Below are positions 1 through 38,636 of a stretch of 38,636 nt of DNA, one piece after another. Position 1 is the first letter of the stretch, and each line of letters opens with the position of its first letter. The stretch is from Candidatus Saccharimonadota bacterium (lineage in GTDB: Bacteria; Patescibacteriota; Saccharimonadia; Saccharimonadales; Saccharimonadaceae). The position numbers and the translations under genes were made by a program. The stretch lies in assembly GCA_017512175.1 (NCBI GenBank), contig JAFWHA010000006.1, positions 1 to 38,636 of the forward strand. Reading direction: 5' to 3'. Under the pieces are notes generated by a model, which saw only the letters and a program-made list of their open reading frames with translations, did no database searches and was not told where the DNA came from.

Positions 1-510
1 ATTACTTACCCTAAACTCTGCTTCTGTAATAGTATCTACTCCAGAAGGTAATACTAAGGTAGGTATTAGTCCAGTATCTCCAGTTACACTAGAGTCTGTG
101 TTAACTAGGTCTGTAGTATAGGTAGCAGTAGTACTATCACCGCCACTATTATCCCCACTATCTCCGCTATTGCTATCATTACTTACTGGATTAGTACCAA
201 TACTAGTCATATATAGCTTATAGCCTGTGACATTAGACGTAGAGCCTTCTACGTTAAAGCTTCCTTTGGTAAATACACCATTAGGGGTAGGGGTAAGACT
301 AAGTACTAGGCTACTTATTTCTGAGCTAGCAGTACTATCTAATATCCTAAGAGCAATAATATCCGACAAGGTTACCGTAACATCAGAAGAAGCAGAGGAA
401 TCAGTTGTGGCGGAAGCGGAAGGGATATTACTTATAGAAGCTGATATAACACCAAGAACACCAAAAATAGCTGAAGCAATAAACAATTTTTTCTCTATAC
501 TTTTTGGCAT
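1..510 (-). CDS. Secreted Ser/Thr-rich surface protein, C-terminus outside window
   Basis: Read on the minus strand, an open frame runs from an ATG at 510-508 off the left edge (170 codons seen, no stop). The start is fixed by a strong TAGGAGG site just upstream (plus-strand complement near 511-518). The N-terminus is MPKSIEKKLF followed by a hydrophobic stretch ending in SASA, a typical Sec signal peptide or anchor. The rest is very rich in Ser, Thr, Asp and Gly, with a low-complexity segment (NDSNSGDSGDNSGG) that looks like an extracellular linker. I recognise no domain. The gene has a long structured leader (see 562-675) and is divergent from a FISUMP-domain gene, so a surface-display role is likely but inferred. 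Confidence 0.75.
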   Translation of the reverse strand, partial: MPKSIEKKLFIASAIFGVLGVISASISNIPSASATTDSSASSDVTVTLSDIIALRILDSTASSEISSLVLSLTPTPNGVFTKGSFNVEGSTSNVTGYKLYMTSIGTNPVSNDSNSGDSGDNSGGDSTTATYTTDLVNTDSSVTGDTGLIPTLVLPSGVDTITEAEFRVSN

Positions 511-527
511 TGGCCTCCTAAATCATA

Positions 528-547
528 GATAATGAAAACTCATTATC
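528..547. repeat. Perfect 8-bp inverted repeat before the surface-protein RBS
   Basis: GATAATGA (528-535) and TCATTATC (540-547) are perfect inverted arms around AAAC. It lies about ten bases upstream of the AGGAGG site of the minus-strand gene starting at 510, so it could be an operator or an RNA hairpin near the ribosome binding site. Confidence 0.55.
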
Positions 548-561
548 GTTTATTTTATTTG

Positions 562-675
562 GGACACCGAAAGTCAAAAACGGTGTCACTAGGCGGAATA
601 CATCTGGATACATAAACCCGGATGTCCTAATGACACCGTTAAAAACGGGTTTATGTAAAAATCTAGATGTATTCC
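562..675 (-). promoter_or_regulatory. Structured 5' leader with mutually exclusive helices (riboswitch-like)
   Basis: In the transcript toward the gene starting at 510, an 11-bp helix (665-675 with 595-605) stacks through an 8/4-nt internal loop on a second 11-bp helix (646-656 with 610-620). The terminal loop contains AACGGTGTCA (631-640), a perfect 10-bp match to TGACACCGTT further on (579-588), which would form a pseudoknot. The same downstream segment (581-587) can instead pair with 563-569 as a 7-bp hairpin, so two folds exclude each other. The first stem arm begins at the predicted transcription start. Function and ligand are unknown. Confidence 0.55.
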
Positions 676-682
676 AATTATG

Positions 683-691
683 ATTATAGCA
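683..691 (-). promoter_or_regulatory. Extended -10 promoter for the leftmost surface gene
   Basis: On the minus strand this reads TGCTATAAT, an extended -10 element. A weak TTGCAA lies 19 bases upstream. Transcription would start near 676, giving a leader of about 165 bases before the ATG at 510. Confidence 0.55.
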
Positions 692-773
692 TACAAAAAA
701 TCATTTTTTGCAAAATTTTTCTATATTTTACGACATTAAGTTTTTGCGAACTTAGACATGGTGGGAGTCAAAT

Positions 774-1475
774 TTGGCCTCATTTTCCATAGTCTTAAAA
801 AGCACATTGTCAGACATTAGAGACGGTAAAACATACACTGTTAGAAAGATGGCTGATGGGAATTGTTGGATGGCAGAAAACCTGAAGTTCAAGCTAGAAG
901 CTAATAAGACATACACTGGAGTGAATAATACTACTGGAAATACTATTACGTTTTCTACTGGGGCTATATGTGGAAATGGCAACACTAACGCAGCTTGTAT
1001 TATGAATGGTAATACAGCTTACGACAGTACTTATGACTCTTGGTACTATTCTTGGTATGCTGCTACTGCTGGAAGTGGAACATCTAGCATGACCACCAAC
1101 GATGGCGATGCTGCAAACTCTATCTGTCCTGTGCACTGGAGACTACCGACTAACTACACCAATAAACAATATCCAGATGGGGGAGCTAATAAGTCTTGGG
1201 GATATCTAGTTAATGCTTATGGGATTTCTCCAGAAAACCACGCTTCAGACTCTGAATGGCAAACGTTAGTAGGACAGCCGTTTAATCTTTTACATGCAGG
1301 TTATTTTAGCATGGGCACTTTCCACAACAACGGAATTGGTTACCAATGGCATGCTACTTCTTCTATTCATGCTAGTGATGCTTATCGCTTAGGGTTCAAT
1401 ACGGCTCTTATTCATCCACAAGATAGCCAAGGTCCCAAATTTTATGGCTTTAACGTCCGCTGCGTAGCTATTTAA
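774..1475 (+). CDS. FISUMP-domain protein, probably 5'-truncated
   Basis: The product matches the Fibrobacter succinogenes major paralogous domain (TIGR02145-type): DIRDGKTYTVRKMADG then NCWMAENL near the N-terminus, ICPVHWRLPT in the middle, and GFNVRCVAI at the end. These proteins are normally secreted and many have a lectin-like fold. Here there is no signal peptide, no ATG and no ribosome site: the only early start in frame is TTG at 774, and an in-frame stop lies at 753-755. The ATG at 758 is in another frame and soon stops. The domain itself is intact to its C-terminus. I infer a gene whose 5' end was lost, or a silent cassette; a true short cytoplasmic protein is less likely. Confidence 0.6.
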   Translation: MASFSIVLKSTLSDIRDGKTYTVRKMADGNCWMAENLKFKLEANKTYTGVNNTTGNTITFSTGAICGNGNTNAACIMNGNTAYDSTYDSWYYSWYAATAGSGTSSMTTNDGDAANSICPVHWRLPTNYTNKQYPDGGANKSWGYLVNAYGISPENHASDSEWQTLVGQPFNLLHAGYFSMGTFHNNGIGYQWHATSSIHASDAYRLGFNTALIHPQDSQGPKFYGFNVRCVAI

Positions 1476-1525
1476 CCATAATTGTCAGATTATTGGCAAG
1501 CTGACATTATCAGTACGAAGCTTAA

Positions 1526-2086
1526 TTATAATTTATGAATATCGTATTCGTCTAAGTCTTCATATGCGTACGAAGACTGTATCCCTCTCATATAGACTTC
1601 GCGGTCGGAAATTTTGTCGGTTAAAGCGTTTTGAAGTAAAGTCTTAATTTCCAAATCGTTTATTGGGGAGCGCTCCATGGCGGAAAGGTATTCGGTTTTA
1701 TCAATTTTTGACCAGTCTATACATTTGCCAAGCTCTTTTTTTAGAATTTGGTCTAGCCAAATTCTAGTTGCTCGGCCATTTCCTTCGCGAAATGGATGCG
1801 CAACGTTCATTTCTACGTATTTTTTAACGATTTCGTCAAAGGTTGCTTGTGGCATTGCGTCAATGGTGCGCAGAGCGTCTTTTAGATACATTGCTGGCGC
1901 GAAACGAAAGTTATTTTTAGAAAGATTCACATCTCTGATTCGACCTGCAAAGTCGAAGATATCCTGAAATAGGTATTTGTGAATCTGCTGTAAGCCACGA
2001 GTCGTACCTATCTCGTAATTGTCTATTATATTATCAGAAAATAACTCTAAAGCGCGTTTTTTGCTAACAAGTTCTTCGTTATCCAT
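1526..2086 (-). CDS. fic: Class III Fic protein (AMP-transferase, toxin-like)
   Basis: Fic enzymes transfer AMP from ATP to a target hydroxyl; the related NmFic of Neisseria modifies GyrB and ParE. The 186-residue protein carries the full catalytic motif HPFREGNGRATR (residues 97-108). Overall it resembles NmFic by eye, including GTTRGLQQIHKYLF and DFAGRIRD upstream. Class III Fic proteins hold an inhibitory helix at their own C-terminus with motif [S/T]xxxE[G/N]; here residues 172-177 read SYAYED, keeping the blocking Glu176 but with Asp in the last position. The start has a -10 box (TATAAT, complement 2093-2098) six bases before the ATG, so the mRNA is probably leaderless. No separate antitoxin is next to it, as expected for this class. 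Confidence 0.9.
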   Translation of the reverse strand: MDNEELVSKKRALELFSDNIIDNYEIGTTRGLQQIHKYLFQDIFDFAGRIRDVNLSKNNFRFAPAMYLKDALRTIDAMPQATFDEIVKKYVEMNVAHPFREGNGRATRIWLDQILKKELGKCIDWSKIDKTEYLSAMERSPINDLEIKTLLQNALTDKISDREVYMRGIQSSYAYEDLDEYDIHKL

Positions 2087-2109
2087 ATTTATATTATACC
2101 ATATTTTAC

Positions 2110-2823
2110 TTATTTTTTCAACCCAGAGTCAAGATATTGTTTGACGTAGTCCCAACCCCAGTTAGTATCGAAACCGCCATTCGTGAAACTTCCGAATTTG
2201 AAGTAAGGCAAACCACCATCGACATTTTTTGCGGCGCGCTCGGTGTTAGCTCGAATTTCTGGAAGCATTTGGTGTTCGTTAAAACAGGTGTCGAAATTAG
2301 AGGACAAACCAAGTTTGTGGCCGATGTTTAGCCAGTAGTCTGCGGTCATGTTAGTGATTGCTGGGCTAGTCTTTGATGCGCCGACGCCTTGAGATTGATA
2401 ATCATCCCAGAGTGAGCGCAGTGCGGCATGATAATATTCCCAGAATTTCCCTTCGTTTCTAGCGCAGTATACACCTTCTGCTGACCATTCAGACATATTT
2501 GGCTTGTGTTCGCTGTAGAGTTTCAAGAATTCAGTAACGCGTACTTCGAAAAGGATATCTTTTCCTTCGATATAATCTGTGATAAATTCTTCTTCGTGTT
2601 CTGCAATTTGCCTAGAAAATGCATCACAATATGGGCAGGCTAAGTCTGTATACATGATATAGTAGTTTTTTGCGTCCATATTTCCGAGCGTAGTGCCTTC
2701 GTTCCAGACTTTGTCAGCATGGTCTTCTGTACTACTGCCTCCGTACATGTTAAACATAATTAACGCGCCTAGTAGTAATAAAACTATTATAAAAATCGTT
2801 GTCGTGAGTGCTCTGCTTTTCAT
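2110..2823 (-). CDS. Membrane-anchored DsbA-like thiol-disulfide oxidoreductase
   Basis: The 237-residue protein has one N-terminal membrane segment (about residues 9-26) and an outside thioredoxin-fold domain of the DsbA/DSBA-like family. The active site is C63-P-Y-C66 after the strand YYIMYTDLA, and the cis-proline is P206 in GGLPYFKFG. Two more cysteines, C120 and C180, could form a structural disulfide. It should make or shuffle disulfides in exported proteins. GCAGGAGG before the ATG is a strong ribosome site. It lies 12 bases after the upstream gene (2836-3495), which also has a CxxC motif, so the pair is probably an operon. Confidence 0.85.
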   Translation of the reverse strand: MKSRALTTTIFIIVLLLLGALIMFNMYGGSSTEDHADKVWNEGTTLGNMDAKNYYIMYTDLACPYCDAFSRQIAEHEEEFITDYIEGKDILFEVRVTEFLKLYSEHKPNMSEWSAEGVYCARNEGKFWEYYHAALRSLWDDYQSQGVGASKTSPAITNMTADYWLNIGHKLGLSSNFDTCFNEHQMLPEIRANTERAAKNVDGGLPYFKFGSFTNGGFDTNWGWDYVKQYLDSGLKK

Positions 2824-2835
2824 TTTCCTCCTGCT

Positions 2836-3495
2836 CTACTTTTTGTTATGACTGTTTTGCCACTCTTCATCTATCATTATAACATACGCTTCCTCGCCAA
2901 CTTTTTTGACGGAAAGAACAGCTATAATAATCGTAATAACTAAGATGATGCTAGAAATGGTGCTGGCTAGAGCATAACTTCCGGTAGAAAAGATTGCTCC
3001 AAGTATCGGGGTGATTAATGCCGTACCACAAGTCGGGCAGCCGCTTCCTAAAATAGCGAGTCCAGCCACTATGCCGGCACTTTGGACATTAGTGGAGTTT
3101 CTGTCGTTTTCTGAGATATTGTCTTGGCTCTTAGCTTTTGCTGACCTTGTGCGTTTCTTTTTCCAAACTAGAACAATGAGCGAAATCAGTAGTGCTTGTA
3201 AGATTGAAACTGAGAAAATCAGCAGCCAATCAGAGAAAGTCCTACCAATGCCAAATAATGCTAAAAAGCCATCCGAAATGATTCTGAGTTTTCCGTTAAG
3301 ATCTGTTGCGAAGAATAAGTTAACCGCACCCATGCCGCCAGAGAGTAGGGAAAGAAGCGTGCCGAAAACAACAAATGACAGAATGAAAATAAGCCAGAAT
3401 TTAAATTTCTTACTGGCTAGTACAATGCCCATAGCAGAGAGCCTAAATCCATCACACCATTTCAAAAATTTGCGCTTAAATTTTTCTTTTTTCAT
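2836..3495 (-). CDS. Multi-pass membrane protein with CPTC motif, DsbA partner
   Basis: This 219-residue protein has a basic N-terminus and about four or five membrane segments (near 33-52, 91-110, 140-160 and 165-195). The loop or segment GSGCPTCGTALITP holds a CxxC pair at C153 and C156, next to the predicted membrane. I do not recognise a named family. Because it is directly upstream of the DsbA-like gene in one transcription unit, I infer that it passes electrons to or from that enzyme, in the way DsbB, DsbD or VKOR do. A TATAAT (complement 3521-3526) and GAGG lie before the start, and a second extended -10 (complement 3657-3665) lies further up. Confidence 0.7.
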   Translation of the reverse strand: MKKEKFKRKFLKWCDGFRLSAMGIVLASKKFKFWLIFILSFVVFGTLLSLLSGGMGAVNLFFATDLNGKLRIISDGFLALFGIGRTFSDWLLIFSVSILQALLISLIVLVWKKKRTRSAKAKSQDNISENDRNSTNVQSAGIVAGLAILGSGCPTCGTALITPILGAIFSTGSYALASTISSIILVITIIIAVLSVKKVGEEAYVIMIDEEWQNSHNKK

Positions 3496-3754
3496 GAATA
3501 TCCTCGCTTATATATGTATATTATACATGAAAAATTAGGAAATTAGCATAAACCGAACTGAAAACCGAACAGAATTTGGGTCAATAGCAAAAACCGAACA
3601 GGATTTTAGTTAGATAATAAAAAATGACTGGCAGAAAAAGACCAGTTTATATTTTTATTATAGCATACTTATTATAAAAAGTCAATAAAATAGCGAGGAT
3701 TACCTCTGTTATGATGCTACAAAATTAGAATATAAAAAATCTAAAAAATCAATA

Positions 3755-3782
3755 TTGACACCGTTTTTGCCTATGCTAAAAT
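3755..3782 (+). promoter_or_regulatory. Consensus promoter of the candidate small RNA
   Basis: A perfect -35 TTGACA (3755-3760) is followed after 16 bases by -10 TAAAAT (3777-3782). The predicted start is near 3789. The flanking 14-mer TGACACCGTTTTTG also occurs inverted at 575-588. Confidence 0.75.
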
Positions 3783-3788
3783 GTAAGT

Positions 3789-3897
3789 AGAGAGTATTGG
3801 ACGAAGTTGAGAGCCGCCCAATGCTCACGGAGTTTTCTAGCTGTGAATTGTTTCACCTAGAAAATTAAAGTGCACCCTACAAGGGGTGCGCTTTTTT
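3789..3897 (+). ncRNA. Candidate structured small RNA with own promoter and terminator
   Basis: About 109 bases lie between a consensus promoter and an intrinsic terminator, with no open frame of note. A 9-bp stem pairs 3792-3800 with 3818-3826 (one G-U) around a 17-base loop. A second hairpin pairs TTTTCTAG (3833-3840) with CTAGAAAA (3857-3864), with an inner GTGAA/TTCAC helix. The third hairpin is the terminator. It is not SRP RNA, 6S, RNase P or tmRNA by any motif I can see. It could be an attenuated leader of the next gene, but that gene has its own -10 box. Confidence 0.6.
3870..3897 (+). terminator. Intrinsic terminator of the small RNA
   Basis: GTGCACCC (3870-3877) pairs with GGGTGCGC (3884-3891) around TACAAG and is followed by six T. 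Confidence 0.85.
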
Positions 3898-3949
3898 GGT
3901 ATTGCAAAAAACTAATGTAAAAAATTAAATTATTTGGTATAATTTATTC

Positions 3950-4867
3950 ATGTCAAAAGAGCCGAATACTTTGAAGATTCGTCTTCATCAGGTAAAACTT
4001 AGCCGTAGTGTCCGACCCATTAAGGTAATGCTTACTGGCGACTGGCATATTAGCCCGATTGTTTCTGATCGACAAGCGACTTTTCTAAAAGAGGCTATTG
4101 AAAAGTCGGAGCCGGATGTTATTATCCTTCAAGGCGATTTGATGGATAGCCCGACAGAGCTCAGTAGGGAAACTTCTCTTAAGAAATTAATGCGCGAACT
4201 TAAAATTTGTTCTAAGGCTGCACCTACGGTGGCTGTTCTTGGTAACCATGATTATATCACGCCGATTAACCCTATCGAAGTAAAAAAAGAATTTGCGATT
4301 CCTAGATATGTTGCTCTTTGTAAAAAATGTAATGTTAAACTGTTGATGAATGAATGGGTAGAATTAGATGGTATCAGAATTTTTGGAGCATTTCAAAATG
4401 AAGATTGTATTCTTTATAAAACTTCTAGTGGTAAATATCTCTATAAAGAGACTGCTAAAAATTACGAAAAACAAATTAAAGATTATGATTTTTCTAATCT
4501 TGGAACTGACAAGATTAATTGGTTTGCCGCGCATATACCGCTTATTACCCCTGTGCTTGGAAAAAAATTACAAGAATTTGATGTCATGTCTTTTGGGCAC
4601 ACCCATGGTGGCATAGTTCCACGTGGTATAGATGAGGCTTTTGAAAAATTTGGAATTCATGGTGGCTTCTATAGTGCGGGTAAGAGACCTTTTCCTCGTA
4701 AAGTTCGTGGCGCATGGAAGGAAAAGAAAAGTGGTAACCACGTAGTAGTCAATGCCGGTATGGTTGGCGCGCAGTTCTGTGCACCACGCATTATACAGGG
4801 TTTGAATTTCATCAAGGCCGCAGAAGTGAGTCTTGTAGACGTTACTGGTAAAGACTCCGAAGATTAA
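3950..4867 (+). CDS. Calcineurin-like metallophosphoesterase (YkuE/YaeI type)
   Basis: A 305-residue two-metal phosphoesterase. All five signature blocks are present: GDWH (D31, H33), QGDLMD (D63, D66), GNHD (N99-H100-D101), H195 in AAHIP, and GHTH (H217, H219). These residues bind the two metal ions and the phosphate ester. There is no signal peptide or membrane segment, so it acts in the cytoplasm. The natural substrate cannot be told from sequence; YkuE/YaeI relatives are phosphodiesterases of uncertain target. The -10 TATAAT (3938-3943) is six bases from the ATG with no ribosome site, so translation is probably leaderless. Confidence 0.85.
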   Translation: MSKEPNTLKIRLHQVKLSRSVRPIKVMLTGDWHISPIVSDRQATFLKEAIEKSEPDVIILQGDLMDSPTELSRETSLKKLMRELKICSKAAPTVAVLGNHDYITPINPIEVKKEFAIPRYVALCKKCNVKLLMNEWVELDGIRIFGAFQNEDCILYKTSSGKYLYKETAKNYEKQIKDYDFSNLGTDKINWFAAHIPLITPVLGKKLQEFDVMSFGHTHGGIVPRGIDEAFEKFGIHGGFYSAGKRPFPRKVRGAWKEKKSGNHVVVNAGMVGAQFCAPRIIQGLNFIKAAEVSLVDVTGKDSED

Positions 4868-4912
4868 TTTTTATAATAATACGATAAGCGCATGCTTCTT
4901 ATTTGCAATTGC

Positions 4913-4950
4913 AACGAAAAAAGCCCTCGATATTGTGGGCTTCTTTCGTT
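4913..4950 (+). terminator. Terminator after the metallophosphoesterase
   Basis: AACGAAAAAAGCCC pairs with GGGCTTCTTTCGTT in an imperfect long stem. It converges on tRNA-Leu and touches the tRNA 3' CCA. Confidence 0.6.
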
Positions 4951-5034
4951 GGTAGCCGAGACGGGACTTGAACCCGTATGACTTTCGTCATTCGATTTTA
5001 AGTCGAACGCGTATACCAATTCCGCCACTCGGCC
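4950..5034 (-). tRNA. tRNA-Leu (anticodon TAA)
   Basis: The minus strand folds as a long-variable-arm tRNA: acceptor GGCCGAG with CTCGGCT, anticodon loop CTTAAAA, T-loop TTCAAGT, discriminator A and encoded CCA. Confidence 0.95.
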
Positions 5035-5052
5035 ATAAATTGTAGTAGAAAT

Positions 5053-5135
5053 TTGGAGGTGCCACCTCTGCTGAAGAGCGGTTAAGGCGCCAAATAGGCA
5101 AAAGAAAACTTGCTTTCATTTTGCTTGGAGGCGCC
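5053..5135. repeat. tRNA-like debris and hairpin between two tRNA genes
   Basis: The plus-strand text GAGCGGTTAAGGCGCC resembles the D-arm region of a serine or leucine tRNA, and TGGAGGTGCC repeats the TGGAGGCGCC end of tRNA-Cys. GGCGCC at 5086 and 5130 closes an imperfect inverted repeat. No complete tRNA can be folded, so I read it as a remnant of a tRNA gene. Confidence 0.3.
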
Positions 5136-5199
5136 GACCGGAATTGAACCGGTGTACAAGGTTTTGCAGACCTCTGCGTAACCACTCCGCCACAGCGCC
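5126..5199 (-). tRNA. tRNA-Cys (anticodon GCA)
   Basis: Minus strand: acceptor GGCGCTG with CGGCGCC, anticodon loop CTGCAAA, T-loop TTCAATT, discriminator T as expected for cysteine, and encoded CCA. Confidence 0.95.
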
Positions 5200-5310
5200 G
5201 TCTCTATCATTTTAGCACAAAATCACCACTATTCCAAGACTTTTGCCAAAGTAATCAAGGAGTGCTATAACTATTGCTTAAATAGGCAATTTTATGTTAT
5301 AATATAGAAG

Positions 5311-6420
5311 ATGAGTGACGATATTTCGGGCGAAATGATTGCTATGACTAGAGGTGACACTCGCGATCAGACCCCAACAGAACGTCTAAGAGCAGCTGCA
5401 AATAAGGCTAAGCTTTTTTATGCTTCAGCCGCCAAAGTTGCTCCTAGCCTCAAGATGCTAGATTTTAAAACTGCAGACGAAATAGCCGCGACCATATTAA
5501 TGAATGATAACACGCCGTTTCTAATGACTCGTGAATATCAAAACTTCAGACGTGATTTTAAAAATATGGAGAAAATTAAAAAGTTACTTAATGCTTATAA
5601 TTTTCGTACTGCCAAAATTGAATACGATTTGAAAGATTTAGGACTTGGTGGATATGCGTATGAAAATTTTTATAAAAGGGCTAAAGATGAAGCTATAAAA
5701 TCTGCTGGCCCAGTCCTTAAAGAAAAAATTCTTGAAGCTGATTATGAAACCGCAAAAAATATCGCCACAGAATATCTCAAGACATATGATGGGGCAGAAA
5801 AAACAAACTATGAGAAGTTAGTAGCTCTCTTAGAGCCTAAGATGCATTATTACTTTGACAATGAGTATTTGTATGCGCCGATAGATGTAGATGCTTCTAC
5901 TCCAAACAATACGGAACATTCAGAAGATGCCTTATCTGCCGTTCAACAAATTGCTAGCGGAGAAGACAAAATCGAAAAATTTCTGAGTGTTATTTGGCTT
6001 CTGGATAATGGCTTTTATGATTATTTAGCTGAATTTTCTGAGTATGATTTTCTAAATACAGGCTGGTTTTCTGAGTTGTTAAAATCATCCGTAGGAAATT
6101 CAGATATTAAGCCTAAGCAAATTATTGAAATGTTTTTGGAGAATGGTCTTCCTCATCTTGCAAGAAGGGTGTTCAATATGTATAGAAGTTTGTCTGAAGA
6201 AGACTACTATTATATTGTAGAAAAAGTAGCACATGCATTAGAAAAAGCTGGTGTTCCTGTCAAAATTAAGATTAATGATAGTGAAGACATGGATAGCGCT
6301 GAAGATGTATCAGAAATTGCAGAAGAATTTGATGAGAACGAAACAGAACTTGGCAAGAACAATGTAGAGCTTGATGAATATGAAACCGAGTTCGAGGAGG
6401 ATTATGATGAATACTTCTAA
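5311..6420 (+). CDS. Unknown helical protein with acidic tail, first of HNH cassette
   Basis: A 369-residue soluble protein that I do not recognise. The body looks mostly alpha-helical (for example FRRDFKNMEKIKKLLNAYNF). About half of the last 48 residues are Asp or Glu, ending in EFEEDYDEYF. An extended -10 (TGT then TATAAT, 5298-5303) ends seven bases before the ATG and there is no ribosome site, so this is likely a leaderless first gene. It overlaps the next gene by 14 bases, and that gene overlaps an HNH nuclease gene, so the three are almost certainly co-translated. The acidic tail might bind a basic partner or mimic DNA, but that is a guess. Confidence 0.7.
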   Translation: MSDDISGEMIAMTRGDTRDQTPTERLRAAANKAKLFYASAAKVAPSLKMLDFKTADEIAATILMNDNTPFLMTREYQNFRRDFKNMEKIKKLLNAYNFRTAKIEYDLKDLGLGGYAYENFYKRAKDEAIKSAGPVLKEKILEADYETAKNIATEYLKTYDGAEKTNYEKLVALLEPKMHYYFDNEYLYAPIDVDASTPNNTEHSEDALSAVQQIASGEDKIEKFLSVIWLLDNGFYDYLAEFSEYDFLNTGWFSELLKSSVGNSDIKPKQIIEMFLENGLPHLARRVFNMYRSLSEEDYYYIVEKVAHALEKAGVPVKIKINDSEDMDSAEDVSEIAEEFDENETELGKNNVELDEYETEFEEDYDEYF

Positions 6421-7108
6421 AAATTTGTCTGCAACTTTGATAGTAGCACTATCTAAACTTCTCCCCGATGAAACTGTTTTAGATTTTTGCGCTAAACACA
6501 ATTTTGATCCTGCAGAATGCTATCTAAATGCCACAGAGGTCGCCGATCCGGCAAAACTACTGGTGGAGTTGGAAAATGCTGCTCAAGAAATTACGGAAAA
6601 ATTCGAGCAGGATATTAATATATTAACTTTGTTTGACTATGGCACCAAAATCAAAAAAAGTTATATCTATTACCAAGGAGCAGAGGAGCCGCTTTTCGCT
6701 AAAAAATTCATTGTCAATATTAGCCATGCGTCGAATGCTCTAGCACTTAGAGTGGAAGAATCATTAGAGAGTATCGCTAAATTTGCACCGGACCAGTTGG
6801 CGATGGTAAGTGGCGCAAGTAGCAGTTTCGCTTCCTCTGTGCGCTACCATGAATGCGGCAAACCCGTAATTATGATAGCGGATAAAACAATGAATAATTT
6901 TAAAAATAACTTTGCCGACTGTTTAGTGCAGGATGCACGACCTAGCGAACTTCTGCCAGTACCAGTTACCTATGACTTAATTTTAAAACGTGGAGTTAGT
7001 CAAACTATTGCCGATATTGCTGGTCAGACCGTAAATATCACTAAACTTGGTAATGCTGAAGCAGCAAAAGCGATTGTTAAGTTAATATTGGAGACGGAAC
7101 ATGAATAA
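6407..7108 (+). CDS. Unknown protein, second gene of HNH cassette
   Basis: About 233 residues, no recognised family and no membrane segment. GAGGAGG at 6394-6400 sits inside the end of the preceding gene; spacing favours the ATG at 6407 over the one at 6404, giving MNTSKNLSATLIVALSKLLP. The middle has alternating strands and helices around SGASSSFASSVRYHECGKPVIMIADK, which suggests an alpha/beta fold. The 3' end overlaps the HNH gene by eight bases. The tight coupling to both neighbours implies a shared job or complex; what it does cannot be said from the sequence. Confidence 0.7.
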   Translation: MNTSKNLSATLIVALSKLLPDETVLDFCAKHNFDPAECYLNATEVADPAKLLVELENAAQEITEKFEQDINILTLFDYGTKIKKSYIYYQGAEEPLFAKKFIVNISHASNALALRVEESLESIAKFAPDQLAMVSGASSSFASSVRYHECGKPVIMIADKTMNNFKNNFADCLVQDARPSELLPVPVTYDLILKRGVSQTIADIAGQTVNITKLGNAEAAKAIVKLILETEHE

Positions 7109-7664
7109 TTCAATTAGCCCTGATTTGAAGCAGAAATATATTGTTCTACGCAAAAAATTCAATACTGAAGAATATAGATTCCTTTTTTCGGAAATTCCTG
7201 GTTTGGAAGATTTGGATTCGGAGATAGAAAAAGCCGCAATTGAGGCGGAAAAAGAACAGATTCTAGATTTGAGAGGTGAATATTGGAATTTTGCAAGTTT
7301 TATTTTCCAAAAAATGAAGAAGAAATCTATCATGAAAAAATGGACGAAAGAACAATATAATGCCCAGTTCGGAGTCTGTGCAATTTGCAAGAAGCCGATT
7401 TCGAATGTCCATAATGCTAGAGTAGAGCATATCGTTTCTCGCCGTAATTTTGGTAGCAACTATTTTGATAATCTAATTTTAGTGCATTCAAATTGTAAAC
7501 GTAAAAATGGCTCTGATATTGAGGTTGACAGAAGTAAAATCCAAGAAAATCGTTTTTCTGAACGTCTCGATGAATATGTCTCAGATTTGACTGCTGACAT
7601 GCGCGAAGAGTATCCGGTTAAATTTCCTGACCAGATTTTTGAGGGACATTCGCCTCAAAAATAA
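7101..7664 (+). CDS. HNH endonuclease, third gene of cassette
   Basis: The 187-residue protein has an alpha-helical N-terminal half and a C-terminal HNH nuclease domain. Visible residues are C93 and C96 (CAIC), E109-H110 in VEHIVSR, N124 in FDNL, H129 and C132 (HSNC). CAIC with HSNC should bind zinc, and H110 should be the catalytic histidine acting with a divalent metal on DNA or RNA. GGAGACGGAAC before the ATG is a fair ribosome site, embedded in the previous gene. No methylase or specificity gene accompanies it, so it is not an ordinary restriction system. Defence or mobile-element roles are possible. Confidence 0.85.
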   Translation: MNNSISPDLKQKYIVLRKKFNTEEYRFLFSEIPGLEDLDSEIEKAAIEAEKEQILDLRGEYWNFASFIFQKMKKKSIMKKWTKEQYNAQFGVCAICKKPISNVHNARVEHIVSRRNFGSNYFDNLILVHSNCKRKNGSDIEVDRSKIQENRFSERLDEYVSDLTADMREEYPVKFPDQIFEGHSPQK

Positions 7665-7792
7665 TCTAGTTTTATGACTCTCTTATCTGCGGTTGCTCTA
7701 ATTTTAATTGATTTGATGTTTTACTTGTGCTCGTTTTAATTTGACACTTGATTTTATCTAGAATGTTCTATATAATATGGGTATATGGACAT

Positions 7793-7869
7793 GCGAATGT
7801 AGCTCAGTTGTTTAGAGCGCTTCCTTGCCAAGGAAGAGGTCGAGAGTTAGAGTCTCTTCATTCGCACCA
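7793..7869 (+). tRNA. tRNA-Gly (anticodon GCC) with altered D- and T-loops
   Basis: Acceptor GCGAATG pairs with CATTCGC, anticodon loop TTGCCAA, discriminator A, CCA encoded. The D-loop reads AGTTGTTTA where AGTTGGTTA is usual (G19 replaced by T), and the T-loop reads TTAGAGT where TTCRANN is universal (C56 replaced by A). The two changes together would turn the G19-C56 tertiary pair into U19-A56. All other stems are sound. Confidence 0.9.
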
Positions 7870-7962
7870 TTATTGTTCATTCGGAGTGTAAAACTCTGAA
7901 TTTTTGTTTATGTTATACTATGGATGTGATATAATGTAGTTAAAATAATTTAAGGAGACTAA

Positions 7963-8523
7963 ATGATAGTTGCAATTGTAATCGGGTGTATTATCCTACT
8001 TGTTATCGTTTTTGTGTGGGGTAGTTACAATGGATTAGTTAAACTTAATGAAAGAGTGAACGAGGCTTGGTCAGATATTACTGTACAGTTGAAGCGTCGT
8101 TCGGACTTGATTCCGAATTTAGTAGAAACAGTTAAGGGGTATGCTAAGCATGAGAAAGGTGCGATTGAGGCGGTTTCTGAAGCACGTGCAAAGATGATGG
8201 GCGCTCGCTCGGTGAAAGATACGGCTGAAGCAGACAAGTCTTTCATGGGCGCGCTTTCTCGTATCATGGCAGTGTCGGAATCTTATCCAGAGTTGAAAGC
8301 TGATAAGAATTTCCAGAAGCTACAAGAGGAGCTATCAGATACAGAAGATAAAGTCCAGGCGGCTCGTCGCTTTTACAATGCTGGCGCCAAAGAACTTAAT
8401 ACTAAGATTAAAATGTTCCCAGTTAATTTATTCAAAGGATTTGGTTTTAAACCACGCGAATATTATGATGTCGCTGAGGATGAAAAGGCTAAAATTAAAG
8501 ATGCCCCAGAGGTAAAATTCTAA
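7963..8523 (+). CDS. lemA: LemA family protein
   Basis: A 186-residue protein with one N-terminal membrane helix (about residues 2-22, MIVAIVIGCIILLVIVFVWG) and a soluble helical domain. The family signatures are LNERVNEAWSDITVQLKRRSD and LIPNLVETVKGYAKHE, then AARRFYNAGAKELNTKI and FPVNLF. LemA proteins are common membrane proteins whose exact role is unclear; they are often next to htpX, as here, which suggests a link to membrane protein quality control. The gene has a leader with TATAAT and a good AAGGAG site, unlike its leaderless neighbours. It follows tRNA-Gly by about 90 bases. Confidence 0.95.
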   Translation: MIVAIVIGCIILLVIVFVWGSYNGLVKLNERVNEAWSDITVQLKRRSDLIPNLVETVKGYAKHEKGAIEAVSEARAKMMGARSVKDTAEADKSFMGALSRIMAVSESYPELKADKNFQKLQEELSDTEDKVQAARRFYNAGAKELNTKIKMFPVNLFKGFGFKPREYYDVAEDEKAKIKDAPEVKF

Positions 8524-8581
8524 TAGCTGCATCTTCTGAAGTGCATTAATTAAGAACAAATGTGCGAAATTTGAGGTTGTA

Positions 8582-9454
8582 ATGTATAAGCAAATTGCCG
8601 CCAATAAGAGAAATACGATTTTTATAATGATGTTTTTCGTGGTTATAATCGGAATTATTGGCGGTGTTTTTGCTTGGGTATTTGAAGATTGGTGGGTAGA
8701 AGCTTATATCCTGATTTTTGCGTTGATTTATGCGCTTTTTCAATATCATTTTGCAAGTAGTCTTGCAGTAGCGATGACAGGAGCGCGGGAGATAGAGAAG
8801 AAGGATAACCCTAAACTTTATAATGCGGTGGAGAATTTAACTATAACAGCTGGTTTGCCGATGCCGAAAGTGTACATTATTGATGATCCGGCGCCGAATG
8901 CTTTCGCTACGGGGAAAGACCCAGATCATGCTATCGTAGCGGCGACTACGGGACTTTTAAATATTATGGACAAGAGAGAGCTGGAAGCGGTCATGGCGCA
9001 TGAGCTATCACATGTCAAGAACTATGATATTCGGGTTTCGATGATTACTTTTGGGTTGGTTTGCGTAGTAGGTTTTATATCGGATATTGGTATTAGGATG
9101 CTGTGGCGAGATAGCAGAAGCGAGGATCGCAGCCCAGTAGGTGCTATTATTATCTTGATTACTTCAATTTTCGCGCCGTTGGCGGCGTCGCTAGCGCAGC
9201 TAGCGGTATCGCGCGAGCGCGAATACTTGGCGGACGCATCGGCTGCGCATTTGACGCGCTATCCGGAAGGAATGATTGCGGCGCTCAAGAAACTCGACGA
9301 GCACAGTCGTCCGATGCGCCGCCAAAACGCCGCCACGGAGGCACTCTACATCAATGAGCCACTTAAGAAAGGCACATTTGCTAGTTTATTCAGTACTCAT
9401 CCACCAATAGAAAAACGCATCGAAAGGCTGGAAAATGCCAAGAACAAATTCTAG
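8582..9454 (+). CDS. htpX: HtpX-like membrane zinc metalloprotease
   Basis: A 290-residue M48-family protease of the membrane. Two membrane helices lie near residues 13-33 and 41-62, and two more at about 153-172 and 186-205. The zinc site is H140-E-L-S-H144, with E214 in REREYLAD as the likely third ligand. HtpX cleaves damaged membrane proteins from the cytoplasmic side. GAGGTTGTA before the ATG gives a usable ribosome site. It is 58 bases after lemA and overlaps the next gene by 20 bases, so the three probably form one unit. Length and motif order are normal for the family. Confidence 0.95.
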   Translation: MYKQIAANKRNTIFIMMFFVVIIGIIGGVFAWVFEDWWVEAYILIFALIYALFQYHFASSLAVAMTGAREIEKKDNPKLYNAVENLTITAGLPMPKVYIIDDPAPNAFATGKDPDHAIVAATTGLLNIMDKRELEAVMAHELSHVKNYDIRVSMITFGLVCVVGFISDIGIRMLWRDSRSEDRSPVGAIIILITSIFAPLAASLAQLAVSREREYLADASAAHLTRYPEGMIAALKKLDEHSRPMRRQNAATEALYINEPLKKGTFASLFSTHPPIEKRIERLENAKNKF

Positions 9455-10481
9455 AAATCGAAGTTTTCGTGAATCTTTTAAAATGGCTAGAGAAAAACAA
9501 TGGGGTAAAAAGCGTGGCCGTCCTAGCACAACTTTGCACCGTTCTTTTAGACGCTCATATAGAGAAGATTATAATCGAGACATCGAGATGCCAGGGCTTT
9601 TTTCGCACGCAATTAAGTCATTTAAGCTTATTATTGAAAATTGGAAACTATTTTTACCTTTAATTTTGCTGATGACTATATCAAGCATTATTCTCGTTGG
9701 CTTGATGAATGAAGATGTTTACGTTCAATTCCAGAAATCTATAGATGAAACTTCAAAAGATATTAATATGGAAAATATTGGTACGTTTACCAAGTCTGGG
9801 TTACTATTAGTCTCTGCGATTGCAACTGGTGGTTTGACTCAAGGAAAAACGGAAGTACAACAAGTTTTTACGGTGCTGATTTTCTTGATTATTTGGCTAG
9901 TGACGATTTATATATTAAGGCATCGTTTAAGCGGACAAATTATTAAATTGCGTGATGGACTTTATAATGCGTTGGCGCCGCTGCTCTCTACGCTAGTAGT
10001 AGCCTTAGTAATTTTTGTCGAAACTATCCCAATCATGATAGTTGTAATTGCGTATTCTGCAGCAGTAAGAACAGATTTTCTCTCGACACCGTTTTACGCG
10101 CTAATATTCTTTATATTCGCGGCGCTTTTGACTATTTTGTCAGTCTATCTGGTTTCTAGTTCGTTAGTTGCACTAGTGTCAGTTTCGGCGCCGGGACTTT
10201 ATCCTATGATAGCTATTAAGACCGCTTCAGATTTGTTAGCTGGTCGGCGAATTAAATTTATTATCAGAGTAATATATCTTGCGATAATTATGATTATATT
10301 CTGGGTAGTCATAATGTTACCTCTAATTGCGTTAGACCTGTGGCTTAAGAGTGTCTTTGATTGGCTTGCGGGAATTCCGTTCGTGTCATTAGAACTTCTT
10401 CTGATGACTTGTTTTACAGCGGTATATGCGACTACTTATCTTTATCTATACTATCGTCGGCTGCTAGATTACGAAGAATAG
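9435..10481 (+). CDS. Multi-pass membrane protein with basic N-terminal tail
   Basis: A 348-residue protein not assigned to a named family. The first 60 residues are strongly basic and contain KKRGRPSTT (about 25-33), which matches the core of an AT-hook DNA-binding motif. About six membrane segments follow, beginning near residue 73 (LFLPLILLMTISSIILVGLM). The architecture resembles glycerophosphodiester-phosphodiesterase-type or DUF975-like membrane proteins only in general layout. The chosen ATG overlaps the htpX end; an in-frame ATG at 9483 (MAREKQWG) is an alternative that keeps the basic motif. Neither has a clear ribosome site, so coupling to htpX is assumed. Confidence 0.7.
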   Translation: MPRTNSRNRSFRESFKMAREKQWGKKRGRPSTTLHRSFRRSYREDYNRDIEMPGLFSHAIKSFKLIIENWKLFLPLILLMTISSIILVGLMNEDVYVQFQKSIDETSKDINMENIGTFTKSGLLLVSAIATGGLTQGKTEVQQVFTVLIFLIIWLVTIYILRHRLSGQIIKLRDGLYNALAPLLSTLVVALVIFVETIPIMIVVIAYSAAVRTDFLSTPFYALIFFIFAALLTILSVYLVSSSLVALVSVSAPGLYPMIAIKTASDLLAGRRIKFIIRVIYLAIIMIIFWVVIMLPLIALDLWLKSVFDWLAGIPFVSLELLLMTCFTAVYATTYLYLYYRRLLDYEE

Positions 10482-10492
10482 TGTATAATTAG

Positions 10493-12517
<2,025 letters not shown>

Positions 12518-12523
12518 ACTATA

Positions 12524-12602
12524 TTAAGCTTAAATTATAGCTTAAAAGAAAACCGCGTTTGATGATGAAATATAAATTATAATTCGAAAGAAAATCGAGT
12601 TT
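12524..12602 (+). repeat. Imperfect tandem repeat between ligA and eno
   Basis: TAAATTATA...AAGAAAACCGCGTTT (12531-12560) recurs as TAAATTATA...AAGAAAATCGAGTTT (12573-12602), period 42. The first copy is overlapped by the hairpin TTAAGCT/AGCTTAA (12524-12530 and 12539-12545). It may be a decayed duplication. Confidence 0.5.
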
Positions 12603-12629
12603 AATTTTGGATGTGCTATAATAATGTTT

Positions 12630-13925
12630 ATGGATAATATTACAATTTCTGAGATTAAAGCAAGACAAGTTTTAGACAGCCGGGGGAATCCTACGGTAGA
12701 AGCCGACGTGATTCTATCATCCGGCGATATGGGGAGGGCGATTGTGCCGTCTGGCGCCTCAACTGGTGCAGGCGAAGCTTTAGAACTTCGTGATGGCGAT
12801 GAAGGATACTATGGCGGAAAGGGTGTACTAAAGGCTGTTTGGAATGTGAATAGCAAAATTCGTGACGTGCTAGTCGGTAATTCTGCCGAACAGAAGATAG
12901 TAGACCAACTAATGCTAGAGCTAGATGGCACAGAGAATAAGTCTGGATTAGGAGCTAATGCCATTTTGGCGGTTTCACTGGCAACTGCAAAAGCAGTGGC
13001 AAAAGCTCATAAAATGCATTTTTATGAATATGTAGCGGAGATTGCTGGCACGACTAAAGAAATGTCTTTGCCAATGCCGATGATGAATGTAATGAACGGT
13101 GGTGCTCACGCAGATTGGTCAACAGATTTTCAAGAGTACATGATTATTCCAAAAGGTGCGGACAACATTGAAGATGCGGTGCGCATGGGCGCAGAGGTAT
13201 TTCACGCGTTAAAATCAGTATTAAAAGAACGTGGATATCCAACTACGGTTGGCGATGAGGGTGGTTATGCACCACTTGTACGTGATGGTAATAACGAGCC
13301 ACTTGACTGTATCATGTCAGCGATTGGCAAAGCAGGATATACTCCGGGAAAAGATGTGGCAATTGCGATGGATATTGCTTCTTCGGAGTTTTACGTTGCG
13401 GATGAAAATCAGCCACACTACGAGCTGAAGACCAATGGTGATTGGAAGACTTCGGAAGATTTGATTAACTGGTATACTTGGATTTTGGATAATTATCCAG
13501 TAGTATCTATTGAAGACGGTCTAGCAGAGAATGACTGGGATGGATGGAAAGAGCTGACGGATAAACTTGGGAATCGTTGTCAACTTGTAGGAGATGATTT
13601 GTTTGTTACGAATACGAAACTACTAAGCAAGGGTATCAAGTCGGGTGTAGGCAATGCGATTTTAGTAAAGCCGAATCAGATTGGCTCATTGACCGAAACG
13701 ATTGATGCAGTTTTAATGGCAAAAAGAGCTGGATATAACACGATTATTTCTCATCGTTCTGGCGAATCGGAAGATGCTTCGATTGCGCATCTAGCAGTAG
13801 GGCTTGGTGCCGGCCAAATTAAAACTGGCTCGTTGTCACGCTCGGAGAGAATTGCAAAATACAACGAGCTAATTCGTATTGCAGAAGGAAACTCTAACTT
13901 AGGTTTGGCGCATATCTGGAAATAG
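12630..13925 (+). CDS. eno: Enolase
   Basis: A 431-residue enolase, which converts 2-phosphoglycerate to phosphoenolpyruvate in glycolysis. The family blocks are all there: SGASTG loop, [54 protein letters not shown] and [10 protein letters not shown], including the Mg-binding and catalytic residues. An ATG at 12624 is in frame, but the extended -10 (TGC then TATAAT, 12617-12622) ends one base before it and seven before the ATG at 12630. A leaderless start at 12630 ([17 protein letters not shown]) fits both the promoter and the usual enolase N-terminus. No ribosome site is seen. Confidence 0.97.
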
Positions 13926-13941
13926 TTGTATAATATAGTGC

Positions 13942-15207
13942 ATGAATGAGGCTTTGAAAGCTAAACTGAAGACTCTCCCAGCCTCGCCAGGTGTTTATTT
14001 TCATAAGAATAAAGATGGCGAGGTGATTTATGTTGGCAAGGCGGCAGTTCTCAAAAATCGCGTGCGCCAATATTTTCAGAATACTGAGAAAGATCCAAAA
14101 ACTGAGGCGCTGGTCAGAGAAATTTATACGACCGATTGGATAACCGTAGATACGGAAATGGACGCGTTATTTTTAGAGTCGGAGATGATTAAAAGATACA
14201 AGCCAAAATGGAATATCTTGCTTAGAGATGACAAGACCGTGTCTTATGTTCGAATAGATATGAAATCTGAAGTACCGTATGTGTCTATGACGCGTCAGCC
14301 GCTAGATGATAAAGCGACTTATGTCGGTCCTTTTTATGCTAAAAATACCGTAGCAACGGCTCTAAGGATACTCAGAAAAGTGTTTCCTTATTATGATAGA
14401 CCCTATACTGGAAAAAAGACATTGAATACTGATTTGGGTTTGACTCCGGGAATTGAGGTGGGCAGGACTACCGCTAAAGATTATAAAAAAGATTTAAGGA
14501 AATTAATTCGTTATTTGGAAGGTGGCAGGGAAAAGCTAATTAGAGAAATAGAAAGAGAAATGAAGGTCGAAGCTGCTCAGGGGAATTATGAACGAGCGGC
14601 AGAGCTTAGAAACCAGTATTTTGGGTTAAAAGGTTTAAAGAAAAAAATTGTTTTTTCCGACAAGGAGTTTTTGGATATTTCTTCTGATCAAGCATTAAAA
14701 GAACTACAGAAATTGCTTAATTTAGAAAATCCACCACGAAGGATTGAGGGCTATGATATATCTCATGAGCAAGGGACAAATGTGGTGGCTTCAATGGTGG
14801 TTTTCGTGAATGGAGTGTCTGATCGTTCGGAGTATCGCAAGTTTAAGATGCGAAAGCAAAAGAATGACGACACCGGAAATATGCGTGAGACTTTGGAGCG
14901 TCGTTTGAAACATACAGAGTGGGAATATCCGGATTTAATAATTCTAGATGGTGGGGAAGGCCAAATCAATGCAGTCAAAGATTTATTGAGTGAGAAAAAG
15001 ATTCCGGTGATTGGGCGCAATAAATCTGGCGATCATACGAGAAATGCTAGTGTGCATTTAATCATTCCAGAGGGTGAGGGCTATCGCTCGGAGTATTTAT
15101 CTACGTCTTCGCATTTAGCAAAATTGATTGCCAGGATAGATGATGAGGCGCATAGATTTGCTATTACCTATCACCGTTTGTTAAAGAATAAAACTATGTT
15201 AAAATAG
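13942..15207 (+). CDS. uvrC: UvrC excinuclease subunit, short and cysteine-free
   Basis: UvrC makes both cuts around a DNA lesion in nucleotide excision repair with UvrA and UvrB. The 421-residue protein has the GIY-YIG nuclease domain (residues 15-95: GVYF, IYVGKA, then ESEMIK and LLRDDK), a UVR helix pair that binds UvrB (about 204-226, NYERAAELR), and the RNase H-like nuclease (269-412: GYDISHEQGTN, DGGEGQ, DEAHRFAITYHR). It stops right there, so the usual C-terminal helix-hairpin-helix DNA-binding domain is absent; standard UvrC is about 600 residues. It has no Cys at all, so the four iron-sulfur cysteines found after the GIY-YIG domain are missing. A TATAAT (13929-13934) seven bases before the ATG implies a leaderless mRNA. 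Confidence 0.93.
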   Translation: MNEALKAKLKTLPASPGVYFHKNKDGEVIYVGKAAVLKNRVRQYFQNTEKDPKTEALVREIYTTDWITVDTEMDALFLESEMIKRYKPKWNILLRDDKTVSYVRIDMKSEVPYVSMTRQPLDDKATYVGPFYAKNTVATALRILRKVFPYYDRPYTGKKTLNTDLGLTPGIEVGRTTAKDYKKDLRKLIRYLEGGREKLIREIEREMKVEAAQGNYERAAELRNQYFGLKGLKKKIVFSDKEFLDISSDQALKELQKLLNLENPPRRIEGYDISHEQGTNVVASMVVFVNGVSDRSEYRKFKMRKQKNDDTGNMRETLERRLKHTEWEYPDLIILDGGEGQINAVKDLLSEKKIPVIGRNKSGDHTRNASVHLIIPEGEGYRSEYLSTSSHLAKLIARIDDEAHRFAITYHRLLKNKTMLK

Positions 15208-15212
15208 CAGAT

Positions 15213-15581
15213 ATGATTAAGCAGCAGATTATAGGTTTTCTATTCGGTTGGGCGCTTTCTACGCTTGGGATGTGGATTTCTATTACTCTTTTTGGCACGA
15301 TTACTGGTAATTATAATGTACTGCTTTTTGTGGCGGCGGGTTTTATATTTTCGGTAGTAAATGCGATTATCCGTCCGCTTGCGACAGTGTTTGCTTTGCC
15401 GCTGATTATTTTTACGTTGGGACTTTTTACGATTATTATCAATACGGCGATGGTAGCTTTGACGATTTGGATTATACCAGAAGTAACAATGGATTTTTGG
15501 GGTGCAGTGTTATCGTCTCTGGTGATGAGCATGGTAAACGGACTTGTAAATTTTTGGACTACGCCGTATAATAGAGAGTAA
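15213..15581 (+). CDS. Four-helix membrane protein, holin superfamily IV type
   Basis: A 122-residue protein with four predicted membrane helices that fits the PF04020 (phage holin 4_2, also called mycobacterial 4-TMS) family: NAIIRPLATVFALPLIIFTL in the middle is typical. Despite the family name, these are usually chromosomal membrane proteins of unknown role rather than phage lysis genes, and no phage genes are near. An extended -10 (TGT then TAAAAT, 15200-15205) lies seven bases before the ATG inside the uvrC end, so it can be transcribed separately and leaderless. It is followed one base later by secG. Confidence 0.85.
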   Translation: MIKQQIIGFLFGWALSTLGMWISITLFGTITGNYNVLLFVAAGFIFSVVNAIIRPLATVFALPLIIFTLGLFTIIINTAMVALTIWIIPEVTMDFWGAVLSSLVMSMVNGLVNFWTTPYNRE

Positions 15582-15582
15582 T

Positions 15583-15807
15583 ATGAATATTGGAACACTA
15601 CTTCAAACCGTTACTCTTATCTCTGGGGTACTTTCTATCATACTGATTCTGCTTCAGCAGCGAGGTGCTTCGCTAGGAGCTGGCTTTGGCGCTTCGGGCG
15701 AGCTTTACACATCTCGACGTGGTTTAGACAAGTCACTTTTTAACACGACGATTGTGTTTGTAGTGATTTTTGTATTATCTATTTTAGGACTACTAATTAT
15801 CCCGTAA
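15583..15807 (+). CDS. secG: Preprotein translocase subunit SecG
   Basis: A 74-residue SecG, the small subunit of the SecYEG protein export channel. It has two membrane helices (about 4-24 and 52-72) joined by a short cytoplasmic loop, with the typical LLQQRGASLGAGFGASG motif after helix one. The size is normal for the family. The start is one base after the stop of the preceding membrane protein; TATAAT at 15567-15572 overlaps that gene's last codons, so either coupling or its own near-leaderless transcript is possible. The next gene, also a membrane/export-related protein, starts six bases after it. Confidence 0.92.
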   Translation: MNIGTLLQTVTLISGVLSIILILLQQRGASLGAGFGASGELYTSRRGLDKSLFNTTIVFVVIFVLSILGLLIIP

Positions 15808-15813
15808 ATTATT

Positions 15814-17547
15814 ATGGACCAAACTATTAAAAAACGTGGGCAAAGAATTGCGAGGAAGCTGACCCGTTTTTCTAAGAAAGCAGGAAGGGAAGGAACTGAG
15901 CATATTAAGGAAAACGTTGTTGACCGTTTTTCTCATATTAAGAAAATTCGTTTGCTAATTTTGGAGTGGGCGCTACTAGTGATAGTAATAATTATGCTCT
16001 CTGTAACGCAAGCTTTTTTGTACGCGGAGTCTTATGCGGTGACTACTTTTACTAAGGGTGGAACTTACTCAGAGGCGACTTTAGGGCGAGTTAATTCTTT
16101 GAATCCACTTTTTGCTACTACAAATAGTGAAAAGACTTTGAGCAAACTGATGTTTGGAACGCTATCTTCGGTGGACTATTCTGGACACATTGGTTTAGGA
16201 CTAGCTGATTCTATTAAGACGAATGATACCGGTTCGGAATGGACGGTGAAACTAAGAGACGGTTTGAAGTGGTCGGATGGTGAGCCGATTACGAATGATG
16301 ATGTGGTATATACAGTGGGCGTGATTCAATCTCCAGCAGTGAATACTATTTATTCTTCTAACTTGTCTGGTGTGAAAGTGAAAACGGAGGACGATAAACT
16401 AATATTTACTCTACCAACTCCATACGCGAATTTCTCTTCGGCACTAGAGTTTCCAATCTTGCCGGAGCATGTTTTAAAAGATGTTGCACCGAATTTGCTT
16501 TTGGAACATAATTTTTCTACTACGCCAGTAACATCAGGACCATTTTCTTATAATGCTACTCAAACGATAGGCAATACCGGAGAAAAAGTAGTTTATCTTA
16601 GCCCAAATAAAGGGTATTATAGAGGTGCTCCATTACTAGATAGCTTCGCTGTGCATGCTTACACTTCTACTGATGAGATTATTTCGGCAATTAATCTTGG
16701 AACAGTTACAGCTACAGCAGAGCTTCTACCGACGAATGCCGATGAAATTACGGCTGACAATATTTATGAAAAGCAGACTTCTCTTAACTCTGGAGTCTTT
16801 GCCTTCATCAATACTAGAAGTCAGATTTTTTCAAACAAAAGTTTGCGTAAGGCGCTTCAGCAGGGAATAGATATGCGTTCTCTAAGGGCACCGCTCGGAG
16901 ATGAGTTGCCATTAGACTATCCGTTACTTGCTTCGCAGGTAGATTTTGATAGATTCCCGGCTTTGCCAGAATACGATCCGGATGCCGCCAAAGCACAGAT
17001 TGAAGCGGCGCATCTTCCGGAAGATAAAGTGGTTAATTTGACTACGGTTGATTACGGATATTTCCCAGCGCTAGCAGAAAACTTACGTTTTCAGCTAGAA
17101 AATCTGGGACTTAAGACGGAAGTACACGTGATGCAGCCAGGTCAAGATTTCTTGATGGGCATAATTCGTCCGCGCAATTATGATATCTTATTGTACGAAA
17201 TTGAATTGGGCTCCGATCCGGATCTTTTTGCTTACTACCATTCTTCCCAAGTAACAGAGAATGCGCTTAACTTGTCTAATTATAGCAATGCGATGGCATC
17301 AGATGCGATTTTGGCAGCAAGAAGCACGATGGATCAGACTATTCGGGATGCAAAATATGAGATTTTCCTGAAGTCTTGGGTGGAAGATGTACCGGCAATT
17401 GGTATTTACCAAGTTAATTTATCATATTTTGTGAATCGCAATGTCAGGACTTTTTCTGAAGATTTACGGCTAGTAACACCGACGGACAGGTTTAACGATG
17501 TTTCGTTCTGGGCGACAGAAAAGACGAGTAAGAATCGTACGCCGTAA
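15814..17547 (+). CDS. ABC-type oligopeptide-binding protein, membrane-anchored
   Basis: A 577-residue solute-binding protein of family 5 (OppA/DppA-like, SBP_bac_5). After a basic cytoplasmic tail of about 50 residues there is one membrane helix (about 47-70), then the binding domain: LNPLFATTNSEKTLSKLMFG, the signature VKLRDGLKWSDGEPITNDDVVYTV, and TSGPF. It should bind peptides outside the cell. Unusually it is anchored by a membrane helix behind a long basic N-terminal tail, not by a lipobox. No permease or ATPase gene is adjacent, so the partner transporter is elsewhere or absent. The start follows secG by six bases and has no clear ribosome site. Confidence 0.9.
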   Translation: MDQTIKKRGQRIARKLTRFSKKAGREGTEHIKENVVDRFSHIKKIRLLILEWALLVIVIIMLSVTQAFLYAESYAVTTFTKGGTYSEATLGRVNSLNPLFATTNSEKTLSKLMFGTLSSVDYSGHIGLGLADSIKTNDTGSEWTVKLRDGLKWSDGEPITNDDVVYTVGVIQSPAVNTIYSSNLSGVKVKTEDDKLIFTLPTPYANFSSALEFPILPEHVLKDVAPNLLLEHNFSTTPVTSGPFSYNATQTIGNTGEKVVYLSPNKGYYRGAPLLDSFAVHAYTSTDEIISAINLGTVTATAELLPTNADEITADNIYEKQTSLNSGVFAFINTRSQIFSNKSLRKALQQGIDMRSLRAPLGDELPLDYPLLASQVDFDRFPALPEYDPDAAKAQIEAAHLPEDKVVNLTTVDYGYFPALAENLRFQLENLGLKTEVHVMQPGQDFLMGIIRPRNYDILLYEIELGSDPDLFAYYHSSQVTENALNLSNYSNAMASDAILAARSTMDQTIRDAKYEIFLKSWVEDVPAIGIYQVNLSYFVNRNVRTFSEDLRLVTPTDRFNDVSFWATEKTSKNRTP

Positions 17548-17637
17548 ATATTGGAGCAATTTGGAAAATTATCTATAGTTGCGACTAAATATCCTGGATT
17601 TTGACTTAGCAAAGTGGTTTTTAGGTGGCAACAAAAT

Positions 17638-17659
17638 AATCCCGATAAGGGATTTTTTT
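17638..17659 (+). terminator. Terminator after the peptide-binding protein
   Basis: AATCCC-GATAA-GGGATT followed by T; converges on tRNA-Leu and touches its CCA end. Confidence 0.75.
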
Positions 17660-17747
17660 GGTGCGCCCGACTAGACTCGAACTAGCACAGCACTAAATGG
17701 CCACTACCACCTCAAGGTAGCGTGTCTACCAATTCCACCACGGGCGC
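17659..17747 (-). tRNA. tRNA-Leu (anticodon GAG)
   Basis: Minus strand: acceptor GCGCCCG with CGGGCGC, anticodon loop TTGAGGT, long variable arm, T-loop TTCGAGT, discriminator A, encoded CCA. The second leucine tRNA of the window. Confidence 0.95.
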
Positions 17748-17902
17748 AAAAGAACATATCATTATCTTAACACGATTTTGAGATTTTGACAATAATTAGA
17801 GGAAATAACTAGATGTATAGCTGTGAATTAAGCATGCACGAGAGCTGCTAATCGGACGCGCATTAGATGCGTAACGACATTTGATTTTTTATGATAAAAG
17901 TC

Positions 17903-17931
17903 TTGACATAAGCTTTATTTTGCCATAAAAT
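17903..17931 (+). promoter_or_regulatory. Promoter of first WxL-like gene
   Basis: TTGACA (17903-17908), 17-base spacer, TAAAAT (17926-17931). The -35 lies in the box GTCTTGACATAAGC, which recurs before the next gene. Confidence 0.85.
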
Positions 17932-17983
17932 TAGGGGTAGAGAAGTCATATATTGTAATATAAAAAGTGAAAGGGATATAGAA

Positions 17984-18679
17984 ATGTCCAAAATAAAAAC
18001 TATTGCTATCGGACTGGGACTTGTTTCTGGTTTTAGCATGGCTGCTTTGCCACTCGTAGCCTATGCTGATCCGGGAGATTATCCTCAGGCCTCTGCCGAC
18101 TTGCCGGTCAATCTAGTCGTTAATGATGTCATTAGCATGACGATTAGGTCTTACTCTGGCTCAACGCCTACTCTTAACGGTACGACTGAATGTGCTTATG
18201 ATGATTCTACTGATGATTATTCCTGTGTCACTACGGGTGAGCAAAAAGTTTATACTACGATTTCTCCAGGTCAAGTTGATAACACGACTATGTATTCCGA
18301 CATTTTTGTAAGCACTAATTCAACTGCTGGCTATACGCTAAAATTGATTGACGCTGACGAGGTGACTAGCCTTACTTCTAATGAAGGCTACACGATAAGC
18401 ACGATTAGTTCTGAGCCTTCCACTTCTAATCCAGGTTGGGCAGTGACCGTAACAGACGGTGGTGTAACTTCTGGTTGGCAGGCTATGCCGAATAATGCGT
18501 CTGCTACTAATCCAGATATTGTCGCAGGTACGCCGATTACAGTTGCGAACTATACTCCAGCTACCAAAGTAGTCACTAATAATAGGCAGAGCACTGTGCA
18601 TTATGGAGTAGCCGCAAAAAGCGATCAGGTGACTGGAGTTTATACGGATACAGTAGTCTATACCGCTACGGCCAAATAA
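17984..18679 (+). CDS. Secreted WxL-like surface protein 1
   Basis: A 231-residue exported protein. The signal peptide ends at about residue 28 (AYA-DPGDY). The rest is beta-rich, Thr/Ser-rich and repeats the layout of the next gene: an N-terminal ...VISMTI strand, GW motifs (NPGWAV, SGWQAMP) and the C-terminus VHYGVAAKSDQVTGVY...VVYTATAK. This matches the general form of WxL-domain surface proteins of Gram-positive bacteria, though I cannot see the exact paired WxL motifs, so the name is provisional. A leader with AAAGGG before the ATG gives a ribosome site. Strong promoter and terminator make it a single-gene transcript. It is likely displayed on the cell wall, perhaps for host contact. Confidence 0.7.
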   Translation: MSKIKTIAIGLGLVSGFSMAALPLVAYADPGDYPQASADLPVNLVVNDVISMTIRSYSGSTPTLNGTTECAYDDSTDDYSCVTTGEQKVYTTISPGQVDNTTMYSDIFVSTNSTAGYTLKLIDADEVTSLTSNEGYTISTISSEPSTSNPGWAVTVTDGGVTSGWQAMPNNASATNPDIVAGTPITVANYTPATKVVTNNRQSTVHYGVAAKSDQVTGVYTDTVVYTATAK

Positions 18680-18694
18680 TATATATTATATATA

Positions 18695-18726
18695 AAAAAA
18701 GACCACCACTAGAGGTGGTCTTTTTT
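18695..18726 (+). terminator. Terminator of WxL-like gene 1
   Basis: A-run plus GACCACC pairs with GGTGGTC plus six T around ACTAGA: a 13-bp stem if the A/T runs are counted. Confidence 0.9.
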
Positions 18727-18827
18727 ATGCCCTTGAGGACTTAGCAGTTTAGAGATTAAGTTATTGATGCGCTATGGGGACTATTAATTTTGTGGAAAAC
18801 TTAATTAAAAAAACTTTTAAAAAAGTC

Positions 18828-18856
18828 TTGACATAAGCATTAGTATTTAGTAAGAT
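18828..18856 (+). promoter_or_regulatory. Promoter of second WxL-like gene
   Basis: TTGACA (18828-18833), 17-base spacer, TAAGAT (18851-18856), inside the same GTCTTGACATAAGC box as the previous gene, preceded by an A-rich tract that may act as an UP element. Confidence 0.85.
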
Positions 18857-18914
18857 AGAAAGTACAAAGGTCATATAAATAAACAATAAATAAAAAATAG
18901 AAAGGAAATTTATT

Positions 18915-19829
18915 ATGTCCAAATCTACAAAAATTATTGCTGCGCTTGGTTTAGCTGCAGGTCTTGGAGTTGCTTCGATTCCAGTAGCAACGTTTGCTCT
19001 TCCTAGCACAGAGCCTTATGCTGTTGACGGCAACGTTGATCTTTATGTTGAGATTCCAACTGCTATCGCTATGACTATTAAGGGCAACAACGATGATGAT
19101 AGCCTATACGAGGAGCAGGGTGTTACTCACGTTTCTAACACGGCTTCTACTGGCTACAACGTAAATGGTATTAACGTTTATGATGGTTATGCTACGGATG
19201 ACACTCAGACTCCAGCTGCTCACGCTGACACTGGTACGGTAGATGGTCACCAGGTAACCGATACTGATGCAACTAATCACATCTTGAACAAGACTGGCTC
19301 TCTCAGATCTTCTTCCTATGCATTCCTAGATCAGAACCAATTTACAGTAGGTACGCTTGATGGTACTGGGACTAATGGTGGTTTCAAATCTACCATTAAG
19401 GTCTATACCAACAATGGTACTGGTTACAACTTGAATGCTAGTGGTGTTAGACCAGCTGCAAGTGAAACTGCTGTCGCTCCGGATCTAACTATGACTTCTG
19501 GCACTAATACTTACACTATTCCTGCTGCTGCTATTACTGGTACTCAAACTGGCGGTGTCTACACTTCTGGTTGGGGATACAAAGTGGTTAAATATCAAGC
19601 TGAAGGTGTAAACGTTGATGACGAAGCTTCTGGTGCAGCTCAAGTAACTGATGCAGCTTTCTCTGCAATGCCTGCTTACAATGCAACTACTGCTAACACT
19701 ATCGACAGCCTAGACAGTGCAACTTCTGATGGTCGTGAAACTGTAGTTCTCTACGGTGTACAGACCGCTCCAGATCAGGCTGCTGGTGTCTACAAGACTA
19801 CCCTTCTTTACACTGCAACTACTAAATAA
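18915..19829 (+). CDS. Secreted WxL-like surface protein 2, probably abundant
   Basis: A 304-residue exported protein paralogous to the preceding one. The signal peptide ends near residue 28 (TFA-LPS). The mature N-terminus YAVDGNVDLYV nearly repeats that of the sorting-signal protein at 22086 (YSVDGNVDVYV). The body is Thr/Asn/Gly-rich beta structure with SGWGYKV and AFSAMPAYNATT, and the C-terminus VLYGVQTAPDQAAGVY...LYTATTK parallels paralogue 1. GAAAGGAAA precedes the ATG. Codon choice is narrow (GCT, ACT and GGT dominate), and the promoter and the perfect 12-bp terminator are strong, so I infer a major surface protein. Confidence 0.75.
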   Translation: MSKSTKIIAALGLAAGLGVASIPVATFALPSTEPYAVDGNVDLYVEIPTAIAMTIKGNNDDDSLYEEQGVTHVSNTASTGYNVNGINVYDGYATDDTQTPAAHADTGTVDGHQVTDTDATNHILNKTGSLRSSSYAFLDQNQFTVGTLDGTGTNGGFKSTIKVYTNNGTGYNLNASGVRPAASETAVAPDLTMTSGTNTYTIPAAAITGTQTGGVYTSGWGYKVVKYQAEGVNVDDEASGAAQVTDAAFSAMPAYNATTANTIDSLDSATSDGRETVVLYGVQTAPDQAAGVYKTTLLYTATTK

Positions 19830-19845
19830 TTAGTTCTGTGAAGAT

Positions 19846-19873
19846 AAAAATAACCCCGAAAGGGGTTATTTTT
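19846..19873 (+). terminator. Terminator of WxL-like gene 2
   Basis: Perfect 12-bp stem AAAAATAACCCC / GGGGTTATTTTT around a GAAA tetraloop. Confidence 0.95.
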
Positions 19874-19939
19874 ATGGTAAGATTTTACCTAACAAGAAGA
19901 TGTTTCTATTATATCACAAGTATTTCTAAAAGTCAATAG

Positions 19940-19968
19940 TTGTCAAGCTTACCATCCTCATGTATAAT
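19940..19968 (+). promoter_or_regulatory. Promoter of the DUF916-like anchor pair
   Basis: TTGTCA (19940-19945), 17-base spacer, TATAAT (19963-19968), then AAGGAGG at 19981-19987. Confidence 0.85.
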
Positions 19969-19990
19969 GGAGTACATAACAAGGAGGTTA

Positions 19991-21001
19991 ATGGCTAAAA
20001 AACTAAAAATTATTCTGGCTGCTTTTCTTGCGGCTGTAACAATCGGTGGGTATTCTATCGTATCAACTAAACCAGCTTATGCAGACGAGGCTGCACCGAT
20101 TCACTTGCAGGTGTCACCGGTCAAGCAAAAAGTGTCTATCGTACCAGGCTCTAAATACACTGGCTCGTTCAGAGTACAAAATGTAGGTACGGAAGGATTT
20201 AATTATACTGTCTACGCAACTCCATATAGTGTTACTAATGACAATTATGATGCTGATTATGTAGCGACTAGCAATTATACTCAGATTGCAAATTGGATTA
20301 CTTTCGATAGGGATGCTGGATATCTGAAAGCAGGCGAGACGCATGAAGTCACTTATTATGTAGACGTTCCTGAGAATGCTCCAGCTGGTGGTCAGTACGC
20401 TGCTCTTATGGCGCAGACTGATGCTGGCAACTCTGAAAATGCTACAATTGCAGTCGTCCACCGTGTCGGTATGCTTTTATACGCATCAATTCCAGGCACA
20501 ACTGTGGAAACTGGGGAAATTATCAAAAACTCAGTAAATAGCTTTTATTTTAACCCTCCTGTAACGTTCTCATCTTTAGTTAAAAACACTGGTAACGTAC
20601 ACCAAATGTCTAAGACCACTGTCAATGTTTGGCCGCTATTCTCCAAAGAAACCATATTTTCTAATCAAGAAGCTCCATCAGAACTTGATGTGCTTCCGGA
20701 AACTAGCCGCTTTAATTCTATTACTTGGAATAATGCACCAAGTCTTGGCATCTTCTGGGTACAGCAGAAAATTGAATTCGCTGGGCAGGTATCTAATGTT
20801 GAGAAGTTCATGTTGATTTGTCCACTCTGGCTACTCTTCGTTATCTTCGCTCTACTATTCTTCATCATCTTCTGGCTAGTGTCACGTTCTCGCGATCGCA
20901 AACGCAAGGCGCGTGCCGCTGCAGGAGAGGTAAGGGCTCCTCGCCGTGAGCCTACAAGTGAGAGATCTGAAGCCAGATCTGATAAGGCATCAAAACAATA
21001 A
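19991..21001 (+). CDS. DUF916-like surface anchor protein 1
   Basis: A 336-residue membrane-anchored surface protein. A signal peptide (to about AYA-DEA) is followed by beta-sandwich domains starting HLQVSPVKQKVSIVPGSKYT, with VPENAPAGGQYAALMAQTD in the middle; this is the layout of the DUF916/WxL-interacting (WxLIP) proteins. A C-terminal helix (about 275-300) leads to a long basic cytoplasmic tail. AAGGAGG three bases before ATG 19991 sets the start; an earlier ATG would precede the promoter -10. It is the first gene of a pair with a paralogue 19 bases on. In Gram-positive WxL loci such proteins bridge WxL proteins and the wall; the same role is inferred. Confidence 0.75.
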   Translation: MAKKLKIILAAFLAAVTIGGYSIVSTKPAYADEAAPIHLQVSPVKQKVSIVPGSKYTGSFRVQNVGTEGFNYTVYATPYSVTNDNYDADYVATSNYTQIANWITFDRDAGYLKAGETHEVTYYVDVPENAPAGGQYAALMAQTDAGNSENATIAVVHRVGMLLYASIPGTTVETGEIIKNSVNSFYFNPPVTFSSLVKNTGNVHQMSKTTVNVWPLFSKETIFSNQEAPSELDVLPETSRFNSITWNNAPSLGIFWVQQKIEFAGQVSNVEKFMLICPLWLLFVIFALLFFIIFWLVSRSRDRKRKARAAAGEVRAPRREPTSERSEARSDKASKQ

Positions 21002-21020
21002 GGGAAAGGAGATTAGTCTA

Positions 21021-21992
21021 ATGAAATCATTAAAAAATGGCTTGGTGGCTTTAGCACTAGTCCTGACAGGCGCAATCGCTCCAGCTATTAACACCTATGC
21101 AGAGGGAGAAAATACAGGGACAAGTTCTGCTTCTTCATCATGGATTCAGGTTACGCCAGTATCTTCTCGTGTAGTATTACGTCCTGGTCAAGCGCTAGAA
21201 TACTCGATGGTGGTATCTAATATCGGTACCGACACCTTCAAATACAGTGTCTACACAGCGCCTTACTCGATCGTAGATGAGGATTATAATGTTAGCTTCT
21301 CTAACGAGACTAATCGCACGCAACTTTCTCGTTGGATTCAGTTCATTAATGAAGATGGCTCCGTTACGGACAAATATACTGGTAGTTTAGCTCCTAATGA
21401 GAAACATACCGTTAATTATCGCATTACTGTTCCAGAAGACGTGCCAGCTGGCGGACAGTACGCTACGATTTTCGCACAGACTGATGCAGATGACAAAGAT
21501 ACTGCCTCATCTGGTATCAAGACAGTTTCTCGTATCGGCTTAGTAGTCTATGGCCGCACGAACGGTGAAACGAATGAAAGCGCAGAGATTGTTGATTATA
21601 GCGTGCCATCTTTCATGTTGAATGGTCCGATTACAGCTACTTCTAAGGTGAAAAATACTGGTAATACGGATATTGAGATCAAGCAGAAATTCACAGTAAA
21701 GAATATCTTTGGTAGTGTATTGACAGAAGATGAACAAGCATATAATTTACTTCCAGATACTGAACGTAGAATGAATAGTAAATGGGAAAATACTTCGCCG
21801 ATGGGGTTATTCTGGGTGACCTATAGCGTCTCTAGCTCAGCTATTGAAAATGCTAGGGAAGAGACTAGACTCGTAATCATCTTACCGATTTATATGATTG
21901 TGATTATGATTATTCTCTTGACAATTATTATTGTTTGGATTATAATCCTAGTTAGGAAGCGCAAAGAGCGCAAAGGTAGACTGAAAGTCTAG
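21021..21992 (+). CDS. DUF916-like surface anchor protein 2
   Basis: A 323-residue paralogue of the previous gene. Signal peptide to about TYA-EGE, then WIQVTPVSSRVVLRPGQALE, VPEDVPAGGQYATIFAQTD, KNTGNTDIE and LLPDTERRMNSKW, each matching a block of paralogue 1. One C-terminal membrane helix (about 289-314) is followed by a short basic tail RKRKERKGRLKV. AAAGGAG lies before the ATG at 21021; an open frame extends upstream inside the previous gene but the signal peptide and ribosome site fix this start. A hairpin GAAAGTC/GACTTTC spans the stop codon and may slow transcription or protect the mRNA. Confidence 0.75.
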   Translation: MKSLKNGLVALALVLTGAIAPAINTYAEGENTGTSSASSSWIQVTPVSSRVVLRPGQALEYSMVVSNIGTDTFKYSVYTAPYSIVDEDYNVSFSNETNRTQLSRWIQFINEDGSVTDKYTGSLAPNEKHTVNYRITVPEDVPAGGQYATIFAQTDADDKDTASSGIKTVSRIGLVVYGRTNGETNESAEIVDYSVPSFMLNGPITATSKVKNTGNTDIEIKQKFTVKNIFGSVLTEDEQAYNLLPDTERRMNSKWENTSPMGLFWVTYSVSSSAIENAREETRLVIILPIYMIVIMIILLTIIIVWIIILVRKRKERKGRLKV

Positions 21993-22085
21993 CGAGGGAC
22001 TTTCTCCCCTATCTTTCTACCGTGCGAGGGTAGAGCTCAGAGTGCAAGCCAAAACAAAAAAATAAAATAAACGAGAGTGTAGAGT

Positions 22086-23006
22086 ATGCGAATAACAAAA
22101 AAGCAACTACTTGGGCTTTCTGGTCTTGCCTTTGTTGCTGGCATGACTATGGTAGCCTGCAGTCTCCCATCAAGTGCATATGCGGCTGAAGATTATTCAG
22201 TGGACGGCAACGTCGATGTATATGTGTATGTATATAGTGACAACTTTGAAACGAAGATTCAGAGTCCACTTGATGGAGAGGTATTTACTAATAGTGAAGT
22301 TCATTTTAGTGAAATTCACAGTAAAGCAAAAAACGTTAAATATTATTTGACTCATGTCGGCGAGGACGGAGAGCCGGATACTGTTTACGAATTGACTGAA
22401 TATGAAGTCGAAGGCTATAGTGTTGATGGGGTAACGGAGTTTGACCTTAATCTTAACAACTATGGTGGATGGGGAACGTATATCTTCAAATCAGTGATTA
22501 CTTCTGGTAGCGGAAAGACAGGCGAGGACTCAGTGAAATTCAATTACGCTGCTATTAATATCCCAGAGGAAGAAGTTCCTGCTGAAAATGGAGAAGTAAA
22601 ATTCACGATTGATTATGCTCCTACGGTGAAGATTGTCGATTTTGACATCTATGATAAGGACGGAAAGCTGGTAGCTCAAGTTCCTGGTTACGTTTTGAAT
22701 AATCCAACTACTGGCGGTAGTCAGAATGTTACACTTAATATTGACGAACTAGGTATTCCTAGCGGTAGCTATACGATAGTAGCAACTGGTTATGATACCT
22801 ACGATCGTTCTGGTGGCGCAATTGGCACGGACTCAGTGAAGTTCAGCTATAGCACTCCAGATGCACCAAATGTGCCAGATACTGGCTCGCTACTAGGAGC
22901 ACTTAATATCGCAAAGGGTGACTTCTTAGTTACTGGCTTGATTGGTTTTACAGTGATTAGTGTGATTGCGCTTATCGTTATCAAACGAGCTAATCGTAAA
23001 GAATAG
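22086..23006 (+). CDS. Surface protein with VPDTG sorting-type C-terminus
   Basis: A 306-residue exported protein. The signal peptide could end at AYA-AED, although a weak lipobox-like MVAC (C25) is also present. The mature start YSVDGNVDVYV copies that of WxL-like protein 2. Two beta-rich repeats follow, each ending in a GxDSVKF motif (EDSVKFNY, TDSVKFSY), like Ig-type surface modules. The C-terminus has VPDTG at 263-267, a spacer, a hydrophobic helix (about 281-298) and the basic tail KRANRKE, the layout of a sortase substrate with V in place of L. No sortase gene is in view. It closes the surface locus and is followed by a strong terminator. The ribosome site is weak. Confidence 0.7.
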   Translation: MRITKKQLLGLSGLAFVAGMTMVACSLPSSAYAAEDYSVDGNVDVYVYVYSDNFETKIQSPLDGEVFTNSEVHFSEIHSKAKNVKYYLTHVGEDGEPDTVYELTEYEVEGYSVDGVTEFDLNLNNYGGWGTYIFKSVITSGSGKTGEDSVKFNYAAINIPEEEVPAENGEVKFTIDYAPTVKIVDFDIYDKDGKLVAQVPGYVLNNPTTGGSQNVTLNIDELGIPSGSYTIVATGYDTYDRSGGAIGTDSVKFSYSTPDAPNVPDTGSLLGALNIAKGDFLVTGLIGFTVISVIALIVIKRANRKE

Positions 23007-23044
23007 TTTAGGCTTTTGATTGTTTGTTTTGGCTTATTCTTGTT

Positions 23045-23072
23045 AAAAGTGGCACGAAAAGTGCCACTTTTT
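23045..23072 (+). terminator. Terminator of the surface locus
   Basis: AAAAGTGGCAC-GAAAA-GTGCCACTTTT then T: an 11-bp perfect stem. Confidence 0.95.
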
Positions 23073-23103
23073 ATGCTTTGCTCTTTATTTTTAGAAAAAA
23101 TAG

Positions 23104-23112
23104 TGCTATAAT
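23104..23112 (+). promoter_or_regulatory. Extended -10 promoter of the tRNA-Lys/Val pair
   Basis: TGCTATAAT, 20 bases before tRNA-Lys; no good -35 is visible. Confidence 0.6.
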
Positions 23113-23132
23113 TAGTGGTATCCACTTTTTGT

Positions 23133-23209
23133 GGGCCGGTAGCTCAGCTGGTTAGAGCACGGGCCTTTTAAGCCCGGTGTCGAGGGTTCGAGTCCCTCCC
23201 GGCTCACCA
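23133..23209 (+). tRNA. tRNA-Lys (anticodon TTT)
   Basis: Acceptor GGGCCGG with CCGGCTC, anticodon loop CTTTTAA, T-loop TTCGAGT, discriminator A, encoded CCA. Confidence 0.97.
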
Positions 23210-23218
23210 TAGAAAAGT

Positions 23219-23295
23219 GGGCGGTTAGCTCAGTTGGCTAGAGCGCGTCTTTGACGTAGACGAGGTCAGAGGTTCGACTCCTCTATCGCCCACCA
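23219..23295 (+). tRNA. tRNA-Val (anticodon GAC)
   Basis: Acceptor GGGCGGT with ATCGCCC, anticodon loop TTGACGT, T-loop TTCGACT, discriminator A, encoded CCA. Nine bases after tRNA-Lys, so co-transcribed. Confidence 0.97.
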
Positions 23296-23302
23296 TGTGT
23301 AC

Positions 23303-23332
23303 AAATCGGCAGAAGAAATGGCCGATTTTTTT
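23303..23332 (+). terminator. Terminator of the tRNA pair
   Basis: AAATCGGC pairs with GCCGATTT across a 10-base loop, then T-run. Confidence 0.85.
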
Positions 23333-23387
23333 GATGAGATTTAGCATCTTATGAACTTTATAAATGTTTTTATGCTATACTATAAGC

Positions 23388-24167
23388 ATGAGTATTAAGA
23401 AGACTAAATCAACCAAGAAAAATACCAAAACAGCTGCAAAGACTAAAGTAAGAGCTGCTGCCAGCGCTAGAGGTAAGGCTTCCATGCGTGCGAAAAATAG
23501 AATGGCGGCAAAAGCGTATTGTAAAAAGATGTGCAAGCCGAACAAAGTCGCATGTATTGTAGCAATTATAGTACTTGGAGTGGCAGCAATAGTAGCAGTG
23601 GCGTTTATCATGATTGCATCAACTTTCCATACCGATAAGACTTATACTTTTGGAATGAAAACTGATGCGGAAAGATTTGCTGCAGAATATACAGATGTAG
23701 ATACTGACAATGTGTTTATAATTAAGAATGGTAAAGAAACGATTGATATATTAGAGCATGGTACAGGGGTGGTATTCTTGGGTTTTCCAAGTTGCCCGTG
23801 GTGTCAGCGTTATGCTAAATATTTGAATGAGGTTGCTAAAGAAAAAGGAATTAAGAAGATTTATTATCACGATACTTATGACGATTGGCAGAATAACACT
23901 GATGATTACCAGAAGATTACAAGCATTTTGAGTGATCATTTGCAATATGATAATGATGGTAAGCGCCATCTTTATGTTCCAGATGTAGTCTTCGTGAAAG
24001 ATGGGGTAATCGTAGGTAATGATTATGAAACTTCCAAATATACTGCTGGTGCTAATACCCCAGATGAGTATTGGACTGAGGCAAGAGTAGTAGATCTTAA
24101 AGATCGACTAGGCAGTTTCATGGAGCTTGTCAAAACCGATGATTGTGAAGCGGCTTGTGATAAGTAG
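23388..24167 (+). CDS. Membrane thioredoxin-like protein with Lys/Ala-rich tail
   Basis: A 259-residue protein. Residues 1-53 are a Lys/Ala/Arg-rich cytoplasmic tail (for example KKTKSTKKNTKTAAKTK) that resembles the tail of histone H1; a membrane helix follows (about 55-78). The outside domain is thioredoxin-like with active site C136-P-W-C139 in GFPSCPWCQRY and a cis-proline P198 in YVPDVVFV. It probably reduces or shuffles disulfides of exported proteins. An extended -10 (TGC then TATACT, 23376-23381) ends six bases before the ATG at 23388, so it is leaderless; an in-frame ATG at 23364 lies upstream of the promoter element and is rejected. Confidence 0.85.
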   Translation: MSIKKTKSTKKNTKTAAKTKVRAAASARGKASMRAKNRMAAKAYCKKMCKPNKVACIVAIIVLGVAAIVAVAFIMIASTFHTDKTYTFGMKTDAERFAAEYTDVDTDNVFIIKNGKETIDILEHGTGVVFLGFPSCPWCQRYAKYLNEVAKEKGIKKIYYHDTYDDWQNNTDDYQKITSILSDHLQYDNDGKRHLYVPDVVFVKDGVIVGNDYETSKYTAGANTPDEYWTEARVVDLKDRLGSFMELVKTDDCEAACDK

Positions 24168-24234
24168 GAATTGCAATAAGGATATTAATATTTATTAGAT
24201 GGTATAATATAATTAAATTTAAAAAAGGAGTAAA

Positions 24235-24843
24235 ATGTACGGACTCAAGAAAAAAATTAATAGTTATATAAACGCTTCGATTGGTGTTTCGGCAATTTTG
24301 ATGGCACTAGGTGTGTTTTTCTTACTTTTCCCAGAGACATCACTTGACATCATTCGCTGGTTTATTGCTGCTACGGCGGCGATTTCGGGCATTTACTTAA
24401 TCGCAGCTGATTTTAGCAAAAAGAAGATTTCTCCTTTCTTTAGTACGATGACGCTTGGTGCGGTTTTAGTGATTATCGCATTGGTATTTGCGGTATATCC
24501 AAATGTAATGAACATTTTCCCAGTCGTGATTGGGGCATGGTTTATTATTAGTGCGCTCTCTTCTCTGAGATTTGCTGCTACTTTGAAGGGTACGGGTGCT
24601 GGTGTATTGTCAATTATATCTTCGATTTTAGCCTTTATTTGTGGTGCGCTGCTAATTTTCAATCCTTGGGGTGGACAAATCTCTATTATGCTTTTTGCAG
24701 GAATCATGATGATTATCTATGGTATTTCTGACATTATCCAGATGGTTGCACTTAAGAAGAATATCAAAGATGTTTCTGATGCCTTCAAGCAAATGATTAA
24801 GGAAGGCGAAGTTGTCGAAGAAAAGGAAACTAAGTCTAAATAA
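24235..24843 (+). CDS. HdeD/DUF308 family membrane protein
   Basis: A 202-residue protein with six membrane helices in three pairs, the layout of the DUF308 (HdeD-like) family, ending in a charged tail EGEVVEEKETKSK. Typical pieces are LMALGVFFLLFPETSL, ISGIYLIAADF and LLIFNPWGGQISIMLFAGIMMIIYGISDI. Relatives are linked to acid stress in some bacteria but most have no known role. A TATAAT and an AAGGAG site precede the ATG, so unlike many neighbours it has a normal leader. A terminator follows at once, so it is transcribed alone. Confidence 0.85.
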   Translation: MYGLKKKINSYINASIGVSAILMALGVFFLLFPETSLDIIRWFIAATAAISGIYLIAADFSKKKISPFFSTMTLGAVLVIIALVFAVYPNVMNIFPVVIGAWFIISALSSLRFAATLKGTGAGVLSIISSILAFICGALLIFNPWGGQISIMLFAGIMMIIYGISDIIQMVALKKNIKDVSDAFKQMIKEGEVVEEKETKSK

Positions 24844-24861
24844 TATTGAAATTTCAGTTCA

Positions 24862-24892
24862 AATAGTCCTCGCAAAAGACGAGGGCTATTTT
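24862..24892 (+). terminator. Terminator of the DUF308 gene
   Basis: AATAGTCCTCG pairs with CGAGGGCTATT (one G-T) across CAAAAGA, then TT. Confidence 0.8.
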
Positions 24893-24968
24893 GACTATTT
24901 TGATTGTTTTGGTATTTAGACATGCTATAATGAAACGAAGGGTAGAGCACATTAAGGAGGTGATTATT

Positions 24969-25571
24969 ATGTCGAAGTTTGCCTTGGGGAGGGAGGAAGA
25001 TGTTCGACGGATTTTTTCAGCTACGATTAAGCTCAAAATAGTGCCGCTCGGATCGAATGGATTCATCGTATCTGGTTTTAGTGCTGTTTATCCGGAAAAA
25101 CTCAATATCTTTGTGCCGATTGATTATGTAACTAACAAAGTAAGTAATGCAATTCCGGCGGAATTTGAGAGCTTTTTTCGACCGATTGATAGCTATTTTG
25201 AATATTTCTATCGTTTGGTAGAGGCAGAAATTCCAAGCATTCTGCGTGGGACAGGTACAGAATATATAGTAGGCTCTTTTTCTGGATTTGATTATAAGTC
25301 TGGACACCATACGACTTTCGCTATTCCGGTGGGTGAAAATAGTAAAGCCTCTACATTGCTTTGTCGCAGGAGTATTTTTGCACCAGATGATATCATGATT
25401 CAGGAAAGTATCAAACGGATAGAGGCTGAGTTTAGGCCAAGTTTTATCGGTACCGCCATTGATTCGATAAACCGACAGAGGTGGTATCTTTATTGGAGTA
25501 TGCGTCCTAGCCAGGTATTCACTGATTCGGAACTTACTTTGGCAAAACTGATGCTGACTGCGCCACAATGA
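24969..25571 (+). CDS. Unknown soluble protein
   Basis: A 200-residue cytoplasmic protein I do not recognise. There is no signal peptide or membrane helix. It looks like mixed alpha/beta: IKLKIVPLGSNGFIVSGFSA, a central YIVGSFSGFDYKSGHHTTFAI and a C-terminal helix ELTLAKLML. The ATG at 24969 has a strong AAGGAGG site; an open frame extends upstream to 24891, but the promoter (TGC then TATAAT near 24925) and ribosome site rule that out. It is a monocistronic unit with a terminator just after the stop (TGA). A long frame on the opposite strand is a shadow. Confidence 0.75.
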   Translation: MSKFALGREEDVRRIFSATIKLKIVPLGSNGFIVSGFSAVYPEKLNIFVPIDYVTNKVSNAIPAEFESFFRPIDSYFEYFYRLVEAEIPSILRGTGTEYIVGSFSGFDYKSGHHTTFAIPVGENSKASTLLCRRSIFAPDDIMIQESIKRIEAEFRPSFIGTAIDSINRQRWYLYWSMRPSQVFTDSELTLAKLMLTAPQ

Positions 25572-25589
25572 CAAAATTAACTCCCTCCC

Positions 25590-25617
25590 AAAGCCCCGTT
25601 TAGGGGCTTTACTTTTT
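25590..25617 (+). terminator. Terminator after the unknown gene at 24969
   Basis: AAAGCCCC-GTTTA-GGGGCTTT then ACTTTTT. Confidence 0.9.
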
Positions 25618-25644
25618 ACCATAAAAAGTGTATAATCTAACTTC

Positions 25645-27462
25645 ATGGACCAGTCAAAAATTAGAAACGTAGCAATTATTGCACACGTTGATCATGGTAA
25701 AACGACACTTGTTGATGGGCTGTTGAAACAGTCCCATACTTTTCGTGATAACCAAGCGGAAATGTCTCAGACACTAATCATGGACTCTATGGATCAAGAG
25801 CATGAGCGGGGTATTACGATTACTGCGAAACAGACAGCGGTGTATTATGATGGATACAAGATTAATATCATAGATACTCCGGGCCATGCTGATTTTTCTG
25901 GCGAAGTAGAGCGAACTCTAAATATGGCAGACGGGGTGCTTCTGATTGTTGATGCGCAAGAAGGGCCGATGCCACAGACTAAGTTTGTCTTACAAAAAGC
26001 GTTAGGACTCCATCTAAAGCCAGTAGTGATAATTAATAAAATTGATAAGCCGGCTGCTAGGATTGAGGAAGTTAAAGACGAAATAGCAGATTTGTTTTTG
26101 GAGCTTGCTACCGACGAATCGCAGCTTAATTACCCGATTTATTATGCGATTGCTCGTGATGGTAAAGCTGGCAAAACTCCAGAGCTAGATGATGACTTAC
26201 ATGTGATTTTTGAGTCGATTATAAACGATATTCCAGAGCCTAAGATTGATGAAGATGCAAGTAAAGGAGCACAGCTTCTCGTGGCGGCGCTTGCGGCGGA
26301 TAACTATCTCGGAAAATACGCCATTGGTAAGATTTTTCGTGGGAAATTGAAGAAAGGTCAGCAAGTCAAGCTGCTTAGTCGAACTGCTTCTGCTCGTAGT
26401 GTCAAGATTGACCGTGTCTATACTTATCGTGGGCTTGGTAAAGAGGAAACAGAGGAAGCTGTAGCTGGGGATATTGTGGCGATTACTGGTATTACGGATG
26501 CTAATATTGGTGATACTATTGCTAGTGGTGAAAATCCAGAAGCGCTTCCGACAATAGAGCTTGAGCCTCCTACGCTATCTATTTATATAGGCCCGAACAC
26601 TAGTCCGCTGAAGGGCAAGGAAGGAGAATTTACTACTTCTCGTCAGATTGCTGAACGCCTAGAGCGTGAGCTAGAAACTAATATCGCACTCAAAATCAAG
26701 CCCGATGGCTTAGGCTATAAAGTATCTGGACGTGGCGAGCTGCATTTATCAGTTTTGATTGAAACGATGCGCCGCGAAGGATATGAACTAGAAGCTGGTC
26801 GTCCAGAAGTGGTTTATAAAGAAATTGACGGTAAGTTACACGAGCCAGTGGAAAATTTGACTATTGAAGTAGGCTCTGAATATGTTGGTGCGGTTTCTCA
26901 AGAAATGGGAATTCGCCATGCGGAGCTTATAGACCAAGAACTGACAAGCACCGGCTCCACTCGCTTTACTTATGAAATTACTACTGCTGCGCTGATTGGT
27001 CTTCGCAATAATCTTTTGACCGCTACAAAAGGTACGGTAATTATGTCATCTATACCTTATGGCTATCGTAAAGTGGAAACAAAATATCGCCCAGAACGAA
27101 ACGGTGCGCTTATCTCGTTTGAAGACGGCGTTTCGACGGCTTATGCTCTGGATGCGGCGCAAGCACGTGGGGTATTATTTATTCCGCCTCAAGTTCCAGT
27201 CTATCAGGGTATGATTGTAGGTCTTTCTAATAAGAAAGAAGACATTGACATCAATATCTGTCGTGAAAAACAACTAACAAATATGCGTACACACGCTTCT
27301 GATGGTGCGATTCAGCTAACACCACACACGCAATTATCGCTCGAACAATGTTTAGATTTCTTACTAGATGATGAACTTTTGGAAGTTACACCGAAATCTT
27401 TGCGCCTGAGGAAGCGTCAGCTTGATCCGATTAAGCGTAAACGCGAAGCTAGGCAGAGCTAA
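25645..27462 (+). CDS. typA: Ribosome-associated GTPase TypA/BipA
   Basis: A 605-residue translational GTPase related to EF-G that binds the ribosome and helps large-subunit assembly and stress survival. G1 is AHVDHGKTT (residues 14-22), then RGITITAK, DTPGHADFSGEV, NKID, followed by the EF-Tu-like domain 2, EF-G-like domains III and V, and a C-terminal domain with RPERNGALISFEDG and QLTNMR. Length is normal. TATAAT at 25631-25636 ends eight bases before the ATG, with no ribosome site, so translation is probably leaderless. tatD follows after 31 bases with its own -10 box. Confidence 0.97.
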   Translation: MDQSKIRNVAIIAHVDHGKTTLVDGLLKQSHTFRDNQAEMSQTLIMDSMDQEHERGITITAKQTAVYYDGYKINIIDTPGHADFSGEVERTLNMADGVLLIVDAQEGPMPQTKFVLQKALGLHLKPVVIINKIDKPAARIEEVKDEIADLFLELATDESQLNYPIYYAIARDGKAGKTPELDDDLHVIFESIINDIPEPKIDEDASKGAQLLVAALAADNYLGKYAIGKIFRGKLKKGQQVKLLSRTASARSVKIDRVYTYRGLGKEETEEAVAGDIVAITGITDANIGDTIASGENPEALPTIELEPPTLSIYIGPNTSPLKGKEGEFTTSRQIAERLERELETNIALKIKPDGLGYKVSGRGELHLSVLIETMRREGYELEAGRPEVVYKEIDGKLHEPVENLTIEVGSEYVGAVSQEMGIRHAELIDQELTSTGSTRFTYEITTAALIGLRNNLLTATKGTVIMSSIPYGYRKVETKYRPERNGALISFEDGVSTAYALDAAQARGVLFIPPQVPVYQGMIVGLSNKKEDIDINICREKQLTNMRTHASDGAIQLTPHTQLSLEQCLDFLLDDELLEVTPKSLRLRKRQLDPIKRKREARQS

Positions 27463-27493
27463 GGAATCTAGCGTTTCGTGCTAAAATAGAATT

Positions 27494-28399
27494 ATGCTAA
27501 TTGATACCCATTGTCATATTCACGATCGTGATACTTATGATTTTGCTTTTTCTCGTCAACAGATTTCTGAGAAATTTTTGAAGAAGCATCCAGATGCCCC
27601 ACATCTCAAAACCGATTTTGAGCCGGAGAAAATTATTGAACGTGCCCATTCTGCAGGTGTATTTCGGATGATTTGTGTGGGTACTTCACATGAAGATTCT
27701 CTTTTGGCTCGTAATTTTGCTAGTAAGCACGTTTCTGACGGTGTCTTTTGGTCTTATGGTATCCATCCTGATGAGGCAGATAGGTGGGCGAGTCAAAATA
27801 CTTCTGTCAGCTCTGATTTCTTACGGCTAACTGGGGATAGCGAGCGCTCTGCTCTTTCGGAGAGTGCCTTACATCTAACAGAAAACGGACGTCCGATTGC
27901 TATTGGCGAAGTCGGGCTAGACTATCGTGAAGGTGCGCCACGTCCTGGAGTGGCAGGGAAGAATAACCAGATTAGACTGTTCGAAGAGATGTTGCAGCTT
28001 TCGAGCGACAATAACTTACCGTTGATTTTTCATGTGCGTGATGCTTTTCCAGATTTTTTTGCAGTGATTAGGAACTTTCCCAAGATTAAGGGAGTAGTTC
28101 ATTCTTTTTCTGACTCAGAAGAAAATCTTAAAAAATCTCTTGAGGCAGGATTCTATGTGGGGGTGAATGGCCTTGCGACCTTTGCAAAACCGCAAATGCC
28201 GCTACCTCCACTAGAGAGAATGCTTTTGGAAACGGATGCTCCCTTCTTGACACCGAAGCCATTTCGTGGTACAATAAATGAGCCAGCGCATATTAAAGAT
28301 ATTTGCGCTTATATTTCCACCAAGTTAGGAATAACAGAGGCGGAAGTGGAAGGGAGAACTACAGAAAATGCAAGAAATTTATTCAGATTCTCAGATTAG
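27494..28399 (+). CDS. tatD: TatD family metal-dependent hydrolase (DNase)
   Basis: A 301-residue TIM-barrel hydrolase. Metal-binding and catalytic blocks are DTHCHIHD at the N-terminus, GEVGLDYREG in the middle, FHVRDAF, VVHSFSD and LLETDAPFLTP near the C-terminus. TatD enzymes are 3'-5' exonucleases acting on DNA (and some RNA) in repair and turnover. A somewhat long segment near residues 95-130 (from SSDFLRLTGDSERS) precedes the GEVGLDY block. An extended -10 (TGC then TAAAAT, 27482-27487) is six bases before the ATG, so leaderless. The last 32 bases overlap a small gene. Confidence 0.93.
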   Translation: MLIDTHCHIHDRDTYDFAFSRQQISEKFLKKHPDAPHLKTDFEPEKIIERAHSAGVFRMICVGTSHEDSLLARNFASKHVSDGVFWSYGIHPDEADRWASQNTSVSSDFLRLTGDSERSALSESALHLTENGRPIAIGEVGLDYREGAPRPGVAGKNNQIRLFEEMLQLSSDNNLPLIFHVRDAFPDFFAVIRNFPKIKGVVHSFSDSEENLKKSLEAGFYVGVNGLATFAKPQMPLPPLERMLLETDAPFLTPKPFRGTINEPAHIKDICAYISTKLGITEAEVEGRTTENARNLFRFSD

Positions 28400-28556
28400 C
28401 GAGTCGGAAAATCCAGAATTTTCACCTCGTTTCGGTATGCCAAGCTTTAGAAGGGCTGAGGTATATGCTTTTGATTCTCCTGAACTTGAATTATATCATG
28501 AGCTTAACGCTATCTCGGAGGAGGTAGGAAGATGTCGCCGAAGTCAACTAGAATAA
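28368..28556 (+). CDS. Small acidic protein, 62 residues, unknown
   Basis: A short frame overlapping the end of tatD by 32 bases and the start of the next gene by 25. The product (starting MQEIYSDSQISESENPEFSP) is acidic, with a helical C-terminal half (SPELELYHELNAISEEV). GGGAG lies upstream at a rather long spacing. Support comes from the tiling: without it there would be a gap of 132 bases, and its codons hold the strong ribosome site of the next gene. No relative is recognised. It may be a partner of the very basic protein that follows. Confidence 0.55.
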   Translation: MQEIYSDSQISESENPEFSPRFGMPSFRRAEVYAFDSPELELYHELNAISEEVGRCRRSQLE

Positions 28557-29074
28557 AATCCCTTGTTAGCGGTAGACGAGATGTTACAGTGTATTATTCC
28601 AGAAAAACTGGTTTACCGATAGATCCCTTGAAAAATGTCAAAAAAGAGCAAGCGGCAAAGAAAAAAGCTGCCGAGAGAAAGGCAAAAAGGGCTGAGCGAC
28701 GAAAACAATCTGTAGGTGGATCGAAGAAATCGTTTTTGAAGTCGCTGTTTCACATGCAGAACGTTAGGCCACGTCTCACAGAGGCAGATTTGATTAATGC
28801 TGAATCTTCTCTTGGAGCTATGCTTTTTGGGCCGATTCCAAAAGGGCACAGACGGGAGTTTTTCAGATTCAAACACAATGTTTGGATTTTCCATGAAAGT
28901 TGGTTTGAGAATGGCGAAAAACGTGAGACGACAATTACCTATGAAGTCCGAGAAAACGGAGTTTATAAAATTCCTCTAGGTGGGGAATATGTTAAAATTC
29001 GTGGTGCCGAACTAGAAAATTTTTGCCGTGCGACAGCGGAATATTTGAAACTAATAAAGACTAGATTGTACTAA
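28532..29074 (+). CDS. Unknown protein with Lys/Arg/Ala-rich segment
   Basis: A 180-residue protein not assigned to a family. Residues 36-62 are a run of Lys, Arg and Ala (KKEQAAKKKAAERKAKRAER) that looks like a nucleic-acid-binding or coiled segment; the C-terminal half is a small mixed domain with FRFKHNVWIFHESWFENGEK and TITYEVRENGVYKIPLGGEY. GGAGGAGG lies ten bases before the ATG, inside the preceding small gene, so the two are translationally coupled. The basic charge beside an acidic small partner suggests a pair; binding to RNA or DNA is a guess. Confidence 0.65.
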   Translation: MSPKSTRIKSLVSGRRDVTVYYSRKTGLPIDPLKNVKKEQAAKKKAAERKAKRAERRKQSVGGSKKSFLKSLFHMQNVRPRLTEADLINAESSLGAMLFGPIPKGHRREFFRFKHNVWIFHESWFENGEKRETTITYEVRENGVYKIPLGGEYVKIRGAELENFCRATAEYLKLIKTRLY

Positions 29075-29118
29075 ACTGCTAGATTAAGAATCGGATTATG
29101 TTAAATAGTTAAAAACGC

Positions 29119-29148
29119 TAAAAGGGGTACTAAGCCTAACCCCTTTTA
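29119..29148. terminator. Terminator-like hairpin before the desulfurase gene
   Basis: TAAAAGGGGT pairs with ACCCCTTTTA. The T-run is short, so termination may be partial. Confidence 0.55.
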
Positions 29149-29178
29149 AAATGCGTAAACTTATTGTATAATATATAC

Positions 29179-30492
29179 ATGATTTATCTTGATCATGCAG
29201 CTGCTACCCCTGTAATTCCAAAAGCTAGACAAGCTATGGAAGATTATTTTTCTGAGCAGTTTTTTAACCCATCTTCGCCGTATCTCCCGGCAAAGCATGT
29301 GCGAGATAACTATGAATTCGCTAAAAACACTATAGCGCATACGATTGGTGCAAAAGGAGTAGATATTATCATCACTGCTGGAGCGACCGAGAGTATAAAT
29401 TTGGCTTTTACAGCCGTTTTGAGCGCTGTAAGAAAAAAGACCGTTGTCGCATGGCAGAATGGCATAAATAACGCCGAAAAGGTCTTAAAAATGCCAAATA
29501 TGACAGAAATACTGATTTTGTCAACTGAACATGCTTCGGTACGTGCAGTGGCGCAGCATTACGCTACAGAGGTGGGAGCGAAATTAATTGAAGTTAATGT
29601 CGACAAAAACGGCTTAATTGACTTAAAAGATTTTCAGAATAAATTATCTAGCAGGACGGTTTTTGTATCTGTCTCTTTAGCAAATAACGAACTCGGTACG
29701 ATTCAACCTTTAGCCGAAATCGCAGAAATCATCAGAAAAGAGCGTGAAAGGAGACTAAAAGACGTATTGGACGCTAGAGGTAGCGCTGGGCATATTAAAG
29801 ATAGTGCCAGAGATGTTAAAAACAACGCTGGAAATACGCGACCTTTGCCCTTGATATTTCACTCAGATGCTTCGCAAGCGCTGAATCTAATAGACATCTC
29901 GGTAGCTAGATTGGGTGTGGATCTCTTGACGATTAATTCCGCTAAGATAGGTGGGCCAAAGGGGGTAGGCGCTCTGTATGTTTCGCATGAAGTAGAACTT
30001 AGGCCGGTAATTTATGGTGGTGGACAAGAGTTAGGACTTCGTTCTGGTACGGAAAATGTGCCAGGAGTAATTGGCTTTGCAGCGGCGGCGGAAGAAGCTA
30101 AGTCGCATGTCATGGGTAACCGTAAGAAATACCAGAAATATGTCGAAATTTTGAAGTCGGAATTGTTAAAATGTAAGCTAGAGCCGGTGTTTTTGGGTAA
30201 CCCTAAACACCAGCTAGCTAATTTTTGCCCAGTGAGTTTTCCGGGCATAGATGCTGAACGAATTATTTATTTGCTAGAAGAAAAACAGGTTTATCTTTCT
30301 ACGGGTGCGGCTTGTTCAGCGAATAAGGGCACTGTTTCTAGGGTGCTAAAGGCTATTAAGCTGACAGATGCGGAAATTTCTGGCTCACTGAGAATATCGT
30401 TGGGAATGCTTAACACCGAAGAAAACGTACGCGAGGCGGGAAAATTAATCGTGGAAGCGGTGGAAAAGGAGATTTTAAGGTGTCGGAAGTAG
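29179..30492 (+). CDS. Cysteine desulfurase (IscS/NifS-like)
   Basis: A 437-residue PLP enzyme that removes sulfur from cysteine as a protein persulfide. Visible sites are LDHAAATP at the N-terminus, H118 in TEHAS, K256 in NSAKIGGPKG (PLP lysine) and the catalytic C379 in TGAACSANKGT. Residues 187-222 (from KERERRLKDVLDARGS) form an unusual charged insertion. The -10 TATAAT (29167-29172) ends six bases before ATG 29179, so it is leaderless; an upstream TTG in frame is inside the promoter. It overlaps mnmA by 13 bases, so it likely supplies the sulfur for tRNA 2-thiouridine, the job of IscS with MnmA. No iscU or sufBC is seen nearby. Confidence 0.92.
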   Translation: MIYLDHAAATPVIPKARQAMEDYFSEQFFNPSSPYLPAKHVRDNYEFAKNTIAHTIGAKGVDIIITAGATESINLAFTAVLSAVRKKTVVAWQNGINNAEKVLKMPNMTEILILSTEHASVRAVAQHYATEVGAKLIEVNVDKNGLIDLKDFQNKLSSRTVFVSVSLANNELGTIQPLAEIAEIIRKERERRLKDVLDARGSAGHIKDSARDVKNNAGNTRPLPLIFHSDASQALNLIDISVARLGVDLLTINSAKIGGPKGVGALYVSHEVELRPVIYGGGQELGLRSGTENVPGVIGFAAAAEEAKSHVMGNRKKYQKYVEILKSELLKCKLEPVFLGNPKHQLANFCPVSFPGIDAERIIYLLEEKQVYLSTGAACSANKGTVSRVLKAIKLTDAEISGSLRISLGMLNTEENVREAGKLIVEAVEKEILRCRK

Positions 30493-31751
30493 CGTCGAGA
30501 AATCTTAAGGTGTCGGAAGTAGAGTCGGAAGTAGCGTCGAGAAATCTTAAGGTGTCGGAAGTAGAGTTAGGAAAAAACAAGCCTACGGTTTTTGTAGGGA
30601 TGTCTGGCGGAGTTGACTCCTCGGTTTCGGCGGTGTTGCTGAAGGAACAGGGGTATAATGTAGTTGGCGTTTATATGAAAAATTGGTCGGAGGATCTTCC
30701 TGGTATGAAATGTCCGTGGGCAGAAGATTTGGCTGATGCGAAACGAGTGGCGGTCAAACTCGGTATTGACTTTTTGGTATTTGATTTTCAGCAAGAATAT
30801 AAAAATAAAGTAGTTGACTACATGCTGACAGAGTTTAAAAAAGGTAATACCCCGAATCCAGATATCATGTGTAATCAGGAAATTAAGTTCAAATTATTCT
30901 ATGATATTGCCAGAGAAAAAGGAGCTGATTATATTGCGACTGGACATTATGCCAGAGTGAATAGAGACAAGTCAGAGTTATTGCGAGCGGTAGATGAGAA
31001 TAAAGATCAGACTTATTTTCTCTATCGTATCTCTAATGAAGCAATAGCGCATACGATTTTCCCAGTGGGCGAGATGTTAAAAGCGGATGTCAAAAAATAC
31101 GCTGCGGAACGTGGTTTGGACAATGCTTATAAGAAAGAATCAATGGGTGTGTGTTTTGTAGGCGAAGTCGGGATGAAAGACTTTCTGAAGCGCTACGTGG
31201 AGGCAAATCCGGGAGAAATTTTTGATATTGATACTGGCGAGAAAGTCGGCGTACACGAGGGTGCGATTTTCTATACTATCGGTCAGCGTAAAGGGTTAGG
31301 GCTCGGTGGCGGATTACCGTATTATGTGGTAAAGAAGGACATAAAAAAGAACATTGTCTATGTCTCTAAGAATCTGAATAACCAGAATCTTTGGACGAGA
31401 GAGCTAAAATTAAAAGATGTTTTACTCCGTGGCGCGATACTTAAAATGCCTCGTAGCACATTATCTGAAACAGAGAAAAATAATGCTTCTGCTACAGCGC
31501 CAACCATGAAAGTCATGGTGCGACTGCGACATCGCGCGCCGTTAATCCCGGCGACATTGACGATAGATAATTTGGGGGATACGGATACTTCTAGCGTTGA
31601 AACAAAGATAGACAATTTGGGAGGACTAGACACTTCTGACATCAGGGCTAGTGTTAAATTCGATGAGGAAGTTAAGGCTCCAGCTGTAGGACAATCGGTA
31701 GTTTTCTATGATGGAGAAGTATGCCTAGGCGGTGGAATTATTGATGCGTAG
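30480..31751 (+). CDS. mnmA: tRNA-specific 2-thiouridylase MnmA with repeated N-terminus
   Basis: MnmA puts sulfur on U34 of Lys, Glu and Gln tRNAs using ATP. The ATP-binding PP-loop GMSGGVDSS is at 40-48; the catalytic cysteines are C131 in NPDIMCNQE and C225 in MGVCFVGE; the C-terminal beta-barrel ends VVFYDGEVCLGGGII. A GTG at 30480 has AAGGAG eight bases upstream inside the desulfurase gene. It is followed by a 14-residue tandem repeat (SEVASRNLKVSEVE, twice) that no MnmA needs; in-frame GTGs at 30510 and 30552 in the repeat are alternative starts. A second direct repeat encodes an extra loop in the C-terminal domain (about 31562-31637). Total length is 423 residues. Confidence 0.93.
   Translation: MSEVASRNLKVSEVESEVASRNLKVSEVELGKNKPTVFVGMSGGVDSSVSAVLLKEQGYNVVGVYMKNWSEDLPGMKCPWAEDLADAKRVAVKLGIDFLVFDFQQEYKNKVVDYMLTEFKKGNTPNPDIMCNQEIKFKLFYDIAREKGADYIATGHYARVNRDKSELLRAVDENKDQTYFLYRISNEAIAHTIFPVGEMLKADVKKYAAERGLDNAYKKESMGVCFVGEVGMKDFLKRYVEANPGEIFDIDTGEKVGVHEGAIFYTIGQRKGLGLGGGLPYYVVKKDIKKNIVYVSKNLNNQNLWTRELKLKDVLLRGAILKMPRSTLSETEKNNASATAPTMKVMVRLRHRAPLIPATLTIDNLGDTDTSSVETKIDNLGGLDTSDIRASVKFDEEVKAPAVGQSVVFYDGEVCLGGGIIDA
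30483..30566 (+). repeat. 42-bp tandem repeat at the desulfurase/mnmA junction
   Basis: Two exact 42-base units encode SEVASRNLKVSEVE twice at the MnmA N-terminus. Each unit carries the AAGGTGTCGGAAGTAG text that holds both the mnmA GTG start and the desulfurase TAG stop, so the junction itself seems to have been copied. Confidence 0.9.
31562..31637 (+). repeat. Imperfect 31-bp direct repeat inside mnmA
   Basis: GATAGATAATTTGGGGGATA... (31562-31592) recurs as GATAGACAATTTGGGAGGAC... (31607-31637), giving IDNLGDTDTS and IDNLGGLDTS in the C-terminal domain. Confidence 0.75.
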
Positions 31752-31784
31752 GTGAGTGTTTAACATTAATTACAGCGTTTAGAA

Positions 31785-31819
31785 ATAGAAAAAGGGCAGC
31801 TACAAAACGTAACTGCCCT
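31785..31819 (-). terminator. Terminator of the minus-strand secreted protein gene
   Basis: Minus strand: AGGGCAG...CTGCCCT with inner TAC/GTA, then TTTTT. It is about 90 bases after the stop; a 6-bp hairpin (31831-31848) lies between. Confidence 0.7.
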
Positions 31820-31904
31820 ACTGAAAGGAGGCGTCTCGTAGAAGACGCATTAACACAGTGACCAGCTGCGTTAATCTTTGAAACACGATAACCATGTTTT
31901 AGAT

Positions 31905-32609
31905 TTAAACGCGGTTATCTTTTAACCAGTATTTGACATCGTCGTAAGAGAAACGATGTCCATCATACTCGTAATACGTTGAGTACCCGCCGTTGGTAGC
32001 AACTGTAACTTGCGTGTATTTACGCGACCGCTTGTCATTTTCGAACTTGAGCTCGATATTACGATAAGAGCAATCGCCCCAATCGCCGCTCACGGAAACG
32101 CTATACCCCTTATCGAGGCCGTAGTCTTTAGCTTCGTCAGCTCTAGCTCTGGCTTCGTCGCCGATGGTCCTGTTCCCAGAGTTGTCGACATAGACTACAG
32201 GAGTATAAGAATAGCTTCCGCTACTTGGGCAGCTACTCATGTACTTCTTCTGCTCGGCCGCGTAATTCGAGCCCCAGTTAGGCACCCACTGCTGTGAGTT
32301 ACTTGTAGGGTACGCTGCCGCCTGCGTTGTCGTACAGGTAGTAACAGGCTGACTTACCGCTACTGGTGTTGATGCTACGGTCGTAGCCGGAGCAACAGTC
32401 GGAGTGTTAGCCACTGCAGCGTAGGGGTTGCCATATTGGACCCCAGAGTCGTAAGTCTTCTGATCGACTCCGGTGACAACACCGCCGGTGCTGGTAACTG
32501 TCGTCACTGTAGTGCGGACGATGTATCCGCCATTTGCATAAACAGGTACCGTGAAGGCCATTGCCAGAACGGCAGCCAGTAACACTGATAAAAATTTCTT
32601 GGTTTTCAT
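31905..32609 (-). CDS. Secreted protein of unknown function, GC-rich
   Basis: A 234-residue exported protein. The signal peptide (MKTKKFLSVLLAAVLAMAFTVPVYA) ends near residue 25. The mature protein starts with a Thr/Val-rich low-complexity part (VVTGVDQKTYDSG, TPTVAPATTVASTPVAVSQP), has three scattered cysteines and ends in a charged domain with a repeated Tyr pattern (GGYSTYYEYDGHRFSYDDVKYWLKDNRV). AGGAGG eight bases before ATG 32609 sets the start; a GTG three codons earlier overlaps the ribosome site. Codons are clearly richer in G and C than in the neighbours, which suggests transfer or a different expression class. I recognise no family. Confidence 0.75.
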   Translation of the reverse strand: MKTKKFLSVLLAAVLAMAFTVPVYANGGYIVRTTVTTVTSTGGVVTGVDQKTYDSGVQYGNPYAAVANTPTVAPATTVASTPVAVSQPVTTCTTTQAAAYPTSNSQQWVPNWGSNYAAEQKKYMSSCPSSGSYSYTPVVYVDNSGNRTIGDEARARADEAKDYGLDKGYSVSVSGDWGDCSYRNIELKFENDKRSRKYTQVTVATNGGYSTYYEYDGHRFSYDDVKYWLKDNRV

Positions 32610-32671
32610 TGTAACCACCTCCTATTGTAATGTGCGCGGGCAAAACCACTTCCGCGATAAGTTTCAATCGC

Positions 32672-32700
32672 ATTATAGCGTATTTTTGTCAAATTGCCAA
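32672..32700 (-). promoter_or_regulatory. Promoter of the minus-strand secreted protein
   Basis: Minus strand TTGGCA (32700-32695), 17-base spacer, TATAAT (32677-32672). A second extended -10 (TGCTATAAT, complement near 32741-32749) lies further upstream. Confidence 0.75.
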
Positions 32701-32754
32701 GAATGGCTTGACCTAAACACGAGCTAATGCGACATGATTCTATTATAGCATATT

Positions 32755-32783
32755 TTGCCAAAAAAATCAATGTATAGTATAAT
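32755..32783 (+). promoter_or_regulatory. Promoter of alaS, leaderless
   Basis: TTGCCA (32755-32760), 17-base spacer, TATAAT (32778-32783); the ATG begins seven bases later, at the expected first transcribed base. Confidence 0.8.
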
Positions 32784-32790
32784 TTCCCCT

Positions 32791-34677
32791 ATGAATGCGA
32801 GTGAAATTAGGCAAAAATTCTTAGAATATCAAGTTAGTCTCGGGCACAAAGTGATTCCGCCGGCACCGTTAGTACTAGAAAATGATCCAACGACGTTATT
32901 TACTGGCTCTGGAATGCAACCGTTGCTTCCGTATCTTTTAGGAGAGCCGCATCCAGAGGGTAAGCGACTGACCGATTCTCAGCCATCTATGAGGTTGCAA
33001 GATATCGAAGATGTGGGCGATCCGCGCCATACGACGGTTTTTGAGATGCTTGGCAACTGGTCTTTGGGAGATTATTTTAAGAAGGAACAGATTCCAGCAT
33101 TTTTCAAGTTTTTGACAGAGGTAGTAGGGCTTGATCCGCAGAAGATTTACGTAACTTGTTTTATTGGTAATGATGAATACGGTATTCCGAAAGACACCGA
33201 AGCTGCAGAGATATGGCAAAGAGTGTTTAAAGATGCAGGTGTAGAAGCGAAGATTGCGGAGATTGGCTCAGCTAAAGATGGTGATAAGCGAGGAATTAAG
33301 CCAGGCGAGCATATTTTCTTCTATGATGATCACGAAAACTGGTGGTCTAGGGGTGGCGGAATTGATACGACACCGATTGGCGATCCGTGTGGGCCAGATT
33401 CGGAAGTGTTCTATGATTTTGGCGAAGATAAGCAAGATGTAGAGAAATATGGTAAATCGCACCCGGCTTCAGATGGCGCACGTTTCATGGAAATTGGAAA
33501 TCAAGTTTTCATGCAGTATCGTCGCAAGGAAGATGGAACTTTTGAAGAATTGGAACACAAGAACGTTGACTTCGGTGGTGGTTTGGAGCGAATTACAGCG
33601 GCGAGTATTGATAGTTTTGATGTGTTCAAGATATCACTTTTGAAGCCGATTATTGATAAGCTTGAGGAGATTTCTGGGAAAAGCTATGATAGTAACACTG
33701 ATGAGATGCGCATTATCGCGGACCATTTACGTGGCGCTTATCTTTTGACGGCGCAGGGTTTAACACCATCTAATAAGCAGCAGGGATATGCACTTAGACG
33801 TTTGATTCGTCGGGCAGTGCTAAAGGCGTTAGATCTTGGAATCGCGCAGGATTTCATTTCAGAGGTAGTGCCAATCATTGCAAAGAACTATGAAGATTTG
33901 CCGGATAGTATTTTGACACACCGTGAGTCGGCGATTGCTGTGCTAGAGAGAGAAGAACGAGCTTTCCGTCAGACTTTGAGTAAAGGTCTCAAAGAGATGG
34001 GCAAGATGGTGGCACAGGATGCTGATGGTATTTTGACTGGTAACGATCTATTTAAGCTCCAAGACACCTACGGTTTCCCATTTGAGGTGTCCGTAGAAGA
34101 AGCCTATCGCCAAAATATCAAATTGAGTAAAGATTATAAAAATGAATTCGATGCGGCTCTTACCGAGCAACGAGAACGTAGCAAGACGGCTAGTAAAGGA
34201 ATGTTCAAAGGTGGCTTGGAAGACCATGGCGAGATGAGCACTAAATATCACACTGCTACACACCTTACGTTGGCAGCGCTTCAGAAAATTGTCGATAAAA
34301 ACATCCATCAAAAAGGCTCTAATATCACTCCGGAGCGTATGCGCCTTGATTTTAATCTTGATAGAAAACTCACTCCTGAGGAGAAACAGGCAGTGGAAGA
34401 CCAGGTGAACGAATGGATTTCTCAAGATTTGCCAGTGAAATTCGCCGAATATGATAAGGAATATGCTCGTGATGAGCTAGGTGCAGAAGGGCAGTTCTGG
34501 GAAAAATACGAACAAAAAGTTAAGGTCTATACTGTCGGCGAGGAAAAATCTCCGATTTCTCGCGAGATTTGTGGTGGTCCACACGTTGAACATACAGGGG
34601 TGCTAGGTCATTTTAAGATTAAGAAAGAAGAATCTAGCTCTGCTGGTGTGCGCCGTATCAAGGCAATTTTGGAATAA
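32791..34677 (+). CDS. alaS: Alanyl-tRNA synthetase lacking the C-Ala domain
   Basis: A 628-residue class II synthetase that charges tRNA-Ala. The catalytic core is complete: TGSGMQPLLPYLLGEPHP, GDPRHTTVFEMLGNWSLGDYF and motif 3 GGGLERI. The editing domain that removes mischarged serine has HTATH and CGGPHVEHTG (zinc ligands H, H, C, H). The chain stops at RRIKAILE, directly after editing, so the long linker and C-Ala (DHHA1-type) domain of standard AlaRS (about 870 residues) are absent. The start at 32791 follows a complete promoter by seven bases; an in-frame ATG at 32755 lies inside the -35 region and is rejected. Confidence 0.95.
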   Translation: MNASEIRQKFLEYQVSLGHKVIPPAPLVLENDPTTLFTGSGMQPLLPYLLGEPHPEGKRLTDSQPSMRLQDIEDVGDPRHTTVFEMLGNWSLGDYFKKEQIPAFFKFLTEVVGLDPQKIYVTCFIGNDEYGIPKDTEAAEIWQRVFKDAGVEAKIAEIGSAKDGDKRGIKPGEHIFFYDDHENWWSRGGGIDTTPIGDPCGPDSEVFYDFGEDKQDVEKYGKSHPASDGARFMEIGNQVFMQYRRKEDGTFEELEHKNVDFGGGLERITAASIDSFDVFKISLLKPIIDKLEEISGKSYDSNTDEMRIIADHLRGAYLLTAQGLTPSNKQQGYALRRLIRRAVLKALDLGIAQDFISEVVPIIAKNYEDLPDSILTHRESAIAVLEREERAFRQTLSKGLKEMGKMVAQDADGILTGNDLFKLQDTYGFPFEVSVEEAYRQNIKLSKDYKNEFDAALTEQRERSKTASKGMFKGGLEDHGEMSTKYHTATHLTLAALQKIVDKNIHQKGSNITPERMRLDFNLDRKLTPEEKQAVEDQVNEWISQDLPVKFAEYDKEYARDELGAEGQFWEKYEQKVKVYTVGEEKSPISREICGGPHVEHTGVLGHFKIKKEESSSAGVRRIKAILE

Positions 34678-34696
34678 AAGGTATTAGAGGAGGTAT

Positions 34697-37147
34697 ATGG
34701 AAAGATTGATTAATTATTTTAAGCCAGAAAACTATAATTTAGCATTAAATATCAATAAAACCTCACGCAAAGTCTATGGTACAGCGGTTATTACTGGTAT
34801 GCCAGAGCAGGAAACTATCAAATTCCATGCTAAAGACTTAAATATCACTTCAATTACCGTAAATGATGAGAACGCTGATTTTGAGCAGCAAGATGATTTG
34901 TTGATACTAAATAATATGGCTAGAGGCAAGCAGGTCGTCATTAAAATTAAATATACTTTCTTCCTAAATACGAATATGCAGGGGGCTTATCTTTCTACTT
35001 ATAGATACCAGCCAAAAGGTGTATCTGCTCCACAAGAGGAGCGAATTGTTTCGACGCAATTCGAGAGCCATTATGCGAGAGAATGTTTTCCATGTATAGA
35101 TGAACCAGAGGCGAAAGCCACTTTTGATCTTAAAATTACCAGTACCGATTTTGAAGATACGATTATTTCTAACATGCCAGCAAAAAGTGAGCGCGTGGTA
35201 GAATATGAATCTGTCGATCCTGACCAGGACCCATCAAAAGGTGTGGTCTTAAACACTAAAGTTAAGCGTAAAATTGTTGAATTTGAAACTACTCCGAAAA
35301 TGTCGACTTATTTGCTCGCTTTCTGCCTAGGTAAGTTTCATAAACGTTCCAAATTGAATAAACATGGCATTAGAATTACTACTTATGCAGCGCTCAGTCA
35401 GGATCCAGATAGTATGGACTATGCAAATGATATTGCAGCTGATAGTTTGGACTACTATGATGATACATTTAAGATTAAATATCCATTGCCAAAGCTCGAC
35501 CAAGTAGCAATTCCAGATTTTGAAGCGGGTGCGATGGAGAACTGGGGATTAGTGACTTATAGAGAGTCATGCCTACTTGCGGCAAAGAATGAATCAAAAG
35601 CTACGAAGGAATACATCTCTACGGTGATAGCGCACGAGTTATCACATCAATGGTTTGGGAATCTTGTGACGATGAAATGGTGGGATAATCTTTGGCTGAA
35701 TGAAAGTTTTGCAAATATGATGGAATATGTCTGTATAGATGCAATTCGCCCAAGTTATCATATTTGGGAAGGCTTCTTCACTGGAGAATGTCGAATTGCA
35801 TTGATGCGAGATGCTTTGCCAGGGGTGCAGGCAGTGCAACAGGAAGTAAATAATCCATCAGAGATTGCCACGCTCTTTGATGGGGCAATTGTTTATGCTA
35901 AGGGAGCGCACCTGATGTTCATGTTAATGCGCTTGATGGGGGAAAAGAATTTCTTCAAAGGTCTGGCGGATTATTTTAAGGCGCATAAATACAGTAATAC
36001 CACAGGTGATGATCTATGGAGTGCACTGCAACCGTATGCTGATTTTGATGTAAAAGAGTTCATGGATGCGTGGATTACACAGCCTGGCTTCCCAGTAATA
36101 ACTGATGGAGAACAGCAACGTTTCTTGCTGACTGGTGCGACAGATGATACTAAGTGGCCGCTTCCAGAGGTTACAGATGACATGTCTGGACATTATATTA
36201 TTAATCTGTCAAGTGATGAATTTAGCGAGCAGATTGCAAAGTTTGACAAGCTGTCGTTAGAACAGAAAATTAGATTGCTGATTGATAGGTCATTGCTTTC
36301 GAGGACGTCTCTAGTATCTTCTGCGACACACCTTGATTTACTAGTGAAGTTTAAGGATGAAACTAGATACGCAGTCTGGAGCCCGATTTTGAGCTTGATA
36401 ACAGATTTGAAACTATTCTTCACAGCACAAGATTCTGATTTTCCAGTTTTCCAAAAATATATCTTTAGTTTGATTAAAAAGCAGCTAGATAGAGTAGGTC
36501 TTATACCGAAGGAGAGGGAAGATGACAACGAATCTAAACTTCGTCAGATTATGGTAGGTTTGGCGCTTTATTGCCAGGACGCGGATACTACTTCTGCGCT
36601 TGCTGAATTATACAGTGATGATTTAGAACAGATTCACCCAGATTTGAGAGCGTTTGTACTGTCAGCGAAACAGCGAAAAGAGCCAGAGATTTTTGACAAA
36701 TTACTTGTAAAATATCAAGAAACTGCCGACCCGAATGTAAGAGATGATATCCTTTCGGCGTTGACGGATATTAGTGGAGACAAGAAAAAGTTGCTAGAAT
36801 TATTGGACCAGCATGAAATTATCAAGCCGCAAGACCATCTTTATCTCTTTGTCGATTTACTTAGAAATTATAAGACACGCAAAGAGGCTATGGATTGGCT
36901 GTATGATAATTGGGACGAAGTGGTAAAAATAACCGGAGAAAAGTCGGTGGAGGATTATCCAAGACTTCTAGCTTCAAGTATCCGTACGATTGACGAATCA
37001 AAGAGATTTGACGAATTCTTTGGGCCACTGAAAGATAATCCAGTACTGACGCGAGTGATAGAGGTGGCAGATGGCGAGATTAATGCTAGGTTGCGCTTGA
37101 TTAGCTTTGACTTTGAAGCAGTGCATGAGCATTTGAGAGATTTTTGA
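34697..37147 (+). CDS. M1 family zinc aminopeptidase
   Basis: An 816-residue metallo-aminopeptidase of the gluzincin M1 family (PepN/tricorn-F3 type) that trims N-terminal residues from peptides. The substrate motif GAMEN is near residue 278 and the zinc site HELSHQWFGN near 314 with the second Glu 18 residues on (LWLNESFANMMEY); a C-terminal ERAP1-like helical domain follows. There is no signal peptide, so it is cytoplasmic, and should digest peptides taken up from outside, fitting a host-dependent lifestyle. AGAGGAGG before the ATG is a strong ribosome site, 19 bases after alaS, so the two are co-transcribed. The last 58 bases are copied at 37753-37811. Confidence 0.95.
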   Translation: MERLINYFKPENYNLALNINKTSRKVYGTAVITGMPEQETIKFHAKDLNITSITVNDENADFEQQDDLLILNNMARGKQVVIKIKYTFFLNTNMQGAYLSTYRYQPKGVSAPQEERIVSTQFESHYARECFPCIDEPEAKATFDLKITSTDFEDTIISNMPAKSERVVEYESVDPDQDPSKGVVLNTKVKRKIVEFETTPKMSTYLLAFCLGKFHKRSKLNKHGIRITTYAALSQDPDSMDYANDIAADSLDYYDDTFKIKYPLPKLDQVAIPDFEAGAMENWGLVTYRESCLLAAKNESKATKEYISTVIAHELSHQWFGNLVTMKWWDNLWLNESFANMMEYVCIDAIRPSYHIWEGFFTGECRIALMRDALPGVQAVQQEVNNPSEIATLFDGAIVYAKGAHLMFMLMRLMGEKNFFKGLADYFKAHKYSNTTGDDLWSALQPYADFDVKEFMDAWITQPGFPVITDGEQQRFLLTGATDDTKWPLPEVTDDMSGHYIINLSSDEFSEQIAKFDKLSLEQKIRLLIDRSLLSRTSLVSSATHLDLLVKFKDETRYAVWSPILSLITDLKLFFTAQDSDFPVFQKYIFSLIKKQLDRVGLIPKEREDDNESKLRQIMVGLALYCQDADTTSALAELYSDDLEQIHPDLRAFVLSAKQRKEPEIFDKLLVKYQETADPNVRDDILSALTDISGDKKKLLELLDQHEIIKPQDHLYLFVDLLRNYKTRKEAMDWLYDNWDEVVKITGEKSVEDYPRLLASSIRTIDESKRFDEFFGPLKDNPVLTRVIEVADGEINARLRLISFDFEAVHEHLRDF

Positions 37148-37153
37148 AAAATC
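37096..37153 (+). repeat. Direct repeat, copy 1 (3' end of the aminopeptidase gene)
   Basis: The last 52 bases of the gene including the stop codon, plus six more, recur at 37753-37811 with two substitutions and one extra A. Confidence 0.9.
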
Positions 37154-37198
37154 AAGCTAGTGCTTGGATAGATTTTTCTTCTGTGCTTAGATATTTTT

Positions 37199-37591
37199 AT
37201 GAAGAAAAATTATGAGAAATGGATTTTTCAAAAAAGATATATAAACAATGAACGTAGACGCCCTAAAAAATATATTGAAGGGGGTATTTACTGGGCATAT
37301 TTGGGAGAAAATATCGGCTTTGAACAGGACGGACAGGGCAAAGCATACTCACGGCCGATTTTAATTGTTAGAGGGTTTAGCAGTGGATTAATATGGTGTT
37401 TGCCGATTAGCCACACCTGTAAAAATAACAAGTACTATTATCCTATTAAGCAAGATGGCGTGATTGGTAGCATCCTTTTAAGCCAGATAAGGAGTATAGA
37501 TACACTGCGATTAAATAATTTGCTTACGGTGGTTTCAGAAAAAACACTCGCCGATATTAAACGAGTGCTTATTGATATGATAATTAACTAA
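37199..37591 (+). CDS. PemK/MazF-like toxin protein, orphan
   Basis: A 130-residue protein of the PemK/MazF (CcdB-like barrel) superfamily, whose members are mostly mRNA-cutting toxins. The signature is KKYIEGGIYWAYLGENIG then FEQDG, KAYSRPILIVRGF and WCLPISH. The first 24 residues (MKKNYEKWIFQKRYINNERR) are an extra basic helix. There is no antitoxin gene beside it; the spaces before and after have no convincing frame, though a structured stretch follows (37600-37684). A weak -10 (TAGATA, 37188-37193) lies five bases before the ATG and there is no ribosome site. The gene sits in a 600-base segment flanked by a direct repeat. Confidence 0.8.
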   Translation: MKKNYEKWIFQKRYINNERRRPKKYIEGGIYWAYLGENIGFEQDGQGKAYSRPILIVRGFSSGLIWCLPISHTCKNNKYYYPIKQDGVIGSILLSQIRSIDTLRLNNLLTVVSEKTLADIKRVLIDMIIN

Positions 37592-37599
37592 TTGTTTTT

Positions 37600-37702
37600 C
37601 CTAGTATTCATTTCTACTAGGGGTTAGTGCGACACCCAATCGGTGCGCGATTCACTTTGTCTGGTGCCATCTCAGCTTGCCAGATTAAGTGCTCTTTGAC
37701 GA
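37600..37702. other. Three hairpins and a boxA-like motif after the toxin gene
   Basis: In 100 bases without a gene there are CCTAGTA/TACTAGG (37600-37621), a bulged GCGACACC/GGTGCGC (37629-37648) and TCTGG/CCAGA (37660-37684), then TGCTCTTTGACGA (37690-37702), close to the boxA antitermination consensus TGCTCTTTAACAA. A hairpin followed by boxA is the arrangement in rRNA leaders. An extended -10 on the minus strand (complement 37712-37720) could instead make a small RNA across the hairpins. Confidence 0.45.
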
Positions 37703-37752
37703 GTTAGTATTATTGTAGCATGAGACTGCATAAAAATCAATGCTAAGCTATA

Positions 37753-37811
37753 CTTAATTAGCCTTGACTTTGAAGCAGTGCATGAGCATTTGAGAGATTT
37801 TTGAAAAAATC
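37753..37811 (+). repeat. Direct repeat, copy 2, just before the 23S promoter
   Basis: A near copy of the aminopeptidase 3' end including its TGA. The sequence after it continues straight into the A-rich tract of the 23S promoter, which suggests that this was once the real end of the gene. Confidence 0.9.
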
Positions 37812-37824
37812 TTTAAAAAAAGTC

Positions 37825-37853
37825 TTGCATTATTTCAAAAGGTGCGCTACAAT
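37825..37853 (+). promoter_or_regulatory. Promoter of the 23S rRNA gene
   Basis: TTGCAT (37825-37830), 17-base spacer, TACAAT (37848-37853), with A-rich sequence upstream like an UP element. A leader of about 290 bases follows, holding a boxA-like TTTTCTTTGACAC (37920-37932) and a CTAGCAA/TTGCTAG stem (38097-38130). Confidence 0.7.
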
Positions 37854-38146
37854 AGAGAAAGTTAAACAAGAAACATTAGTTTCCTCTGTCTAAAAGTCAG
37901 GAAAACATAAGCGAGGTAGTTTTCTTTGACACTCATCGCGAAAATGATGCGGGAGGCCAAAATCTACCGAGCTAAAAATCCATTTAACAATTTGACAACA
38001 GAAATTGTAGACGGTGCTCGAGTGAGTGAATGAAGTGAAAACTTGTTTTCATTTCTGAACGAACGATAGAGCGCGCCAGTAGCGTAGCTACTGGATCTAG
38101 CAAGAAGTGTTTTCGAACATCGATTGCTAGTTAAGTCAATGCATAA

Positions 38147-38636
38147 AAAGGTTACTAAGGGCACTAATAGTGGATGCCTTGACAATCAATACCGATGAAG
38201 GCCGTAGAACTCTGCGATAAGCCTCGGGGATCTGAGAGCAAGAATTGATCCGGGGATTGCCGAATGGGGAAACCTAACATGGGTTATGCCATGTTGCGCT
38301 TATCTGAACACATAGGATAAGGAGACGGGAACGGACCGAACTGAATCATCTTAGTAGGCCCAGGAAAAGAGAATAACCAATGATTCCGAAAGTAGTGGCG
38401 AGCGAAATTGGAATAGCCCAAACCTTACAAGTTCTATTTTGTAAACATATTATTATATGAGCAAAGTAGTATGGATTAACGTCTAAAGCTTGAAGGGGTT
38501 GCGAAATCAGATAATTTTTATGCTGAGTTGTGAAGTTTACTTCACGATTTAGCATAAAAACCGACAGCGTTAACTGAGCGGCAAATGTTTGCAATTTATA
38601 GATCGTAGCGGAAGTTTTTGGAATGAAACGCCAAAG
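38147..38636 (+). rRNA. rrl: 23S ribosomal RNA, 5' part
   Basis: The 5' end of bacterial 23S rRNA: GGTTACTAAGGGCACTAA, GTGGATGCCTTG, CCGATGAAGG, TGCGATAAGCCTCGG, CCGAATGGGGAAACC, then AGGAAAAGA and AGTAGTGGCGAGCGAAATTGG. It runs off the right edge. No 16S gene precedes it; instead there is a promoter and protein genes. The start is placed by eye against E. coli. Confidence 0.95.

Follow-up and report, generated by a model that had tools for sequence, protein, structure and literature searches.

A Saccharibacterial gene cluster of Pam-like pilins and WxLIP-type proteins that probably specifies a chaperone-assembled, wall-anchored adhesive pilus

The closest described system to the gene cluster considered here is the Pam pilus of CPR bacteria, which is defined by the NCBIfam families NF058578 (PamR), NF058579 (PamT) and NF058581 (the Pam pilin C domain), PamR being RbmA-like in the NCBI description. 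Searching the literature for Pam pilus, PamR and PamT turned up no account of such a pilus in the CPR; the Pam system is known here only through its NCBIfam names, and part of the mechanism proposed may already be described at their source. The WxL clusters of Firmicutes combine WxL proteins (PF13731), membership of which is judged by two conserved Trp-x-Leu motifs, with WxLIP proteins (PF06030 together with PF11797), and no literature linking Saccharibacteria and WxL was found. Further points of comparison are the chaperone-usher pili (Csu, Fim, Pap and CFA/I) and the TapA/TasA fibres of Bacillus, the latter showing that strand complementation occurs in a Gram-positive organism (PMC10151520).

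The window, meaning here the whole 38,636-nucleotide stretch of DNA analysed, is a complete contig, C17, from a draft assembly of 612 kb in 17 contigs. The genomes nearest to it within the named collection are MAGs of Saccharibacteria, mostly from the ruminant gut, and so the CPR label given in the initial annotation is right. Between a tRNA-Leu gene (17659-17747, minus strand) and two tRNA genes (23133-23295, plus strand) lie five consecutive plus strand open reading frames, the products of which all carry a signal peptide and for which the names pilS, pilL, WIP1, WIP2 and IgLP were coined in the present analysis. The initial annotation had listed five genes from 17984 to 23006, in order two WxL-like secreted proteins, two DUF916-like anchors and a sorting-signal protein, and had seen in them an extracytoplasmic complex attached to the wall. 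The five genes and their order are as it described, and an extracytoplasmic, wall-attached location is supported; the two anchors and the sorting signal also hold, whereas the WxL identity of the two small proteins does not.

The first two genes, taken from the open reading frame list, specify a small subunit of 231 aa (pilS, 17984-18679) and a larger one of 304 aa (pilL, 18915-19829), the latter with an N-terminal strand and a C-terminal domain as in pilS. Read directly, neither contains a W-x-L motif (pilS has WAV and WQA, pilL has WGY), and PF13731 has no match in the organism's own genome at E ≤ 1, with a Lactococcus control positive, nor in any of 28 members of the pilin family. Both proteins do score against the Pam pilin C domain NF058581, weakly (15-17 bits, where the cut-off is 55) and across nearly the whole domain, which in pilS is the whole C-terminal domain. 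A pilL paralogue, about 80% identical, stands alone on contig C9; against the same cut-off the best-scoring paralogue reaches 25 bits. Profile-profile comparison by hhalign joins the pilin family to the canonical Pam pilins (probability 95.5, E 1.5e-8) and finds no link to the CPR WxL proteins L204-L209 (probability 1%), which themselves are only weakly linked to the Pam pilins. Going by these comparisons, pilS and pilL are remotely related to the Pam pilins of the CPR.

These results bear directly on the reading of the locus as a WxL/WxLIP complex in the proper sense: the small proteins would form a peptidoglycan-bound platform held by WIP1 and WIP2, and the complex would act as an adhesin that does not polymerise. 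The content of two small secreted proteins plus WxLIP resembles that of a WxL cluster (PMC10599100), WIP1 and WIP2 are clear WxLIP relatives, and genuine matches to PF13731 are found in other members of the phylum (10 of 380 genomes, 5 above the cut-off). In alignment A2 one Trp of the pilins is invariant and their C-terminal strand is rich in Y, and these two features may sit roughly where the WxL motifs would be. However, the lack of W-x-L in either protein and of PF13731 in the genome and family, together with a profile link that leads to Pam pilins and not to CPR WxL proteins, makes this an unlikely account, and a strand-exchange pilus with chaperones is the better reading.

An AlphaFold2 (AF2) model of pilS (pLDDT 86) has a nine-stranded beta domain with the mature N-terminus, about residues 31-49, lying outside the sandwich; the model is of a monomer, from which donor strands cannot be read. 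Its fold matches include CfaB (5.6e-4), PapE, CupE, FimA and the Csu pilins (CsuA/B), as well as cannula proteins and TasA. The VIA Z values are middling at 6-8 (TasA 6.4), the two best rows at Z 9 being to the N-domain of hexosaminidase, and so they support the fold class and not a family. The WxL chain of 9i25 is not among the pilS matches listed, an absence that is no evidence either way. As modelled, pilS is similar in fold to pilins and to fibre proteins built by donor-strand exchange, and the same may be said of pilL.

The two anchors, WIP1 (336 aa, 19991-21001, plus strand) and WIP2 (323 aa, 21021-21992, plus strand), are 36% identical to each other. A start for WIP1 at TTG 19940 was considered and rejected, the ATG at 19991 behind AAGGAGG being the true start. 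Against PF06030 WIP1 gives E 0.02 and 15.3 bits, below the curated cut-off of 27.3, although matches at E ≤ 0.1 are obtained in 18 of 36 members of the WIP family, the best at 4e-5; PF11797 was not detected in WIP1 or WIP2. Of the three Pfam families that the initial annotation had named for checking its reading, then, PF06030 gives a weak, sub-threshold match, and PF13731 and PF11797 give none. When the WIP family profile (A1) is set against the PDB, the solved E. faecium WxLIP (EfmWxLIP1, 9i25/9i1y) is matched at E 2e-4 and the next entry at 0.02. Matches of similar strength between A1 and the Pfam families NEW3/NPCBM_assoc, fn3_5 and DUF7927 were set aside as generic Ig-like folds.

In its AF2 model (pLDDT 89) WIP1 has two Ig-like domains, with strands up to residue 278 and then a helix, 281-316, that would span the membrane. 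Structural similarity to WxL or WxLIP folds, on which the initial annotation had staked its case, is found on the WxLIP side: WxLIP is the best match by Foldseek (5.5e-13) and by VIA (Z 14.1 over 228 aligned residues), with an rmsd of 7.9 that is probably inflated by the angle between the domains. Periplasmic chaperones of pili (CsuC, SfaE, Caf1M and FimC) come next as a group, at Z about 12 and with 161-189 residues aligned; with PapD included the VIA range is 10.5-12, which places WIP1 within the PapD-like chaperone fold. RbmA is also among its Foldseek matches. On this evidence WIP1 and WIP2 are true WxLIP relatives, and WIP1 may be described as a membrane-anchored, two-domain, putative pilus chaperone with WIP2 as a putative second. 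Between strands 135-145 and 159-169 of WIP1 lies a low-confidence loop, 146-158. PapD-type chaperones carry at such a loop position the strand that they lend to pilins. A published model of WxLIP predicts that an inserted hairpin strand completes the WxL sandwich (PMC10599100), and the WIP1 loop may be the equivalent of that hairpin.

The last gene, IgLP (306 aa, 22086-23006, plus strand), combines a pilin-type N-terminal strand with one or more Ig-like domains and ends in VPDTG, a hydrophobic stretch predicted as a transmembrane helix, and a basic tail, which is the signature of a sortase substrate. A survey of tails in relatives finds xPxTG in 32 of 32 IgLPs, in 27 of them as [VLI]PxTG. Two sortases above the cut-off are encoded outside the gene cluster, on contigs C3 and C6, and sortase is found in 145 of 147 genomes of the genus. 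IgLP has no match to PamR, and no protein of the window matches PamT.

What seems to tie IgLP to the pilins is its N-terminus. A profile of the pilin N-terminus, made from half of the signal peptide plus the first strand, has four significant matches genome-wide, namely the three pilins and then IgLP (E 8.8e-7). With the mature strand only, the mean score of 16 IgLPs is 8.2 bits and that of the shuffles -1.1, and 8 of the 16 outscore all 200 of their own shuffles, in a test weakened by imprecise trimming of the signal peptide for several proteins. An alternating hydrophobic pattern is common to the subunits in this strand, as seen in AVDGNVDLYVEIPTAIAMTI of pilL beside SVDGNVDVYVYVYSDNFETKI of IgLP. 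The pilin N-terminal profile also picked out many large proteins in 12 related genomes, and of 20 examined, 19 have a pilin domain after the strand (HMM E <1e-6). One match of the profile, L255, was discarded as false.

Since the strand directly follows the signal peptide and occurs on many secreted proteins, lectin-like ones included, it might be taken for a feature of secretion or sorting and not a donor strand, with WIP1 and WIP2 as general envelope chaperones. That a pilin domain follows it in nearly every protein examined speaks against such a role, as does IgLP, where on its sequence the strand would be an extension to the Ig-like body, and we regard this explanation as very improbable. 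Taken instead as a donor strand, it would give IgLP the putative role of base terminator and wall anchor.

Of ten of the large proteins scanned with Pfam, eight match FISUMP (PF09603), four above the cut-off, and InlB-type repeats often lie between the pilin and FISUMP parts; these pilin-FISUMP, lectin-like proteins look like adhesin subunits. At the edge of the window (1-510, minus strand) a probable further subunit is cut by the contig end, with a signal peptide, the pilin-type N-terminal strand and the start of a pilin domain (weak, 13 bits with the pilin HMM). BLASTP of this frame against L115:10754 gives a weak match, and it is probably a fragment of an adhesin of the pilin-FISUMP type.

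The five genes are not one simple operon, because pilS and pilL are each preceded by a promoter-like site and followed by a terminator-like hairpin. All on the plus strand, these are TTGACA-17-TAAAAT (17903-17931, 11/12) and a terminator-like hairpin at 18705-18719 for pilS, and TTGACA-17-TAAGAT (18828-18856) with the terminator-like hairpin AAAATAACCCC-GAAA-GGGGTTATTTT (19846-19873, read directly in the sequence) for pilL. WIP1, WIP2 and IgLP form a third, separate unit, with a site TTGTCA-17-TATAAT (19940-19968, 11/12) upstream of WIP1 and a strong hairpin at 23045-23071 closing it 3' of IgLP. The pilS and pilL sites have TCTTGACATAAGC in common, and the extended form TTGACATAAGC..TAARAT recurs upstream of pilin genes in the loci of several relatives; taken alone, the 13-mer of the promoter-like sites at up to 2 mismatches is not rarer than chance within the window.

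A promoter-like site for each pilin is as for abundant fibre subunits, and this counts against the locus making a heterogeneous, non-filamentous surface coat or biofilm matrix on the epibiont out of RbmA-like WIP1 and WIP2 and pilin-like proteins. Such a coat would find support in the RbmA match of WIP1, in the VIA matches of pilS to TasA and cannula proteins, and in PamR being RbmA-like for NCBI. But WIP1 and WIP2 are TM-anchored and closer to chaperones than to RbmA, and the sorting signal of IgLP suits the base of a fibre, so that a coat is unlikely.

A WIP1-like gene is present in 143 of 147 genomes of the genus, and profile searches find such genes in 226 of 295 genomes of the class. Among 92 WIP1 genes in 78 loci of other species of the named collection, WIP2 lies directly 3' of WIP1 in 34, and IgLP is next in 32 of those pairs. 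Some of the remaining WIP1 genes are at contig ends and many stand alone beside single pilin-like genes, and so the machinery has diversified. The order pilin(s), WIP1, WIP2, IgLP is seen again in about 20 regions of relatives, often with a 577 aa solute-binding-type protein on one side and a thioredoxin-like/DUF308/GTPase-type run on the other. Given the near-universal presence of WIP1 in the genus and the recurrence of WIP1, WIP2 and the sorting-signal gene in this order in other species, the arrangement is not chance.

From homologies, folds, gene order, a sorting signal and a common N-terminal strand, all of them computed, the locus is probably a divergent Pam-type pilus, usherless and chaperone-assembled, with its base fixed to the wall by sortase and built for adhesion. 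The subunits (pilS, pilL, the dispersed paralogue and, in relatives, the pilin-lectin adhesins) would be secreted as incomplete beta sandwiches, the N-terminal strand of each left free, and membrane-anchored WIP1 and WIP2 would cap their open grooves at the membrane. Each subunit would then insert its strand into the groove of a neighbour, and a fibre would result. IgLP has the pilin strand on an Ig-like body and no pilin domain, so that it could plug the groove of the last subunit and accept none, and sortase would link it via VPDTG to peptidoglycan, the fibre presenting its adhesin domains toward the host. More tentatively, and as a possibility we would not yet favour, Saccharibacteria may build a sortase-anchored, usherless strand-exchange pilus, with one donor strand common to the base terminator IgLP and to interchangeable pilin-FISUMP lectin subunits. 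Such a pilus would unite the WxL/WxLIP clusters of Firmicutes, the CPR Pam pili and the chaperone-usher pili in a single family of machines, and it would itself be the adhesin by which hosts are selected at close range.

The means by which CPR epibionts attach to their hosts are still poorly understood. In Saccharibacteria the type IV pili act as long-distance tethers, and additional adhesins working at close range have been put forward (PMC12206443). An adhesive role for the present complex is plausible, attachment to the host may follow from it, and the pilus could be how Saccharibacteria hold on to their hosts; the locus is a concrete candidate in nearly every genome of the genus, with assignable roles (chaperones, shaft, base and adhesins) that make it testable gene by gene. 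The locus also suggests a role as PapD-like chaperones for the WxLIP proteins of Firmicutes, and therefore that Firmicutes WxL clusters might make strand-exchange assemblies.

As in chaperone-usher pili, the chaperones have a two-domain PapD-like fold, the pilin fold leaves its N-terminal strand free, and a strand of alternating hydrophobic residues is common to the subunits, whereas here the chaperones are membrane-anchored, wall anchoring is by sortase, and the cell is of the monoderm type, which argues against an outer-membrane usher. TasA/TapA fibres are likewise usherless, Gram-positive strand-exchange assemblies and TasA is among the structural matches of pilS, yet no sequence similarity was found and the window has in addition separate PapD/WxLIP-like chaperones and a sortase-type base protein. 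With the WxL/WxLIP clusters WIP1 and WIP2 share the DUF916-like domain, the second Ig-like domain and the C-terminal TM helix; the initial annotation's Firmicutes-style complex thus stands for its WxLIP-type proteins and sortase route, and fails for the secreted partners, which are not WxL. PF06030 stays below cut-off in the window and PF11797 undetected, and a further subunit is present here whose N-terminus is of the pilin type and whose anchoring would be by sortase. Elsewhere in the CPR, at L204, WxLIP-like genes adjoin a WxL protein. The canonical Pam loci (L034, L035) fall with the window in one class of Patescibacteria, and have the layout found in the window and in the loci of its relatives: pilins of two sizes, then TM proteins of WxLIP-like and of Ig/PKD type, the pilin domains and WxLIP-like parts being related. 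The differences are that the window's pilins lie far below the NF058581 cut-off, that PamT and PamR, which are matched in the canonical loci, have no match among the window proteins, that L034 has one chaperone-like protein where the window has two, and that PamR of L034 and L035 is without a sorting motif where the last gene here has xPxTG. By strict family tests the locus is neither WxL nor a Pam equivalog, and it is a diverged Pam relative that uses WxLIP-type proteins.

A stand-alone paralogue of pilL, a pilin-like subunit gene of the window, lies on contig C9 of the same genome (L006:5887-6846), and the two are 78% identical with gaps counted, the signal peptide and N-terminal strand being almost the same and the C-terminal half diverging more. 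No other pilus gene is found near the contig C9 copy, and a role in pilin switching or variation is possible. Two genes away an 886 aa secreted protein (L006:8155-10815, minus strand) carries collagen-like GDSGNTG repeats (PF01391) and ends in a VPEVG tail.

Related genomes (G137, G311, G361 and G120; loci L238-L254) encode a large family of secreted proteins made up of a signal peptide, the pilin-type strand, a pilin domain, repeats and often a lectin-like FISUMP domain, with up to about ten such copies per genome. In the window a FISUMP ORF (849-1475, plus strand; PF09603, 36 bits) without a signal peptide sits near the truncated pilin-like ORF at 1-510 (minus strand). Also close to the left end are a Fic-domain protein (PF02661) and a DsbA-like Thioredoxin_4 protein, at 1526-2086 and 2110-2823 respectively, both on the minus strand.

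After the pilS-IgLP cluster is placed a gene for a thioredoxin-like transmembrane protein (23364-24167, plus strand) with a CPWC motif and a weak PedC/BrcD match. Since several pilS-type proteins contain a Cys pair, this protein may form their disulfide.

Another Patescibacteria genome has at locus L204 (1884-3065 and 3073-3381, minus strand; 460-1887, plus strand) a WxL protein matching PF13731 at 41.5 bits, with a pair of WxLIP-like genes as its neighbours. CPR bacteria thus appear to have a genuine WxL/WxLIP combination here.
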